Translations under genes and position numbers: made by a program | Part shown: positions 1 to 64,000 of the stretch, in pieces | Position numbering within the stretch: the stretch's first letter is position 1 | Layout: every line of letters starts with the position of its first letter | Assembly: GCA_025937835.1 (NCBI GenBank) | Contig: JAICQO010000006.1 | Location: 1 to 64,000 of the forward strand | Reading direction: 5' to 3' | DNA length: 64,000 nucleotides | DNA from: Polyangiaceae bacterium | GTDB taxonomy: Bacteria; Myxococcota_A; Polyangia; Polyangiales; Polyangiaceae | Notes under the pieces: model-generated | Told to the model about the DNA's origin: nothing | Seen by the model: the letters and a program-made list of their open reading frames with translations, nothing else | Database searches by the model: none

Positions 1-141
1 CAAGAGCAGCAACGAAGCGAGCCCGGTCAGCGACATCACCGCGAAGGTCAGGCGCCGAAAGGGCCGGCGAGGAGCCGGCAGCTCCGCCAGATCCGCTTCG
101 GGTGGAGGAGCCGGCGCGACCGCGGAGACGGGACTTTCCAT
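1..141 (-). CDS. Putative membrane protein, N-terminal fragment
   Basis: The gene enters the window from the left; only its first 47 codons are present, starting at an ATG whose complement lies at 139-141. The visible protein has an Ala/Pro/Glu-rich cytoplasmic start, an Arg-rich patch (RRPFRRL) and then the start of a hydrophobic helix, which fits a membrane anchor with a positive-inside boundary. It diverges from the zinc-ribbon gene that starts at 275, so the 133 bp between them should hold both promoters. Too little is present to name a family. Confidence 0.5.
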   Translation of the reverse strand, partial: MESPVSAVAPAPPPEADLAELPAPRRPFRRLTFAVMSLTGLASLLLL

Positions 142-274
142 TGCGCTGAGCTCCTCCGACAGCCGGACTCTCGGGTTGTTCCCACGGGGAAGCGGCTCAC
201 GTGTACAGCAACACTGGAATAGCCAAAAAACCGCCCCTCTGAAGGACCTACGAGAGCTACCCTTTGGGTTCTCG

Positions 275-811
275 ATGGCTCAGACGGAAAAGATCATCTG
301 CTCGTCGTGCGGCTTCGCGAACACTCCTCCGCTGGCGAACAGCCGCTGCGCCTCGTGCGGCGCCCGCGTGGAAGACCTCAAGCAGCAGACGCAGAAGCGC
401 GAGGAGATAGAGCGTCGCTTCCGTCAAGAAGGCTTCAGTCTGGTCTGGTTCGGGATCGCCTTCGCGGTGATGGCCGTCATGACCTCGGCGCTGGTGATGG
501 GGCTACCGATCGTGATCCCGCTGCTCGACTTCGAGGGCTCGGCGGGCATGCTGGTGTCGATCCCGGTCTGGTTCTTGGGTGGGCTGTTGATCGGCCTGAT
601 CTCGCCCGGCCGCACGTACATCGAGCCGATCGTCGCGGTGTTCCTGGTCGCGGTTCCGACGGCGTTCGTGCTGCACCTGAATCAGACGGTGAAGACGATG
701 CCGGCGTTCATGTACATCTTGATGTCCGCCCTCGGCGTGCTCTTCACGCTGATTGGCTCGTACCTCGGCGAGCGCATCCAGCTCGGCCCCCCCGCGCCGG
801 CGTCCGAGTAG
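275..811 (+). CDS. Zinc-ribbon integral membrane protein
   Basis: This 178-residue protein has an N-terminal zinc ribbon with two Cys pairs (CSSCGF and CASCGA, about residues 9-29), then a charged helical stretch and about four hydrophobic helices covering residues 58-165. The architecture is common in bacterial membrane proteins of unknown role. An in-frame ATG at 176 would add 33 residues of non-conserved character; the ATG at 275 puts the zinc ribbon at the N-terminus and is preferred, although no strong Shine-Dalgarno precedes either. Its stop overlaps the GTG of the next lipoprotein gene by one base, suggesting co-translation. The function is unknown. Confidence 0.7.
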   Translation: MAQTEKIICSSCGFANTPPLANSRCASCGARVEDLKQQTQKREEIERRFRQEGFSLVWFGIAFAVMAVMTSALVMGLPIVIPLLDFEGSAGMLVSIPVWFLGGLLIGLISPGRTYIEPIVAVFLVAVPTAFVLHLNQTVKTMPAFMYILMSALGVLFTLIGSYLGERIQLGPPAPASE

Positions 812-1221
812 TGATTCGCATCCTCGTCCTGTCGGCGCTTTCGCTGCTCGGCTGCCGCTCGCAAGAAGCGCGCGCCCTCGAGGCGGAGGCGGCGCGCATC
901 GGCCGCGCCGTCGATGCGTTGCGCGACGCCCCGAACGAGGCCAAGGCGCCGCTGCTCGGCGCGCTCGAGGCCGAGGCTTGCGACGACTCCGAGACCTGCG
1001 GCCTGAAAGCGCTGTGCAGCCGCGCCTACTCGCGCCACGTCGAGGGGCTCGACAAGAGCGCCCGCGTGAAGGCGATGCTCGCCCCGGACGCCGGCGCCGA
1101 GCAGGCCGGAGCAGCGGTGGCGCTGCTGAAAGAAGCGGAGAGCGCGCTCGCCGAAGCCGCGCAGCTCACCGAGGACTGCGCGGCCAAACAAGGCGAGCTG
1201 CGGCGCCGGCTCAAACCGTGA
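811..1221 (+). CDS. Small putative lipoprotein
   Basis: The GTG start at 811 shares one base with the stop of the preceding gene. The 136-residue product opens with a short hydrophobic segment ending in a lipobox (LLGC, Cys at about 15), so it is probably a lipid-anchored envelope protein. The mature part is Ala/Glu-rich and helical, with four further Cys (CDDSETC, LC, DC) that could form disulfides. Coupling to the zinc-ribbon membrane protein suggests a shared envelope role. No family is recognised. Confidence 0.6.
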   Translation: MIRILVLSALSLLGCRSQEARALEAEAARIGRAVDALRDAPNEAKAPLLGALEAEACDDSETCGLKALCSRAYSRHVEGLDKSARVKAMLAPDAGAEQAGAAVALLKEAESALAEAAQLTEDCAAKQGELRRRLKP

Positions 1222-1232
1222 GCGCGTAGCGC

Positions 1233-2705
1233 TCAGTTCGACGCGGCGGGCGCGGGCGCGGCAGGCGCGGGCGCCGCGGGCTTCGGAGCTGCCGACTTTT
1301 CCGCGACCTTTTGGGGCTTCGGCGCCTCGACCTTCGCGGACTTGCCACCCGCACCGGCAGCGGCTGGCGCGGCCGCGGTCTTGGCATCGGCCTTGGCCGG
1401 CTCGGCCGAGGCGACCTCGGGCTTGGTGTCGACCCAGGTCACGTAGCCGTAGTTCTGGACGCGGTGGAAGCTCAAGCCGTTCACCGGCGACCAGGTCACG
1501 GCACCCTCGTCTTCGATCGCATGGAAGTTCAGGCGCCAGATGTCGCCGAACGCCGGCGGGTTGCGATCGCCGTTCACGCTGAGCGACTTCCACGGCACGA
1601 ACACCTCGACCACGTAGCCCTGGTCCTTGTCGGTGCCCTTCTCTCCGCTCTTGCCGAGCGTGCCCTGGATCGAGACGGCGGACTTCAGGTGCGAGGACCA
1701 ATCCTCGTGACCCCACGGACCGTCCTTGACCATCGGATCCTTGAACTTGTCGAACCGCGTGTCGAACACGTGGTTCGTCGGCGTGATCTGGATCTCGTAG
1801 TAGTCCTTGTTGTCGTTACGATCGGCGTCGATCAGCATCTCCACCGCGTCGTCCTTGGTGATGTGCTTCTCTTCCTTCTGCTTCTCGTCGAGCTCGCTCG
1901 TCACGTTGGCATCGACGATCTCGTAACCGGCGTAGAAGCCGGCGTCGCTCCAGAGCAGCTTGACCGTGCCCTTGACGTCGATCTTCGGCGTGCCCTTGGC
2001 GGCGTGCGGGTCGCCGAGTTCGAGCGCCGTCGCGCTCTTCCAGGCGTCCTCGTCGAGCTTGCCGTCGACGGCGATCTTGGCCTTGGCGGGCAGCTTGCCG
2101 GCCTCGATCCGCGTCATGCGCGGCTTCTCGGGCGGAGGCACAGAGACTGCAATCGATACGACCTTGGCCGCGCCCTCGCCGTCTTTTTCTCCCGCGACCA
2201 CGTTCAATCGCTGATCCTTCTTGGCGACGCCCGCGACGACGTCGATCCTCTCCGTCTTCACGCTCTTCGGCACCTTGAAGCGCAGCTCGTCGACGTAGAC
2301 CTTGCCGGCTTGCCAGGCCTCGGGCGGCAGCGCCGGGCGGCCCTCGCGCGGCTCGCGCAGCGGCCCCTCGTCATCGAGCGTCTCGATCCGCTCTCCGGAG
2401 CCGTCGAGCACGTGCGTGAACAGGCGGTAACCCTGCTCCACCGGCTTGGTCGACTGCCAGTACAGCGTGAGGGTCACGCGCTGACCCGGCTTGACGGGCT
2501 TCTGCGGGCTGAGCTCGTAGCCGATCAGCCGCACCTTGCCGTCGAAATCGACGTCGAGCTTGATCGTCTCCTTCGGCGCCTCGCTGACGATATAGGCCTT
2601 CAGCCGCTCCGCCTCCGCCTCGAAGTCCGGCTTCTTGCTGTGACAAGCGCTCAGCACGACGCCGAGCACGAACGCATACACACCTTTGCGAACCAAGAGC
2701 GTCAT
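1233..2705 (-). CDS. Lipoprotein with CBM9-like domain
   Basis: This is a 490-residue lipoprotein: the signal segment ends in LSAC (Cys about 21). Residues ~45-190 look like a beta-rich domain, and residues ~210-425 resemble the carbohydrate-binding module family 9-like fold (a typical start IAVDGKLDEDAW, then LWSDAGFYAGYEI, followed by MLIDADRN and YYEIQITP). The C-terminal ~65 residues are a low-complexity Ala/Pro/Lys tail. It lies 7 bp downstream of ffh on the same strand, with a GAGGA Shine-Dalgarno in the gap, so it is probably in the ffh operon. A sugar- or glycan-binding role at the cell surface is inferred from the fold; no catalytic residues are evident. Confidence 0.75.
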   Translation of the reverse strand: MTLLVRKGVYAFVLGVVLSACHSKKPDFEAEAERLKAYIVSEAPKETIKLDVDFDGKVRLIGYELSPQKPVKPGQRVTLTLYWQSTKPVEQGYRLFTHVLDGSGERIETLDDEGPLREPREGRPALPPEAWQAGKVYVDELRFKVPKSVKTERIDVVAGVAKKDQRLNVVAGEKDGEGAAKVVSIAVSVPPPEKPRMTRIEAGKLPAKAKIAVDGKLDEDAWKSATALELGDPHAAKGTPKIDVKGTVKLLWSDAGFYAGYEIVDANVTSELDEKQKEEKHITKDDAVEMLIDADRNDNKDYYEIQITPTNHVFDTRFDKFKDPMVKDGPWGHEDWSSHLKSAVSIQGTLGKSGEKGTDKDQGYVVEVFVPWKSLSVNGDRNPPAFGDIWRLNFHAIEDEGAVTWSPVNGLSFHRVQNYGYVTWVDTKPEVASAEPAKADAKTAAAPAAAGAGGKSAKVEAPKPQKVAEKSAAPKPAAPAPAAPAPAASN

Positions 2706-2712
2706 CGATTCC

Positions 2713-4311
2713 TCATTTCCCCTTGTTCTTCTTGCGGGCGTCGCGCTCGCGCTTGCGCTGATTCTTCTTCGCGTTCTTCTCGGACTTGCTCAGCACCTTC
2801 ATGCGCGGCGCTTCCATGGCGCCGCCCGGCATGCCCATGCCGGGGAAACCCATGCCGGGGAAACCCATTCCCGGAAAGCCCATGCCCGGCGGCATCTGCG
2901 GCATCTGACCCGAGCCCATCTTGCGGCGCATGTTGCGGGCCATCGCCAGGTTCTTGAGCCCGGGGATGTTGCCCATGAAGCCCAGGTCCTGCCCCATGCC
3001 GCCCATCATCTGACGCATGAACAAGAATTTTTGAACGAGCTCGCTCACGGCTTGTTCGGTCTGGCCGGAGCCGCGCGCGATGCGGCGCACGCGTGACGGT
3101 TCGCGCACCAGCGAGTGCGCGTCCTCGCGCTCCGCTCGCGTCATCGATTGGATGATCGCCTCGACGCGTCCGAGCTCGCCCTCGTCGATCTGGTCCGCGG
3201 CGCCGGGCGGCAACATCGCGCCCATGCCCGGGATCTTGTCCATCAGATCCTTCAGCGAGCCCATCTTCTGGATCATGCGGATCTGATTCAAGAAGTCGTC
3301 GAGCGTGAAGTTGCCCGACATCATGCGCGCCGCGTCTTCTTCGGCCTTCTTCTGATCGACGACCTCTTCGAAGTCCTTCATCAGGCCGACGACGTCGCCC
3401 ATGCCGAGCACGCGGCTCGCCATGCCCTCGGGCCTGAACGGCTCGAGCTTGTCGGTGGTCTCGCCCATGCCGATGAACAGCACGGGTGCGCCGGTTACTT
3501 CTTTGACGCTGAGCGCTGCGCCGCCGCGGGCGTCGCCGTCGAGCTTGGTCAGCACCACGCCCGTCAGGGACAGCGGCTCGTTGAAGCCGCGCGCGGTCTT
3601 GACCGCGTCCTGACCGATCATCGCGTCCACCACGAGCAGCACGTTGTCCGGCTGCACCGCCTCGCGGATCGCCGACAACTCCCGCATCAGCGCCTCGTCG
3701 ATCGCGAGACGGCCGGCGGTATCGTAGAGGATCACGTCGCAGCCGCGCTTCGCGGCCTCGCCCTTGGCGGCCTGGCAGATCTCGAGCGGCGTCGCGCCCG
3801 GGATGTTGAACACCGGCACGTCGATCTGACTGCCGAGCACCTGGAGCTGCTCGACCGCGGCCGGGCGCTGCATGTCGGCGGCGACGAGCAGCGGCTTCTT
3901 GCCCTCCTTGCTCAGATAGCGCGCGAGCTTGGCGGAGCTCGTGGTCTTGCCGGAGCCCTGCAGACCGACCATCATGATGCCGGTCGGGCCGCGGTCGGCG
4001 AACTCGAGCGCTTCGCCCTCGTGAGCCATCAGCGCCACCAGCTCGTCGTGGCAAATCTTGATGAACTGCTCACCCGCGCCGACGCGGTGGGTCTCGCCAC
4101 CGTGGCGCACGCGCGTCTGCACCGTGAGCCCCACGGCCTTGCTCTCGACGCGCGACAGGAAGCTCTTGACGACGCCGAGCTCGACGTCGGCCTCGAGCAA
4201 CGAGGTCCTCACCTCGCGTAGCGCGGACTGGATGTTTTCTGGCTTGAGCTCGGTGAGGCCGGCGAGGCGGTTTTGAGCCTCGCGAAACCCCTTCGCTAGT
4301 GCGTCGAACAC
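2713..4311 (-). CDS. ffh: Signal recognition particle protein Ffh
   Basis: Ffh binds 4.5S RNA and signal sequences of nascent membrane proteins and docks with FtsY. An N-terminal four-helix domain is followed by the GTPase G domain with P-loop GLQGSGKTT (about residue 116), DTAGR and TKLDGDARGG, then the Met-rich M domain. I chose the GTG at 4311 because the protein then begins FDALAKGF, matching the usual Ffh N-terminus; an in-frame GTG at 4329 would add six residues. The C-terminus is longer than usual: a GFPGM-type repeat encoded by a 15-bp tandem repeat at 2836-2880, followed by a strongly basic tail. The CBM9-like lipoprotein follows in the same transcription unit. Confidence 0.95.
   Translation of the reverse strand: MFDALAKGFREAQNRLAGLTELKPENIQSALREVRTSLLEADVELGVVKSFLSRVESKAVGLTVQTRVRHGGETHRVGAGEQFIKICHDELVALMAHEGEALEFADRGPTGIMMVGLQGSGKTTSSAKLARYLSKEGKKPLLVAADMQRPAAVEQLQVLGSQIDVPVFNIPGATPLEICQAAKGEAAKRGCDVILYDTAGRLAIDEALMRELSAIREAVQPDNVLLVVDAMIGQDAVKTARGFNEPLSLTGVVLTKLDGDARGGAALSVKEVTGAPVLFIGMGETTDKLEPFRPEGMASRVLGMGDVVGLMKDFEEVVDQKKAEEDAARMMSGNFTLDDFLNQIRMIQKMGSLKDLMDKIPGMGAMLPPGAADQIDEGELGRVEAIIQSMTRAEREDAHSLVREPSRVRRIARGSGQTEQAVSELVQKFLFMRQMMGGMGQDLGFMGNIPGLKNLAMARNMRRKMGSGQMPQMPPGMGFPGMGFPGMGFPGMGMPGGAMEAPRMKVLSKSEKNAKKNQRKRERDARKKNKGK
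2836..2880. repeat. 15-bp tandem repeat inside ffh
   Basis: Two exact copies of a 15-bp unit (CATGCCGGGGAAACC, 2836-2850 and 2851-2865) are followed by one diverged copy (2866-2880). On the minus strand each encodes Gly-Phe-Pro-Gly-Met, giving the Met/Gly/Pro-rich tail of Ffh. Copy-number change would stay in frame. Confidence 0.8.
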
Positions 4312-4461
4312 GGGGCGGGGTCTTAGCACAGGTCCTGACGCGTCTGATCACTGGCCGGCGTGCCGGACGATTCACGCGGTTTTTCAGTCTTCTGGCTTCG
4401 GGTTCCGGCGGCCGTCAGGGCCGCGTTCTTCGCGACTCGAGTGCGTTCCCGCGCGACCCGG

Positions 4462-5991
4462 TCAAGAACCCTGCTCGGTCAAGAGCCGCTCCACGTCCGC
4501 CATGGTGAACGGCTTTTCGATGGCGCGGCCGCGGTGTTGGTCCAGGAACGCCTGAGCCCGCTCGGTGAAGGCGCCGCCGGTCATGAACACGAAACGCGGG
4601 ACGAGGTCCGGGTGATCCTTCTCCACGGCCTCGAACACACGCTGCCCCGACACGTCGGGCATCATCAGATCGCACAGCACGAGATCGTACATTGCGTCCG
4701 TGGCGAGCCGGTTGAGCGCGTCGCGACCGCTCGCCGCCACCACCACGTCGTGCTTGCCGCGGAACGCGAAGCTCAGCGTGTGCCCGAGCAACGGCTCGTC
4801 GTCGATCACCAGGATCCGCGCGCAAGCCGGCGCGGGCGCGGGCGCCTTGGCCGGTCCCGCCGCGAGCTGCACGCCATCGCGGGCACGCGGCAGCGCCACG
4901 CGAAACTGCGAGCCGCGCCCGAGCGAGCTCTGCGCGCTGATCTGTCCGCCGTGGGCGAGCACGATGCTCTGGCAGATCGCGAGCCCGAGGCCCGTCCCCA
5001 TGCCGGCGGGCTTGGTCGTGAAGAACGGCTCGAACACGTGCGCCAGGTCTTCGGCGGCGATGCCGCTGCCCGTATCCGTGATCTCGACCACGACGCGCTC
5101 GTGCTCGAGCCGCGTCGTGAGCACAATCTCCCCGCTCTGGTCGCTGGCGCGATCGAGCGAATGAGCCGCGTTCATCAGCAGGTTCAAGAACACCTGCCCG
5201 ATGCGGGCCTCGTCCGCCACGATCGGCGGCACGCCCGCGTAGCGCTTCACGAGCCTTGCGCGGTGGCGGATCTCGTTCCACGCGATGTTGACGCTGGCAT
5301 CGAGCACGGACTCGACGTTCACCAGGCTCCAGTTTTCGGCGGCCGGGCGGTTGTCGGCGACCGGCCTGGAGAACGTGATCAGGTCACGAGCGATCACGCG
5401 TACTCGGTCCGCGCCTTCGCGCGCGTTGTGCAGAGATTGCAGCACATCGCTCTGGAGCTCGGCGTGCGCTGCCGTCGACGGGATCATCTCCGACAGCGCT
5501 TGCGTCGCGAGATCGATGCTGCCGAGCACGTACGAGAGCGGGTTGTTGATCTCGTGGGCCACGCCCGCCGCGAGCTGTCCGAGCGACGCCAGCCGGTCGG
5601 CGCGCGTCAGCCGTTCTTCCGCCTTGCCCTCCTCGCTCACGTCGCGCACGAAGAACGCGACCGCGCGCTGACCCACCAGATCGATCGGCACCACGCGCAC
5701 CTCGAGCAGCAACGCTCCGCCCTTGGCTTCCAAACGCACCCGCTCCCGGCGCAGCGTCGGCGGTTTGCTCGATAGCTCGCAGGCACGATCCACGAGCTGC
5801 TTCATCTGCGGGTCGAGCTGATGGTCGGGGGCTCGCCCGGCCGAGGCGCCCATCAACCCGAGCAGCGCCGGGTTCGCGTAGAGCAGCCGCCCGCTCTCGA
5901 TCACGCCCACGCCGTCCGGCGTCATTTCCAGAACGGTGGCGGAGATGGCGCTAGCGCGCGCCGCGTCGGATTGCGGAGGCGTTGCAGTCAT
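4462..5991 (-). CDS. Hybrid sensor histidine kinase with C-terminal receiver
   Basis: The 509-residue, soluble-looking protein has a PAS-like sensor (about 15-120) and a HisKA dimerisation domain with the phospho-accepting His146 in AHEINNP. Its HATPase domain has N-box NLLMNAAHS (270-278), G1 DTGSG (306-310), F-box EPFF and G2 GTGLGL. A receiver (391-505) follows, with Asp441 in CDLMMPD and the conserved Lys in EKPF. No transmembrane helix or DNA-binding domain is seen, so it probably signals from the cytoplasm by phosphorelay to a partner encoded elsewhere. The ATG at 5991 has a GAGGGG Shine-Dalgarno about 7 nt upstream. It diverges from rpoH across a ~320-bp intergenic region; a link to stress response is only suggested by position. 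Confidence 0.9.
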   Translation of the reverse strand: MTATPPQSDAARASAISATVLEMTPDGVGVIESGRLLYANPALLGLMGASAGRAPDHQLDPQMKQLVDRACELSSKPPTLRRERVRLEAKGGALLLEVRVVPIDLVGQRAVAFFVRDVSEEGKAEERLTRADRLASLGQLAAGVAHEINNPLSYVLGSIDLATQALSEMIPSTAAHAELQSDVLQSLHNAREGADRVRVIARDLITFSRPVADNRPAAENWSLVNVESVLDASVNIAWNEIRHRARLVKRYAGVPPIVADEARIGQVFLNLLMNAAHSLDRASDQSGEIVLTTRLEHERVVVEITDTGSGIAAEDLAHVFEPFFTTKPAGMGTGLGLAICQSIVLAHGGQISAQSSLGRGSQFRVALPRARDGVQLAAGPAKAPAPAPACARILVIDDEPLLGHTLSFAFRGKHDVVVAASGRDALNRLATDAMYDLVLCDLMMPDVSGQRVFEAVEKDHPDLVPRFVFMTGGAFTERAQAFLDQHRGRAIEKPFTMADVERLLTEQGS

Positions 5992-6314
5992 TGCTGACCC
6001 CTCGGACCGTTCCGAAATAGCAGAACCGGGCTCGCTTGGGGATCCTCACGCTCTGCGCCCGGGACCGGCCCCCGAGCGCCGTTCCTCCGAATTCCCTCCT
6101 TTCGTCCGCGGTTGGCGCGTTCTCCTGGCCACAGCGGACAAGGCTCGCGGGCCGGATCGACCGGCGAAATTCGACGTCACCGCACCGCCCCGCGCGGTCC
6201 GAAGCCGGGGTCAGGGCACGCGGCGCGCGTTCTTGACGCGTGCCTGCGAGGGCCGCACGCTCTCTCTCCTTTCTTGTTTTGCCGCTCCGAGCAGCGCGCG
6301 ACGTGGAGAATTCA
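5992..6314. other. Divergent intergenic region, histidine kinase/rpoH
   Basis: About 320 bp lie between the divergent kinase and rpoH starts. The stretch is GC-rich, and its open frames are overlapping shadows with no family signal. It must carry both promoters, but I cannot identify -35/-10 boxes with confidence. An rpoH-type GGAGAA Shine-Dalgarno is seen at 6305-6310. Confidence 0.4.
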
Positions 6315-7388
6315 GTGTCGAAGGCCCGAGAGCGAACCGCGCGCGAACCGAAGCCCAAGGCTCCCCCAAAAGACGCGGCCGAGGTCACCGAAGAAGCTTC
6401 CGCGGAGGACGAGCGCGAGCTCGACGAGGAACAGGTCGTCGAGGGGGTCGCCGAGTTCGCGGCTGACGAGGGACCGGCGCTCGGGGACGACGCGCTCGAC
6501 GCACCGCCCGTCTCCGAGGGGGCGTCCAAGGGCACGCTGGCCCGGGTCGACGCGCTGCAGACCTACATGCGCGAGGTGCAGCGGCATGCGCTGCTCACCC
6601 CGGACGAAGAGCACGCCCTGGCCGTACGCTACGCGAGCACCGGAGACGTCGCGGCCGCGGCGCGGCTGGTCACGGGCAACCTGCGGCTGGTCGTGAAGAT
6701 CGCCTACGAGTACCGGCGCGCCTACAAGAACATGATGGACCTGGTCCAGGAGGGGAACATCGGCTTGATGCAAGCCGTGAAGCGCTACGACCCCTACCGC
6801 GGCGTGAAGTTGTCGAGCTACGCGGCCTGGTGGATCCGCGCCTACATGTTGCGCTTCATCCTCAACAACTGGCGGCTGGTGAAGATCGGCACGACCCAGG
6901 CGCAGCGCAAATTGTTCTTCAACCTGAACAAGGAGAAGGCGCGGCTGTCGGCGATGGGCATCGAGCCCACGCACGCGGAGATCGCCAAGCGCCTGAACGT
7001 CGAAGAGTCCGAGGTGATCGAGATGGATCGGCGCCTGGCCCGTTCCGACGCCTCGCTCGACGCCCCGGTCGGCGACAACGACGACCGCACCACCACCCGC
7101 CTCGAGCTGCTCCCGGCCGTCGATGCGAGCCCGGACCGCATCGCCGAGAGCGCGGAGCTCAGTCAGATCCTGCGTGAACGGCTCGACGAGTTCAGGAAGA
7201 CGCTCGCCGGTAAGGACGTGATCATCTTCGACAAGCGCCTGACCGCCGACGAGCCTCTGACCCTGCAAGAGCTCGGCGACGAGTTCGGGGTCTCGCGCGA
7301 GCGCGTGCGCCAGCTCGAGGCGCGCCTGACCGGGAAGCTCCGCGAATACTTGCGGCAATCGCTGGGCGACGCCGTCGGCGTCGGATGA
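6315..7388 (+). CDS. rpoH: RNA polymerase sigma factor RpoH (sigma-32 type)
   Basis: This is an alternative sigma factor of the heat-shock class. After an acidic N-terminal extension of about 75 residues there is a sigma-70 region 1.2/2 core (LVVKIAYEYRR, MDLVQEGNIGLM, YAAWWIRAYM). Next comes the RpoH-type box with QRKLFFNL, region 3, and region 4 with the helix-turn-helix ELGDEFGVSRERVRQLEAR. The longest frame begins at 6240, but GTG at 6315 has a GGAGAA Shine-Dalgarno 4 nt upstream and is chosen (357 residues). The acidic N-terminal extension is unusual for RpoH. The 3' end overlaps rsmI by four bases (ATGA). Confidence 0.9.
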   Translation: MSKARERTAREPKPKAPPKDAAEVTEEASAEDERELDEEQVVEGVAEFAADEGPALGDDALDAPPVSEGASKGTLARVDALQTYMREVQRHALLTPDEEHALAVRYASTGDVAAAARLVTGNLRLVVKIAYEYRRAYKNMMDLVQEGNIGLMQAVKRYDPYRGVKLSSYAAWWIRAYMLRFILNNWRLVKIGTTQAQRKLFFNLNKEKARLSAMGIEPTHAEIAKRLNVEESEVIEMDRRLARSDASLDAPVGDNDDRTTTRLELLPAVDASPDRIAESAELSQILRERLDEFRKTLAGKDVIIFDKRLTADEPLTLQELGDEFGVSRERVRQLEARLTGKLREYLRQSLGDAVGVG

Positions 7389-8224
7389 CGATCCCGGGCA
7401 CGCTGTACCTGGTGGCGACGCCGATCGGCAACCTCGGCGACATCACGCTGCGCGCGCTCGAGACGCTGCGCGCGGTCTCGCTGGTGCTCGCAGAGGACAC
7501 CCGACGCACGCGCGCGTTGCTCACGCATTTCGAGATCAAAAAGCCGCTCGTCAATCACGACGCCCACGCCAGCCCTGCCTCGATCGACGGCTTGATCGAG
7601 CGGCTGCGCGGCGGCGAGAGCGCCGCGCTCGTCACCGACGCGGGCACTCCGAGCGTGAGCGACCCCGGCACCGCGCTGGTCGCCGCGGCGGCCGAGCGAG
7701 GGGTTCCCGTCGTGCCCATTCCCGGCGTCAGCGCCGTGACCGCCGCGGTCGCAGCGTCGGGGCTGGTCGACAGCGCGTTTTCGTTCTTCGGCTTTCCGGC
7801 GCGGAGCGGCAAGAAGCGGGCAGACGTCTTGAGCCGCGTCGTACGCTCGCGCGAACCCGTGGTGCTGTTCGAGTCGCCGCACCGCGTGGCGCGCCTGCTC
7901 GCGGACCTCGCCGAGCTCGCCCCAGAGCGCCGCGCGGTGATCTGCCGCGAGCTCACCAAGCTCCACGAAGAGATCGCGCGGGGCACGCTGGCCGAGCTCG
8001 CCGCGCGCGACCCGACCGTGCGCGGTGAAGTCACGCTGGTGATCGACGCCTCGGAGTCCGACGACGAAGTTAGCGACGAGCCGCCGTCGGACGCAGAGCT
8101 GCTCGAGCTGCTGCGCGCTGGCGAGTCCCCGCGCGCGATCGTCGACGCGCTCGGCACGCGCTCCGGCGGTGCGCGGCGCGAGCTGTACCGGCGCGTGACC
8201 GAGCTTTCGCGGTCGCGCGAATAG
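7385..8224 (+). CDS. rsmI: 16S rRNA (cytidine(1402)-2'-O)-methyltransferase RsmI
   Basis: RsmI 2'-O-methylates C1402 in the ribosomal P site with S-adenosylmethionine. The 279-residue protein has the tetrapyrrole-methylase fold: the N-terminal GTLYLVATPIGNLGDIT, then AEDTRRTRALL, DAGTPSVSDPG and PIPGVSAVTAAV, followed by GFPARSGKK. Length and motif order match the family. Start ATG overlaps the rpoH stop by four bases, so the two are probably translated together; linkage of a ribosome-modification gene with rpoH is not diagnostic. Confidence 0.95.
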   Translation: MTIPGTLYLVATPIGNLGDITLRALETLRAVSLVLAEDTRRTRALLTHFEIKKPLVNHDAHASPASIDGLIERLRGGESAALVTDAGTPSVSDPGTALVAAAAERGVPVVPIPGVSAVTAAVAASGLVDSAFSFFGFPARSGKKRADVLSRVVRSREPVVLFESPHRVARLLADLAELAPERRAVICRELTKLHEEIARGTLAELAARDPTVRGEVTLVIDASESDDEVSDEPPSDAELLELLRAGESPRAIVDALGTRSGGARRELYRRVTELSRSRE

Positions 8225-8240
8225 GGGCACACTCAGCGCC

Positions 8241-9764
8241 ATGCGCAGTCTCGGGGTTGGTTTCTTGGTCGTGTGTTTTGCGTGCTCGGGCAACGAGTCG
8301 AGCTCGGGCAACGAAGGCGAGCCCACCGGCGGGGATAGCGGCACCACGGGCGGTGAGGAGGGCACCAGCGGCGGGCGCCCGGCGGCCGGCAGCGGCGGCG
8401 ACAGCACCACGGGAGGGCGCACGAGCACCGGCGGTACGGCGCCGAGCGGCGGGAGGCCTTCCCAAAGCGGAGGGTCCACCAGCGGCGCTGCGAACACGGG
8501 CGGAAGCTCCGAGACCGGTGGCAGCGCCGGCTCACCCTCGGCGCCCGCATGTCGAGACATTCCGACCTTCGCCGATGGCCTGACTCCCGACCGCGTCATC
8601 CAGCTCGAAGCCGGGGACGATCTCGAAGCCGCGCTCGCGAGCGCCACTCCGGGCACCGCCGTGCGGCTCGCTCCGGGCAGCTACGATGGCGGCGCCTTCT
8701 TCGGCGGCCTCACCGGCACCGAAGACGCTCCAATCTGGGTCGGCGGTGAACCGGGCCAGGAAAAGCCGGTGATCGAGGGCGGCGCCAACGCGCTCCAGCT
8801 CAGCAACGCGAGCTACGTCATCGTCCACGACCTCGAGATCACGGGCCAGACCGCGAACGGCCTCAACATCGACGACGGCGGTGAAACCACCGACCCCGCT
8901 CATCACCTGATCTTCCGCGATCTGTCGATCCACGACATCGGCAGCGGCGGGAATCAGGATTGCCTCAAGCTCTCCGGCGTCAACGACTACGTCGTCCTCG
9001 ACAGCGAGTTCATCGGTTGCAGCGGCGGCAGCGCCATCGATCAGGTCGGGTGCCACGACGGCCTGATCGCTCGCAACCGGTTCTCGGACCTCGGCAGCAC
9101 CGGTGTGCAGACCAAGGGCGGCAGCGCGCGCATCGCGATCACGCAGAACCGCTTCATGAACGCCGGCGAGCGCGCCGTGAACATGGGCGGCTCGACCGGC
9201 TTCGAGTTCTTCCGCCCGGCCCTGTCGCTCAGCGAGGCGAACGCCGAGGCCTGGGAAATCCAGGTGTTCGCCAATTTCTTCTCGGGCGGCGTCGCTCCGA
9301 TCGCCTTCGTCGGCTGCGTCGATTGCCTCGCCGCCAACAACACCATCCTGAACCCCGAACGCTGGGTGGTGCGCATCCTCCAAGAGACGACGACCGAAGG
9401 CGATTTGGAGTTCGTCCCGGCGAGCAACGGCCGCTTCCTCAACAACATCGTGATTTACGAGCGCTCGAGCGTGTCGACGCACGTCAACATCGGCCCTGAC
9501 ACCCGGGCCGAGAGCTTCGAGTTCGCGAACAACCTCTGGTACGCCTCCGACGCGCCCGACCAGTCCGAGCCCTATCTACCGGTGATCGAGCCGGACGGCA
9601 TCTACGGCCAGAACCCAAACCTGCTCCGCCCGCCTTCGGAGGTCGGCATCTTGCCCGCGAGTCCGGCCGCCGCAAACGCCCGCGCGCTGCCCGAGGTGCG
9701 CGCCGACCTCGAAGGCTTCTGCTTCCGAAACCCGCCCTCGATCGGCGCCCGCGAGCACAACTAG
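8241..9764 (+). CDS. Lipoprotein with right-handed beta-helix domain
   Basis: The 507-residue protein has a signal peptide with lipobox-like FACSG (Cys about 14) and a Gly/Ser/Thr-rich linker (about 15-100). A region of parallel beta-helix type follows from ~115 to the end, with repeated short strands such as YVIVHDLEITGQ and LIFRDLSIHDIGSG, then LIARNRF and IAITQNRF. Such folds occur in pectate-lyase-like polysaccharide lyases and surface adhesins; no catalytic set can be assigned by eye. It is preceded by the rsmI stop by 16 bp. Its TAG overlaps the stop of the convergent acetyltransferase gene by 4 bp. A surface-exposed glycan-binding or -cleaving role is inferred. Confidence 0.75.
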   Translation: MRSLGVGFLVVCFACSGNESSSGNEGEPTGGDSGTTGGEEGTSGGRPAAGSGGDSTTGGRTSTGGTAPSGGRPSQSGGSTSGAANTGGSSETGGSAGSPSAPACRDIPTFADGLTPDRVIQLEAGDDLEAALASATPGTAVRLAPGSYDGGAFFGGLTGTEDAPIWVGGEPGQEKPVIEGGANALQLSNASYVIVHDLEITGQTANGLNIDDGGETTDPAHHLIFRDLSIHDIGSGGNQDCLKLSGVNDYVVLDSEFIGCSGGSAIDQVGCHDGLIARNRFSDLGSTGVQTKGGSARIAITQNRFMNAGERAVNMGGSTGFEFFRPALSLSEANAEAWEIQVFANFFSGGVAPIAFVGCVDCLAANNTILNPERWVVRILQETTTEGDLEFVPASNGRFLNNIVIYERSSVSTHVNIGPDTRAESFEFANNLWYASDAPDQSEPYLPVIEPDGIYGQNPNLLRPPSEVGILPASPAAANARALPEVRADLEGFCFRNPPSIGAREHN

Positions 9765-10204
9765 CCGAGCTTCTTCCTGAACGAGAACGAGTCGATCGTC
9801 ATCCCTTCGCGGAAGTAAAACTTGTGCGCCTGTGTGCGCTGCGTGCCGGACTCGAGCAACAACGCCGCGCAGCCGAGCTCGCGCGCGAGCTTCTCGCAGC
9901 CCGAGAGCAATAACCGCCCAGTCCCGCGCGAACGCGCGCTCTCGTCCACGACCAGGTCGTCCACGTACAAGTAGAGGCCGGCGAAGGTGTTCTCGGTCGA
10001 ACGCCAGACCGCGACACCGAGCACTCGCGGTCCCTCCACCGCGAGCAGCATCCGCCCGCCACCCTCGAAGACCCGCTGCATCTTGGCCGGATAATCCGCC
10101 GGCATTTGCGGCCGGAGCTGCCGGTGCACGGCCTCGGCCCGCGGCAACCATTCGGGATACACCAAGCGACCTCGACGGTCGGTGACTTCGACGAGCGCGG
10201 TCAT
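9761..10204 (-). CDS. GNAT family N-acetyltransferase
   Basis: The product (147 residues from the ATG at 10204) shows the GNAT acetyl-CoA binding core: LYVDDLVVDESARSRGTGRLLL contains motif A (RSRGTG), followed by helix GCEKLARELGC and the strand/Tyr segment AHKFYFREGM. The substrate cannot be predicted. An in-frame GTG at 10261 would add 19 residues; neither start has a clear Shine-Dalgarno. The gene ends tail-to-tail with the beta-helix lipoprotein with a 4-bp stop overlap. Confidence 0.85.
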   Translation of the reverse strand: MTALVEVTDRRGRLVYPEWLPRAEAVHRQLRPQMPADYPAKMQRVFEGGGRMLLAVEGPRVLGVAVWRSTENTFAGLYLYVDDLVVDESARSRGTGRLLLSGCEKLARELGCAALLLESGTQRTQAHKFYFREGMTIDSFSFRKKLG

Positions 10205-10350
10205 GGGGTGGAGCTTGCTCCAGTCAAACGGAAGCGCAAGCGTCGTGGCACGGGCGTCCACGCTAACAGGGCTGACGTGGCTTGGCCCGCACCGCTTGAC
10301 GACCGTTTCGTATTCCGAGGCGACCGCCGCGGGTTACTCTCGAACTCACG

Positions 10351-11271
10351 TTGAGTGAGTACGCGATCCTAAAGCTTCCGGGCGTCAGAGTCCCGGAAAA
10401 CCGCGAACCCCTCGGGAGCAAGCAGAAGCTTTGGTGGCACGACCCGACCGGGAACGAGCCACGCTTGCTGTTCAAGCACAACAGGCCGGGCACGGGAGAA
10501 GACTGGTCGGAGAAGCTCGCCGCAGAGCTCGCCCAAGAACTCGGCCTTCCACATGCGCGCGTGGAGCTGGCGTGCGTCGACGGCTCGTCGGGCGCTGCCA
10601 TCTTTGACTTTACGGACAATGGACAGACTGCGCTCGTGCACGGCAACGAGCTACTGGAAGTCGTGGATCCCGAATACCCGAAGGAGAAGCGTCGTCGAGC
10701 CCGCGAATACACCATCGCTGCGGTGCACAACGTACTCGCTCGTCCAGGCGTCGGCCTACCCCCCGCTCCAATCCCATTTCCCGCCGAGGTCATCGACGCC
10801 TTCGGCGTCTTCCTGGGCTACCTGATGCTGGACGCCTGGATCGGAAACACCGATCGCCATCACGAGAACTGGGGGCTGCTGTGGCGCGGAGAGGGAGCCC
10901 CTCGACCCCTCACGCTTGCTCCCAGCTTTGACCACGCTTCCTCCCTCGGCCGCGAACTGACCGACGACAAGCGCACGCGAGAGGGCGATAGCTCCCAGGG
11001 TACGCCGACCGACCGCTACGCGCGGCGGGCGAAGTCGGCCTTTTGCGCAAGCACCGACGGCGGTCGCCCACTTCTGACGTGGGAAGCGTTCCAGACGGCG
11101 GGTGCGCTTCGCCCCGAGGCAGCAGCGGCATGGCTGGCGCGGTTGCGCGCAGTGACGCCGGAAACGGTTCGAGAGACGGTCGAACGCGTGCCGGGAACCC
11201 GGATGAGTGCCGTGGCCAAGGCCTTCGCTTGCACGCTGCTCCAGTGCAATGCCAAGCTCCTGGGCGCGTGA
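10351..11271 (+). CDS. HipA-like kinase domain protein
   Basis: The 306-residue protein resembles the catalytic part of HipA/HipT-type Ser/Thr kinases. It has a candidate ATP-binding Lys in LLFKHN (Lys42), the catalytic-loop signature IGNTDRHHENWGLL (Asp168, Asn173) and a metal-binding Asp in APSFDH (Asp194). It lacks the HipA N-terminal subdomain 1, which instead appears in the next gene. The start is TTG at 10351, giving MSEYAILKLPG; no strong Shine-Dalgarno is visible. Its stop shares one base with the ATG of the HIRAN gene (TGATG). In HipA families such kinases phosphorylate tRNA synthetases and act as toxins; that role here is inference. No HipB-type DNA-binding protein lies beside it. 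Confidence 0.8.
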   Translation: MSEYAILKLPGVRVPENREPLGSKQKLWWHDPTGNEPRLLFKHNRPGTGEDWSEKLAAELAQELGLPHARVELACVDGSSGAAIFDFTDNGQTALVHGNELLEVVDPEYPKEKRRRAREYTIAAVHNVLARPGVGLPPAPIPFPAEVIDAFGVFLGYLMLDAWIGNTDRHHENWGLLWRGEGAPRPLTLAPSFDHASSLGRELTDDKRTREGDSSQGTPTDRYARRAKSAFCASTDGGRPLLTWEAFQTAGALRPEAAAAWLARLRAVTPETVRETVERVPGTRMSAVAKAFACTLLQCNAKLLGA

Positions 11272-12068
11272 TGACCTCGGCGTACGAACCCCCTGCCCTC
11301 TTCGTCAATTGGCAAGACGAAGGCTCGCGCCGCATCTTTCCGGTCGGGCGTCTGCTGGCGCTCGCGGCGGGAGGCTACGAGTTCGCTTACATCGCGGCCG
11401 CGCGAGACGCGCAGCAACTCGGCTTTGCTCCGTTTCAGGCGTTTCCGGACCTCGAGCATGTCTACCAGACGCAAGACCTCCCGGCCTTCTTTCAGAACCG
11501 GTTGCTGCAGCCGGGTCGCCCGGACTATCCGCAGTACCTGCAGGAACTTGGTCTGGAATCTGCGACCGCGACACCGGTGAAGATTTTGGCGCGTAGCGGC
11601 GGCCGTCGGGTGACCGATCCTCTCGAAGTCTTTGCCGAGTTCGTGCCGTCTGCCGATCGCCTCGAAGCCCACTTCTTCGTCCGCGGCATTCGCCATCAGG
11701 TGGGCGCCGAAGAGGCGGTTGGCGAGCTGCGCCCCGGCGACGAGCTGCACCTGAAACCCGAGCCCACGAACGCGATCAACGCGAAGGCCCATCTGCTGCT
11801 CTGCCGCGACGGCCGCGCGGTGGGCTACGTGCCGGACTACTTGACCGACGACCTCAGCGAGCTGGTTGAGCTCGACCCATCGCTCAAGGTCGAGACCGTG
11901 CGCGTCAATGCCTCTCCGGCCCCGTCCCAGCAGCGCCTGCTCTGCAAGCTGAGCATCTCGTCCGCGGCCCCGCCCCCACATCGCGGGCCGCGCTTCGAGC
12001 CGATTGCGCCGAACGCGACTCGCTTGGACAGAGCAACGGGTGGGACGTTGCAACGTCGGACTGCCTGA
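11271..12068 (+). CDS. HipA N-subdomain-like plus HIRAN domain protein
   Basis: The 265-residue protein appears to have two parts. Residues ~10-95 (PVGRLLAL, then YEFAYI, a PDLEHVY turn, FFQNRLLQPGRPDY) resemble the HipA N-terminal subdomain 1. Residues ~134-205 fit a HIRAN domain (FFVRGIRHQ, then ELHLKPEPTNAINAKAH, and AVGYVPDYL). HIRAN domains bind 3' DNA ends in eukaryotic HLTF and are found standalone or fused in bacterial DNA-processing proteins. It is coupled by a one-base stop/start overlap to the HipA-like kinase, so the pair may form a split HipA-like system. The HipA-N match is by eye and less certain than the HIRAN match. Confidence 0.75.
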   Translation: MTSAYEPPALFVNWQDEGSRRIFPVGRLLALAAGGYEFAYIAAARDAQQLGFAPFQAFPDLEHVYQTQDLPAFFQNRLLQPGRPDYPQYLQELGLESATATPVKILARSGGRRVTDPLEVFAEFVPSADRLEAHFFVRGIRHQVGAEEAVGELRPGDELHLKPEPTNAINAKAHLLLCRDGRAVGYVPDYLTDDLSELVELDPSLKVETVRVNASPAPSQQRLLCKLSISSAAPPPHRGPRFEPIAPNATRLDRATGGTLQRRTA

Positions 12069-12150
12069 CACCTTCATCTGAGCCGCGGCGATCGCTGCCG
12101 AGTCTTGGCTGTGTCATCCCCTGAGCCTCGAGTTCACGCGGAGGCCACGC

Positions 12151-12717
12151 ATGATCCCCGATCCAGACCCCGAAGCCGCAATCAATCGCACCTATCCAGG
12201 CCTTCAGCTCTTCGCGCGAGACGTCAATTTATCTCGGGACCTGGCAGAGATCTACCGGCCCGGGTTGGTGTTACGCGAACGAGGGTTCACCGACGCCACG
12301 CCGCGACTCGGCGGAATGGTGACGACGCACCGGTTCGTGATCCTGTCGAACCACATGGCCGACGTGGACGCGCTGCTCGATTCCGAACCAGAGGCGCCCG
12401 ACGCCGAACGGCCAAACTGGATGCTCCACATCGCTCGGCGTGACTCGCACTTCAGGGTGCTGGGTCAGCACGAGTTCGAGGGCAAGACGCTGATCTTCCT
12501 GCTCCACCTACCGGACGACGACGACTGGAAACTGCTCGCCGAAGTCTCCGTCAACATCGACGCCCCGCTTCTGGCCGACGCGATCGTCCGTATGGAGCGG
12601 CGCTTGAAGCAGCAACCGGTCCCCGAAGTCACGTCCAGCGCCTGGCTCCGCCGCTGCGAGTTCCCGCTCGGCATGTCGGACGACGGCGAACTCTTCCCGC
12701 TCGAGGATGCAACCTGA
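12151..12717 (+). CDS. Hypothetical protein
   Basis: I do not recognise this 188-residue soluble protein. It is acidic, with alternating predicted strands and helices (RFVILSNHMADVDALL, TLIFLLHLPDDDDW) and no signal peptide or membrane segment. ATG at 12151 has a GAGG sequence about 9 nt upstream. It lies 82 bp after the HIRAN gene on the same strand and ends 6 bp before the tail of the convergent HNH-STAND gene, so it sits inside the probable accessory island. It could be a third component of the HipA/HIRAN unit or an independent gene. Confidence 0.6.
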   Translation: MIPDPDPEAAINRTYPGLQLFARDVNLSRDLAEIYRPGLVLRERGFTDATPRLGGMVTTHRFVILSNHMADVDALLDSEPEAPDAERPNWMLHIARRDSHFRVLGQHEFEGKTLIFLLHLPDDDDWKLLAEVSVNIDAPLLADAIVRMERRLKQQPVPEVTSSAWLRRCEFPLGMSDDGELFPLEDAT

Positions 12718-12723
12718 CGCCGT

Positions 12724-15605
12724 TCATCGGCGAGCTGAGTCGATTTCATCGAGCGCGCCGCGAGCACCGTATAGGTCGAGCGCCAGCAGCTGCTCGAACA
12801 GGTCCAACCCTTGCTCGCGGAGGCCCGGCATGCGTTGCAGGGTCAGGGCCGTGTTCACGAGCTCGCCCGCAGAAAATCCTATCCGCATCGAATCGGGGTC
12901 CTTCGCCAGCGCGGACAGGAGCGACGTGAGGAGCTGGTGCACGGATGCCGGCTCCGCGTGCACGAGCGTGGAGAGCCACGAGATTAGGTCGTTGGAACAT
13001 TCAACAGTCACCGGCTCGGCTCTAGTAGCAAACGCTTGAAGGACTTCGCGGGCTAGATCGTCGACGCCGACATCGTCGTGGGCAAGACGCTTGAGGACGA
13101 TCTCGTCGATGGCGGGCTGCTGAAGACGAACCAGATCACAGAGATACGGGCAAGCGCGCGCACGCCTGGCAGGATCCCGCCACAGATCCGCGGTCAACTC
13201 TGCTGCGCCCAGCAGCTGACTCGGATCGTGAGGACTGGCGATGATCTGTCGCAGATCATGCTCCGCCCACGGCAGCGGCTGACGTCGGATAGCGAACAGC
13301 GCCGTCAGCTCGCCGACGGCTTCCGCGGCGTGCTCCCACGCGCTTCGAGCCAGCAGATCGAGCCAGGTCTTCACCACCGACGGATCGGCCCACCACCCGG
13401 CCCACGCAAGCGACGTGACTCCGGCGCGACACTCCAGAGCCTCGGGGTACCGACGGAACAACTCCGCGATGAATTCACTCGCGCTGCTCTTATCGCAGTG
13501 TCGAAGGTGCTCGAGGCGATGAGCGAAAGCTCTCCACGCAATCGGTTCCTCGTCTCGCTGCACATGCTCTTGCAGCACACTCATCAACTCCGCCGTTCGC
13601 GGCGGTTTCGCGGACAAGAGTGCCACGAGAAGCGCGTCGAGCACGTTGAAGTTGCCGGCTGGCAGGGCGAAGATCCCGCCCCCTCCCAGCAAGAAGGGAG
13701 GCGAACCCTCATTCCTATCCGAGGTGAGCGCCGGTTTGGTGCGCGCGCCGACAGGTATTTCCGCCAGCCAGCCCCGAAGCATGTTGACGATGAACTCCGG
13801 CAATCCTTCCCCGCTATCAGCACGCCGAGCTAGGGCCCGGGCCGCATCGTCCCTAAACTCCCCGGACGAGAACCCGCGAGCGTTGCAGCTCCTCACCAGC
13901 TCGCAGAAATCCGAGGTGGGCATGTCGGTTTCGGACAGCGCGGAAATGGCGAGCGCGACCGGGATCTCGTTGCGCTCGGGCGCCAGTTGATCGATCAGCG
14001 CCACTGCGCGCCCGGGCAGCTTCTTCGCCAGCGTCGCGAGCTCGCGCCCGGCCTCGATGGCTCCCCCGTCCATGATGCGTTTGGGGTGCTGGAATCCAGT
14101 GCTGTCGGGAAGGTCTTCGAACAACTGCAATACGTGGTTGTCTTCCGCGGCTGCCATCTGCTCAGCGGACATGGGGCTACCGATGCGCTTGACTTCGGTC
14201 AATCCCCTGACGCGCCCATTCTCGCCGAATACACGCGCTTCTTGTTCGATCTGAGATCGCGTCCGGTCGCTCAACATCGCGGCTGGCAGCGCTTGAAGGA
14301 GCCGGAGCCGGTGTTCGCGATTGATCATCCGAGCAGCCCGCCGCGCGGTTACGGGCCGGGCAAGGGACTGTGACGACGGCTCGGAAGCGTGAATCGCCGT
14401 CTCGAGGGCACCCGCATCCTCTGCGCTCACGGTGTCGCGGATGCTCTGGAGTAGAGCGATCGAGCGTGCGTCCGGATCACCGGCTTCGCCGAGCTTCAGG
14501 CGTCGAGGATCGGCCAGAAGGTAGGCCGCGACACTGCGAGAATCGGCCGGCCCGAGCCGTTCGTAGCCGTACGACAGAATGACATGAATCGTTTGCAGCT
14601 CGCTGGTTGCCCATTCGGAGCAGAGGATCAGGAACTTCGCGGGATCGACGCGAGCGAGCGCTTCACTTGCCGCTCGAAGCGCCTGCGGTAGTTCTCGCGA
14701 CGGACCAACCCGGTGGGAACAATCACAGATGTGGTCCGCTAGGTATGCCGGATGCCATTCATCTGCTTCCGCTGCGTGGCTCAAGACCGCCGCGACCCAC
14801 GGCAGGAAAGCCCGAAGGAAAGTCTCCGGTTCGGCCTCCGCGAGCTCCACGAGCACATGAATGGCCGAGGAGGCGGACTGGAAGATGTCTCGAATCGTCT
14901 TCAAGGGCTCACGATCGAGGTACCAACGCAGCCACGCGTCCTGCGGTGCATCCGGCGAAAGCGGAACCGAACGTGGGAGCGTCGGCTCTCTGGCCTTGAA
15001 GTTACGCTCGAGGAAGCGCGCGATCAGCTCGATCGCGTGGCCCGGCGCCTTGCCCTTCAGCTGCCAAGCAAAAGCGTCCAGCACTTGCTCGGGGTGGGCG
15101 GCGTGTTGCAGGGCGGCGTCGAGCAGATCACGAGCCTGCTCTGTCCAATCCTCGAGGCCCCTCAGGGCTCCCACCACGAGCTCGGCGTGTTCGGCGCTCC
15201 CACCCCAGTGGCGAGCCATCAGCGTTAGCGTCTCGTCGGGATCCAGCTTCAGCGACGCCGCGATCGCCGCGTAGGTTGCGTTCGGGCGATCTCCGACCAT
15301 GCAACGCTGCAGGACGCCGCTCCGGAGGTGGCGTAGCCAGCCTGCGCTTCGAGACGCCGCATTGAATGCGACAACGGCCCACCGCGAATCGAAGAATCGC
15401 GGTTGAAGTAGAGCGATCTCGAAATCGTCTGGTGGATCCGCCTGGCCGACGAACTCCATGAGGAGCATTTGCAGATGAGAGCGGCGGACGGTGTTCCAGA
15501 GAATGCTGAGGTCTTCGCGGTAGCGACTCGGTGCGACCGCTCTCAGGTGGTGGAGGGCGGCCCAGATAGTGGGCCGTACGAACAACGAGTCTGATGTTCC
15601 GACAC
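12724..15605 (-). CDS. STAND-like protein, C-terminal helical part (frameshifted from N-part)
   Basis: About 960 residues of uninterrupted coding sequence continue the HNH-STAND protein in a different frame. The N-terminal gene part reads YEFARARAFVQNKRLSDYV, and this frame picks up at about SLFVRPTIWAALHHL, the normal continuation after a STAND/NACHT winged-helix region. The remainder is a long array of amphipathic helices (Leu/Ala/Glu-rich, no membrane segments), as in the superstructure-forming sensors of Avs-type proteins. The 5' boundary given is the approximate switch point, not a start codon. One base appears to be missing near 15605 relative to an intact gene; it may be a mutation or a sequencing error. 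The frame ends 6 bp from the convergent 188-residue gene. Confidence 0.65.
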
Positions 15606-16973
15606 GTAGTCCGACAACCGTTTGTTCTGCACGAAGGCTCGCGCCCTCGCGAATTCGTACAAAGTCTGGTGCGCGAAACTGATGCGAAGCCGCGCAGGAT
15701 CGGACACCAAGATGCCCAACGCCAACAGCCGTTGAACGACCGCCTCGTCGGACGTGAGCTCGGCTCGAGGGATCCACAGCTCTTCCCGATCCGCGACCAT
15801 CTCGGCGATCCGGCTTGCAATCGCATCGTTCTCGGCGGCGTCCGCGGGCTGCCGGAGCACCGTCTGCTCCCAAACGACACCGAGAAGCGCCTGCGATGTG
15901 TCCGGTACGGGTGCGGTGACGAGCCACGTGAGCTGGACGAACTGCTTGAGCCAATGCGGAATCGAAAGCAATGATTTCAGCTTCTGCCCGACGCGGGCCG
16001 TGTCGATCCCTCGGCTCACGAGAACCTCCTCCACGTCGGATGCAGCGAGCGGCGCCAGGCGAAGCTCGTCTGCGGCGAGCCCCAAGAACCTGGTGTCGTG
16101 CTTGAAATCGAACTCCCGCACGGAGCACACCACCGGGATCCCCGAAGCCTTGACGCTCGAGATCAAAGAGAGCAGCACCGCCAAGCGTTCGGTCTTGGCG
16201 TCGGCCAAGTCGGCGAGCGCATCGAGCTGGTCGACGAGTAGAACGGTCTTCGCGTTCCGGCTGAGGGCATACATTGCCCGCGAGACTGGCAGTTCGAGGT
16301 CGAGGTAGTGCTGCAAGTCGCTCGCCGTTGCCACCGAGCTCGGAAGCCGGTCGGCCTTGATCGCAACGACGTTCCATCCTTCGTTACGCAGGTCGCACCC
16401 AAGTCGGGCCAGGAACGCAGACTTTCCAGACCCAGGCGGTCCAAGTAGGGCGAGCACGCCAGCCTCGGCCTGCTGGATGAACTCGCGAACGCGATCCATC
16501 TCGGGACGAGTCAGCCACGTGCCACCGGGCAGCGACTGCGGATGTTCCAGCAGCTCGGTCGCGGCGGCCAAGAGTCCTGCAGCCGACCTCGTCACGATCG
16601 GCTGCGCCATACGGAGATCTGCGGCTCGTTCCGCCTGGGCCTTCCAGGATTTCAACAACTCGGCGGGGAAGCGAACCTCGTCAACGTCCACCTCCGCGGC
16701 GTGGTTGGAGCACAACCAGATCCCGTTGGCAGCATCGCGACGTTGCTCTGGCGTTTGGGTCTCGTCGAAGCGAGGTCCGCCTTTCGCCGCTGCGTGGATG
16801 TGACACGCCTTACCGATACTGCGCGCTTTGTTCTCTTCGGTATGCGGGCCCTTGGTGGGCTGCATGCAATCCGGTCGGGAGCACCAGGAACCGACCCGGT
16901 CGGCCAGGGCGCGTTTGACGGACTCTGGAAATTCATCGCGGCCTCGAGTCCGCGCATTCCTCGCTCTAGCCAC
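15543..16973 (-). CDS. HNH nuclease-STAND NTPase, N-terminal part (frameshifted)
   Basis: Residues ~28-112 form an HNH-type endonuclease: a zinc knuckle WCSRPDC (Cys31, Cys36), CHIHAAAKGGPR (His58, His60) and NGIWLCSNHAAEVD (Asn83, Cys88, His91). Residues ~165-330 are a P-loop NTPase with Walker A GPPGSGKS (178-185) and Walker B TVLLVDQLDAL. A winged-helix-like segment follows, ending in FAHQTLYEFARARAF. The frame stops at 15543 after a short non-homologous tail, while the protein logically continues in the minus-strand frame ending at 12724. The full architecture of nuclease, STAND ATPase and long helical sensor resembles antiphage Avs-type proteins; the defence role is inferred. Start is GTG at 16973, overlapping an upstream small ORF by 8 bp. 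Confidence 0.8.
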   Translation of the reverse strand: MARARNARTRGRDEFPESVKRALADRVGSWCSRPDCMQPTKGPHTEENKARSIGKACHIHAAAKGGPRFDETQTPEQRRDAANGIWLCSNHAAEVDVDEVRFPAELLKSWKAQAERAADLRMAQPIVTRSAAGLLAAATELLEHPQSLPGGTWLTRPEMDRVREFIQQAEAGVLALLGPPGSGKSAFLARLGCDLRNEGWNVVAIKADRLPSSVATASDLQHYLDLELPVSRAMYALSRNAKTVLLVDQLDALADLADAKTERLAVLLSLISSVKASGIPVVCSVREFDFKHDTRFLGLAADELRLAPLAASDVEEVLVSRGIDTARVGQKLKSLLSIPHWLKQFVQLTWLVTAPVPDTSQALLGVVWEQTVLRQPADAAENDAIASRIAEMVADREELWIPRAELTSDEAVVQRLLALGILVSDPARLRISFAHQTLYEFARARAFVQNKRLSDYVSEHQTRCSYGPLSGPPSTT

Positions 16974-17238
16974 GATTCACGAGCTCCGCTGGTTGCTCTT
17001 GGCGAATTTCGAGGGTCACTCCGTCCAAGGCCTCTTCCCGATACGGCCTTCCTTCGAGCTTCCTGAAATCAAACAACGGACAGATTACGTGACCAGTCGC
17101 GACCCCTGCAAGGTCGTGCTCGAACGAGCCGCGGACACTATTTAACGTCGCGCCGCAAATTCTGTGCGCGATCCCCGCCGGTCGACTTGCCGGTGATCGC
17201 ATCCTCACACGAGAGGCAGTGGCCGCGGCAGCGAGCAC
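16966..17238 (-). CDS. Small hypothetical ORF upstream of HNH-STAND gene
   Basis: This 90-codon frame starts at a GTG at 17238 and its TAG overlaps the GTG of the HNH-STAND gene by 8 bp, an arrangement typical of translational coupling. The C-terminal half (GHVICPLFDFRKLEGRPY, then EEALDGVTLEI) looks protein-like; the N-terminal ~30 residues do not, so the true start may lie further in. No family is recognised. It may also be a remnant or a chance frame. Confidence 0.35.
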   Translation of the reverse strand: MLAAAATASRVRMRSPASRPAGIAHRICGATLNSVRGSFEHDLAGVATGHVICPLFDFRKLEGRPYREEALDGVTLEIRQEQPAELVNRG

Positions 17239-17422
17239 CGAGCACCGAGCTCCTCCGCGCCCCGTCGCCAGGTTCGACCCGAGCGGCTACCACACATCGC
17301 CATCCCATTCACTACCGGTGCGCCGCAGCGCCCGAGCGTGAACCTCGAGGCGAATCGAGGGCTCGGAAGCGGGCTCCCCTTACGGAGTTTGCGGTCCGGT
17401 GATAGCTTTCCCCGCAGTAACC
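17239..17422. other. Divergent intergenic region before mmsA operon
   Basis: The 184 bp between the HNH-STAND transcription unit and the mmsA-like gene should hold the promoter of the four-gene pyrimidine operon and that of the leftward unit. The stretch contains a short GAGCACC direct repeat at about 17233-17246. No clear promoter boxes or operators could be assigned by eye. Confidence 0.3.
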
Positions 17423-18910
17423 ATGAAAGGCCAAGAGGCCGCGTTCGAGCGTTCGGGGGTGTCGGGCATGAACTTGCGCGGCGGAGCGTGGACCCCGGCC
17501 CGGTCAGGGCGAACGCTCGAGGTGAAGAGCCCGTACACGGGGCGCGCGCTCGGTAGCGTGCCCGACTCGGACGCAGAAGACGTGGACGACGTCGCGCTGG
17601 CCGCGGCCGCGGCGTTCCCGGCCTGGGCCGCGACGCCGCTGAAGGAGCGCGTGCGCCCGCTGCAACGCTTCTCGGAGATAGTCACCCGCAACGAGAACGA
17701 GCTCTCGATGCTCGTGTCGCGCGAGTCCGGGAAGACTCCGGCCGAGGCGCTCGGCGGCATCCGCCGCGGCCTCGAGGTGGTCGAGTTCGCGGTCAGTCTG
17801 CCGAACGTGGACCGCGGCGGCGCCCTCGACGTATCGCGCGGCGTGACCTGCGAGTACCGTCGCGAGCCGCTCGGCGTGGTCGCAGGCATCACGCCCTTCA
17901 ACTTCCCGGCGATGGTGCCGATGTGGATGTTCCCGATCGCGCTCGCCGTGGGCAACGCCTTCATCCTCAAGCCGTCGGAGAAGGTGCCGCTCAGCGCCTG
18001 CCGGCTCGGCGAGTGGCTGCTCGAGGCCGGGCTGCCGCCGGGCCTGTTCTCGTTGGTGCACGGCGGGCGCGGCACCGTCGAAGCGCTCGTCGATCATCCG
18101 CTGGTGCGCGCCGTCGGCTTCGTGGGCTCGACGGCGGTGGCCCGAGCGGTGCATTCACGCGCCACCGCGCTGGGCAAGCGCGCGCTGTGTCTCGGCGGCG
18201 CCAAGAATCACCTGGTGGTGGCGCCGGACGCAGACGAGGCGCTCACCGTCAAGGGCGTGGTCGACTCGTTCACGGGCTGTGCGGGCCAGCGCTGCATGGC
18301 GGCGAGCGTGCTCGTGGTGGTGGGCGAGGCCGAGCGCTTCGTGGACAAGATCGTCGAGGCCGCCCAGAAGCTCGAGCTCGGTAAGACGATGGGCGCGCTG
18401 ATCGACCCTTCCGCGCGCGAGCGGCTGCGGGCCGCGATCGACACCGCCGAGCGCGAGGGCGCACGCGTCGTGCTCGACGGTCGCACGGTCAAGGCTCCGG
18501 CCGGCTGCGGCGGCGGCAACTGGCTCGGGCCGACGGTGCTCGACGGCGTGCTGCCGGACATGAGCTGCGCCAGGGTCGAGCTATTCGGCCCCGTGCTGTC
18601 GGTGATCCACGTGAGCACCATCGATCAGGCGCTCGCGCTCGAGCAGAGCAGCGAGTACGGCAACGCGCTCAGCGTGTTCACGACCAGCGGCGCAGTGGCC
18701 CGCTACGTGGCCGAGCGCGCGACGAGCGGCATGGTAGGGGTCAACGTCGGCGTGCCGGTGCCGCGCGATCCGTTCTCCTTCGGCGGCACCAAGGCTTCGA
18801 AGTTCGGACAGGGCGACATGACCGGCCCGAGCGGCGTCGAGCTCTGGAGCAACTTGAAGAAGATCACCACCAAGTGGGCGCTCTCTCCGGACGCGAACTG
18901 GATGTCTTGA
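17423..18910 (+). CDS. mmsA: CoA-acylating (methyl)malonate-semialdehyde dehydrogenase
   Basis: The protein oxidises malonate or methylmalonate semialdehyde with NAD+ and CoA to acetyl-CoA or propionyl-CoA plus CO2. The 495-residue ALDH-fold protein carries GITPFNFPAMVPMWMFPIAL and the active-site Cys in FTGCAGQRCMA, a signature of the CoA-dependent MMSDH group, with C-terminal PFSFGG. ATG at 17423 was chosen; GTG at 17399 and ATG at 17468 are in-frame alternatives, the last giving the shortest family-like N-terminus. It is the first gene of an operon with URC1, URC4 and upp homologues, where it could convert a C3 semialdehyde product of uracil degradation to acetyl-CoA. That coupling is inference. 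Confidence 0.9.
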   Translation: MKGQEAAFERSGVSGMNLRGGAWTPARSGRTLEVKSPYTGRALGSVPDSDAEDVDDVALAAAAAFPAWAATPLKERVRPLQRFSEIVTRNENELSMLVSRESGKTPAEALGGIRRGLEVVEFAVSLPNVDRGGALDVSRGVTCEYRREPLGVVAGITPFNFPAMVPMWMFPIALAVGNAFILKPSEKVPLSACRLGEWLLEAGLPPGLFSLVHGGRGTVEALVDHPLVRAVGFVGSTAVARAVHSRATALGKRALCLGGAKNHLVVAPDADEALTVKGVVDSFTGCAGQRCMAASVLVVVGEAERFVDKIVEAAQKLELGKTMGALIDPSARERLRAAIDTAEREGARVVLDGRTVKAPAGCGGGNWLGPTVLDGVLPDMSCARVELFGPVLSVIHVSTIDQALALEQSSEYGNALSVFTTSGAVARYVAERATSGMVGVNVGVPVPRDPFSFGGTKASKFGQGDMTGPSGVELWSNLKKITTKWALSPDANWMS

Positions 18911-18944
18911 GAAGAGAACCGAGCCCCGGACTTCAGGAGAACCC

Positions 18945-20205
<1,261 letters not shown>

Positions 20206-20213
<8 letters not shown>

Positions 20214-21396
20214 GCCCGCGCACGGCCCCGCCGACGAGCTCGCCTATTTGCAGAGCCCGCGGGCTGTCCGCGATCGCTGCGAGGCGCTCTACGGCTTTGC
20301 GCTCGCAGGCAAGCTCGAGCATTTCGCAGTAGACGAAGCCAAACTCGAGGGCGTGGTCGAGCGCGTGCTCGAGGTGACGCGCGAGCTCTACCCGGAGCTC
20401 GAACACATCCCGTACCACGGGCGGTTTCGCCATTTCGGCGCGGGCGGGGTCGATCGCCTGGCCCGTTTCGGCCAAACGCTGTCGACCTTGTCCCGCGAAG
20501 AGCAGCTGATGGCGCGCTTCGAGCTCGTGATCACCAGCGTGCTGCTGGATGCGGGGGCAGGCGAGCGCTGGTCGTATCGCGAGGCGAGCGGTGCGCGCTA
20601 CACGCGCTCGGAAGGCCTCGCCGTCGCGAGCTTCGACTGGTTCGTCTCGGGCGGGCTCGCCTCCGAAGCACTCGCGACCATCACTCCGGCCGAGCTCGCC
20701 GCCGCGTTCCAGGTGACAGCGGACAATCCGCTGGTCGGCGTCGAGGGGCGCGCTCGGCTGTTGAACGAGCTCGGTCGGGTGGTCTCGGCGACTCCGAGCT
20801 ACTTCGGCTCGCCGCCGCGCTTGGGAAAACTGGGCCTGTTCCTGCTCGGCCAAGCCGTGAACGGCGAGCTGCCCGCGACCGAGATCCTCTCGGCGGTCTT
20901 GCTCGGCCTGGGTCCGATCTGGGCGGGCCGCGAGTGGCTCCACGGTCGAAACCTGGGCGACGTCTGGACGCACCCCGCCGTCGGCAAGGTGCCCTTCCAC
21001 AAGCTCTCGCAGTGGCTCAGCTACTCCTTGTGCGAGCCGCTCGAGGCCGCGGGCCTGACGGTGACTGGCCTCTCGGAGCTCACGGGCCTCGCTGAATACC
21101 GAAACGGCGGGCTGTTCCTCGACGGCGGAGTTCTGCTGCCGAAACATGCGGCCGTGCTCGGCGAGGCGCACAGCGTGGAGAGCAGCGTGGTCGTCGAGTG
21201 GCGCGCGCTCACCGTCGCCCTGCTCGACCGCACCGCCGAACGCCTGCGCGCCAGGCTCGGGCTGAGCGCCGAACAGCTACCGCTGGCGCGCGTGCTGGAA
21301 GGCGGCACCTGGCGCGCGGGCCGTGCCCTCGCCAGCGAGCGACGCCCCGGGGGCACACCACCCCTGAGGGTTATCAGCGACGGAACGGTCTTTTGA
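20206..21396 (+). CDS. URC4/DUF1688 family protein
   Basis: The 396-residue protein matches the DUF1688 (URC4) family in length and style, for example [41 protein letters not shown] and the C-terminal segment [14 protein letters not shown]4 is essential for uracil catabolism in the yeast URC pathway, but its reaction is not firmly established. ATG at 20206 overlaps the URC1 stop by 8 bp, so the two are co-translated. The uracil phosphoribosyltransferase gene follows after 13 bp. No signal peptide or membrane segment is seen. Confidence 0.9.
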
Positions 21397-21409
21397 ACCG
21401 AGAAGAGAC

Positions 21410-22042
21410 ATGAAAGCCAACGTGAAGGTGATCGAACACCCCCTGGTGAAGCACAAACTCAGCCTTTTGCGGCAGAAAGAGCGCAGCACCAACTCGTTTC
21501 GCACGCTGATCTCGGAAATCAGCATGTTGCTCGCCTACGAGGTCACCCACGATCTGCCGCTGATTTACGAAGAGATCGAGACGCCGCTCGCGAAGATGCG
21601 CGCCCCGCTGCTCGAGGGTAAGAAGATCGTTCTAATCAACATCCTGCGCGCCGGTAGCGGCATGGTCGAGGGCATGTTGCGCATCCTGCCGTCGGCGCGC
21701 ATCGGTCACATCGGCCTCTACCGCGATCCCGAGACGCTCGGCGCCGTCGAATACTACTTCAAGCTGCCGGGCGAGATGGCCGATCGTGACGTGATCTTGG
21801 TCGACCCCATGCTCGCCACGGGCAACAGCGCGATCGCCGCGGTCGAGCGTGTAAAGACGGCTTCCCCGCGTTCGCTCAAGTTCGTGTGCATCCTCGCGGC
21901 GCCCGAGGGCCTCGCCAACTTTCACGAGTCGCACCCCGACGTGCCTGTCTACACTGCCGCCATCGACGAGCGCCTCGACGAGCACGGATACATCCTGCCC
22001 GGCCTGGGCGACGCCGGAGATCGCTTGTTCGGGACCAAATAG
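21410..22042 (+). CDS. upp: Uracil phosphoribosyltransferase
   Basis: UPRT makes UMP from uracil and PRPP. The 210-residue protein has the family length and the conserved segments [15 protein letters not shown] and [15 protein letters not shown], plus the PRPP-binding loop [11 protein letters not shown]. The C-terminus ends in [15 protein letters not shown] as expected. It is the last gene of the mmsA-URC1-URC4-upp operon; in yeast the UPRT homologue is URC6, feeding UMP to the pathway. It could also serve general salvage. Confidence 0.95.
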
Positions 22043-22252
22043 CCGCTCACGTGCCTCCCAGTCCCCCGACAGTCCCCCGTCCCAATTGCCGAGAGAGGGT
22101 ACGTGAGCACCGGAGCGCAGCGAAAACCAAGCCAAAACCCCAAATCGCCGGGCGTGGTGGAAGCTAAAGATACCGGGGATGCCCAGTCGTGGGCCGCCCG
22201 ACCTCTACGTCAGGAACCCCCGGTTCGAACCCGAGTAATCTTTGATGGCGTC

Positions 22253-23485
22253 ATGCACTCGATAGTGCCGGTCGTCGTAGCGCTCGCGTGCGGGCTCGGC
22301 TTGCTCTCCTGCAGCCGCAGCCCCAACGCCGGCAACCGCATTCCTGGCAAAGCGGTCGAGACGCAGCAGCCCGAAGCGAGCCATCAGAAGCCCGCCTTCG
22401 ACGGCCAGACACGCGCACCGTTCACGACGGCCGGCGTTTCGTACGAAGTGCAGCGCGTCACCGGCGAGCTCGATCACCCGTGGGGGCTTTCGTTCCTGCC
22501 GGACGGGCGTTACCTCGTGACCGAACGCGCGGGGCATCTCAGAATCGTCACGCAGGCCGGGGTCAAATCGGAACCCGTCGCCGGGCTGCCGCCGGTCGAT
22601 GCCAAGGGCCAGGGCGGCTTGCTCGACGTCGCGCTCGATCCCCGTTTCGCCGAGAACCACTGGGTCTACGTCTCGTACTCGGAGCCGCGCGAGGGCGGCA
22701 ACGGCACCGCCGTCGCGCGTGGCAAGCTCGCCGAGTCCGCGGCGCTGCAGCTGACCGAGGTGCAGGTGCTCTGGCGCATGCGCCCGACTTTGAACTCCAG
22801 TTTGCACTTCGGCAGCCGCCTGGTTTTCTCCGGCGAAGACGCGCTTTTCGTGACCACGGGCGAACGCTCCATCCTCGAGGGCCGCGCCCAGGCACAACGG
22901 CTCGACGGAACGCTCGGCAAGGTCGTGCGCATTCGCCCCGACGGCTCGGTTCCGGGCGACAACCCCTTCGTCGGCAAGCCGGACGCGTTACCGGAGATCT
23001 ATTCGTACGGTCACCGCAACATTCAAGCGGCGGCGCTGCATCCGGAGACGCATCAGCTCTGGACGGTCGAACACGGCGCGCGCGGCGGCGACGAGCTCAA
23101 CCGGATCGACCCCGGCAAGAACTACGGCTGGCCCGCCATCAGCTACGGCATCGAGTACTCGGGCTCGGCGATCGGCGAGGGCAAGACCGCGGCCGAAGGT
23201 CTCGAGCAGCCCGTCTACTATTGGGATCCGGTGATCGCGCCGAGCGGCATGGCCTTCTACACCGGCAAGGCCTTCCCTGGCTGGGACGGCAGCTTGTTCG
23301 TCGGCTCGCTCAAGGGTCGCCACGTCACGCGCCTCACCCTGAAGGGCGAGCGCGTGGTCGGCGAAGAGCGGCTGTTCGCCGGCCAAAAGCGCTTCCGAGA
23401 CGTGCGCGTCGGCCCGGACGGCTTCTTGTACCTGCTCACGGACGAGGCCGACGGCGAGCTGCTCCGGGTCGTGCCCTCGCCCTAG
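22253..23485 (+). CDS. PQQ-dependent aldose/sorbosone dehydrogenase lipoprotein (YliI-like)
   Basis: The 410-residue product has a signal peptide with lipobox LLSC (Cys about 18) followed by a six-bladed beta-propeller of the glucose/sorbosone dehydrogenase family: [59 protein letters not shown] and [11 protein letters not shown]. The family oxidises aldose sugars with PQQ in the periplasm (YliI/Asd). The frame is open from 22103, but the ATG at 22253 gives a proper signal peptide. It follows upp by 210 bp and is probably its own unit. Confidence 0.9.
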
Positions 23486-23492
23486 GCGGGCC

Positions 23493-23957
23493 TCAGCCAG
23501 CGAGCGCTGCGCGCCAGCGCCATTGCATCTCTTCGGGCGACACGTCTTCGACACGCGTCGCGAGGTGCCACTTGTGTCCGAACGGATCGGTAATCATCGC
23601 CGTGCGATCGCCGAAGAACTCGTCCTTGAGCGGACGTAGCAAGGTGGCCCCGGCCTCTTCCGCCCGCTTCACGAGCGCATCGACGTCGTCCACGTACAGG
23701 TGCATGGAAATCGGGGATCCCCCGATCGTGATCGGGCTCAGCGCGCCGAAGTCGGGGTATTCGTCGGCGAGCATGAACCTCGCGCCGCCGAGTTCGAGCT
23801 CGGCGTGGCCGACCTTTCCGCTCGGCTCCGTCAAGCGGTAGAGCTCGGTCGCTCCGAACACCCGGCTGTAGAAGTCGATGGCGCGCGCCGCGCCCTTGAC
23901 GACCAGGTACGCAGAGAGACGCGAAAACTTCTCGGGGTTTTGCTGGGCAGTTGCCAT
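23493..23957 (-). CDS. VOC family (glyoxalase/PhnB-like) protein
   Basis: The 154-residue protein has the vicinal-oxygen-chelate fold: YLVVKGAARAIDFYSRVFGATELYR, HAELELGGARFMLADEYPD, MHLYVDDVDALV and DPFGHKWHLATRVEDVSPEEM. The C-terminal segment resembles PhnB-like proteins. ATG at 23957 is set by a strong AAAGGAGG Shine-Dalgarno; the frame is open further upstream but that runs through the operator and the divergent gene. It diverges from a TetR regulator across a palindromic operator, so it is probably repressed by it. The substrate is unknown. Confidence 0.9.
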   Translation of the reverse strand: MATAQQNPEKFSRLSAYLVVKGAARAIDFYSRVFGATELYRLTEPSGKVGHAELELGGARFMLADEYPDFGALSPITIGGSPISMHLYVDDVDALVKRAEEAGATLLRPLKDEFFGDRTAMITDPFGHKWHLATRVEDVSPEEMQWRWRAALAG

Positions 23958-23973
23958 CGGGGCCTCCTTTACG

Positions 23974-23991
23974 TTACGTAACGTTACGTAA
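23974..23991. promoter_or_regulatory. Palindromic operator between VOC and TetR genes
   Basis: TTACGTAACGTTACGTAA is a perfect 18-bp palindrome lying in two head-to-tail copies of ACGTTACGTA (23971-23990). It fills the gap between the VOC gene Shine-Dalgarno and the TetR start codon. Position and symmetry fit a TetR-family operator controlling both divergent genes; the TetR ATG immediately follows it, leaving no room for a normal Shine-Dalgarno, so the regulator mRNA may be leaderless. Confidence 0.75.
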
Positions 23992-24597
23992 ATGCCCAGA
24001 CCTGTCAAGCACGGCGCGGTAGTCAAACCACGCGGAAGGCCCCGCAGCGAACGGACGCGCCGCGCGATCTTGCGCGCCGCGCGCGAGCTGCTCGAGGAGG
24101 GCGGGCCCGGCGCCGTGACGATGGAAGCGGTTGCCGAGCGGGCCAAGGTAGGTAAACCGACGATCTATCGCTCGTGGCCCGATCGCCACGCGGTAGCGAT
24201 GGCGGCGCTGATGGAGGAAACCGACGCTTTCGGCGCGCAGCCGCGCAAGAGCTCTGCGCTGAAAGCGCTCGGCGACGAGCTCGTGCGGATCGTGGAGCGC
24301 TTTTCGACGGGCACCGGGCGCCACATCACGACCATGCTGGCCGCGGCCGATCAGGACTCCGAGCTCTCGAAGGCGTTCCGCAATCACGTCGTGCTCGCGA
24401 GGCGCGCCGAAGGCCGGGCGCTGCTCGAACGCGCGCGCGACGAGGGTGAGGTCCGCCCCGACGCCGACCTCGAGGTGGCCCTCGACTTGCTCTACGGCCC
24501 GCTGTTTTTCCGGCTATTGATGGGCCACGCAGCGCTCGACGCGGCCTTCGCGCGGAAGCTCGTCCGTGAGCTTCAAAAAGGCCTGAGCCCGCGCTGA
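23992..24597 (+). CDS. TetR/AcrR family transcriptional regulator
   Basis: The 201-residue protein has an N-terminal TetR helix-turn-helix (about 18-65: RRAILRAARELLEEGGPGAVTMEAVAERAKVGKPTIYRSWPDR, quoted only as the domain extent) and a helical ligand-binding C-terminal half. ATG at 23992 abuts the palindromic operator. It is divergent from the VOC-family gene, which is its likely target besides itself. The ligand is unknown. Confidence 0.9.
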   Translation: MPRPVKHGAVVKPRGRPRSERTRRAILRAARELLEEGGPGAVTMEAVAERAKVGKPTIYRSWPDRHAVAMAALMEETDAFGAQPRKSSALKALGDELVRIVERFSTGTGRHITTMLAAADQDSELSKAFRNHVVLARRAEGRALLERARDEGEVRPDADLEVALDLLYGPLFFRLLMGHAALDAAFARKLVRELQKGLSPR

Positions 24598-24632
24598 TCG
24601 GCGGCGCCGCCCGAACCGAAACGCCGCGCGGC

Positions 24633-25337
24633 CTAATGAGGCTGATAGTTCGCGAGGTTCTTGCGTGCCTCGCGCGTGCCGGCCGAATAGCGTGCAAGGA
24701 CCTTGGTCGTGAGCCAGTTGATCGCGTGCGCGGGGGCGCTCATCGGTCTCAGCACGTCGACGATCAGCACCACGCGCAGATCGTTGCTTTCGTTGATCAC
24801 TTCGTGGTTCCAACTATCGTCGAACAAGATGCTCTTGCCGACCTGCCAGGTGTGGAACTGGTCCTTGATGCGGATCGTCGGGGGCCGTTCCGACGGCACG
24901 CGCAACCCGAGGTGATAACGCAGGTAGCCGAGGTACGGCCCGTCGTGCGCCGGGATCGACTTTCCGGCGTCCAGGATCGAGAAGAAGGCCTGCATCACAC
25001 CCGGCACCTGGTCGAGCAGCGCGGACGTGCGCGGGCACTTCGCCTGGTTCTGCTCGAGGCCCGGGCCGCCGAGCCAACGCAGCATGAAGACGCGCCAGGC
25101 CTTCTCTGGGTCTATCGTTCCGGAGATGTAGGTCTCGACGCTCGACAGCTCGTGATAGCGGGGGATGGCGTCTCGCTCGCGGAGCAAGGGCTCGAGCTCT
25201 TGCTGGATCGCTTCGATCCCGCGGTCGAGCACGCGCAGCGCCGGGTAGGTCGCATCGATGTCGTGGAACGGGGGCCGGTTCAGCCCGCCTGATTCCCGAA
25301 AGTACAGAGCGTTCAGTGCTCGCAGCAGACGACCCAT
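24633..25337 (-). CDS. Aspartyl/asparaginyl beta-hydroxylase family protein
   Basis: This is a 234-residue Fe(II)/2-oxoglutarate dioxygenase of the AspH/LpxO type. The motif YLGYLRYHLGLRVP supplies one Fe-binding His, GKSILFDDSWNHEVIN supplies the second, and a downstream Arg in LRVVLIVDVLRP fits the 2-oxoglutarate site. Homologues hydroxylate Asp/Asn residues or lipid A acyl chains; the target here is not predictable. ATG at 25337 has AGAGG 5 nt upstream. It lies 115 bp downstream of the oligopeptide transporter operon on the same strand and may be read through from it. Confidence 0.9.
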   Translation of the reverse strand: MGRLLRALNALYFRESGGLNRPPFHDIDATYPALRVLDRGIEAIQQELEPLLRERDAIPRYHELSSVETYISGTIDPEKAWRVFMLRWLGGPGLEQNQAKCPRTSALLDQVPGVMQAFFSILDAGKSIPAHDGPYLGYLRYHLGLRVPSERPPTIRIKDQFHTWQVGKSILFDDSWNHEVINESNDLRVVLIVDVLRPMSAPAHAINWLTTKVLARYSAGTREARKNLANYQPH

Positions 25338-25452
25338 GGTGACCTCTCGTCGAAGCCTTCCATGGTACAGAGCCGCCGCCCGGCCTCAAAGTGAAAGCGC
25401 CTATCCCCCGGGTAGAGCAGAAAATCCTGCTACTCCCGCTGCCCAGGGGGGG

Positions 25453-26283
25453 TCAGCCGGCCGCAGTCGCCTTCGGCGCGCTCCGGCTCACCCAGTCCCG
25501 GTGGATGTCCGGGATGTCGTCGAGCAGCTGGCGCGTGGTCGCGCTCTGCGGCTGCTGAGTCACCCGATCCGGCGGGCCCTGCTCGACGATCTGGCCCTTG
25601 TGCATGATGTAGATCGAGTCGGACACGTAGTACGCGAGCCCGATGTCGTGCGTCACGAACACGATCGTCATCTTGAGCTCTTCTTTGAGCTTCATCAGAT
25701 AATCGAGGATGCTCGCGCGGCTGCAGGCGTCGACCATGCTGGTCGGCTCGTCGGCGATCAGCACCTCCGGGCGCAGGATGAAGATGCGCGCCAGCAGCAT
25801 GCGTTGCATCTGGCCACCGGACAGCTCGAACGGGTACTTGCCGTCGATCTCGCGCGGCTTGATGTTCACGTTCAAGAGCGCCTGATCGACGCGCTCTTCC
25901 ATCTCTTTCTCGGGCGGCTGCTGCTGGAACAGCCGGAACGAGCTCTTGAGCTGCGAGCGGATCGTGAAGAACTGGTTGAAGGCCGAGAACGGGTCCTGAA
26001 ACACCGCCTGGACCTGGCGCCAGTGCACGCGCGCGTCGGGCTCGGCGCCGATCGGCTTGCCGTTGAAGTAGAGCTCGCCGCTGGTCGGCTTCTCCAGCCG
26101 CAGCAGCATCTTGGCCAGCACCGTCTTGCCGCAGCCCGACTGACCCACGAGCGAGACGATCTCCTTGTCGTGGATCTTGAAGCTAACGTTGTCGACGGCC
26201 AGCGTCGTCTTCTTCCCGTGGCCGAACAGGCGGCTCACGCCGCGCGCCTCGAACTTGGGTGCTCCGCTCGCTTCATTCGGCAT
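25453..26283 (-). CDS. Oligopeptide ABC transporter ATP-binding protein (OppF-like)
   Basis: The 276-residue ABC ATPase has Walker A GQSGCGKT, signature LSGGQMQR, Walker B VLIADEPTS and the switch His (FVTHD). The start ATG overlaps the preceding OppD-like gene by 11 bp. As the last gene of the operon it energises uptake of peptides together with the other ATPase. It lacks the usual C-terminal oligopeptide Cys cluster, which the upstream ATPase has. Confidence 0.9.
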   Translation of the reverse strand: MPNEASGAPKFEARGVSRLFGHGKKTTLAVDNVSFKIHDKEIVSLVGQSGCGKTVLAKMLLRLEKPTSGELYFNGKPIGAEPDARVHWRQVQAVFQDPFSAFNQFFTIRSQLKSSFRLFQQQPPEKEMEERVDQALLNVNIKPREIDGKYPFELSGGQMQRMLLARIFILRPEVLIADEPTSMVDACSRASILDYLMKLKEELKMTIVFVTHDIGLAYYVSDSIYIMHKGQIVEQGPPDRVTQQPQSATTRQLLDDIPDIHRDWVSRSAPKATAAG

Positions 26284-27250
26284 ATTGGCACCTCACCTGG
26301 CGGCCTCCGACGATGCGGATGACCTGGCGATTCTCGCGGCAATCCGGCTGAACTTGCGGGCAGCGCTCGGCGAAGCGGCAGCCCTTGATCGGGTGAGCCA
26401 GGTTCGGCGGCGCACCCTCGATCGCCACGGGCTTCTTGCTCTTCTGGCCCGGCTCGGCGCTGAGCATCGAGCCCATCAGCGCCTTGGTGTACGGCATCCG
26501 CCCGTCGAAGATCACCTGCTCGGAGGTGCCGACCTCGACGAACTCGCCGGCGTACATCACGGCGATCCGATTCGAGACGTGGCGCAGCAACGGCAGCTCG
26601 TGGGTGATGAACAGCATGCTGTGGATGATGGACTGGTCCATCAGATCGAACAGCAGCTTGATCACGGCCTTCTGCGTCGAGACGTCGAGCGCCGAGGTGG
26701 GCTCGTCCGCCACCACCACCTGCGGGTTCAGCAGCGTCGAGATGCCGATCACCACGCGCTGCTTGGTACCGGCCGGGAGCTGCACCGGGTAAGCGTTCAA
26801 CACGTCGTCCGGCCGGAGCCCGATGCGCTCGAAGCGCTGGCGCAGCCGGTCGTTGATCTCGCGCTTGTCCGCGCTCTCGTCGTGGCTCAGGATCATGTCC
26901 GCCGCCAGATCCTTGATCTTGCGCGTCGGATTGAGCGAGTTGAGCGCGCCCTGGGGGATCATCGCGATCTTGCGGCCGAGGACGCTCTTCCTGTTCTCCT
27001 CCGGCGTGAGGCCGACGATCGTCTTGCCTCCGATCCGGACGTCTCCCGAGCTGTGGTAGAGCGGCGGGATGTAGAGGCCCATGCAGCCGCTGACGAGCGT
27101 GGTCTTGCCGCAGCCGGACTCGCCGGCGATGCCGAGGATCTCGCCCTCTTTCAGGCTGAAGGACACGCCGTCCACGGCCTGAACGCGCACACCGAAGCGC
27201 GTCAGGTAATGAACGCGCAGATCTTCTACTTCGAGGACGGTGTCGGCCAT
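26273..27250 (-). CDS. Oligopeptide ABC transporter ATP-binding protein (OppD-like)
   Basis: The 325-residue ATPase has Walker A GESGCGKTT, Walker B VVVADEPTSALD and the switch His (FITHE). The signature region is atypical: LPAGTKQR stands where LSGGxxQR is expected. The C-terminus has the oligopeptide/dipeptide extension with Cys residues (GCRFAERCPQVQPDC and QVRCQYAE), typical of Opp/Dpp ATPases. It overlaps the OppF-like gene by 11 bp and follows the permease gene by 3 bp. The LPAGTKQR signature is worth noting but may still function. Confidence 0.9.
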   Translation of the reverse strand: MADTVLEVEDLRVHYLTRFGVRVQAVDGVSFSLKEGEILGIAGESGCGKTTLVSGCMGLYIPPLYHSSGDVRIGGKTIVGLTPEENRKSVLGRKIAMIPQGALNSLNPTRKIKDLAADMILSHDESADKREINDRLRQRFERIGLRPDDVLNAYPVQLPAGTKQRVVIGISTLLNPQVVVADEPTSALDVSTQKAVIKLLFDLMDQSIIHSMLFITHELPLLRHVSNRIAVMYAGEFVEVGTSEQVIFDGRMPYTKALMGSMLSAEPGQKSKKPVAIEGAPPNLAHPIKGCRFAERCPQVQPDCRENRQVIRIVGGRQVRCQYAE

Positions 27251-27253
27251 CGG

Positions 27254-28084
27254 CTACTTCCTGAGCCTCGGGTTGAAGACGCCTTCCATGGCGGTGTTGA
27301 TCACGTACAGGGCGAAGGCGATCACCGTCACCAGCACCATCGCCGGCACGAACGCCCACCAGGCGCCGTCGGTCAGCGCCTCGTTGCGGATCGCCTCGTT
27401 CAGGATTTTGCCGAGCGAGACCGAGTCGTACGGGCCGAGGCCGAGCATGCTGATGCTGGCTTCGGACAAGATCCCGGTCGCGGTCTGCAGGATGAAGACC
27501 ATGAAGATGTACGACAGGAGGTACGGGAGGATGTGCAACATCACGATCCCGAACGTGCCGTAGCCGTTGATGCGAGCCAGGCTCACGTGGTCGCGAGCGC
27601 GCAAGCTGGCCGACTGGGCGCGGACGGCGCGGGCGCTCCAGGTCCAGGTCGTGCAACCGATGATCAGCGCGATCAAGGACAGGCTGCGGCCTTGATCCAT
27701 GCTCGAGCTCAAGAGAATCAGCACGATCAGGCTGGGAATGACCAAAAACAGGTTGGTCGCGACGGTCAGGACGTCGTCGATCAGGCCGCCCTTGTAGCCG
27801 CCGTAGACGCCGATCAAGGTGCCGACGATCGTCGCCACGGTGCCAGCCAGAAACCCGACGTGGAGGGAGGAGCGCAGCCCCGCGATCAGCATCGAGACCA
27901 TGTCGATGCCCATGTGGTCGGTGCCGAGCCAGTGCTCGGACGAGGGCGGCGTGTACGCGAGGCCGACGCGCGTCTGCGTGTCCACGTTCATGAACAGCGG
28001 CGCGAACAGCGCGATCAGGAGCGTGATCAGGAACAACGAGGCGCCCAGGATGAACGCCGGGTTCTTGAGCAGACCGCGGAACAT
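27254..28084 (-). CDS. Oligopeptide ABC transporter permease (OppC-like)
   Basis: The 276-residue inner-membrane protein begins MFRGLLKNPAF and has an N-terminal helix, a periplasmic segment ending in HWLGTDHMGIDM, and the binding-protein-dependent transport domain with five further helices. The permease-ATPase contact loop is around REARDHV-like SLRARDHVSLARINGYG. The ATG shares one base with the OppB-like stop (TAATG). The frame is open upstream but that part is antisense/other-frame to OppB. Confidence 0.9.
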   Translation of the reverse strand: MFRGLLKNPAFILGASLFLITLLIALFAPLFMNVDTQTRVGLAYTPPSSEHWLGTDHMGIDMVSMLIAGLRSSLHVGFLAGTVATIVGTLIGVYGGYKGGLIDDVLTVATNLFLVIPSLIVLILLSSSMDQGRSLSLIALIIGCTTWTWSARAVRAQSASLRARDHVSLARINGYGTFGIVMLHILPYLLSYIFMVFILQTATGILSEASISMLGLGPYDSVSLGKILNEAIRNEALTDGAWWAFVPAMVLVTVIAFALYVINTAMEGVFNPRLRK

Positions 28085-29160
28085 TACTTGCTGCCTCCGC
28101 CCTGAGCGGCGCGGATCCGCGGATCGAGCAGGCCGACCAGGATATCGACGCTGAAGTTGGCGATCAGCACCGTGACGGTGACGAGCAGCGTGCAGCCCGT
28201 GATCACCGAGTAGTCGTTGCCCTGGATCGCCGTCAGCACCGCCATGCCCAGGCCCGGATAGCTGAAGATCATCTCCGTGATCAGCGCACCGCCAACCATC
28301 GCACCGAGCGCGAGCGCGAGGCCCGTGAGCTGCGGCAGCATCGCGTTGCGGAACATGTAGAACAGGATCTTGCTCTCGCGAATCCCCAGCAACTTCGCGT
28401 ACTTGACGTAATCGGTCCCGAGCTCGTAGATGCACATCGAACGCATGCCGATGGCCTGGCCGCCGAGCACGATCAGGAAGATCGAGAGGAACGGCAGCAC
28501 GTAGTAGTAGCTCGCGCTCGAGATGAACTCCCACGACAGGTTCGGGACCATGCTGTCGTCGTAGCCGCCGACCGCGGGGAACCACTCGAGCCGGATGCCG
28601 AACACGTAGACGAGCAGGATGCCGACGCAGAACGCGGGCACCGCGCTCGCGAGCAACGCCAGCGGGTAAAGGACACGGTCGAACACACCGCGCTTGTAGG
28701 CTGCGAGCGCTCCGAGCAGGTTACCGACGAGCCAGCCGAAGATGATCGTCGGCAGCTGGAGCGTGAGCGTCCAGGGCAGCGCGTCCTTGATGATCTCGCT
28801 GACCTTCTTCGGATACTGGAGGATGGACGTGCCGAGGTCGCCCTTCAAGCTCATCACCAGGTAGCTCACGAACTGCTCGGCGAGCCCCGTCTTGATCGGG
28901 TCGCCCTTGGCATCGCGGATGATCTCGCCCTGGTCGTCGAGCTGGATCAGCCGGAATTCCTTGAGGTAGGACTCGGCGATCTTCTTCTGCGCGACCGCGT
29001 CCGAGCTGCCGGCGCTCGCGCGCGCGATGATCGTGTCGATTGGGTTCGCGTCGCCGAGACGCGGGAGGAAGAAGTTGATCGTGACCGCGACCAGGAAGGT
29101 GACGAAATACCAGCCGGCGCGGCCCAGGATGTGCCGGAGCGTCGGGTAGTTGGCGAGCAT
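28084..29160 (-). CDS. Oligopeptide ABC transporter permease (OppB-like)
   Basis: The 358-residue permease has an N-terminal helix (WYFVTFLVAVTINFFLPRL), a periplasmic insert (about 35-115) and five transmembrane helices ending in the membrane-permease loop ELGTDYVKYAKLLG and GLLDPRIR. ATG at 29160 overlaps the OppA-like stop by one base (TGATG). With OppC it forms the channel for peptide uptake. Confidence 0.9.
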   Translation of the reverse strand: MLANYPTLRHILGRAGWYFVTFLVAVTINFFLPRLGDANPIDTIIARASAGSSDAVAQKKIAESYLKEFRLIQLDDQGEIIRDAKGDPIKTGLAEQFVSYLVMSLKGDLGTSILQYPKKVSEIIKDALPWTLTLQLPTIIFGWLVGNLLGALAAYKRGVFDRVLYPLALLASAVPAFCVGILLVYVFGIRLEWFPAVGGYDDSMVPNLSWEFISSASYYYVLPFLSIFLIVLGGQAIGMRSMCIYELGTDYVKYAKLLGIRESKILFYMFRNAMLPQLTGLALALGAMVGGALITEMIFSYPGLGMAVLTAIQGNDYSVITGCTLLVTVTVLIANFSVDILVGLLDPRIRAAQGGGSK

Positions 29161-31067
29161 CAGTTCGTCCCCTTGGCGCGGATGTGCCAGAGCAGCTCGG
29201 TGCCCATGCGGTCGCCCGGGACCTGCGGCGGGGCATACGGGTTCTCCGAGGTCGGGAAGCCCTCCCAGACCTTGGTCGAGAACTCGTAGAGCTGATCGGC
29301 GCGGTACACGAGCGGCAGCGTGGGCTGGTACTGCATGAACAGCGCGTTCAGCTCGCGCAGGCCCTTCGCCAGCTCCTCGCCCTTCATGACCGGGATGGTC
29401 TGGATCAGCTCGTCGATGCGTGGCACGTAGCCGGGGGCCTTCGGGTTGTTGAAGCGCCCGAAGTTCTTGAACATCTTCTCGCCCTCGGGCGCGAAGTCGG
29501 CGGTGGCCATCACGTAGTCCATACGCGACCAGGGCTTGGACGGCGTGGGCTGCGAGTGCGGCGTCCACATGATCATGTCGAAGGTGCCGGTATAGAGCGC
29601 GCCCCAGAACAAGCTCGCGTCCACGAAGCGCTCGCGCGCGTCGATGCCGGCGGCGCGCATGCTGCGCACCACGATCCGCACGATCGACTCCCAGTCCGTC
29701 CAGCCCGTCGGCGACTTGATGTAGACGGTGGGCACCTTGTTACCCTGCGCGTCGCGCGTCTCGACCAGCTCGCCCTTGTCGTTCCACACCGGGCGGTACC
29801 CGGCCTCTTTCAGGAGCTGCTTGGCGCGGTCGACGTCGAACCAGGTGCCGTACTTTTTGGCGTCTTCTTCCGAGAAGTACTTGGACTCGAGCCCGAACGG
29901 CAGGATCAGGCCGGGGCGCAGCGGCTCGCTGTAGCCCGACACGGCGAGCTCGCGGATGTCCGTGTAATTGATGGAGAAGCCCATCGCTCGCCGCATCCGC
30001 ACGTCGTTCAGCGGGGGGTGCGTCACGTTCAAGAACAGCATCGGGATCGCCGAGCCGAGGTAGTACGGCGGCTTCGAGAACCAGGTACCGACGCCCTTCG
30101 GCTGCTTCAGCCAGATGCGCGGGATGAAGGTGGAGGAGACGTCGAGGCGGCCTTGCTGCAGCGCGATGCTGAAGTGGTCGTTGCTCTTGTAGACCGGGTG
30201 CACGATGTACTTCGGGCCCGGCAGCTTGCCGCCGTGCAGCACCTCGTTGCCCCAGTAGTCGTCGCGGCGGACTAGCGCGATCTTCTCGTTCTCGATCGAG
30301 TGGATGCGGTACGGCCCCGAGACCACCGCCTGCTTCGGATCGTGGAACTTGATCTTGAGGAACTCGTTCATGTCCCCGTTCACGCTCGCGAGCAGCGGCT
30401 CGATCACGTGCTTGGGGAGCATCCGGTACTCTTCGAAGGCGTCCAGAACCACGAGCGGGTTCTTCTTTTCCTTGTTGAACTCGAAGAGGATGCGGCGGGG
30501 ATGGCCGCCGGCGGGCACGCTGCCGGCCTCGACCTCGGGCAGGCGGACCGCCGACAGGTAGGTCCAGATCGGCGCGATCGGGATGTCCTTGTGCTTCTTG
30601 CCGAGGTCGAAGGTGTACTTGATGTCCTCGCCGGTGACGGGCTTGCCGTCGCTCCAGCGCGCCTTCTCGTGCAGCAGGACCTCGAAGGAGTCGGGCGTCT
30701 CCGTGTACGACTCTGCGAGCAGGGGCACCATCTTCCCAGTCAGCAGATCGTAGAAGAACAGCGTCTCGTACATCAGCTTGACGCCCGAGATCGCTGGCCA
30801 ATCCGGCTGCGGCGCGAGCGGGTTGATCGACGAGGGGGGACCCCACTGCCGACCGCCGATGTAGAGAGTTTGGTTTCGCGGGAGCGAGCTGTCGCTGTCG
30901 GCCTTCTTCGGCTTGCAACCGCCGAGGCCACCGAGCAGACAAAGCCCCGCTGCGAGGAGCGGCGCGAGGAGAGCGCGGCGGCGAAGTAGCCGGAGCACTG
31001 GTTTCGGCTCGCGCTTTGGTCGCTCCCGATGCGTAAACGCGGACGTGTCGAACGAGTCGCGGCGCAC
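29160..31067 (-). CDS. Oligopeptide ABC transporter substrate-binding lipoprotein (OppA-like)
   Basis: The extracytoplasmic solute-binding family 5 protein captures peptides for the OppBCDF transporter. A hydrophobic signal segment ends in lipobox LGGC (Cys about 51), followed by the family 5 fold: LAESYTETPDSFEVLLHEKARWSDGKPVTGEDI and MRRAMGFSINYTDI are characteristic. The GTG at 31067 gives 635 residues with a long N-terminal region; GTG at 30998 would start just before the signal peptide and is a good alternative. It is the first gene of a five-gene operon with one-base overlaps or short gaps throughout. Confidence 0.9.
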   Translation of the reverse strand: MRRDSFDTSAFTHRERPKREPKPVLRLLRRRALLAPLLAAGLCLLGGLGGCKPKKADSDSSLPRNQTLYIGGRQWGPPSSINPLAPQPDWPAISGVKLMYETLFFYDLLTGKMVPLLAESYTETPDSFEVLLHEKARWSDGKPVTGEDIKYTFDLGKKHKDIPIAPIWTYLSAVRLPEVEAGSVPAGGHPRRILFEFNKEKKNPLVVLDAFEEYRMLPKHVIEPLLASVNGDMNEFLKIKFHDPKQAVVSGPYRIHSIENEKIALVRRDDYWGNEVLHGGKLPGPKYIVHPVYKSNDHFSIALQQGRLDVSSTFIPRIWLKQPKGVGTWFSKPPYYLGSAIPMLFLNVTHPPLNDVRMRRAMGFSINYTDIRELAVSGYSEPLRPGLILPFGLESKYFSEEDAKKYGTWFDVDRAKQLLKEAGYRPVWNDKGELVETRDAQGNKVPTVYIKSPTGWTDWESIVRIVVRSMRAAGIDARERFVDASLFWGALYTGTFDMIMWTPHSQPTPSKPWSRMDYVMATADFAPEGEKMFKNFGRFNNPKAPGYVPRIDELIQTIPVMKGEELAKGLRELNALFMQYQPTLPLVYRADQLYEFSTKVWEGFPTSENPYAPPQVPGDRMGTELLWHIRAKGTN

Positions 31068-31307
31068 GGATAGCCCTATTCTGAAAAGCCGGCCGGAGAC
31101 TCGTAGGCGACCGACCCAGGCTTGTCAAGCACGCGCTCCCGATGGGAATGCCGTGCGCGCTGCGTCATGCGGGGTTGGGAAAGATCGAAAACCAGAGTGG
31201 CTGCTCCTCGCCCGAGCGATCGTCGCCCAAGGCGTTGCAGCTATGTCGGCGCACGCCGCGTTCGATCCCTCTCCGAACGGTGAGAACGTGCTGGCCCGAG
31301 ACCCGGC

Positions 31308-32336
31308 CTATTTACCGAACGGCGCCGGAGCGGGCCGGTCGAACGGGGAGCTCGGACGCGCCGGCCTGGGCGTGCTCAGACGACCGCTCACCGCCTCTCG
31401 GGCTCGCTGGCTCGCCCGCTCGCGGTACTTGAGCCAGGCCCCCGCGATCACGACCGACGCGAGCGCGGTGACCCAGCCGGCCACGACGTCCACCGCCCAG
31501 TGATGGTCGAGGTACATCGCGGCGAGCGACATGACCGCGACGTAGCCGAGGTGGACGAAGCGAGCGCGGACGCCGGCCACGCGCCAGGCGGTGAGCAGCC
31601 CGATCAGCGGGTACGCGCAGTGCATCGAAGGCATCGCGCCGAACACCGCCGAGGCTCGCCCGTAGAAGCTCGCGTAGTAGCTGATGCCGAACAGTTGGTC
31701 GACGCGCGCGAGCCCGGCCGGGTTCGCGGCGACCGCCGTGTCGATGACACAGCCGTGCGCGTGCACGTACCAGGGCGGCGCTGCTGGCAAGAGCAACCAG
31801 CAGGCGAACGAGATGTAGTTGCCGACCGCGAACGCCAACAAGTAGTGGCGCATGCGCGGGCGGTCTTTGAAGAACAACACCGTCGCGTAAACGAACACGA
31901 GGTAGATGAAGATCGTGTACGGGACGGCCGCGATCAGATCGAGCGCGGGCGTGTGCAGGGCCGCCATCGACTCTTGCAGTGTGCGGCCGCCGAACGTCGG
32001 GAGCACCGCCGCATCGGCCTGCCGGAGCTCGCAGCCGAGCACGCGCTCGGGCAGCACGGCGAAGGGCCGGACATAACGAACCAGATCGTAGCCCATCGCG
32101 ACGGCGATGATCGGCGATGTGTCGATTAGAAACAGTTTGCTGCGCGGGCCGATGAAGCCGAACACGGCCGCGAACAGCGCGAACACGACGTGCTCGGGCC
32201 GCAAATCGCCGATCGCCGCCACGCCCGCCGCGTAGAACGCCGGAATCAGCGGCAGCAGGAAACCCGCGCCCCACAGCGCGCGCACGTGTGCCACCGAGCG
32301 CGCTAAGCGCTGGAACGAAGAGGGCCGCGGGGCCAC
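31308..32336 (-). CDS. PAP2 superfamily membrane protein, AUR1/IPC-synthase-like
   Basis: The 342-residue protein has about six to seven transmembrane helices and the lipid-phosphatase motifs AMPSMHCAYPL (C2-like, catalytic His) and MYLDHHWAVDVVAG (C3-like HxxxD), with a luminal WLLLPAAPPWY segment as in AUR1-type inositol phosphorylceramide synthases. That subfamily transfers a head group to ceramide, whereas other PAP2 proteins are phosphatases. Several myxobacteria make sphingolipids, so an IPC-like role is plausible but not shown. Start is GTG at 32336; the C-terminal tail is Pro/Arg-rich. It lies upstream of the opp operon on the same strand, separated by 240 bp. Confidence 0.8.
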   Translation of the reverse strand: MAPRPSSFQRLARSVAHVRALWGAGFLLPLIPAFYAAGVAAIGDLRPEHVVFALFAAVFGFIGPRSKLFLIDTSPIIAVAMGYDLVRYVRPFAVLPERVLGCELRQADAAVLPTFGGRTLQESMAALHTPALDLIAAVPYTIFIYLVFVYATVLFFKDRPRMRHYLLAFAVGNYISFACWLLLPAAPPWYVHAHGCVIDTAVAANPAGLARVDQLFGISYYASFYGRASAVFGAMPSMHCAYPLIGLLTAWRVAGVRARFVHLGYVAVMSLAAMYLDHHWAVDVVAGWVTALASVVIAGAWLKYRERASQRAREAVSGRLSTPRPARPSSPFDRPAPAPFGK

Positions 32337-32463
32337 GTCCAGTAGCTGGGGCAGAAATCACTGAACCGCAAGCGGCTCACGACGCACGGCACAAAAAACT
32401 GTGGCGCGATTCTGTCGACGGCGGATCGCCGGGGCACCTGGCGCAAAAGCTGCGCGAGAGTGC

Positions 32464-34074
32464 TCAGAAAATCATCGTGCGGCAGCCGAGTCTGATCGCG
32501 ACGGAGCCGGCAGCCAGGCTCTGGAACGCGTTGCACGTGCTCGGACAGATCAAGATCTTGGTCGGCGCCTTCGCGGTCGGGTCGTCGTAGTACCAGCCGC
32601 CCTTTTCGGGCGCGCAGCGGTCCGCGCTGCCCACGTAGTAGAGCGTCTGCGCCGCGCCGTTGTCGTTGAACTCGACGTTCACGGCCATGAAGTCGACTTC
32701 CTTGCCGCTGTCGTTGACGGGGATCTGGTACTCGCAAGCCAAACGCGCCTTGCGGATCTTGTTCAGCGCCTCGAGGAACTGCTGGGTCACGTTGCCCCCG
32801 GCATCGATGATCTGCGCCGTCTGCGTGCCGCCGGCCCGGGCGATCAGGTTCAGGTTCTCGAGCGCGCTGGTGTCGCCTGCGGCGAACACGCCGATCACCG
32901 AGGTTGCCACGCTCGGCGTGCCGAACAGGCCCTCTTGGGCGATCGACGCCACCTCTTCGACGAGCGCCATGGTCGGAGCGGTTCCCGAGAAATTCAGCGT
33001 GTCGGGCAGACACTCGGTCGGCAAACCGTCGGTGGCGAGCACGGCGACCACGGTGTGCCCGGGGTTCATCGTCGCCCAGTGTTGGGCGTGCGCGATCGCA
33101 CCGCCCAAGGCAGGCCCGCTCGGCGTATCGCCGTCCGGCATCTGCGCTTCGATCGACGCCATCACCTGAGCGGCGCCGCTCTGCAGCGACACGATCTCGA
33201 CCGCCGGTGTGGCGTACACGGCCGAGCTGCACTCGGTGCCGTGGAAGCAGAAGCTGCTCGTCGCCTGCACGCACTCACCGAGGCTGTTGCCGGCGTCATC
33301 CAGGCACTCGCTGCCGACGTCGCACGTGAGCGCGGGGTTCGACGTGCACTGGCCCACGAAGTCGCAGGGGCCGAAGTCGCGCTGGACGGTCTCGAAGCAA
33401 TCGCTCTCGGCGCTGCACGCGAGGTCTGCCTTGCGGCTGCAGGCTCCACCCGTGCACGGCCCGTAGTTGACCGCCGCCGGGATGGCCTTGCAGTCGTCGT
33501 TCGTTGCGCACAACGCAACGCCGCCGGAGACCGCATGGCGGAAGCTCGGGCACCACTTTAGAAAACACGGACCGCCACCGCCGCACTCCGCGTCGCTGGT
33601 GCAGGTCGCGGGCACGCCCGCTTTACGCAGCGGAAAGTACTGGATACCGACGCTGATGCCCGCGGAAGCAGGATCTTGGAAGAAGGCGGAGAGCGCGTTC
33701 TTCACCGCGGTCCACTTCGACATGCCGCCACCGGCTGCGTCGAGCATCGAGCCCGAGATGTCGAGCATGATGTAGAGGTCGAGCGGCGTGGGCTCGGCCA
33801 TGGTCGTGTCGGCCGCGCACGCCTTGCCGGTGTCGCCGCCCGAGCCGCCGCCCGAGCCGCCTTGCGGGACGACGACGGTGGGAATGCCCGTCGGCATCGG
33901 CCCAGGACCAGGACCAGGACCAGGACCAGGACCTGGTCCTGTCATGGCGCCGCCGGTGGCCGGTCCCTGAACCCCCGCGCCTTTGCCGCCGCCGTCACCG
34001 CCACAAGCAAGCGGCAGGCTGGCGAACAAGCCGAGCAACGCGACCGAACCAAGCAAGCTCCGAATCTTGTTCAT
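32464..34074 (-). CDS. Lipoprotein with von Willebrand factor A domain and Cys-rich insert
   Basis: The 536-residue protein has a signal peptide with lipobox LACG (Cys about 24), a Gly-Pro repeat linker (about 46-60, from the 6-bp repeat at 33902-33931) and a vWA domain with MIDAS DISGSM. The vWA fold is interrupted by a Cys-rich insert (CTSDAECGG, CATNDDC, CSAESDC) of the Dickkopf-like type common in myxobacterial surface proteins, then continues with AVLATDGLPTEC. It probably binds metal and a protein ligand at the outer surface. It diverges from another vWA lipoprotein gene. Confidence 0.8.
   Translation of the reverse strand: MNKIRSLLGSVALLGLFASLPLACGGDGGGKGAGVQGPATGGAMTGPGPGPGPGPGPGPMPTGIPTVVVPQGGSGGGSGGDTGKACAADTTMAEPTPLDLYIMLDISGSMLDAAGGGMSKWTAVKNALSAFFQDPASAGISVGIQYFPLRKAGVPATCTSDAECGGGGPCFLKWCPSFRHAVSGGVALCATNDDCKAIPAAVNYGPCTGGACSRKADLACSAESDCFETVQRDFGPCDFVGQCTSNPALTCDVGSECLDDAGNSLGECVQATSSFCFHGTECSSAVYATPAVEIVSLQSGAAQVMASIEAQMPDGDTPSGPALGGAIAHAQHWATMNPGHTVVAVLATDGLPTECLPDTLNFSGTAPTMALVEEVASIAQEGLFGTPSVATSVIGVFAAGDTSALENLNLIARAGGTQTAQIIDAGGNVTQQFLEALNKIRKARLACEYQIPVNDSGKEVDFMAVNVEFNDNGAAQTLYYVGSADRCAPEKGGWYYDDPTAKAPTKILICPSTCNAFQSLAAGSVAIRLGCRTMIF
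33902..33931. repeat. Hexanucleotide tandem repeat (CCAGGA)5
   Basis: Five exact CCAGGA units lie in the vWA lipoprotein gene. On the minus strand they encode alternating Gly-Pro in the linker between lipobox and vWA domain. Being a multiple of three, unit gain or loss would change linker length without a frameshift. Confidence 0.85.
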
Positions 34075-34298
34075 GTCCGAGAACCACCAAGACAGACGAG
34101 CACCGGTCTAGCCCGAGAATCCTCAATCGTCGATATGCCGCCGTGGCGAGCGCGCCCTACGTCGAGCTGCGTCACAAAACAAAAGTGGTAGTGAAGTAAA
34201 GTCGATTACCCACATCGGCGCGCGGCGCTGACACGCGCGTTTCATGCCGGCGATTCCCGGTGGTGCTCCCGCACCCTGGGAGCTAATCTCCGACCGAT

Positions 34299-35717
34299 AT
34301 GCAGAGCTTTGGGCTTCGGCGGCTTTCGGTGGCACCTCTCGTGTGTCTCGCGGCCCTGGCGTGTAGCAGCAAGAAGTCAGGCGATGAGCCCCGCCAGCCG
34401 AGCAGCGGCATGGGCGGGGCCCCGACGGGAGCGGGCGGTACGGCGTCCCCCGGTCAGGGCGGTTCAACGAGCACGGGCGCGGCGGCTCCAGCGCCCGTGG
34501 GCGGTGCCGTCAGCGGTGAAGGCGGCACGACCGCGGCGAACGGCGGCAGCCAGGCGCAGGGCGGCGCGATCGCGTCGTCCTCGGGCGGCAAGATCACGTT
34601 CTCGAGCGCGGGCCGCGGCGGCGCTTTCGTGCTGCTACCCCCGGATGAACCCGGAGCAGGCGGAGCCGCGGGCGTGTGCAGCTCGCTGCAAGTGGTGCCG
34701 GGCATCCCGACGGTGCTGATCCTCGTCGACAACTCGTCGAGCATGTTCGAGCCGACCGACGAATCACCGTGGGATCTCCTGTATTCGACGCTGATGGCGG
34801 ACGACGGCGCCATCAAGACCCTGGCGCCCAAGGTGCGGTTCGGCTTCACGAGCTTCAAGGGCAACAACATTCCGCAGATGAACGAGACGGACGAGGCCTG
34901 CGCCAAGCTGACCAGCGTGCCGATCGCCCTCGATAACTTCGCCGCGATCGACAAGACGTACACGATGCTCGGCGCCGAATGGGACCCGAACGTCAAATGG
35001 GAGACGCCCACGGGCCACGCCCTCGCCCGGGCCGCCACCGACCTCGCAGCGTTCCAGGGCGACCCGCCCGGGCCGAAGAGCATCTTGCTCGTCACGGACG
35101 GCAACCCCAACACCTGCCAGATCGTCGATCCGCAGTGCGGTCAGGATCTGAGCATCAAGGCGGTGCAGGACGCGTACACCGCCGGCATCAAGACGTTCGT
35201 GGTCGGCATCGGCGAAGTGATCGTCGGCAACAACGGTTGCGAGCCGAGCTGGGGCCGCTGTGGCCCCGATCACTTGCAGGACATCGCCAACGCCGGGCTC
35301 GGCCTGCCCGTGGAGCCGCCGCCCGAGACCTTCGTCTGGCAGAGCTGCGCCGACGCCTACGGTCGCGAGCTCCAGGGCACCTACGACACCACCGGCATGC
35401 CCGGCGCAGCCAAGTTCTACACGGCAGAGAACGCCGCCCAGCTCACGACCGCGATCGAGGAGCTACTCACCGCGCTCGCGTGCACGGTCGAGATGGACGT
35501 GCGCGTCACGGGCAACCCCGCCGTCGGCAGCGTGCTGGTCGGGGTCGGTAAAGAACCCCAGGTCTACGGCGATCCGAACGGCTGGAAGCTCGAGGACAAT
35601 CGCTATCAGGTCACGCTCCAAGGCGCCGCCTGCGAGAAGTTCAAGGCCGAACAAACCCTCGACATCACCTTCCCCTGCGATCCTTTGACCGGCATGCCCG
35701 TCGCCGTAAAGCGCTGA
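34299..35717 (+). CDS. Lipoprotein with von Willebrand factor A domain
   Basis: The 472-residue protein has lipobox LAALAC (Cys about 22), a Gly/Ser/Ala-rich linker (about 30-120) and a vWA domain from ~140 with MIDAS VDNSSSM, followed by LLVTDGNPNTC and paired Cys residues (CGQDLS, CEPSWGRCG, CADAYG). It diverges from the vWA lipoprotein that ends at 32464; the 224 bp between them hold both promoters. Together with the vWA protein at 40448 it makes a local group of surface adhesin-like proteins. The function is inferred from domain type only. Confidence 0.8.
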   Translation: MQSFGLRRLSVAPLVCLAALACSSKKSGDEPRQPSSGMGGAPTGAGGTASPGQGGSTSTGAAAPAPVGGAVSGEGGTTAANGGSQAQGGAIASSSGGKITFSSAGRGGAFVLLPPDEPGAGGAAGVCSSLQVVPGIPTVLILVDNSSSMFEPTDESPWDLLYSTLMADDGAIKTLAPKVRFGFTSFKGNNIPQMNETDEACAKLTSVPIALDNFAAIDKTYTMLGAEWDPNVKWETPTGHALARAATDLAAFQGDPPGPKSILLVTDGNPNTCQIVDPQCGQDLSIKAVQDAYTAGIKTFVVGIGEVIVGNNGCEPSWGRCGPDHLQDIANAGLGLPVEPPPETFVWQSCADAYGRELQGTYDTTGMPGAAKFYTAENAAQLTTAIEELLTALACTVEMDVRVTGNPAVGSVLVGVGKEPQVYGDPNGWKLEDNRYQVTLQGAACEKFKAEQTLDITFPCDPLTGMPVAVKR

Positions 35718-35787
35718 CCACGGCCCGAGCTCGACGGCTCCGGCGTGGACCGACTTTTCTCCGCGCCGATCTGACCCGCAAAGTTCC

Positions 35788-35883
35788 CCCCAAAATCTTT
35801 GCGACTCTTGGCGCTCTTTGCGCCTTTGCGGCAGAAGCCGCCCACGACTTTTTTGGGGACGTCGGGCAGAAGCCGCCCACGAC
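35788..35883. repeat. Inverted and direct repeats at a convergent gene junction
   Basis: CCCCAAAA at 35788-35795 pairs with TTTTGGGG at 35851-35858, and a 19-bp sequence GGCAGAAGCCGCCCACGAC occurs twice in direct orientation (35830-35848 and 35865-35883). The block fills the gap between the convergent vWA and ExbD-like genes. It may act as a bidirectional terminator or be an interspersed repeat remnant. Confidence 0.6.
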
Positions 35884-35885
35884 CT

Positions 35886-36641
35886 TCAGGGACCGAGCTC
35901 GACCTTGTGTCCCGGGGTGGGTGTGCGCGAGGGCGCGACGACGAGGTCGAAGCGCGTGCCCGGGATCATCTTGGCCGAAGCGGCCAGGTCGTAGACGAGG
36001 CCCCACTCGACGCCTTTCGCGCCCGAGACGATCAGCGCCCCGCCTCCGTTGCAGGCCTTGGCGAGCCGCGCGATCGAATCCTGAGTCATCGAAAGATCGG
36101 GGCCGGCCATGCCCTTCGGGCGCTTGCCGGCGGTGCCGCCCGACAGCTTCCAGACCGCGGTGCCGCGATCTTCGGTGATCATCGCGACCACGGTGCAGGG
36201 CGGCGCCTGCACCGCGCGCTCTTCCGGTGCGAAGATCACCTCGAGCGGGAAGTCCGGGCGCGACGGCGTGCGCACCGAGACCTGCGACACCTGCTGCTTA
36301 CCGAGCTCGGTCAGGTAGGCCGCGACCCATTCGGGCTTGGCCTTCCGGTCCACGTTCAGGCGAACGTCGCCCGCCGACAGATGGCCGCGGACGTTGGCGA
36401 TGATCTCCGCGAGCTTCTGGCGACCACCGGGCTCGTTCAGGTTCGCCGATTCCATGCCGACGCGCGGACCCTGCTCGTCGATGAACAGCGTCGGCGCCGA
36501 CGGCTTCGACGGCTCCGGCGCGGGCTCGGGCTTCGCCGCCGCAACCGCCGACGCCGCTTCGTTCGGCTTCTCCTTGGGCGGGTCCTCGCAGCCCCAAGCC
36601 AGGAACGAAATCGAGATCAGCCAGAGCTTCTGCCGAACCAT
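35886..36641 (-). CDS. Putative lipoprotein, possibly ExbD/TolR-like
   Basis: The 251-residue protein has a signal segment ending in AWGC (Cys about 18), a Pro/Ala/Glu linker and a C-terminal alpha/beta region. Segments such as TLFIDEQGPRVG and DVRLNVDRKAKPEWVAAYL, then VSQVSVRT, recall the periplasmic domain of ExbD/TolR. That assignment is tentative, because the single N-terminal membrane helix of true ExbD is replaced by a lipobox. It lies 9 bp after the Cys-rich lipoprotein gene on the same strand, so the two form an operon. Confidence 0.55.
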   Translation of the reverse strand: MVRQKLWLISISFLAWGCEDPPKEKPNEAASAVAAAKPEPAPEPSKPSAPTLFIDEQGPRVGMESANLNEPGGRQKLAEIIANVRGHLSAGDVRLNVDRKAKPEWVAAYLTELGKQQVSQVSVRTPSRPDFPLEVIFAPEERAVQAPPCTVVAMITEDRGTAVWKLSGGTAGKRPKGMAGPDLSMTQDSIARLAKACNGGGALIVSGAKGVEWGLVYDLAASAKMIPGTRFDLVVAPSRTPTPGHKVELGP

Positions 36642-36650
36642 GGCTGGTCT

Positions 36651-37454
36651 TTACCCCAAAGTTTTGCAGAACGGTTCCGATACCGACAGCCGCACCTGAT
36701 CGACGCACCTCGATTCGGTGTCGGGGATTTCGAGGCAGATCTGAGAGATGCACTCGCGGCCGCTGGTGCAGCCGGAGCCCACGTCGCCGCGAGACAAGCA
36801 GACCTTGTCGGGCTCCCCCGGCGGGGTTTCGCAGTAAGCCTCGGGTCCACACTCGCTGTCGAGCGTACAGCTCGCGCCGATCTTTCGATGCGCGATGCAA
36901 TTGTCGCCGTTGCAGTAGAAGCCCTCTTCGCACAGCTGCTGGGGCTCCGTGCACTCGAAGCCGCCGCGCACTTCTTCTGGAACCTGACAGGTCCCGACCG
37001 GATCGCTGCCCTTGGTCACACACACGAGGCCCTTGGTGCCGTCGCAGTCCGCGTTGTCCATGCAGTCGGCATTCGCGACCCCGGAGCCGCGCAGCAAGCG
37101 ATCGCACGGCTTACCGAGCGCGCGCACCGTGATCAGCTCGTCACCGTCGAGATCGCCGTCCTCGTACGCTCGCTCGACGCCGTCCAGGCACTCGCGCGCA
37201 TGGTCCGAGGCGTAGCTCGTCGGCACGATGCTGAGGCAATAGTCGGCCTGCGCCGCGCGACAGGTCTCGACGCTGCGCGCCTGACAATACTTGACGACGT
37301 TGTCGTTGCAGGCTCGGACGCCCCACTCTCTACAGAACGCGTCGCGGGTCCGGATCGTGGACTCGTTGGAGCCGGGCCCCTCTTCCGCCCCGGAACAAGC
37401 CGGGCCGAGCGCGGCGAGCATCGAGAAAAGCGTGGAAACTCCAAGTTTTCGCAT
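36651..37454 (-). CDS. Cys-rich putative lipoprotein
   Basis: The 267-residue protein has a signal peptide with lipobox GPACS (Cys about 20) and more than twenty Cys residues in spaced patterns (CMDNADCDGTKGLVC, CEEGFYCNGDNC, CTLDSECGPEAYC). This is the Dickkopf-like/stigma-type Cys-rich pattern frequent in myxobacterial exported proteins, pointing to a disulfide-rich fold outside the cytoplasm. It is the first gene of a two-gene unit with the ExbD-like lipoprotein. No enzymatic motif is seen. Confidence 0.7.
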   Translation of the reverse strand: MRKLGVSTLFSMLAALGPACSGAEEGPGSNESTIRTRDAFCREWGVRACNDNVVKYCQARSVETCRAAQADYCLSIVPTSYASDHARECLDGVERAYEDGDLDGDELITVRALGKPCDRLLRGSGVANADCMDNADCDGTKGLVCVTKGSDPVGTCQVPEEVRGGFECTEPQQLCEEGFYCNGDNCIAHRKIGASCTLDSECGPEAYCETPPGEPDKVCLSRGDVGSGCTSGRECISQICLEIPDTESRCVDQVRLSVSEPFCKTLG

Positions 37455-37558
37455 TGCGCAACGCTAGCAAAGATCGCCAAAATTTCATGATTTCCGGCGA
37501 TCGGGGGCGTGCCCCGCCACTTGCCCAAGCCCTCCGGCAACGGTGCTACGGTCCGCCC

Positions 37559-38467
37559 GTGCCTGGCCTCCCCGCACGATTGCCGACCCCCCGACAGGCG
37601 GTGATGGTCTGGCTGCTCGGCATGGCGCTGCTCGTCGCCGTTGGGCTCGCGGTCGGTCTGGTGGCCGCGATGCTGGCTACTTCCGAGGGCTTGGCACCCG
37701 ACGCCGCCTTGGCGTTGATCAGCGACCCGGTCGCCTCACCGCTCGTCACGAGCCCGTACTGGATCTCCGCCAACATCGCGGCCAACGAGCTCGCCGTGCT
37801 GGGGCTTCTGGCGCTGTGGCGCCGGCGCACGCGTTCGCCGTACGCAGCGATCCTGCCGCTGTCGCGCCCGTCGCTGCGCGCGCTGCTCGGCGCCGTGCTC
37901 TTGCCCTTTGCGTTCGCGCCGCTCGCCGAGGTGGCGGGCGAGCTCGTGTACCGCGCGCTGCCGCGGCCGATCACCGCCGAGCACCTGGTGTTCGCTCTGG
38001 CCCGAAATCCCGAGCCGCTCGGCCTCGGCATGGCCCTGTTCGCCGCGGCGCTGCTCCCGGCCCTCGTCGAAGAGACGATGTTCCGCGGCTTCGTCACCAC
38101 CGCCTTTCGCAACAGCTCGTCGCTGGTCGCCCTGGTCTTGCCGAGCTTGATGTTCGGCCTGTTCCATCTCGAACCCACGCAGGCCGCGGGCACGGCCGTG
38201 CTCGGCATCGCCTTCGGCCTGGTGCGGCTCTACACGGGCTCGCTCTGGGCCTGTGTCGTCAGCCACTTCGCGTACAACGCCGGTGTGTTGCTCGAGGTGC
38301 GCTTCTTCGGCGCGCCGAACGACCACGTGATCCATTGGGGGCGGGTCGGGCTCGGGCTGCTGCTGGCGCTGCCCGCGTACGTCCTGCTCGTGGGCGATCT
38401 GTTGCACCGCTCGAAGACACTCTCGCGCCTCAGCCTGCGGCCGCCTCCGCGGAGCGAGGGACCGTGA
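37559..38467 (+). CDS. CPBP family intramembrane metalloprotease
   Basis: The protein is a CAAX-protease/bacteriocin-processing (Abi) type membrane enzyme of 302 residues with about eight hydrophobic helices. The CPBP motifs are present: EETMFRGF (EExxxR), FGLFHLEP (FxxxH) and the third motif HFAYNA (HxxxN). I chose GTG at 37559; the frame is open from 37454 but that part lacks membrane character, and ATG at 37604 is a further alternative. Its stop overlaps the GTG of the next gene (GTGA), starting a run of three coupled genes with two alpha/beta hydrolases. Confidence 0.85.
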   Translation: MPGLPARLPTPRQAVMVWLLGMALLVAVGLAVGLVAAMLATSEGLAPDAALALISDPVASPLVTSPYWISANIAANELAVLGLLALWRRRTRSPYAAILPLSRPSLRALLGAVLLPFAFAPLAEVAGELVYRALPRPITAEHLVFALARNPEPLGLGMALFAAALLPALVEETMFRGFVTTAFRNSSSLVALVLPSLMFGLFHLEPTQAAGTAVLGIAFGLVRLYTGSLWACVVSHFAYNAGVLLEVRFFGAPNDHVIHWGRVGLGLLLALPAYVLLVGDLLHRSKTLSRLSLRPPPRSEGP

Positions 38468-39366
38468 GCTCACTGCTGCTGTCGCGACGCGCGCTCTTGT
38501 CCGGCGTACCGGCTGCCGCCGTAGCCCGCTCGCCCACGACCGGGTTCGACGTGCTCGAGCTGCCCGTGGGAAACACCAAGCTCCTCGGCAACTCGCTGCT
38601 CGTGATCAGCCCGCGGCGGCGCGCGGCCAAAGACAGCCTGCCCGTGGTCGTGCTGCTGCACGGCCTGGGGGAAACGCACGATCAGCGCGCGGGGCTGTTC
38701 GCCTGGCTCGGACCCTACGGGCTCGGGCGGGCGTGGGAGCGGCTTGAGCATCCGCCGCTCGAGCGCGAGCGCGAAGCCTTCGTCAGTGAGCCCGAGTACG
38801 CGGAGCTGAACCGCTCGCTCTCGGACCAACCGTTTCAGGGTCTGGTCGCGGTGTGTCCGTTCATGCCCAATCCGTACGCGAGCAAGGACTCGGCAACGCG
38901 CCTCGAGCTCTACGCACGGGCTCTCGTAGAAGAGGTGCTGCCCGGCGTGCGAGCGCGCGTGCCGGCCGCAGCGAAGGACGCGGCGCGCACGTGTATCGCG
39001 GGCGTCTCGCTCGGGGGAGCCGTCGCGATCGAGGTCCTGGTGCGCCAGACCGCCGCATTCGGGGCGCTGGCGGCCGTTCAAGGTGCGTACGGTACGCGGC
39101 TCGCGCCCGTGCTGGCACGCCGCATCGCCGAAGCGGGCGCGCCGCGCGCTGCGTACGTGGCCAGCTCGTCGGGCGATCCGTATCGCGCCGCCAACGTCGA
39201 GCTCGCCAAACAGCTCGAAAAGCGGAACATCCCCACGCAGGCCTCGCTGCGCAAGGGCCCGCACAGCCAGGGCTGGCTCGTCGAAATTGGCTCGCTCGAG
39301 CTGCTGCTCTGGTGCGATCGCGCGCTGCGCGGCCAGAACGCGACCACGCACAGCGGAGCTGCGTGA
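38464..39366 (+). CDS. Exported alpha/beta hydrolase (esterase-like)
   Basis: The 300-residue protein begins with a twin-arginine-like signal (SRRALLSG plus a hydrophobic run). It has an esterase fold with VVVLLHGLGE, nucleophile elbow GVSLGG (Ser), an acid in SGDPY and a His in KGPHSQGW. It probably acts on ester substrates in the envelope. GTG at 38464 overlaps the CPBP protease stop by 4 bp, and its own stop overlaps the next hydrolase by one base, so all three are translated together. Confidence 0.75.
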   Translation: MSSLLLSRRALLSGVPAAAVARSPTTGFDVLELPVGNTKLLGNSLLVISPRRRAAKDSLPVVVLLHGLGETHDQRAGLFAWLGPYGLGRAWERLEHPPLEREREAFVSEPEYAELNRSLSDQPFQGLVAVCPFMPNPYASKDSATRLELYARALVEEVLPGVRARVPAAAKDAARTCIAGVSLGGAVAIEVLVRQTAAFGALAAVQGAYGTRLAPVLARRIAEAGAPRAAYVASSSGDPYRAANVELAKQLEKRNIPTQASLRKGPHSQGWLVEIGSLELLLWCDRALRGQNATTHSGAA

Positions 39367-40409
39367 TGCTGCGGCGCATGACCCATCGCTTCGTCGAGAG
39401 CGCGGCGTCCGCCTTCGACGTCGCGCTCAAGAACGCGGTCGCGCGCCGCGCCGAGCGCGAGCCGAACAGCGACCAGCACGAGAGCCGGCTTGCGCTGCTT
39501 TCTCGGCTCGCCGAGAGCTACCCGCGCGCACCGTCGCACGAGTTCTTCGAGCCGGGTGCGCCGATCGAGCCGAGCGCGCGGCAGCGCCGCGACGATCGCG
39601 GTCGCACCGTCTCGGATCTGCTCTGGACGAGCCGCTACACGCCGTACCTCGCGGACTTCGGCGAACGTTACCTCGCCCACGTCGACAACCAGGTCGCTTC
39701 GGCACGGCTCTTCACCCGCGGCGGGCCGCGGCCGATCGCGGTGTTGGTGCACGGCTACCTGTCCGGTCACTACGGCGTCGAGCAGCGCATCTGGCCGATT
39801 GACGAGCTCGACGACGCCGGCTTCGACGTCGCGCTGTTCGTCCTGCCGTTTCACGCCAAGCGAGCGGGCGCGCGGCGCGGCGCGCCGCTTTTCCCGGGGC
39901 GCGACCCGCGTTACACGAACGAAGGCTTCCGCCAGGCCGTCGGAGATCTGCGCGGTTTCGTGCGCTACCTCCGGAGCACCGGTCATCCGCGGGTCGGCTT
40001 GTTCGGCATGAGCCTAGGTGGCTACACCGCAGCGCTCACCGCCAGCGTCGAACCCAACCTCGACTTCCTGGTGCCGGTCGTACCGCTCGCCTGCCTGGCC
40101 GACTTCAGCCGCGAGCAGGGCTTGCTCGGCGAGCGAGCGACCGAGAGCGACTCCCTGCACCGCGCGCTCGAAGCCGTGTATCGAGGCGTGAGCCCGCTCG
40201 GCGCTCCGTCGCTCGTCCGGCCGGAGCGCATCGTCGTGGTCGGCGCTCGAGCCGATCGCATCACGCCGATCAGCCACGCCCGCAGGCTCGCCACCCACCT
40301 CTCCGCACCCTTGGTCGCCTTTCGCGGCGGCCACCTGTTGCAGCTCGGGCGAGAAAAGGCTTTCGAGCGCGTGTTCCGCCTGCTCGAAACCGTGCGCGAC
40401 GCTGGCTAA
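39366..40409 (+). CDS. Alpha/beta hydrolase, ABHD18-like
   Basis: The 347-residue protein has an N-terminal ~110-residue extension, then an alpha/beta hydrolase fold with AVLVHGYLSGHYG, LPFHAKRAG, nucleophile elbow FGMSLGGYTAAL and a C-terminal His in FRGGHLLQLG; an acid is likely in GARADRITP. The pattern of TNEGFRQAVGDLR before the elbow resembles the ABHD18/DUF2048 family. No signal peptide is seen. It is the third gene of the CPBP-hydrolase-hydrolase unit (TGATG overlap). Confidence 0.8.
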   Translation: MLRRMTHRFVESAASAFDVALKNAVARRAEREPNSDQHESRLALLSRLAESYPRAPSHEFFEPGAPIEPSARQRRDDRGRTVSDLLWTSRYTPYLADFGERYLAHVDNQVASARLFTRGGPRPIAVLVHGYLSGHYGVEQRIWPIDELDDAGFDVALFVLPFHAKRAGARRGAPLFPGRDPRYTNEGFRQAVGDLRGFVRYLRSTGHPRVGLFGMSLGGYTAALTASVEPNLDFLVPVVPLACLADFSREQGLLGERATESDSLHRALEAVYRGVSPLGAPSLVRPERIVVVGARADRITPISHARRLATHLSAPLVAFRGGHLLQLGREKAFERVFRLLETVRDAG

Positions 40410-40447
40410 GCCTTTGCCGCGTTCGCGGGCCGCGGTATCTTCGCGGG

Positions 40448-42271
40448 ATGTTCGGGTACGGGTCGAGGTGTGCGTGCTTCGTCTTATTTCTTGCGACGTT
40501 CGGCTGCGGAGAGGCCAACGGCGGCGGCGCGAGCGGTAGCGGCGCTGCGCCGAACGGCGCGGGCACGGGCGGAGCCGCCGGTTCCGCGAGCGGCGGCTCG
40601 AACGCGGGGGGCGTGAAGAGCTCGACCACGCCGATGATCCCGATCGAGCCCGGCGGGCCTCCGCCCGAGTGTCTGCGCGAAGTGACCTTGACCGGGGTCA
40701 CCCTCCTCGAACCGCCGCCTTTCGACCTGGTGATCGTCGCCGATCACTCGGGCAGCCTGGCCTGGTCTCGCGAGGAGCTCGCGGAAGGCCTCACCGACCT
40801 GCTCGACAACGTGCGCGGCCGCTCCGTGCGGATTTCGCTGCTCACGCCGACTCAATACGGAGCCTCGAGCGCGCTCGCTCAGATGCCGCTGAGCGGCGAC
40901 GACCTCGTGTTGTGGAAGGACCCCGCCACCGGCCTTGCCTACGAGAACGCGGTGACGGAGTTCACGCGCACCTGCACGGATTTCAACGGCGCGCCGATGC
41001 CCTGCCCGGACGCTCTGAGCAGCACGCCCGTCAAGATCCGCGGCGAGTGGTCGTTCCGCATGCCGCAGCCGATCGCGGTGCTGACGCCGGAGCTCGACGA
41101 GGCGGCCTTCGCCGCGCAGCAAGCCCAGGTCTCGAGTGCGATCCTGGCGCTCGGCGCCAACGGCTCTTCCGTGGAACAGCCTCTGTGCACGCTCGGCCGC
41201 TATGTCACGCAGGACCAGGCCTCGCTCCCGAGCCACGCCGTGTTCCTGATCATCTCCGACGAGGACGACACCAGCCTGCCCCGGGAATGCCTGGCTGGCT
41301 ACGACGCCGAGGTGCGCGACACCGCCCCGAGCTACACCCCCTGCGACACGGCGGACTGCGACGCCTACCGCTACTCGATTGCAGGCCGCGTCAAGTTCCA
41401 ACAACTCGCGCTGCGCTGCGCTGCCTTCGACGACGTGGGCAATCCGATCCCGGGCACCGAGCAGCCGATTGGTCTCAGCGACGGCAGCTCGACCGGCTGC
41501 GACTCCCTGGGCGAGGGCCCGTGCACGACCGAAGAGTTCACGAAGGCGGCCCCGTTCTGCGACTCGGGCCTCGAGCTCGTGGGTTGCGACCGCGAGTGCA
41601 TCGACACCGAGCTCGCTTGCAGCCTCGACCGTGCGAGCCGCGACATCGACGTGTGCACGAGCTCCTTCGAGGACAACGGCACCACCTATCGAGACCTGGC
41701 GGACTACTGCGCGAGGGTCTGGAAGGTCACGTCCGGCACCTGCAGCACGAGCGGCGTCAACATCGTGCCGTCGCAGAACGTGACCGGTGGCCTCACGCCG
41801 CGGCCGCTCGTGTCCGGCAACGACGTCGCCGAGCTCTCGAAATACATCCACCAGAACGCCACCGAAAAGTTCGGCGCCGAAAACTACCTCGCCGAGGCCA
41901 TCGTCTTCGACCCCGCGTTCTCGTGCCCGATCAACGCCGGCCAGAGCTACGCCGAGAACCTGGTCGAGTTCGTCGGAGACCGCAGCAAAGTGTTCCCGCT
42001 CTGCGAGTCGTACGCGCCGGCCTTGAACGGCATCTGGGGTTTCGCGCAGAGCCTGATCACCACCAGCTACCCCCTGAAAATCAAATCCGACGAGCACGTC
42101 ACGGCCGTCGTGATCATCGGCAAAGACGGCGCCGAGCGCACGCTGGACGCCACCCAGTACGAACACGACGAAAAAACCGGCATCCTCGAAATCAACCGCG
42201 ACGCCATCCGCGGCACCGACACCACCCTGCGCGTCGAAATCACCTCTGAGTGCCGTAAAATCATCGAGTAA
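40448..42271 (+). CDS. Large Cys-rich vWA-like lipoprotein
   Basis: The 607-residue protein has lipobox ATFGC (Cys about 20), a Gly/Ser/Ala linker and a vWA-like domain from ~95. The MIDAS-type sequence is VADHSGSL, and the later strand FLIISDEDDTS fits the fold. Many Cys pairs follow (CDTADCDAY, CDRECIDTELAC, CTSSFED), and the C-terminal ~80 residues are a beta-rich module (VTAVVIIGKDGAERTL). It is the third vWA-type lipoprotein in 10 kb. An interspersed inverted-repeat element begins 24 bp after the stop. Confidence 0.7.
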   Translation: MFGYGSRCACFVLFLATFGCGEANGGGASGSGAAPNGAGTGGAAGSASGGSNAGGVKSSTTPMIPIEPGGPPPECLREVTLTGVTLLEPPPFDLVIVADHSGSLAWSREELAEGLTDLLDNVRGRSVRISLLTPTQYGASSALAQMPLSGDDLVLWKDPATGLAYENAVTEFTRTCTDFNGAPMPCPDALSSTPVKIRGEWSFRMPQPIAVLTPELDEAAFAAQQAQVSSAILALGANGSSVEQPLCTLGRYVTQDQASLPSHAVFLIISDEDDTSLPRECLAGYDAEVRDTAPSYTPCDTADCDAYRYSIAGRVKFQQLALRCAAFDDVGNPIPGTEQPIGLSDGSSTGCDSLGEGPCTTEEFTKAAPFCDSGLELVGCDRECIDTELACSLDRASRDIDVCTSSFEDNGTTYRDLADYCARVWKVTSGTCSTSGVNIVPSQNVTGGLTPRPLVSGNDVAELSKYIHQNATEKFGAENYLAEAIVFDPAFSCPINAGQSYAENLVEFVGDRSKVFPLCESYAPALNGIWGFAQSLITTSYPLKIKSDEHVTAVVIIGKDGAERTLDATQYEHDEKTGILEINRDAIRGTDTTLRVEITSECRKIIE

Positions 42272-42294
42272 AAGCTCGGAACGCCGTGTGCGAT

Positions 42295-42479
42295 CGGGCA
42301 ACAAGAAGACTGGAAGGGTTGAAGTTCGGGAAGGGATTTTTTGGGGGCGGGCCAGCTCCGTCAACTCGAGCGAGAAGAGAGCGGCCGCAAGCCGCCAGTC
42401 CCGACACCGCAGCAGACCAACCCCAATCAAATAAAACTTCCCGATCTTCTCCCCTTCTCATCTTCTGATTGCATCCCCT
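42295..42479. repeat. Inverted-repeat element, copy 1 (about 185 bp)
   Basis: The left arm (from CGGGCAACAAGAAGAC, 42295-42350) and right arm (42427-42479, read on the minus strand GGGATGCAATCAGAAGA) are imperfect inverted repeats of about 50 bp. Both are rich in GGAAG and end inward in a T-run plus G-run. The centre contains GCGGCCGC (42381-42388). A second element with the same arm sequence, length and central octamer lies at 60220-60401. No open frame is carried. Both copies sit just after stop codons, so they may act as strong terminators or be MITE/REP-like elements. Confidence 0.7.
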
Positions 42480-42672
42480 CGTATTACGACGTCAGTGCCG
42501 TAACACTGCACTCGTTGCGAGCGGCGCAGCGCGCACTGTGTTTGTCGCACATTGGAGTCCTGAGACCGCGTGACACGATATCTGCTGGAACTGGCGATGT
42601 AATTCGTCGAAGCGCGCGTGTCTCGATCTAGGGCGTTGACCGCGGGAGCGCGTCGTGTATTTCCGTTGAAGG
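42480..42672. other. Intergenic region upstream of 42673 gene
   Basis: This ~190-bp tract after the repeat element has a lower G+C look than its surroundings and should hold the promoter of the lipoprotein gene at 42673. GAAGG directly precedes the ATG, closer than usual. I see no clear sigma factor boxes, hairpin or further gene. Confidence 0.3.
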
Positions 42673-43515
42673 ATGGGAACCTTTCTTCTGCGGGTCGGGG
42701 CGCTCGGTGCGTGCTTGGTTGGGTGCGGTGGTCAGGCGGTGCCGCAAGCGGAGCAGCCCGTTGCGGCGCCGAAGCCCGCGCCCGCCGTCGCAGCGAAGAG
42801 CGCGCCCGCGCCCGCGCCCGCGCCCCTGGCCGAGCTCGAGCCGGCGCCGAGCGAGAGCGTGGCGGCGGCTCCGATTGAAGGCGAATCGTCGAGCCGCGAG
42901 GTGCCGGCGGCGTGCAGCGGCGGCGACGGTTGCTTCCCGGATCCCGGCTTTACCGAGCGTTTGTGCCGCGGAAAGTTTCCGAGCGTCTCGCTCGCGATGT
43001 TCGCCAAGGCCGCGCCCTGGAAGCACTTGTTCGTGCAGGCTGTCTCGATCGAGCCGATCAACGTTCACGGCGGGCCGCGCAGCGAGTCGATGATGAGCTT
43101 CGGGGAAGAGGTCGTGGTGCTGCGGCGCCGCGGGCCGGGCTCCGGCAAGAGCGTGCAGATGTCGGGCCCCACCGATCTCGACGTGCTGCGCTGGGACGGC
43201 ACCTGCGCGACGATCCGCGAGGAGCTGTTCGTGACGTACAACCAGGGCGTCGTCACGGCACCCCACATCGTCTGGAAGTACCTCGACGACTCGGTGCAGG
43301 AAGGGCTCCGCAAGAACGCCGCGGTCGAACACGCCATGACCCGAGAGCGCAAGAGCTGCCGCGACTCGTCCCCCACCAAGCGCACCCCCGACTGCGACAA
43401 GGCCATGAAGAAGCTCACCGACACGATCGTGCTCGCGGTGCGCTCGGGTCTCGACGTGCCGAAACCCGAGACGACGCCGGAGTGGCGGAGCGCGCTGCCG
43501 ACGGCGTCGCGTTAG
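42673..43515 (+). CDS. Putative lipoprotein of unknown function
   Basis: The 280-residue protein has a signal peptide with lipobox LVGC (Cys about 18) and an Ala/Pro-rich spacer (about 20-75), then a compact C-terminal domain of ~190 residues with CSGGDGC, CRGKFPSVSL and C..C pairs (CRDSSPTKRTPDC). The C-terminal domain contains LDVLRWDGTCATIREELF, which looks like a conserved core, but I do not recognise the family. It follows the inverted-repeat element and precedes an alpha/beta hydrolase gene on the same strand. Confidence 0.65.
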   Translation: MGTFLLRVGALGACLVGCGGQAVPQAEQPVAAPKPAPAVAAKSAPAPAPAPLAELEPAPSESVAAAPIEGESSSREVPAACSGGDGCFPDPGFTERLCRGKFPSVSLAMFAKAAPWKHLFVQAVSIEPINVHGGPRSESMMSFGEEVVVLRRRGPGSGKSVQMSGPTDLDVLRWDGTCATIREELFVTYNQGVVTAPHIVWKYLDDSVQEGLRKNAAVEHAMTRERKSCRDSSPTKRTPDCDKAMKKLTDTIVLAVRSGLDVPKPETTPEWRSALPTASR

Positions 43516-43640
43516 CGCAAGGTGCGCTCCGCCTCGCTGTGACGCGGCCGCACGTCCGTCGCGAGAGTTCGGGCGATCCGACCACGAATCGGGGCCAGAT
43601 GCCGCTGCGGTCCTGGTACGTCGCTTGCTGCCCGAAGGCC

Positions 43641-44546
43641 ATGACCAAACCCTGGTTCGTGTCGCTGGCCGTGACGGCCGCGTGCACCGGTAGTGATGTC
43701 CCCCCGGCAGCCTCCTCGGGGGATGCTACGAGCGACAGGCCCGAGGCCGGGCAGAACGTCGGGAGGGTCGCGTCCAGAGACGGAACGCAAATCGCCTTCG
43801 AGAAATTCGGGCGCGGGGACGCCCTCGTGATCGTGGGCGGCGCGTTGTCCGATCGAAGCGGAGCCAAGCCGCTGGCGGCCGCGCTCGGCGATCACTTCAC
43901 GGTCTACACCTACGATCGTCGAGGCCGGGGCGAGAGCGGCGACACCCAGCCTTACTCCGTTGACCGCGAAATCGAAGACCTAGAAGCGGTCATCGAACGA
44001 GCCGGGAAGCGCGCTCGCGTCTACGGGGTCTCCTCCGGGGCCGCGCTGGCGCTGCAAGCAACCGTCAAGATGCCGTCCAGGGTCGTCCAGCTCGCGGTCT
44101 ACGAGCCGCCGTACGGTCAGGAGCAGAGCGCGTACGACCGCCAGAAGGCGAACGTCAATCGGATCGTGGAGGCGGGTCAACCCGGCGACGCGGCGGAGTT
44201 CTTCCTGGCTGAAATCGGCACGCCGCCCGAGGCCATCGACGACATGAAGCGCTCTCCGGAGTGGAAGCGCATGGCAAAAATCGACTTTACGCTGGCCTAC
44301 GACTACGCCGTGCTCGGCGACGGCCAGGTGCCGGAAGCGGTCGCGCAGATCACCGCCCCCACGCTGGTGATGGACGGCGAGAAAAGCATGCCCTTCATCC
44401 GGCCGAGCGCCGACCGCATCGCCGAGCTGATCCCGAACTCACGGCAGAGGACGCTGGCTGGCCAGACTCATCAAGCCAAGCCCGAAGCGGTTGCGCCGGT
44501 GCTGATCGAGTTTTTCTCGAGCTCCGAGCCGACGGCCTCGCGGTAG
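43641..44546 (+). CDS. Alpha/beta hydrolase, putative lipoprotein
   Basis: The 301-residue protein has a short signal segment ending in VTAAC (candidate lipidated Cys about 16) and a classical alpha/beta hydrolase: TVYTYDRRGRGESGD, nucleophile elbow YGVSSGAALAL, acid in LVMDGEKS and His in GQTHQAK. Hydrolases of this group act on small esters, lactones or halides; the substrate is not predictable. ATG at 43641 is chosen because it opens the signal peptide; ATG at 43598 is an alternative. Confidence 0.8.
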   Translation: MTKPWFVSLAVTAACTGSDVPPAASSGDATSDRPEAGQNVGRVASRDGTQIAFEKFGRGDALVIVGGALSDRSGAKPLAAALGDHFTVYTYDRRGRGESGDTQPYSVDREIEDLEAVIERAGKRARVYGVSSGAALALQATVKMPSRVVQLAVYEPPYGQEQSAYDRQKANVNRIVEAGQPGDAAEFFLAEIGTPPEAIDDMKRSPEWKRMAKIDFTLAYDYAVLGDGQVPEAVAQITAPTLVMDGEKSMPFIRPSADRIAELIPNSRQRTLAGQTHQAKPEAVAPVLIEFFSSSEPTASR

Positions 44547-44550
44547 CCCT

Positions 44551-46212
44551 TCACTTCAACGCGCGGCGAAGGATCTTGCCGACGTTGGTCTTGGGCATTT
44601 CCGTGCGGAATTCGACGTGCTTCGGCACCTTGTAGCCGGCGAGCCGGGTGCGACAGAAGTCGATCAGGTCCTTCTCGCTGGCCTGGTTGTTGCGGCGAAC
44701 CACGACGATTTTCACGACCTCGCCGGAGTGCGGATCGGGGACGCCTATCGCGCCGACCTCGGCGACGTCCGGGTGCTCCGCGACCACGCCCTCGACCTCG
44801 TTCGGGTACACGTTGAAGCCCGAGACCAGGATCATGTCCTTCTTGCGGTCCACGATCTTGAGGAAGCCGTCCGCGTCGATCTCGGCCACGTCACCGGTGA
44901 ATAGCCAGCCGTCCTTGAGCACCCGCGCCGTCTCGTCGGGGCGGTTCCAATAGCCCTTCATCACCTGCGGGCCGCGGATGACGAGCTCGCCGGCCTGACC
45001 GGGCGCGGCATCGTTGCCGTCGTCGTCGACCAGGCGGACCTCGGTGGACGGGAAGGGCAGCCCGATCGTCCCGACGCGGTCGGTGCCATCGACGGGGTTA
45101 CACGCGACGACCGGCGACGCTTCCGTCAGACCGTAACCCTCGATGACCACGCTCTTCGTGGTGCGCTTCCATTTCTCGGCAACCGAGCGCTGCAGCGCCA
45201 TCGCGCCCGCGACCGTCAGCTTGGTTCGCGAGAAGTCGATTTGCGAGAAGCCAGGCTGGTTCATGAGCGCGTTCAAGAGCGTGCTCACGGCCGTGACGAC
45301 CGTGAACTCGCGCGTCTGCAAGAGCTTGATGAACGCGGGGAAATCGCGCGGGTTCGTGACCAGCACGTTGAGCCCGCCGTACTTCATGAACACCAGGCAA
45401 TTCACGGTCAGCGAGAACACGTGATAGAGCGGAAGCGGCGTGATCACGACCTCGCCGCCCTCCACGAAGCGCGGCGACATCCAAGCCGAGGCCTGCTCCA
45501 TGTTGGCCACGACGTTGCGGTGCGTGAGCATCGCGCCCTTGGCTTCGCCGGTCGTGCCGCCCGTGTACTGCAGAAACGCCAGATCCTCCGAAGAGACGCC
45601 CACGTCGCTGAAGGCGCCGGCGCGCCGCCCGCGCTCGAGCGCCTCGCGAATACCGATGGCGTTCGGGATCCGATACCGCGGCACCATCTTCTTCACGTGC
45701 TTGACGACCGCGTTCACGACCAGGCGCTTGGCCGTGGGGAACAGATCGCCGAGCTCGGTCACGATCACGTGCGGCTTGCCGAGCGAGTCGACGATCTCCG
45801 CCAGCTTGTCCGCGAAGTTTGCGAGGATCACGATCGCTTTGACGCCCGCGTCCCGGTACTGGTGCTCCATCTCGCGCGTCGTGTAGAGCGGGTTGGTGTT
45901 GACCACCACGAGCCCCGCCCGCAACGCGCCGAACAGCACGACGGGATACTGGAGCACGTTCGGCATTTGAATGCCGATGCGATCCCCCTTCGAGAGCTTC
46001 AGGTCGCGCGACAAGAACGCCGCGAACTCGCCGCTCAGCCGCTCGATGTCGGCGAACGACAGCGTGACCCCCATGTTTTCGAAGCAGGGGCGGTCTGCGA
46101 AGCGCCCGCACGCGGAGTGGAACGCCTCCACCACCGACTTGTAGCGGTCAGCGTCGATCTCCGCGGGCACGCCGCGCGGATAGCTCTTTTGCCAGGTGCT
46201 GGTGTCGATCAT
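44551..46212 (-). CDS. fadD: Long-chain fatty-acid--CoA ligase (AMP-binding)
   Basis: The 553-residue ANL-superfamily enzyme adenylates fatty acids with ATP and transfers them to CoA. The AMP-binding motif YTGGTTGEAKGA, GYGLTEASP, the hinge TGDVAEIDADGF and the catalytic Lys in TNVGKILRRALK are all present. The length matches FadD. The frame is open to 46434, but ATG at 46212 starts the normal N-terminus (about MIDTSTWQKSYP). It ends 4 bp from the convergent hydrolase. Whether it serves degradation or lipid activation is not shown by context. Confidence 0.9.
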   Translation of the reverse strand: MIDTSTWQKSYPRGVPAEIDADRYKSVVEAFHSACGRFADRPCFENMGVTLSFADIERLSGEFAAFLSRDLKLSKGDRIGIQMPNVLQYPVVLFGALRAGLVVVNTNPLYTTREMEHQYRDAGVKAIVILANFADKLAEIVDSLGKPHVIVTELGDLFPTAKRLVVNAVVKHVKKMVPRYRIPNAIGIREALERGRRAGAFSDVGVSSEDLAFLQYTGGTTGEAKGAMLTHRNVVANMEQASAWMSPRFVEGGEVVITPLPLYHVFSLTVNCLVFMKYGGLNVLVTNPRDFPAFIKLLQTREFTVVTAVSTLLNALMNQPGFSQIDFSRTKLTVAGAMALQRSVAEKWKRTTKSVVIEGYGLTEASPVVACNPVDGTDRVGTIGLPFPSTEVRLVDDDGNDAAPGQAGELVIRGPQVMKGYWNRPDETARVLKDGWLFTGDVAEIDADGFLKIVDRKKDMILVSGFNVYPNEVEGVVAEHPDVAEVGAIGVPDPHSGEVVKIVVVRRNNQASEKDLIDFCRTRLAGYKVPKHVEFRTEMPKTNVGKILRRALK

Positions 46213-46274
46213 GGCGGGATCGGAAAAGTAGTGCCCCGCCCCCGAAGTAACAATCGTTTCTTGTTTGCTCTCGG

Positions 46275-47162
46275 TCAGCGTCCGCGCCTGCAGCGGGTCG
46301 AGCCGAGGATCACCGTCACCCCGCGGTTGCTCGGGACCAGGCGGTTCCAGAGCGCCGTGACCCGAGGATCGCCGGTGAATACGTCGACTTGCTTGCCGCG
46401 CACGCGGATCCCGCGGTCCTCCGCAAGGAAACACCCATCGTGGCGCGAGCCGTCGTCGCCGCGCGGCAGCCCCGCGAGCTCCGGGACGTACACCGGCGTT
46501 CCGAGTGGTATCACGTCGCTATCGACTGCCACGGTGTAGAGAGGCGTGATGGCGCGGCCCATCGCACCGCGCCCGAACGGGAACCTTGCCGCGTCGAGCG
46601 CCTCGAAGCAGATCTTCTCGCCGGTGCGCGGGCAGACCTCGGCGCAGGCGCAGTTGCGTTTGGCGAAGCTCACGGTGCGTCCGGACGCGAGGCGCCCGCT
46701 GCCCTGGACGCACACGCTCTCGTAAAAGCCGCGCGGCACTTCGCGGATCGTCTCGCAGTTCGCGCTCTTGAGCGCCACCTTCGCGCCGTCGAACGCCGAC
46801 TCGCTCGGAAAATCGTAGTAGGTGTTGCGGAACGTGCCGAGCGACTTGCCGTCGCCCGCGTCCACGGCTCCGCGCTCCGAGCTCTGGCCGCCGCCGAACA
46901 CCACGCCACCGCCGGAGCCCGACTCGACCGCTCCGGGCGCCGGATCCGCCGTCTGTTCGCCGCACCCGAGGACGATCGTCTGGCGCCCCATGCGCCGCGG
47001 CGGCGCGCGGCCCGCGTTCGGGTCCTCGAAATCGCGCCGGCTTGCGCCCTGTGGCGGCTCGTAGCCCTCGGCGAGCGGCTCCGCCATCCAGGCCGAGCCG
47101 GCCGTCGCGCAGCCAACCAGCCCCGAAACCGAGATTAGAAGCGCGCCCGCGCGGAGCGTCAT
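46275..47162 (-). CDS. 3D domain-containing putative lipoprotein
   Basis: The 295-residue protein has a signal peptide with lipobox VGCA (Cys about 18) and a Gly/Ser-rich stretch. A C-terminal 3D (MltA-type Asp-Asp-Asp) domain follows: TPLYTVAVDSDVIPLGTPVYVPEL, DGCFLAEDRGIRVRG and KQVDVFTGDP carry the conserved Asp residues. 3D domains occur in lytic transglycosylases and cell-wall remodelling proteins, suggesting peptidoglycan cleavage in the envelope. ATG at 47162 overlaps the truncated haemoglobin stop by 4 bp (ATGA), with AAGGA just upstream. Confidence 0.85.
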   Translation of the reverse strand: MTLRAGALLISVSGLVGCATAGSAWMAEPLAEGYEPPQGASRRDFEDPNAGRAPPRRMGRQTIVLGCGEQTADPAPGAVESGSGGGVVFGGGQSSERGAVDAGDGKSLGTFRNTYYDFPSESAFDGAKVALKSANCETIREVPRGFYESVCVQGSGRLASGRTVSFAKRNCACAEVCPRTGEKICFEALDAARFPFGRGAMGRAITPLYTVAVDSDVIPLGTPVYVPELAGLPRGDDGSRHDGCFLAEDRGIRVRGKQVDVFTGDPRVTALWNRLVPSNRGVTVILGSTRCRRGR

Positions 47163-47536
47163 TCCTTCACGTCCGGATTGCACGGCCCCTGCACCAAGAG
47201 GCTGCGCTGCGACAGCGTGTGCTCGATCCAATGCCGGCGCACCGGCTCGGGCACGCCGAACTCGTCGAGCGTCTCTCTCAGGATCTGCAGCCGTCGCAGG
47301 AACTGCCCGTCGAAGATCCGGTGCGCCGAGTGCGCGGTCGCGAGCGGGCGGCCCGTGTAGGCCACTCCGCCGCCCAGGTGCTCCGCCGCGAACTCGAACT
47401 CCTTTGCCTTGACCCGCTCCTTGCTCGCCCGCGCAAAGAAGAAGCCGATCATCGGATCCACGAACAACCGCTCGACGAACCGATCCACGATCTTTCGCAG
47501 CGCGGGTTCACCGCCTAGGTCGTCGTACAGACTCAC
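47159..47536 (-). CDS. Truncated haemoglobin (group 1-like)
   Basis: The 125-residue 2-on-2 globin has SLYDDLGGEPALRKIVDRF, DPMIGFFF, a Gly-Gly motif (LGGGVAYTGRPL) and the proximal-His region ATAHSAHRIFDGQF. It probably binds O2 or NO in the cytoplasm. GTG at 47536 starts the family-typical N-terminus. It is translationally coupled to the 3D-domain gene downstream, an odd pairing of a haem protein with a cell-wall enzyme. Confidence 0.9.
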   Translation of the reverse strand: MSLYDDLGGEPALRKIVDRFVERLFVDPMIGFFFARASKERVKAKEFEFAAEHLGGGVAYTGRPLATAHSAHRIFDGQFLRRLQILRETLDEFGVPEPVRRHWIEHTLSQRSLLVQGPCNPDVKE

Positions 47537-47585
47537 GGCACGTCAGCGTAGTCGGTCGCCGCCGATTCGCCCATTTTTGGCAGAT

Positions 47586-48191
47586 TCATTTCTTGCGCCG
47601 GTGCGGCGGCGGCTCCGGCTCCAGCACCGCTTCGAACAGGCCCGGCGACTCCTTCCGGCGCCGCGAGCGTGCCGGCGGCTTGGCGAGCGGCGGTGCGGGG
47701 TTCGGAGCGCCCGAGGCGACGGCGTCGGCCGGGAACTCCGCCACCTCACGCCCGGCCAGCACGTGGGTCAAGTACGGCAGATCGTCGAACGCGAGCGCGA
47801 GCAGGCGCGCCACCGCGAGCAGACTCAGCCCGGCGTCGTCGTGCAGAGCGCGCGATTCGAGTGCGACGCACAGCTGCACGGCCACGCGCTCGCGCAGCGT
47901 TGCGGGCAAGCGCTTCGTGAACTCGTAAGCCTCTTCCGCGTCCTCGACGCCCGGCGCGAGCGATAGAAACTCGCTGAGCGACGGGAGCGGGCGCGGTTCG
48001 AGCGCTTGCCCCTCCACCAACAGCTCGCCCACGAACGGCAAGTGCTGGGACAGCGAGTGCGTGGCCAGGCTGCGCATCAGGCCCGGGTCCTGCGTCGCGC
48101 GCAGAAGCAGCGGGCGGAGCAGCCGTTGCACGGGGTCACCGGCCACGGCCACGTCCCCGAACGCTCGCTCGACGTCCTTCAGGTCGCGCAT
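47586..48191 (-). CDS. Hypothetical protein
   Basis: The 201-residue protein is helical, Leu/Ala/Arg-rich, and ends in a Pro/Arg/Lys-rich tail (EPEPPPHRRKK). No signal peptide, membrane segment or known motif is seen. ATG at 48191 shares one base with the stop of the gene before it (TGATG), so the two are co-translated. I do not recognise the family. Confidence 0.55.
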   Translation of the reverse strand: MRDLKDVERAFGDVAVAGDPVQRLLRPLLLRATQDPGLMRSLATHSLSQHLPFVGELLVEGQALEPRPLPSLSEFLSLAPGVEDAEEAYEFTKRLPATLRERVAVQLCVALESRALHDDAGLSLLAVARLLALAFDDLPYLTHVLAGREVAEFPADAVASGAPNPAPPLAKPPARSRRRKESPGLFEAVLEPEPPPHRRKK

Positions 48192-48616
48192 CAGCGCACC
48201 TGCCGGGTACCGGGCGCCGACGGATTCGGCGACGGGAACACCACGACCCCTCCGACGAAGCTGAGCCCGGACCAGTAGACGGCTCCGTCGCTGGCTTCCG
48301 TTCCGAGTTGTCCGAGATAGATGCGGCGGTCGGGCATGATCACCAGCACGGGTCCGAGAGCACCGATGAAGGCGTGCGAGCCGTCCGAACATTTCACCCG
48401 GGTGGCTCGCCAACCCGGACAGGCGCCCTCGATTTGCATGCGCAGGACGTCGTACAGGTCGGCCAGCTCAGAGTAGCTCCAACCGGCGTCGTGGGCGAGC
48501 CCGAGCCTCCGCATCGCTTCGCGGTTCAGGGTTCGCCCGTCTGCCTGGCCCGGCGCCGCCTCCGGCAGCGTCCGAAACCCGGGTTCCCCGGGATGTGGGC
48601 GAGGTCCCTCGATCAC
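48191..48616 (-). CDS. Hypothetical protein
   Basis: This 141-residue soluble protein starts at GTG 48616. Its C-terminal half (FIGALGPVLVIMPDRRIYLGQL, WSGLSFVGGVVVFPSP; extent only) suggests a small beta-rich fold. It is coupled to the downstream hypothetical gene by a one-base overlap. No function can be assigned. Confidence 0.5.
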   Translation of the reverse strand: MIEGPRPHPGEPGFRTLPEAAPGQADGRTLNREAMRRLGLAHDAGWSYSELADLYDVLRMQIEGACPGWRATRVKCSDGSHAFIGALGPVLVIMPDRRIYLGQLGTEASDGAVYWSGLSFVGGVVVFPSPNPSAPGTRQVR

Positions 48617-48651
48617 GCGCCGGACGCTATACCACCCCGCAGCGCGTTACT

Positions 48652-49125
48652 TCACGTCGATTCGAGAGCGCCGGCGCCGGCCGCCGCGCGCGCCATCCAG
48701 CCGCCGCCGCACTGCCGGACCCGAAACTCCTGTCGAATTTCACTCCGAGCGGTGTCCTCGAGCAGCTCGCACGGATCGAACCAATGCAGCGTGCGCGCCG
48801 ACGCCAACACCGCGCAGAGCGTTCCGCCGAACTCTGCGTTGTCGGGACAGCGGGCGTGCCACAGCGCCAGTCGGTCCGGCACCTCGTCGAAGCACAACAC
48901 CTCTTTTACGCCGCCGTTGCAGTTGGTCGCGACGACCAGCACTCGACCCGGCAGGCCCTCGGCGCTGCCGCCGACGCGCAGCACCGTGTCGTGGTGGAAC
49001 TCGCCCTGCTGCCAGTGCGCGACGAGCTCGTACGTGCCCCAGCGCGCCCGCACCGCGTCGAGCAGGCCGCCGAGCAGGAGCGTGTCTGCGAGCGCGTCGA
49101 TTGCGGCGTGTTTCGAGTCGGACAT
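48652..49125 (-). CDS. Hypothetical protein
   Basis: The 157-residue protein from ATG 49125 (frame open to 49146) has segments LVAHWQQGEFHHDTVLRV and RVLVVATNCNGGVKEVL, and a Cys-containing stretch HARCPDNAEFGGTLC. It looks like a folded cytosolic alpha/beta domain without recognised family. It diverges from the LLM oxidoreductase gene with 91 bp between starts. Confidence 0.55.
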   Translation of the reverse strand: MSDSKHAAIDALADTLLLGGLLDAVRARWGTYELVAHWQQGEFHHDTVLRVGGSAEGLPGRVLVVATNCNGGVKEVLCFDEVPDRLALWHARCPDNAEFGGTLCAVLASARTLHWFDPCELLEDTARSEIRQEFRVRQCGGGWMARAAAGAGALEST

Positions 49126-49216
49126 GGAATGCTCAGCGTAGCGCAAGGGCCGGCATTCGGCCTCTTCGCGCCGGAACGCTGACGGAAATCTACCGTTAAT
49201 TTGCTACCTTGCGGCG

Positions 49217-50245
49217 ATGGGCACCCTGGAGCTCGGTCTCGACACCTTCGGCGATCGAACGCGAGCTCCGAGCGGCGAGCTCGCGTCGCACGCGCAGGTG
49301 ATCCGCAATCTGGTCGAGCAGGCGGAGCTCGCCGACCGTGTGGGGCTGGCGTTCATCGGCGTGGGCGAACACCACCGCGACGACTTCGCGGTGTCCGCGC
49401 CCGAGGTCGTGCTGGCCGCGATCGCGGCGCGCACGCAGCGCATTCATCTGGGCTCCGCCGTGACCGTGCTGAGCTCGGACGATCCGGTCCGCGTCTTCCA
49501 GCGCTTCTCGACCTTGGACGCGATCTCGAACGGCCGCGCGGAGGTGATCCTCGGACGCGGCTCGTTCACGGAGTCCTTCCCGCTCTTCGGGCTCGACCTC
49601 GGGCGCTACGAACAGCTCTTCGAAGAGAAGCTCGCGCGCTTCGCCGAGGTGCGAAAAGGCGAAGACCGCCGCGTTTATCCGCCCATCGAGAATGGCATGC
49701 TCCGCACCTGGATCGGCGTCGGCGGCAGCCCGGAGTCGGTCGTGCGCGCGGCCCGCTACGGCTTCGATCTGATGCTCGCGATCATCGGTGGCGATCCTCA
49801 CCGCTTCGTTCCGTACGTCGAGCTGTACGCCGAGACGCTGAAGCAATTCGGCTTCGGGCCGCGGCCGATCGGCGTGCACGCGCCCGGTCACGTCGCCGAG
49901 ACCGACGAGCAGGCTCGCGAGCAGCTCTGGCCGCACTTCCTCGAGCAGCGCGCCAAGATCGGGGCCGAGCGCGGCTGGGCCCCGCCGACGCGCGCGCAGT
50001 TCGATCGAGAGGCGGGCCCACGGGGCGCCGTGTTCGTCGGCTCGCCGGAGACCGTGGCTCGAAAGATCGCTGCCGCCGCGCGCACGCTGTCTCTTTCGCG
50101 CTTCGAGCTCAAATACAGCAACGGCCCCATGCCCCACGAGCAGCTGCTGCAAAGCATCGAGCTCATCGGAACACGGGTCGCTCCCCGGGTGCAGGAGCTG
50201 CTCGAGGCGGAGCCTGCCCCGCCGGTGTCGCTCTCCGATCCATGA
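49217..50245 (+). CDS. LLM class flavin-dependent oxidoreductase
   Basis: The 342-residue bacterial luciferase-like monooxygenase has the TIM-barrel signature segments LELGLDTFGDRT, FIGVGEHHRDDFAVSAPEVVL, IHLGSAVTVLSSDDPVRVFQ, AEVILGRGSFTESFPLFG and GTIGSPETVA-like FVGSPETVARKI. It uses reduced FMN/F420 and O2 on an unknown substrate. It precedes the EGF-containing lipoprotein gene by about 40 bp on the same strand, but no functional link is visible. Confidence 0.9.
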   Translation: MGTLELGLDTFGDRTRAPSGELASHAQVIRNLVEQAELADRVGLAFIGVGEHHRDDFAVSAPEVVLAAIAARTQRIHLGSAVTVLSSDDPVRVFQRFSTLDAISNGRAEVILGRGSFTESFPLFGLDLGRYEQLFEEKLARFAEVRKGEDRRVYPPIENGMLRTWIGVGGSPESVVRAARYGFDLMLAIIGGDPHRFVPYVELYAETLKQFGFGPRPIGVHAPGHVAETDEQAREQLWPHFLEQRAKIGAERGWAPPTRAQFDREAGPRGAVFVGSPETVARKIAAAARTLSLSRFELKYSNGPMPHEQLLQSIELIGTRVAPRVQELLEAEPAPPVSLSDP

Positions 50246-50287
50246 CCGGCGCGCGCGGTGTCGGAGGATGCGTGCTACTCCGGACCC

Positions 50288-51817
50288 GTGCGACTTCGGG
50301 AGAGCTCGGCCTGGCTCGCGACCGCCGCGTTGCTGGCAGCTGGGTCCTGTAGCATCGACAAGGACTACCAGTTTGCCGACGAGCCCGGCGCGAGCGCCGG
50401 CGCGACGGCCCTCGGCGGAGCGACGCAAGCCGCAAGCGGAGCGAGCGGGAGCAGCGGGGCCGTCAGCCTCTCTTGCATCGACGAACCCTGCAAGAATGGC
50501 GGCACCTGCCATCAGGGCGCGACCGGCTTCGCCTGCGGCTGTCCCTCGGGCTTCAGCGGTCCGACATGCGAAGACGGAGCAGGCGGCGGCCGTTCGGGCG
50601 CAAGCGGAGGACGCGCGAGCACGAGCAGCGGCGGAGCTCCCATGGCCGCTGGCGGTAGCTCGAGCACGAGCGGAGGACTCTCAGGCACCGGCGGCTTCGA
50701 TCACCCCTGCTTTCCCAACCCGTGCTCGAACAACGGCTATTGCGAGCTCGACGGCGACGACTATCGCTGCAACTGCACCGGCTACCAGGGTCGACTGTGC
50801 GAGGACGACATCGACGAGTGCGCAGAAACTCCGGGTCCTTGCGCCGCGGGCGAGACCTGCCGCAATTATCCGGGGAGCTTCGGCTGCCCGTGCCTGTCCG
50901 GCTTCACCGGCGAAGCCTGCGACCTCCCGATCCTCGAGTGGTTCAGGTTGCCCGAGGGCTTTCGCGCGTGCTTTCCCACAGACGTCAGCGCAGACGGCAA
51001 AGACGTGGTCGGCTACTGCAGCGTCACCCCCACGGGTAAGCGCGCCTTCCGGTGGACGCACGACGACGGCATTTCGAGCCTCGGAAACCTGGGAGTCGAG
51101 AGCAGCGCCCAGGCCGTCAGCTCCGACGGCCGCGTCGTGGTCGGCACTTACATCGACGAGGCCGACGCGCGCCACCTGTTCTATTGGACCTCCGCGACCG
51201 GCATGCGCGGCGAGACCGGGCTCGAAGGCGAGAACGGCAGTGAGGCCTTCGACGTCAACGGCGATGGCTCGGTCGTCGTCGGTGTCTCGTACCCAGGCCT
51301 GGGTTTCCGTTGGACCTCGAGCGAGCGCCTCGGCCTCGGCAGCGTGGAAAACGGCGGGACGATCGCCTGGGGAGTCAGCGGCGACGGAGCGATCGTGGTC
51401 GGCGAGAGCGAGGGCACCGCCTTTCGCTGGACCGAAGCCTCGGGGCTGCAGGCGCTCCCTGCATCACCAAAGGCTGGTGAAACCTCGGCGCGCGCCATCT
51501 CTGCGGACGGGCAGATCATCGTCGGGCTGGGCATCTCCCAGGCCGATGGCTGGGGTCTGGTCTGGAAGGACGGCGGCGTCGAAGTGCTCGAAGATTTCGG
51601 CAACCAGCTCTTCGGCGTCAGCAACACCGGCGTGATCCTCGCCGGGACCGTCGTGTGGAATGGACAGCTCCGAACCGCCGAGCAAGCACTACAGGATGCC
51701 GGCGTGGTGCTCGATCAGAACGTCAGCTCGGTCTCCGGCATCAGCCCGGACGGAAGGTATTGGGTCGGCTACGGCGCGGGCGGAGCCTTCATTGCGCGGC
51801 TCGTGAAGGGCGATTGA
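50288..51817 (+). CDS. Lipoprotein with EGF-like domains and HAF-type repeats
   Basis: The 509-residue protein starts at GTG 50288 (GTG 50258 is also in frame) with a signal peptide ending in AAGSC. EGF-like domains follow: one at about 63-95 (CKNGGTCHQG, CGCPSGFSGPTC), a Gly/Ser linker, then two tandem ones at about 138-205 (CSNNGYCELDGDDYRCNC and a Ca-binding-type DIDECAETPGPC). Residues ~215-505 are beta-propeller-like HAF repeats (AFRWTHDDGISSLGNLG, SDGRVVVG). EGF modules are rare in bacteria but known in myxobacteria. A surface adhesion or recognition role is inferred. Confidence 0.8.
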   Translation: MRLRESSAWLATAALLAAGSCSIDKDYQFADEPGASAGATALGGATQAASGASGSSGAVSLSCIDEPCKNGGTCHQGATGFACGCPSGFSGPTCEDGAGGGRSGASGGRASTSSGGAPMAAGGSSSTSGGLSGTGGFDHPCFPNPCSNNGYCELDGDDYRCNCTGYQGRLCEDDIDECAETPGPCAAGETCRNYPGSFGCPCLSGFTGEACDLPILEWFRLPEGFRACFPTDVSADGKDVVGYCSVTPTGKRAFRWTHDDGISSLGNLGVESSAQAVSSDGRVVVGTYIDEADARHLFYWTSATGMRGETGLEGENGSEAFDVNGDGSVVVGVSYPGLGFRWTSSERLGLGSVENGGTIAWGVSGDGAIVVGESEGTAFRWTEASGLQALPASPKAGETSARAISADGQIIVGLGISQADGWGLVWKDGGVEVLEDFGNQLFGVSNTGVILAGTVVWNGQLRTAEQALQDAGVVLDQNVSSVSGISPDGRYWVGYGAGGAFIARLVKGD

Positions 51818-51851
51818 GACGTTGCGTCTCCTCGCAGCGTCCGCTCGAAAC

Positions 51852-52343
51852 CTATTTACGGTCTTCGGGGGAGTCGTTCTTTCCGGAGCCGCCCTCGGCT
51901 CTGCCCGAGGTGCGCATCTCGATGGTCTGGGCGCGTTCTTTGGCGATCGCGTCCTCGACTCGCTCGACGAGCAGCACGAACGCTTTCTCAGGCGCCTTCC
52001 GATGATAAGGCCCGGCACCCGCCTGATAGAGGCAGGCCTCCTGGCGCAAGAACGACTTCATGAGATCGTAGTTCTTCCAGTGCTCACGAAAATGAAAGAC
52101 GCCTTCCAGAGTCACCAGGATAGTCACCAGCAGGCTCAAGAGCGTCGGAACGAGGGTCGACACCTCTTTCAGATTGATGAGCACTGGAACCGCCGCTGCC
52201 GAAACTGCCGCGACCGAGGCGCCGGACAGATGCAGGCGGCGGTAGCCATCGCCCTTCCTCGTGTACGCGTCGGTTTTGTAGTCGAGGCGTGTCTTCAGAT
52301 ACTCGTCCGGCGTTCGCGCGGAGTAGGCCGATGCGTCCGACAT
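51852..52343 (-). CDS. DUF4231-type two-helix membrane protein
   Basis: The 163-residue protein begins MSDASAYSARTPDEYL and has two adjacent transmembrane helices (about 50-95: SGASVAAVSAAAVPVLINL and VPTLLSLLVTILVTLEG), flanked by charged helices (FHFREHWKNYDLMKSFL, RVEDAIAKERAQTIEM). This matches the DUF4231 arrangement, related to SLATT 2TM proteins that act as pore-forming effectors in some nucleotide-signalled defence systems. No nucleotidyltransferase or SLOG partner lies beside it. The gene ends 34 bp from the EGF lipoprotein (convergent). Confidence 0.7.
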   Translation of the reverse strand: MSDASAYSARTPDEYLKTRLDYKTDAYTRKGDGYRRLHLSGASVAAVSAAAVPVLINLKEVSTLVPTLLSLLVTILVTLEGVFHFREHWKNYDLMKSFLRQEACLYQAGAGPYHRKAPEKAFVLLVERVEDAIAKERAQTIEMRTSGRAEGGSGKNDSPEDRK

Positions 52344-52445
52344 ATCGAGACAGAGGAGCACGACGCTCGACCGAAGGAAAACGATGGCGCCCCGCTTCGA
52401 ACAAATGCTCACGAGGAGCAGCGGACGTTCAGTATGCTGAGCGGC

Positions 52446-52886
52446 ATGAGAAAGCCTGCAGAGCTCCTCGGTCGTTGCTCGGGAACCTTCGCGATCCTCG
52501 GTCTGGCGCTCGCGGGGTGCGCCCCCGGCTACATGAACGCGGCGGATCTCGATCGCCGCGGTCAAGGACCCTCGGCCTGTTCCAGGAGCTGCGAGGACAT
52601 CGGCCTGCGCATGGTCGCCATGGTCTTGGTGAGCGACCAACTGCCCGGCTGCGTCTGTCAGGTCGTCGAGGAACGCAAGGCACCCTCTCCAGCTCCAGCG
52701 CCCGCTCCGGGTCCAGCGCCCGCTCCAAGCCCAGCTCCCCTTCCTGCTCCTGCGACCGAGCCTGCAGCAGAAGGCGTCAACTCGACGAGCAGCACGGCAC
52801 CGCTCGGGTTCGTCGTCGTGGCAGCCAGCGTTGCGCGCGAGAAGCAGCGGCAAGAGGAGCAGGACCGCGCTCAGAAGGGGAACTAG
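52446..52886 (+). CDS. Small putative lipoprotein with Pro/Ala-rich spacer
   Basis: The 146-residue protein from ATG 52446 (ATG 52434 also possible) has lipobox LAGC (Cys about 22), a short Cys-containing core (CSRSCEDIG, QLPGCVCQV), a Ser/Pro/Ala low-complexity segment (about 85-110) and a C-terminal hydrophobic patch followed by a charged tail. The function is unknown. It diverges from the DUF4231 gene. Confidence 0.6.
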   Translation: MRKPAELLGRCSGTFAILGLALAGCAPGYMNAADLDRRGQGPSACSRSCEDIGLRMVAMVLVSDQLPGCVCQVVEERKAPSPAPAPAPGPAPAPSPAPLPAPATEPAAEGVNSTSSTAPLGFVVVAASVAREKQRQEEQDRAQKGN

Positions 52887-53230
52887 TGCGACACACGGTT
52901 AGGAAGTCGAAGGCTGAGTTCGAGGACGTGCTCAGCCCCGCACGCGAGCGGCGGGGGCGCTGACGGAAATAGGCCTGAAATAGGCCTGATCGAACTCGCC
53001 CGGGGGGGTTCGCCATCCGGCATACGTTACCAGGGCACCGCGCGAGACCTGAGGAGCTGTCGCAATCCGGTAGTGCAAGGTAGACTGTCGGCGCACCGAG
53101 TGAGAGTCGAGCGCGCGGTTTCTGCAACGGATCGACACCACCCGTTACACTGTTGGGAGTGCACTCGAGTCAGCAGTCGCGGTTCGCGGTCTCGCACTGG
53201 AATTTGTTCAGGTCACTGAAGACGACGAAG
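52887..53230. other. Intergenic region with 11-bp tandem repeat
   Basis: About 340 bp separate the small lipoprotein from the CAP-domain lipoprotein. GAAATAGGCCT is repeated in tandem at 52966-52987. The frames here are short and lack family signal. No promoter or terminator was identified with confidence. Confidence 0.35.
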
Positions 53231-54142
53231 ATGCCCAACTGTCGACTGATAGTGCTCTCCTCCGCTCTCCTCGCGCTCGGCTGCGCGAGCGGAGACGACG
53301 GAACCTCGACCGGTGTGCCGGGCGCCGGCGGGAGTTCGAGCGGCGGTTCGAACGGGTCGACGCCGACCGGCGGCGGACTCGCAACAGCCGGAAGCACGAG
53401 CGGTGGGCTCTCGAGCGGCGGCGGGCTCGCGACGGGCGGCAGCGGCGGAGGTCGAGGCGGCAGTGCCGGGCTCGGCGGCCAGGGCGGCGGCGGTCGAAGC
53501 GGCGGGGCGCCGTCCAACGGTGGCGGCGGCACAGCAGCGAGCGCCGGCGGCGGGCGCGGCAGTCGAACGGGTGGCGCGCCGAACGCCGGCAATGGCGGCG
53601 GCGGTCGAAGCGGCGGCGCCGCGTCGAGCGGCGGCTCGAGCCCGAAGGCAGGCGCAGGGAACGGCGGCGCGTCCGCCGGCGCGGGCGGTTGTGTCGAGAA
53701 CCTCGCGTGCAAGCTGCAGCCTCCCCCGAGCACAGGGGATCTTCATCAAGACTGCGTCGACCGCATCAATCAGTTCCGCACTCAGTGTGCGTGCCTGCCG
53801 CCGCTGGCTCGAAGAATGGATGGTGAGGCCTGCGCGGATCAGATGGCCGAGTACGACGCCGAAATGAACATGGCGCACGCCGGCTCCAGCGACCGGATCT
53901 GCCAGCCGGGTGGCGCCCAGAACTCGTGCCCCGGCTATTCTTCGAACAACCAGGTCATCTCCCTGTGCCTACAACAAATGTGGGACGAGGGACCGCCGCC
54001 CATGGATCCGTGCGAAGGCGACTGCTTTCAGAAGTACGGACACTTCATCAACATGACCAGCACTTCGACCACCAAAGTGGCGTGCGGTTTCTTCACGACC
54101 TCCTCGGGCAAAGTCTGGGCAGTGCAGAACTTCTCGCGCTGA
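53231..54142 (+). CDS. CAP/SCP-domain lipoprotein with Gly-rich linker
   Basis: The 303-residue protein from ATG 53231 has lipobox LALGC (Cys about 18), an extreme Gly/Ser/Ala linker (about 20-150) and a C-terminal CAP (SCP/PR-1) domain: LHQDCVDRINQFRTQC, ACADQMAEYDAEMNMAHA, QNSCPGYSS, SLCLQQMWDEGP, YGHFINMTS and KVWAVQNFSR. Several extra Cys suggest disulfides. CAP proteins bind lipids or act in cell-surface interactions. The frame is open from 53153 but the later ATG starts the signal peptide. Confidence 0.85.
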   Translation: MPNCRLIVLSSALLALGCASGDDGTSTGVPGAGGSSSGGSNGSTPTGGGLATAGSTSGGLSSGGGLATGGSGGGRGGSAGLGGQGGGGRSGGAPSNGGGGTAASAGGGRGSRTGGAPNAGNGGGGRSGGAASSGGSSPKAGAGNGGASAGAGGCVENLACKLQPPPSTGDLHQDCVDRINQFRTQCACLPPLARRMDGEACADQMAEYDAEMNMAHAGSSDRICQPGGAQNSCPGYSSNNQVISLCLQQMWDEGPPPMDPCEGDCFQKYGHFINMTSTSTTKVACGFFTTSSGKVWAVQNFSR

Positions 54143-54267
54143 CGAGCGGGGTCAGCATCAGCGCCGGGGAGCGCCAGGACCGATCCAACGAAATTTTTCG
54201 AGATTGGGTCCGCACCGCATCCTTTGACCCCCGCTCGGTCGTCTTCTTTCCAGAAGGAGCTCGAATC

Positions 54268-55017
54268 ATGAATCTGGAAGGAAAAACGGCGGTGGTGATC
54301 GGTGCCAGCTCGGGGGTCGGCAAGGCGCTGGCGCGGTCGCTCGTGGCAGCGGACGCGCGAGTGACAGCGGTGGCGCGGTCTCCGGAGGGGCTCTCGGCGT
54401 TGCGCTCGGAGCTCGGGCCGCGCATCGAAACCGTGCAGGCGGACGCCGCCGACGCTGCAACGGCGCAAAAGCTCGTGGGTGAGCTCCGCCCCGATTTCGT
54501 GGTGCTGACGGCCGGGGTTCGGCCGCAAATGGGCCCGATTGACGAGCTGTCTTGGGACGCCTTTTCGGAGGCCTGGAGCTCGGACACCAAGGCGGCGTTC
54601 CACGTCGTTCAAGCCGCGCTGCGCGCACCACTGCGCTCCGGCAGTACGGTGGTGCTCGTTTCCAGCGGGGCCGCAGTCAACGGCTCGTTCTTGTCGGGCG
54701 GCTACGCTGGCGCCAAGCGCATGCAATGGCTGATGGCCGGCTACGCGCAAAAGATCGCCGATGCCAAACAGCTCGGCATCCGCTTCCTGACCGTCGTTCC
54801 GAGGCAACTGATCGAGGGCACCGCGATCGCGAAGCTGGCCTCCGAGCGCTACGCCCAAGTGCTCGGCATCACGCCGGCGGATTACATGAAGCGCTTCGAC
54901 GTCCCGCTCGACTCCGACAAGGTCGCAGCCGGCATCGTCGCCGGCTTGCGAGGCGAAGTGCCCGCCAATTCGACGGCCGTCGCGGTCACCGGTACGGGCC
55001 TGGAACCGCTCACGTGA
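54268..55017 (+). CDS. Short-chain dehydrogenase/reductase
   Basis: The 249-residue SDR has the cofactor-binding AVVIGASSGVGKALA motif (TGxxxGxG variant), a substitute for NNAG in LTAGVRP, and the catalytic Ser (VSSGAAVNG) and YAGAKR (YxxxK). ATG at 54268 has AAGGAG about 8 nt upstream. Its stop overlaps the GTG of the ECF sigma factor by 4 bp, so the enzyme is made together with the regulator. The substrate is unknown. Confidence 0.9.
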   Translation: MNLEGKTAVVIGASSGVGKALARSLVAADARVTAVARSPEGLSALRSELGPRIETVQADAADAATAQKLVGELRPDFVVLTAGVRPQMGPIDELSWDAFSEAWSSDTKAAFHVVQAALRAPLRSGSTVVLVSSGAAVNGSFLSGGYAGAKRMQWLMAGYAQKIADAKQLGIRFLTVVPRQLIEGTAIAKLASERYAQVLGITPADYMKRFDVPLDSDKVAAGIVAGLRGEVPANSTAVAVTGTGLEPLT

Positions 55018-55937
55018 TCGAGCCTGCTCCGGCGCCACTCCTTGCTGCAGCGGACGTCGCAGCGCACCAGCGTTTCGTCGATCTCGTCGCCGAGGTGCGT
55101 CCCGAGCTGTTCCGGTATTGCGCACGCATGACCGGTTCGATCTTCGACGGCGAAGACATCGTCCAGGACACGCTCGCCAGAGCGCACGCCGCGCTCGGCG
55201 GCATGACCGAAGCTCCGCCGCTCAAGCCGTGGCTGTTTCGCATCGCGCACAACGCAGCCATGGACTTTCTGAAGCGCTACGAACGCAAGCACGTGGACCT
55301 CGTCGCGGAGCCCCCCGAGCCCAGTGACGCGGAGGATGCCGGCGTCGATGCGGCCCTGCTCGAGGCAGCGCTCTCTCGATTCGTCGCGCTGCCTCCCCAG
55401 CAGCGCAGCGCTCTGGTGCTCAAGGACGTGCTCGGTCATTCCCTGGCTGAAACCGCGGCCACGATGGGTACCAGCGTTGCCGCGGTGAAAGCGGCGTTGG
55501 TTCGCGCGCGCGAAAACCTCGAGCGAGCCCTGCCGCCGGAGGCCGCGACAGCGCGTGAGCCCTCCGCCGAAGAGCGCCGCAACCTGCGCCGCTACGCGGA
55601 GCTGTTCAACAACCGCGACTGGAACGCCCTACGCGCGCTGATGAGCGAAGAGTCGCGGCTGGACGTGGTCACGCGCACGCGCCGGCGCGGAGCAGCGGCG
55701 GCCGAGTACTACACGCGCTACGAACAGATCGCGCCGATCGAACAGCTGCGCGCCGAAGCCGGTTCCGTGGACGGCGTGCCGGTGATCGGGCTGTTCCGCC
55801 CCGCATCCAGCGCGCTCCCCTCCTACTTCGTCCGCATCGAGTGGATCGGCGATCAGGTCGGCCTGATCCGCGACTTTCGCTATGTACCTTACATCGCGGA
55901 AGGCGCGCTCTACACGCCGGACGAGAAACACGACTGA
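55014..55937 (+). CDS. ECF sigma factor with SnoaL-like C-terminal extension
   Basis: The 307-residue protein has sigma region 2 (FRYCARMTGSIFDGEDIVQDTLARAH), a long linker and region 4 (RSALVLKDVLGHSLAETAATMGTSVAAVKAALVRARENL; extent only). A C-terminal ~110-residue SnoaL/NTF2-like domain (AELFNNRDWNALRALMSEE, ending in DFRYVPYI) follows, as in ECF groups with fused SnoaL domains that take the place of an anti-sigma factor. GTG at 55014 overlaps the SDR stop (GTGA). Such factors often activate linked oxidoreductase genes; here the SDR is the natural candidate. Confidence 0.85.
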   Translation: MIEPAPAPLLAAADVAAHQRFVDLVAEVRPELFRYCARMTGSIFDGEDIVQDTLARAHAALGGMTEAPPLKPWLFRIAHNAAMDFLKRYERKHVDLVAEPPEPSDAEDAGVDAALLEAALSRFVALPPQQRSALVLKDVLGHSLAETAATMGTSVAAVKAALVRARENLERALPPEAATAREPSAEERRNLRRYAELFNNRDWNALRALMSEESRLDVVTRTRRRGAAAAEYYTRYEQIAPIEQLRAEAGSVDGVPVIGLFRPASSALPSYFVRIEWIGDQVGLIRDFRYVPYIAEGALYTPDEKHD

Positions 55938-55940
55938 GCT

Positions 55941-56471
55941 TCAGAAAGCCGAGCGTGCGTCCTTTGCGCTGATGATGGTGACGCGGTGCGAGGCGTACTC
56001 GGTGCCGGCGCGTACGGCTTGGGAGCTCACTCGAAACGCGACCTCGGAGCCAGGGGGCACCACCTCGCTGTACCGTTCCTGGCCCTCTGCATCGATCAGT
56101 GCGCCAGCCGGGTCGAAATAGCGAACTTCGATGAAGACATCCTTGAGGGGGATGTCGCCGTCGTTGCGAAGCGTGCCGACGACGGAAATGGTCGGACCGC
56201 ACTTCGCGCCCGCGTCCGCGTAGTGGGCGGTCGACTGAACGACCTTCAGCCGTTCTCGCGCGACCGCGAAGTCAGGTGGATTGCGAAACTCCCGCCGCAA
56301 GATGAGCCCCACGAAGACGACGGGAAACACGGCCAGGAGCCAGGGTGTGAGCCGGATCGCCCAGGTGGCGGCCTTGCTCTGCAACGTGCGGCAGTGCGGG
56401 CATTTCAGCGCACCGTGCTGGATGGGCTCGCGACACGATACGCAGGTAGTTCGCTGCTCCGAATCCGCCAT
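55941..56471 (-). CDS. Zinc-ribbon single-pass membrane protein
   Basis: The 176-residue protein has an N-terminal zinc ribbon (CVSCREPIQHGALKCPHC, about 10-27), one transmembrane helix (about 42-58) and a C-terminal beta-sandwich resembling FxLYD-type domains (VVGTLRNDGDIPLKDVFIEV, SEVVPPGSEVAFRV). It is convergent with the ECF sigma gene with a 3-bp gap. The function is unknown; the beta domain is probably outside the cytoplasm. Confidence 0.7.
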   Translation of the reverse strand: MADSEQRTTCVSCREPIQHGALKCPHCRTLQSKAATWAIRLTPWLLAVFPVVFVGLILRREFRNPPDFAVARERLKVVQSTAHYADAGAKCGPTISVVGTLRNDGDIPLKDVFIEVRYFDPAGALIDAEGQERYSEVVPPGSEVAFRVSSQAVRAGTEYASHRVTIISAKDARSAF

Positions 56472-56529
56472 AAGCCGCCGCTGACGAGTCTAGCGCGGCA
56501 GAGGCTTCGCGAAAGGCCGGTTCTGCGAT

Positions 56530-57042
56530 TCAGTCGGAAAACGGGCAGGGGCGGCCTTGCAGGCTTTCGAAGTGGTGGATGCGGCAGAGCACGCTCTGGG
56601 CGACGCTGCCGCGCGAGCAGCCGGCGTGCTGGCAAGGCTTTTCGGGACGCTCGGCGCCGAGGGAGTCGTAGTATTCGCGATCGAGCCGGTGCTGCAGCTC
56701 GTCGCTCTCTTTGCGCCAGCGTGCGAGCTGCGACTCGGAGCGCACGCCGGGCCGCCAGGGCTCGGCCTCGAGCATCTCGAGCGAACCGCGCGCGAGCGCC
56801 AGCCAGAGCTCGACGACACGCTCTTTCGAGACGCCAGGGAGGTGGCGCGAGGGTGCATCGCCGCGCGAGAACACCAGGGTGCCGTCCACGCTGTACTCGA
56901 GCGAGTTGTCGTGCTCGTCGTTGAGCCAGGCCGCGCCGTGCTCCTCGTCGTTGGGATCGAGGGCATCGAGGAACTCGCGCAGCTCGGCTGGTGTCGGGTT
57001 CTCGAGCGAGCTTCCGAGCGCGTTTTCGACGTAGAACGGCAT
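56530..57042 (-). CDS. Hypothetical protein, Imm1-like with C-terminal Cys/His motif
   Basis: The 170-residue protein has an alpha/beta N-terminal half (GAAWLNDEHDNSLEYSVDG, RVVELWLALARGSLEML) that resembles Imm1-type immunity proteins, and a C-terminal segment (CQHAGCSRG, CRIHHFESLQGRPC) with a possible zinc site. The Imm1 match is by eye and weak. No toxin partner is seen adjacent. ATG at 57042. Confidence 0.5.
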   Translation of the reverse strand: MPFYVENALGSSLENPTPAELREFLDALDPNDEEHGAAWLNDEHDNSLEYSVDGTLVFSRGDAPSRHLPGVSKERVVELWLALARGSLEMLEAEPWRPGVRSESQLARWRKESDELQHRLDREYYDSLGAERPEKPCQHAGCSRGSVAQSVLCRIHHFESLQGRPCPFSD

Positions 57043-57276
57043 CGCAGGGTCCGCCGAGCGCTACGTTACAACGGTGGCGAGGCGCGGCGGCAGGGACGTC
57101 TTCGACGGATTTTGGCACCTGGTGACGCACCCGTCGTGAGTCGCGCACTTTTCAGGGTGCGCCCCCCCAATCACTTCTCGACGTTGCAGTAACGATCCTG
57201 ACTGTGGCCTCGCGCTCGGGCAGGGCTCCGCGCGGCGGCGCGCCGGCGGCCGGACGGCTTGGACCCGGCGGAACGG

Positions 57277-57765
57277 CTACGCGGCGCCGTGGCACTTTTT
57301 GTATTTTTTGCCGCTGCCGCAGTGGCACGGGTCGTTCCGGCCGATGCGGGGCTCGGTGCGGCGGACGGGGGGCCCGCCCACCATTTGGCCATCTACGAAG
57401 TACCAGCGGCCGTCTTGCTTTCGGAAGATGGCGCGCTCGCGGTGGTCGATGGCGAGGCCCTTGACCTTGTACTTGGCGACGAACTCGATCACGCCCGCGT
57501 CGTCGTCCTCCCCGCCCTTTTCGCTGCTAACGAGCTCGAAGCCGAGCCACTCGGAGTCCTTGGCCCAGGCTTCGGTGTTCTTGCGGTCGATCTCGCCGAC
57601 GCGCTCGGGGTCGTGCGTGTCGAGGATGTAGTCGACGTTGTTGGTGGCGAACGCGGTGTAGCGCGAGCGCATCAGGTCTTCCGCGGTCGCGGGGCGCTTG
57701 GTGCCGTCGATGAACGGTCCGCAGCAGGTTTCGAGCGAAGCGCCTTTTCCGCAGGGGCAGGTCAT
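57277..57765 (-). CDS. YchJ family protein with SEC-C motif
   Basis: The 162-residue protein has an N-terminal Cys-rich motif ([15 protein letters not shown]) and the YchJ core ([27 protein letters not shown]). A C-terminal SEC-C zinc motif follows ([18 protein letters not shown]), as in SecA. The family has an NTF2-like fold and no firm function. The two zinc motifs bracket the whole protein, as usual. Confidence 0.9.
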
Positions 57766-57824
57766 GGGGCGACGGGTTTACATCAGGCTCGGCCGCTACG
57801 CCAAGACGCGCGGCGACGAGCCGA

Positions 57825-59285
57825 CTATCCGCCGGTCTGGGCGAGACGCTCGACGGTGCGGCGCGTTACGCCGCCGAATGCGCCGTTCGAGAGCAACGCC
57901 ACGACGTCCCCGGGGCGCGCGAGCTCGGCGATGCGCTCGACGATCGCGGCGTGATCCGGCGGAGATTCGGCGTGTTTTCCGGATTTCTGGAGCTCTGCGA
58001 CGAGGGCCGAAAGGTCGAGCGCCTCGGACGCGGGGAGGTTCTGGCGGCCGAGGGGGGCGAGCAGGACGATGTCGGCGGCGGCGAAGGCGGGCGGGTATTC
58101 GTCCTGGTGCAGGCGGCGGCACGCGGTGGCGCTGCGCGGCTCGAACACGGCGATCAGCCGGCCTTCGCGGTGACGCGCGCGCAACGCGGCGAGGGTTTCG
58201 CGCACGGCGCTCGGGTGGTGCGCGAAGTCGTCATAGACGGAGACGCCGCCGGGCGTGCCGAGCAATTCCTGACGACGGCGGACGCCGCGGAAGGACGCGA
58301 GGGCTCGGGCGAGCTCGACGATCGGCGCGCCGAAGCCCTGCGCGGCCGCGGCAATGGCCGCGAGCGCGTTCCTGAGGTTGTGGCGACCGGGGAGCGACAG
58401 CGCGAAGCGGCCGCAGCTGACGCCGCCCGCGAACAGATCGAAGCTCTGGGCGCGCTCGTCGCTGGTCGCGGGAGCTATCACCCAATGGGGTGATACGTCG
58501 CCCGTGTCTTCGCCTTCGAGGGCGTAGTACGCGACGTCACAGCGCGCGAGCCGGGCGACCGCGCGCACCAGCGGATCCCCGGCGTAGGCGACGAGCAAGC
58601 CATGCTCCGGCAACAGCGCGACGAACTTGCGAAAGGCATCGAGGTAAGCGTCGAGCGTCGGATAAATGTCGATGTGGTCGTGCTCGATCGAGGTGAGGAT
58701 CGCGACCTCGGGCCGGTAGTGCAGGAACTTCGCGGTCTTCTCGAAGAACGCGGTGTCGTACTCGTCGCCCTCGATCACGAACGGCGTCCTCCGAGGGCGA
58801 TTGCCGCTCAGGCGGCGCGGGCCCGGTTTGCGGAAGCTGCGAGGGAAGTCTGCGGGCAGGCCGCCGATCAAGAAACCCGGCTCGAAGCCGGTGCGATCGA
58901 GCAGATGCGCAGCAAGCGCGGTGGTGGTGGTCTTGCCGTGCGTGCCCGCGACGACCAGCGGTGCGCTGCCCTCGAGCACGAACCGGCCGAGCGCTCCGGC
59001 GAGGTGCGTCACCTCGAACCCGCGCTCGAAGGCGGCCCGGGCCTCGACGTTGTCGGGCCGGCAGACGTTGCCGACCACGACCAGCTCGGGTGCCGCGCCT
59101 CCGGAGCCGTCGAGATGCGCCGGATCGAAGCCTTTCAAGCAGCGTATCCCCCAGGCCTCGAGCGCCGGGCCCATCGGCGGATCGAAGGCCACATCGCTGC
59201 CGGAAACGCTATGGCCGAGCTCGGCGAGCAGGCCGGCAAGCGGGCCCATTCCCGTGCCAGAAACGGCGACGATGTGGATGCGCAT
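57825..59285 (-). CDS. mpl: UDP-N-acetylmuramate:L-Ala-gamma-D-Glu-meso-DAP ligase Mpl
   Basis: Mpl recycles cell-wall tripeptide by ligating it to UDP-MurNAc. The 486-residue Mur ligase has the N-terminal HIVAVSGTGMGPLAGLLAELGH, the ATP-binding VVAGTHGKTTTTAL, the substrate segment IEGDEYDTAFFEK and SIEHDHIDIYPTLDAY, with the C-terminal VYDDFAHHPSAVRETL and VFEPRSATACR, typical for Mpl rather than MurC. ATG at 59285. It diverges from metF with only 33 bp between starts, so their promoters overlap. Confidence 0.9.
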   Translation of the reverse strand: MRIHIVAVSGTGMGPLAGLLAELGHSVSGSDVAFDPPMGPALEAWGIRCLKGFDPAHLDGSGGAAPELVVVGNVCRPDNVEARAAFERGFEVTHLAGALGRFVLEGSAPLVVAGTHGKTTTTALAAHLLDRTGFEPGFLIGGLPADFPRSFRKPGPRRLSGNRPRRTPFVIEGDEYDTAFFEKTAKFLHYRPEVAILTSIEHDHIDIYPTLDAYLDAFRKFVALLPEHGLLVAYAGDPLVRAVARLARCDVAYYALEGEDTGDVSPHWVIAPATSDERAQSFDLFAGGVSCGRFALSLPGRHNLRNALAAIAAAAQGFGAPIVELARALASFRGVRRRQELLGTPGGVSVYDDFAHHPSAVRETLAALRARHREGRLIAVFEPRSATACRRLHQDEYPPAFAAADIVLLAPLGRQNLPASEALDLSALVAELQKSGKHAESPPDHAAIVERIAELARPGDVVALLSNGAFGGVTRRTVERLAQTGG

Positions 59286-59318
59286 CGAGGCGGACTATAC
59301 TCTCCGGCTCTACGTCCG

Positions 59319-60185
59319 ATGAAGATCTCAGAAAAACTCGACCGGGTTCGACCCGCCTTCTCTTTCGAATTCTTCCCTCCCAAAGACGAAGCCGGAGTCG
59401 AGCGACTGTTCGAGACCGTGGCGGCTCTGGCCCGCTACAACCCCGCTTACGTCTCGGTGACCTACGGCGCCGGCGGCAGCACGCGGCGCCTGACGGTGGA
59501 CCTGGTCAAGCGCATCAAGGGCGAGGCCGGGATCGAGACGATGGCTCACCTCACCTGCGTCGGCGCGCGGCGCGAGGAGATCGCCGTGGTGCTCGACGAG
59601 CTCCGCGAGGGCGGCATCGACAACGTGATCGCGCTGCGCGGAGATCCGCCGAAAGGGCAGACGACCTTCGTCACCCACGAGGGTGGGTTCTCGCACGCCT
59701 CGGAGCTGATCGGGTTCATCCGCGCGCGCTACGATTTCTGCATCGCTGCAGCGTGTTACCCGGAGTGTCACCCCGAGAGCACGGACGCGGCGAGCGACCT
59801 CGAGTTCGCGAAGCAAAAGGTCGAGCTCGGCGCCGAGGTGCTCGTCTCGCAGATGTTCTTCGACAACGAGCACTACTTCTCGTACGTCGAGCGCGCGCGC
59901 GCCGCGGGCATCCAGGTGCCAATCGTGGCCGGCTTGATGCCGATCACGAACCTGTCGCAAATCCAGCGCTTCGCGGCCCTGTGCGGCTCCACGCTGCCGA
60001 AGCCGCTCGTGGAACGCCTGGAAGCCGCCGGAAACGACCTCGAAGCCGTGCAGCGCATCGGCGTCGAGCACGCCATCGAACAATGCCGCGGCCTGCTCGA
60101 GCGCGGCGTCCCCGGCATTCACTTCTACACGCTGAACCGCTCCCCCGCGACCGTCCGCATCCTCGACGCCCTGCTCGCCCAATAA
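59319..60185 (+). CDS. metF: Methylenetetrahydrofolate reductase
   Basis: MetF reduces 5,10-methylene-THF to 5-methyl-THF for methionine synthesis. The 288-residue FAD protein has FSFEFFPPKDEAG, YVSVTYGAGGSTR, ETMAHLTCVG, NVIALRGDPPKG, CYPECHPES and LVSQMFFDN. ATG at 59319 is near the divergent mpl start. The stop is followed after 34 bp by the second copy of the inverted-repeat element, which lies between it and the convergent L,D-transpeptidase-like gene. Confidence 0.95.
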   Translation: MKISEKLDRVRPAFSFEFFPPKDEAGVERLFETVAALARYNPAYVSVTYGAGGSTRRLTVDLVKRIKGEAGIETMAHLTCVGARREEIAVVLDELREGGIDNVIALRGDPPKGQTTFVTHEGGFSHASELIGFIRARYDFCIAAACYPECHPESTDAASDLEFAKQKVELGAEVLVSQMFFDNEHYFSYVERARAAGIQVPIVAGLMPITNLSQIQRFAALCGSTLPKPLVERLEAAGNDLEAVQRIGVEHAIEQCRGLLERGVPGIHFYTLNRSPATVRILDALLAQ

Positions 60186-60219
60186 CGGCAGCGCAGCAAC
60201 GGCAGACAGCGTCGCGGAC

Positions 60220-60401
60220 GGGGGCGCAACAGGAAGACCGGGAAGACAGGAAGACCAGCAGCTTTTTTTTGGGGCGGGTGGATCCGACACGCATCGGATC
60301 GCTGCTGCGTAGCGGCCGCATGGGATCTGTCCTCGATGACGTCGAAGACCATCACGAAAAAAAAATCCCCTTCCTGTCTTACTGTCTTCCTGTTGCACCC
60401 C
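60220..60401. repeat. Inverted-repeat element, copy 2 (about 182 bp)
   Basis: The left arm (GGGGGCGCAACAGGAAGAC at 60220) and right arm (60353-60401, minus strand GGGGTGCAACAGGAAGAC) are imperfect inverted repeats rich in GGAAGAC, each with an inner T/A run. The central GCGGCCGC lies at 60312-60319. The arms match copy 1 at 42295-42479. The element fills the junction between convergent metF and the gene ending at 60436, suiting a bidirectional terminator; it may instead be a non-autonomous mobile element. Confidence 0.7.
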
Positions 60402-60435
60402 ATCTCGCCCCGCCGAGATGAGCCGTAGCCAACGG

Positions 60436-61770
60436 CTATTTGCGAACGACGATGAAGGTCTTTTCACCGTGGGCGCGGGCGCCGTGCCAGCCGGGGGGCA
60501 GTGCGGGCGTGGCGAAGTCGAAGACGCGGCGGGCGTCCGCGGGAGACAGCGTGATGTCTCCCGGGCCGTACTCGATGCCGAAGCGGTCGTGGACGTACGA
60601 GCCGTAGAGGAGCTGACCGGAGGAGAGCTCGAGCACCCAGGGCAGGTCGTAGACCGGGAATCGCTCGCCCGCGCGTTCCGGCTCTGCAGCGAGGAACGTG
60701 ACGTGCTTGGCGACGACCTCGAAGGTACCGGTCTTGGTCACGGCCTGCGGGTGATCGATCACGCTCGAATCGCCGAGGCGATCGCGGCCGACGCTCGCCA
60801 GCGTCGCGAACACCGGGCGCTTGCCCTCGTAGAGCACGAGCGCGCCCGTGATGATGCTGACGTCGATCCAGCGCACGCCGTCTTTGACGAAATCCGGGAA
60901 CCGCGAGCGCGCAAAGATCGTGGTCACGTCTTGATGCCGGAGCCAGAGCCCGGACCCGGCGTCGAAGTACTTGGTGCCGTCGATGGTCTTGCTCTTGGTG
61001 CCGAGCGGAAGCTTGGAGTGATAGTCGAGCAGGTCCTGCTTCTCGGGCAGCTCGTCGAGCTTCCAGCCGCGTACGCCGCGCTTGACCACGAACGCGACGC
61101 GCAACGAGTCGTTGCCGACCGCTTGACCTTCGAACGAGGAAGGAGTGGCGGCCGTCAGATCTTCAGCGCGCACGAAGCGACCGTTCGGCAAGAGCCCGAG
61201 CCGCTCCGGCTCCCCGCCCGACTGCCGCGCCGTCCACGAACCGACGACGGCCAGGCCCGCGCCTTTCGGGAGTTTGCGCAGCTCTTTGACGCCGTCCGCC
61301 TTGCTCGGGTCGCGCTCGAGCAGCGCAGTTTCTGCGCGGGTGCGCGCATAAGTGTAGGGCAGCGCCTGGTCGAGGGACGGCTGGATCGCCATCGCGGTCA
61401 ACGTGGGGTGGCGCAGGTCGAGGGTCGCGCCCTGGTCGAGGCAGATGAAGCCGCGAGGGAAGACGGCGTAGTACCCGTTCGGACACTGCTTGGTCTTCTT
61501 GACCGCTTCCTTGCTGCGAGCGATGCGCGCCCCGGCGTGCAAGTAGCCGATCTCGGGCGCGTTCGCGCGCGGGCGCTCGCGGATCGGGGTCAGGTTGGCG
61601 ATCGAGCCGAGCTTGGGGCCTGACTCCGGTGGCGGCGGAACGTTGGGCCCGTCGTCTTCTTCGGACAGCTTACTGAGCGCAACGTCGTCTCCCGACGTGC
61701 TGCAGCCGAGCGCGCCGAGACAGGCGGCAGCGCACGCGAGCGCAAAGCGGGCGATCCCGGGCCGTGCCAT
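60436..61770 (-). CDS. L,D-transpeptidase-like lipoprotein lacking catalytic Cys
   Basis: The 444-residue protein starts at ATG 61770 (frame open to 61806) with lipobox LGALGC, then an SH3-like region (about 55-110) and a C-terminal YkuD-like region (about 290-425: VDVSIITGALVLYEGKRPVF, SVGRDRLGDSS, TGTFEVVAKHVT). Where YkuD enzymes have HG...SHGCIRL this protein reads YVHDRFGIEYGPGDITLSP, so the His is kept but the active-site Cys is not visible. It may be a non-catalytic peptidoglycan-binding relative. It diverges from an XRE regulator. Confidence 0.75.
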   Translation of the reverse strand: MARPGIARFALACAAACLGALGCSTSGDDVALSKLSEEDDGPNVPPPPESGPKLGSIANLTPIRERPRANAPEIGYLHAGARIARSKEAVKKTKQCPNGYYAVFPRGFICLDQGATLDLRHPTLTAMAIQPSLDQALPYTYARTRAETALLERDPSKADGVKELRKLPKGAGLAVVGSWTARQSGGEPERLGLLPNGRFVRAEDLTAATPSSFEGQAVGNDSLRVAFVVKRGVRGWKLDELPEKQDLLDYHSKLPLGTKSKTIDGTKYFDAGSGLWLRHQDVTTIFARSRFPDFVKDGVRWIDVSIITGALVLYEGKRPVFATLASVGRDRLGDSSVIDHPQAVTKTGTFEVVAKHVTFLAAEPERAGERFPVYDLPWVLELSSGQLLYGSYVHDRFGIEYGPGDITLSPADARRVFDFATPALPPGWHGARAHGEKTFIVVRK

Positions 61771-61896
61771 GCGAAGGTGGTGCCCGAATCCCCGGACACG
61801 GGCCAAGTTAGCGACGCGCTGGGGTCGGCGGGTCGGCCGTCTCCGGGCCGCGAGTCAAATTGGCTCGCGCACCCGCACTTATTTAGCGTACTCATC

Positions 61897-61915
61897 GTGT
61901 TGAGCCTCCCAACAC
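61897..61915. promoter_or_regulatory. Inverted repeat upstream of XRE gene
   Basis: GTGTTG-N7-CAACAC lies 13 bp before the ATG of the XRE regulator and within its likely promoter. Position and symmetry suggest an operator for auto-repression, or one shared with the divergent L,D-transpeptidase-like gene. Evidence is symmetry and place only. Confidence 0.45.
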
Positions 61916-61927
61916 TATCAGTGGTTC

Positions 61928-62272
61928 ATGTCGGAGCCGGGAACGAGAACAGATCTTCCGTACTTGGCCTTCGGTCGCGAAGTCCGTCGCTTGAGAAGCA
62001 CGTTGGGCCTGACCCTCGAGCAACTCGCCGAGCGTTCAGAGCTCACTCCGAATTACATCGGCAGTGTCGAGAACGGGCGCCGGGATCCGTCACTCAGCAC
62101 GGTGCTCGCTCTCGCCAAGGGCCTCGGAGTGGGCGCTGGCGAATTGCTCGGAGGCAGGAGCGATCTCGGGCCGCAAGCGTCGGAGGCCGCGAGCATGCTC
62201 GAGTCGCTCTCGCCCGAGCTCCAGGATGCCGTGCTCGAGCTCCTGCGTGTACTGACGCGCAAGCGCCGTTGA
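61928..62272 (+). CDS. XRE family transcriptional regulator
   Basis: The 114-residue protein has a lambda-repressor-type helix-turn-helix (LEQLAERSELTPNYIGSVEN within about 13-70) followed by a helical tail (ESLSPELQDAVLELLRVL). It probably binds the inverted repeat just upstream of its gene. It lies 92 bp before an outer-membrane-like protein gene on the same strand. A target is not known. Confidence 0.85.
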   Translation: MSEPGTRTDLPYLAFGREVRRLRSTLGLTLEQLAERSELTPNYIGSVENGRRDPSLSTVLALAKGLGVGAGELLGGRSDLGPQASEAASMLESLSPELQDAVLELLRVLTRKRR

Positions 62273-62364
62273 GCCGCCCGGTCCCGCGGGCGCGCTGCGC
62301 GTTTCTACGCGGATGCTCGAGGGTGACTTGACCCTCGGCGGCGGCTCGCCGATGACTCGGGGCG

Positions 62365-62997
62365 ATGCAGAAGTTCGTGGCAGGGCTTTCGTTGCTCGGG
62401 GGCGTGCTCGCGCCGTCGATCGCATCTGCGGCAGAGGACAGCTGGGACGGCGGTTACGCGGTGAACGCGGAGCGGCGCTCGGGGTTCGTGGCCTCGGCGG
62501 GCATCGGCTTCGGCGTCGCGGGTAGCGAGGGTTACCCGAACGACGTCTCGAAGATCGACGACCCCGATTACCGCACCACGGCGGATCCGGCGTTCGGCAG
62601 CATGAACTCGTTCTGGATCGGCGGCGCGCTGCGCGACTGGTTCACCTTCGGGCTCGGGTTGAACGGCTTCGGCGCCAAGGACGGCGAGCTCACGACGCGC
62701 GGCAGCGCGTTCATCCTGCACGTCGAGGCGTTCCCGCTCTATAACCTCGGCGGCAAGCTGCGCGACCTGGCGTTTTACACGGACTTCGGCGCGGGCGGCC
62801 TGCTCATCGAGGGCGGCCCCGAGAAGGCCGACGGCGGCTTCATCTCGTACCTGGGCGCGGGCTCGAGCTTCGAGCTCTGGCGCCTCGGCCACTTCGCGCT
62901 CGGGCCGACGCTGGGCGGCGTCTACACGTACTCGCAATCCGCGCACGCTTTCGGGGCGTTTCTCGGGTTTCGCGGTAGCTTCTACGGCGGACCGTAG
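62365..62997 (+). CDS. Putative outer-membrane beta-barrel protein
   Basis: The 210-residue protein has an N-terminal signal peptide (cleavage about ASA-AED) and a Gly/aromatic alternating pattern (GFVASAGIGFGVAG, DWFTFGLGLNGFG, DFGAGGLLIEGG), ending in FLGFRGSFYGGP, consistent with a small 8-strand-type barrel. No conserved domain is recognised. It sits between two XRE-type regulators. Confidence 0.65.
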   Translation: MQKFVAGLSLLGGVLAPSIASAAEDSWDGGYAVNAERRSGFVASAGIGFGVAGSEGYPNDVSKIDDPDYRTTADPAFGSMNSFWIGGALRDWFTFGLGLNGFGAKDGELTTRGSAFILHVEAFPLYNLGGKLRDLAFYTDFGAGGLLIEGGPEKADGGFISYLGAGSSFELWRLGHFALGPTLGGVYTYSQSAHAFGAFLGFRGSFYGGP

Positions 62998-63011
62998 CGC
63001 TACCGGGCCCC

Positions 63012-63308
63012 ATGCCAGCACCCGCGAACCGACGCGCGCGAGAGGTGATGCAGCAGCTCGCGGGCAACGTGCAGCGCTTGCGCCAGAAGAGGCGGCTGAC
63101 GCAGCAAGCGCTCGCCGAGCTCGCAGGCCTCGATCTGTCCTACACGCAGCGCGTCGAGCGCGGTCAGGTGAACGTGACGCTCGGCACGCTCGTGACGTTC
63201 GCCGATGCGCTCGGCGTGGCACCCGCCGCGCTGCTCAAGCTCGGCAGGGCGCCCGTGATCCGACGCGGGCGGCCGCCGGGGAACCTCAAGGCCGCCAAAC
63301 GGCGCTGA
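63012..63308 (+). CDS. XRE family transcriptional regulator (small)
   Basis: The 98-residue protein has an XRE helix-turn-helix (TQQALAELAGLDLSYTQRVE, about 32-60) and a basic C-terminal tail (RRGRPPGNLKAAKRR). It starts 15 bp after the barrel-like gene and is on the same strand. Its 3' end overlaps the convergent prmC 3' end by 23 bp, so the last codons are shared on opposite strands. Confidence 0.85.
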   Translation: MPAPANRRAREVMQQLAGNVQRLRQKRRLTQQALAELAGLDLSYTQRVERGQVNVTLGTLVTFADALGVAPAALLKLGRAPVIRRGRPPGNLKAAKRR

Positions 63309-64000
63309 CGACGCGCTCGTGACCGCCGTAGTCGCGCCGGCGTTCTACGTCGGCGTAGCCGTGCTCCTCGAGCAGCGCGTGCGTTCGGGGTGCCTGATCG
63401 TAGGCGACCTCGAGCGCGAGCACGCCGCCCGGGACGAGCCTCCCGCGCGCGTCCTCCACGATGCGGCGCACGAGAGTGAGCCCGTCGGAGCCACCGTCGA
63501 GCGCGAGGCGTGGCTCGAAATCCCGGACGTCCGCGTCGAGCGTGGGAATCTCACCCGCGGGGATGTAGGGCGGGTTGGCCGTGACGAGCTCGAAGCGCTC
63601 TCCGGGGCCCGTGGCGGCGAACAGATCTCCGCTGGCGAAGCGCGTGTTCCAGGCGGCGCCGAGGCGGCGCGCATTTTCGGCGGCGAGCGCGAGCGCGGCC
63701 TCCGAAAGATCCGTGGCAGTGACGCGCCAGGTGCGGCGCTCGAGCGCGAAGGTCACGGCCACGCAGCCCGAGCCGGTGCACAGGTCGAGGGCACGGCCGT
63801 ACAGCGCACGCGGCCGGGTGCGGGTGAGCGCCACCTCGACCAGGGTTTCGGTGTCGGGGCGCGGCACGAGCACGCGCGCATCGACCACGAAGCGCCGGCC
63901 GTAAAACTCGCGTTCGCCGCGGATGTACGCGATCGGCTCGCCGCGACGGCGGCGGATGATCAGCGCGCGGAAGGCCGCGAGCTCCTCGGCACCGAGCGGG
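63286..64000 (-). CDS. prmC: Peptide chain release factor N5-glutamine methyltransferase (partial)
   Basis: PrmC methylates the Gln of the GGQ motif in release factors RF1/RF2. The gene runs off the right edge; about 237 codons are visible, including upstream codons reading GEPIAYIRGEREFYGRRF, then VLVPRPDTETLVE, the SAM-binding LDLCTGSGCVAV and the catalytic TANPPYIP (NPPY). The C-terminal part is complete. The N-terminal helical domain is missing beyond 64000. Its stop lies inside the convergent XRE gene. Confidence 0.95.
   Translation of the reverse strand, partial: PLGAEELAAFRALIIRRRRGEPIAYIRGEREFYGRRFVVDARVLVPRPDTETLVEVALTRTRPRALYGRALDLCTGSGCVAVTFALERRTWRVTATDLSEAALALAAENARRLGAAWNTRFASGDLFAATGPGERFELVTANPPYIPAGEIPTLDADVRDFEPRLALDGGSDGLTLVRRIVEDARGRLVPGGVLALEVAYDQAPRTHALLEEHGYADVERRRDYGGHERVVSAVWRP

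Follow-up and report, generated by a model that had tools for sequence, protein, structure and literature searches.

A frameshifted HNH-NACHT-solenoid gene of a Polyangiaceae bacterium as a candidate NLR-type antiphage sensor

One of the closest described systems is bNACHT25 (clade 6), a bacterial protein in which a PD-(D/E)xK DNase is followed by a NACHT module and an NCH1 region, and which degrades DNA on phage infection (PMC12169576). A similar tripartite layout, with an effector, a STAND NTPase and a sensor, characterises the Avs/AVAST types 1-5, whose effectors are swappable. That STAND proteins and related conflict systems exchange their effectors, HNH and PNP among them, is already known (PMC8195603).

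Here we analyse a gene at positions 12724 to 16973 of a 64,000-nucleotide stretch of a Polyangiaceae genome (GenBank GCA_025937835.1, contig JAICQO010000006.1, positions 1 to 64,000), referred to as the window. An earlier note, made from the sequence alone, had read this gene as a protein of about 1,400 residues that runs from an HNH nuclease with a zinc knuckle through a P-loop STAND NTPase with Walker A and B motifs to some 960 residues of helical repeat, and had called it an Avs-like defence candidate of no recognised subtype. The domains and their order are confirmed by domain matches and structural models, while the Avs assignment holds only in part. We consider it probable that the gene, here broken by a frameshift, belongs to the NLR-type immune sensors of bacteria (NACHT-clade STAND proteins) and has a DNase as its effector, and that the intact protein would be antiphage and act by abortive infection.

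The frameshifted gene and its three domains

Two frames of the minus strand, read from 16973 to 12724, would together encode a protein of about 1,415 amino acids, with HNH, NACHT/STAND NTPase and helical sensor regions. The first is a 476-amino acid ORF (P0001) that starts with GTG at 16973, ends at 15543 and carries the HNH domain and the NTPase; the second (P0002) is open up to the stop at 12724 and carries the C-terminal region. In 300 base shuffles of the region the longest open stretch never exceeded 387 amino acids, so open stretches of the size observed are not due to chance. Codon-position GC puts the frame switch between about 15,774 and 15,474, and alignment places the break where the residues upstream correspond to the winged-helix end of the homologues and those downstream to their next conserved motif, LFVRP. 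Because homologues are single ORFs across this join, we treat the two frames as one gene with a frameshift, which is present in a single copy in the host genome. Its features, with the evidence for each in brackets, are as follows.

12724..16973, minus strand: whole gene, HNH - NACHT/STAND NTPase - helical sensor, frameshifted (ORFs, homologue alignment, codon-position GC)
16599..16940, minus strand: HNH endonuclease module of CBASS Cap5 / SAVED-HNH type, P0001 residues 12-125 (PADLOC matches; conserved Cys31/Cys36, His58, Asn83, Cys88)
15624..16541, minus strand: NACHT-clade STAND NTPase with helical and winged-helix subdomains, P0001 residues 145-450 (Pfam, AlphaFold model, fold comparison)
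16419..16442, minus strand: Walker A, GPPGSGKS, residues 178-185 (sequence motif, alignment)
16221..16241, minus strand: Walker B, LLVDQLD, residues 245-251 (sequence motif, alignment)
15669..15677, minus strand: winged-helix FxH motif, F433-A-H435, part of the FxHQ motif (alignment)
15588..15612, minus strand: frameshift from the NTPase frame to the sensor frame (alignment to relatives, open across the join in homologues; codon-position GC)
12727..15588, minus strand: ARM/HEAT-type alpha-solenoid, presumed sensor (49-sequence alignment, AlphaFold, fold search)

The HNH module (residues 12-125) matches the PADLOC models PDC-M68A (E 5e-23), CBASS endonuclease effectors (E 1.5e-14) and SAVED-HNH (E 3e-13), and by sequence also the solved HNH/SAVED proteins 9om4, 8ysq and 7rwm, with the catalytic His and Asn aligned. 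Seven aligned relatives all share Cys31, Cys36, His58, Asn83, Cys88 and Asp96, and the window protein has every one of them, including the zinc knuckle (Cys31/Cys36) and the catalytic His and Asn of the Cap5-type HNH; since these active-site residues are both conserved and present, the nuclease looks competent, as judged from its residues. The chance, raised in the earlier note, that close relatives lack the HNH residues is thereby removed. Pfam finds no SAVED domain in the protein, and residues 145-458 are NACHT instead. The HNH module is mobile: within the phylum, on plasmids and in contigs classed as viral it stands alone or is fused to varied partners. One such protein, of 1,301 amino acids (L038:5038-8943), has the same HNH type fused to an SNF2-type helicase. 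Another, encoded on a Methylocystis plasmid (L145:7007-11347, WP_165056038.1), carries it on a different STAND-like ATPase with a long C-terminal region, and a relative on a plasmid of Rhizobium sp. BT04 has its HNH part split off.

The NTPase exceeds the curated Pfam cut-offs for both nSTAND1 (33.9 bits, cut-off 27.1) and NACHT (29.3 bits, cut-off 26.7). All 51 sequences compared, that of the window included, have Walker A Lys184, Walker B Asp248 and Asp251, Arg286 after strand 4, Pro339 and His435 of the winged helix; the FxHQ motif to which His435 belongs is typical of STAND/NACHT proteins. The AlphaFold model of this frame has a mean pLDDT of 86.4 and, when residues 124-458 were compared with solved structures by VIA-align, superimposed on NLRP9 with a Z of 23.4 (rmsd 3.7 over 317 residues). 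The Z scores were similar for NLRP3 (23.4), NLRC4 (23.2) and NOD2 (22.4), the matches to these four NLRs spanning 312-323 residues, and lower for Apaf-1 (16.4) and Avs4 (15.4), so that the NTPase as modelled is nearer to the NACHT NLRs than to Avs4. The NACHT fold, the Pfam matches and the invariant STAND motifs together exclude an unrelated AAA family, which the earlier note had named as one finding that would overturn its reading, and the NTPase is a true STAND domain of the NACHT clade.

The C-terminal 961 residues, modelled with a 49-sequence alignment, are all helix (mean pLDDT 87.8), and a fold search likens them to ARM/HEAT solenoids such as the PP2A scaffold, importins and SF3B1, matches common to repeats of this kind, from which no function follows. 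Among the matches listed, where generic ARM/HEAT proteins dominate, there is no STAND or Avs chain. Pfam has no match in the approximately 950-residue solenoid; the 2023 PADLOC library yielded no useful model for 49 such sensors, apart from one weak Cas4c match, and a sensor-only profile found no solved chain at a meaningful level. With the NTPase included, the profile picks up a single distant relative of solved structure, 9n00, whose C-terminal part is matched weakly as well. The helical C-terminus is presumed to be the sensor. Structure prediction, which the earlier note had proposed for the frame-corrected protein, gives a NACHT-NLR fold for the NTPase and an ARM/HEAT-type solenoid for the C-terminus.

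Constant NTPase and sensor, exchanged effectors

An alignment-based scan of 84,980 species genomes yielded 80 kept loci; a genome-contig scan with P0001 alone found no relative, probably since short exact patterns of a divergent protein fail. At least 54 of the loci are full-length homologues, defined as NTPase and sensor in one ORF with a sensor score of at least 100 bits (a few are cut by contig ends). These are spread over about ten phyla, namely Nitrospirota, Nitrospinota, Planctomycetota, Cyanobacteriota, Pseudomonadota, Acidobacteriota, Myxococcota, Verrucomicrobiota, Bacillota and Thermodesulfobacteriota. Three family members (L030, L094 and L104) are themselves frame-interrupted, each elsewhere in the gene.

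The NTPase and sensor are common to the family, mostly at 26-34% identity, and the N-terminal effector is swapped. PNP phosphorylase, DUF4062, alpha/beta-hydrolase, TIR, SEFIR, CHAT, PD-(D/E)xK, Mrr and two other HNH types are found in this position. By Pfam the counts are PNP_UDP 11, DUF4062 7, alpha/beta-hydrolase 6, TIR 4, HNH/HNH_5 3, CHAT 2, and one each of SEFIR, Mrr and bDLD1, the remaining effector labels resting on sequence clusters. The DUF4062-bearing members are not equated with Swarozyc, which also has DUF4062, as we found no mention of NACHT in the account of its C-terminal auxiliary domain (PMC13174449).

A tree of NTPase plus sensor, built by a quick method with a simple model, implies at least 14 effector changes and contains supported sister pairs with unlike effectors. 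One such pair joins a PNP protein (L062) to a protein with an HNH of another type (L095), and a SEFIR pair is nested in a PNP clade of cyanobacteria. The HNH protein of the first pair (L095:9077-13990) is a Rhizobiales family member, and a Nostoc plasmid encodes a SEFIR-bearing relative whose similarity extends along 97% of the sensor. The gene of the window falls in a group with two proteins of Myxococcota, of which the first carries CHAT and the second lacks a recognisable effector (SH-aLRT 96, in the same quick tree and on long branches). The HNH type of the window occurs in none of the 80 family loci, and the exact pairing of a Cap5-type HNH with the family NACHT-solenoid was found only once, in the window.

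Among 378 other genomes of the phylum only two have sensor homologues, and the searched genomes of the same genus have no copy, a sparse spread of the kind expected of a mobile defence gene. Viral contigs contained no relative of the NTPase-sensor part and a phage collection none of the sensor, and hence there is no evidence of phages carrying the gene. We found no name for the family, the defence models compared being those of 2023, and no experiment on any member of it. The view that the protein belongs to no named subtype stands in that respect, but the protein is less isolated than had been supposed, given the other HNH types within the family and the same HNH on the Methylocystis STAND-like protein.

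Genomic setting, proposed mechanism and alternatives

Next to the gene lies a pair of candidate defence genes, which is convergent with it.

10351..11271, plus strand: HipA-like kinase, PADLOC candidate defence protein PDC-M03A, E 3.5e-91 (PADLOC)
11268..12068, plus strand: HIRAN-domain protein, PADLOC candidate PDC-M03B, E 5.3e-72 (PADLOC)
12151..12717, plus strand: 188-amino acid protein with no Pfam or PADLOC match, tail-to-tail with the STAND gene, ends 7 bases apart (ORF, Pfam, PADLOC)

The GC3 of the PDC-M03A/B genes and the STAND gene is 0.73-0.81, lower than in the majority of the window's other genes (mostly 0.82-0.93), with a codon usage unlike that of host genes, and around them lie genes of ordinary function (aldehyde dehydrogenase, GTP cyclohydrolase, uracil phosphoribosyltransferase), which together suggests that the STAND gene and its neighbours form a small acquired defence island. 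The gene for the 188-amino acid protein shares the low-GC3 stretch. The earlier note had also proposed a search for homologues of the same domain order beside other defence genes. Gabija, DRT-associated, AriA and ThsB-like genes do lie near several homologues. A crude control 7-10 kb away from the homologues also contains some defence genes, with fewer matching models, and we therefore take the support from neighbourhood to be moderate.

We hypothesise, by analogy with bNACHT25 (PMC12169576) and Avs5 (PMC12931631), that in the intact protein the helical solenoid would keep the NACHT module off. Binding of an infection-specific molecule by the solenoid, probably a conserved phage protein or a host protein altered by the phage, would then allow nucleotide exchange and oligomerisation of the NACHT module. 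Oligomerisation would cluster the N-terminal HNH domains so that they could cut DNA, and the resulting damage would kill or arrest the infected cell, as in abortive infection.

For the allele in the window, the most serious alternative is that it is a decaying pseudogene with no present function in its host, to which we give only a little less than an even chance. The frameshift does not lie at a homopolymer, the three other broken copies show that family genes do become interrupted, and no copy was found in the searched genomes of the genus, all of which favour decay; against it, there is a single lesion in 4.2 kb, all key motifs are intact, and an assembly error could also account for the break. 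The frameshift may thus be either a real mutation or an error of assembly, but as assembled the allele is probably inactive, because the break parts the sensor from the NTPase. This alternative concerns the window allele and not the family.

It is unlikely, by our estimate, that the protein is instead a STAND-based switch for conflict or cell death in multicellular or complex bacteria, triggered by plasmids, predators, kin or internal damage and not by phage. The effector set of the family (PNP, TIR, CHAT, alpha/beta-hydrolase, HNH) does resemble that of conflict systems enriched in multicellular prokaryotes (PMC8195603; PMC7159879), but Pseudomonas, Rhodanobacter, Silvimonas and Desulforamulus have family members too, and defence genes lie near several copies. 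The two readings overlap. We think it more improbable still that the protein belongs to a named Avs type and recognises terminase or portal. The domain order is the same, the fold search with the NTPase also retrieves Avs4, and the Avs2 model has a weak match, over the NTPase only, to P0009, a NACHT relative from the wider group; however, in the 2023 PADLOC library no Avs model matches P0001 or P0002 at E up to 1 or any of 49 sensors at E 0.01, and the NTPase reaches fold Z scores of 22-23 with the NACHT NLRs against 15.4 with Avs4. A programmed frameshift that joins the frames into a protein made at a regulated level is very improbable, for although coding signal persists in both frames as far as the break, almost every homologue has one uninterrupted ORF here and no slippery heptamer is evident at the junction.

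Returning to the antiphage sensor, we put forward more tentatively, as a proposal that may well prove wrong, that the NACHT-solenoid family is an unnamed, phylum-spanning type of bacterial NLR, in which the sensor, itself conserved, responds to a single conserved feature of infection and is combined with about ten interchangeable effectors, three HNH types among them, the window holding the only Cap5-type HNH version seen. A sensor conserved in dozens of distant bacteria, with a freely exchanged killing domain, would be expected of a receptor for something that phages cannot easily change. As many effectors share one sensor, culturable members with easily read outputs (DNase, NADase-like, lipase-like) could reveal the trigger; family proteins from culturable hosts include those of Rhodanobacter sp. 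T12-5 (L053, alpha/beta-hydrolase), Pseudoxanthomonas (L068, PD-(D/E)xK) and Rhizobiales (L095, HNH). The fold link to the NACHT domains of NLRP proteins and NOD2 gives a further point of comparison between bacterial and animal NLRs. The window gene alone is of lower value, because its allele is broken.

Comparison with known systems

Methylocystis sp. MJC1 WP_165056038.1 (1,446 amino acids) resembles the window protein in its HNH subfamily, its STAND-like ATPase region and the similar size of its long C-terminus, but its NTPase and sensor have no detectable similarity to those of the window, and it is probably an independent assembly of the same architecture. The sole solved protein that clearly matches the family profile, an 'AAA family ATPase' of 1,523 amino acids (PDB 9n00/9n01/9yix), does so over the NTPase and weakly over part of the C-terminus; it is distant, however, and is missed by the sensor-only profile. 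We found no paper describing 9n00. PADLOC PDC-M54A has a related NTPase, but the match is confined to that domain, and P0002, the sensor part, has none.

With CBASS Cap5 and other SAVED-HNH proteins the window protein shares its HNH module, whereas it lacks SAVED and joins the nuclease to a NACHT module and not to a cyclic-nucleotide sensor; the HNH is Cap5-like, but the whole protein is not Cap5. The Avs/AVAST types share the tripartite layout and the swappable effectors, and in this the earlier assignment was apt, since the pattern of constant sensor and exchanged effector is that of Avs and NLR-like proteins. In contrast to those types, the window protein matches no Avs1-5 model and its NTPase fold is nearer to the NACHT NLRs, and for these two reasons 'bNACHT / NLR-related' fits it better than 'Avs'. 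Like bNACHT25, it has a nuclease effector, a central NACHT-type STAND NTPase and a helical C-terminal sensor; its effector is an HNH where that of bNACHT25 is PD-(D/E)xK, and its sensor is a solenoid of about 950 residues that has no counterpart in Pfam.
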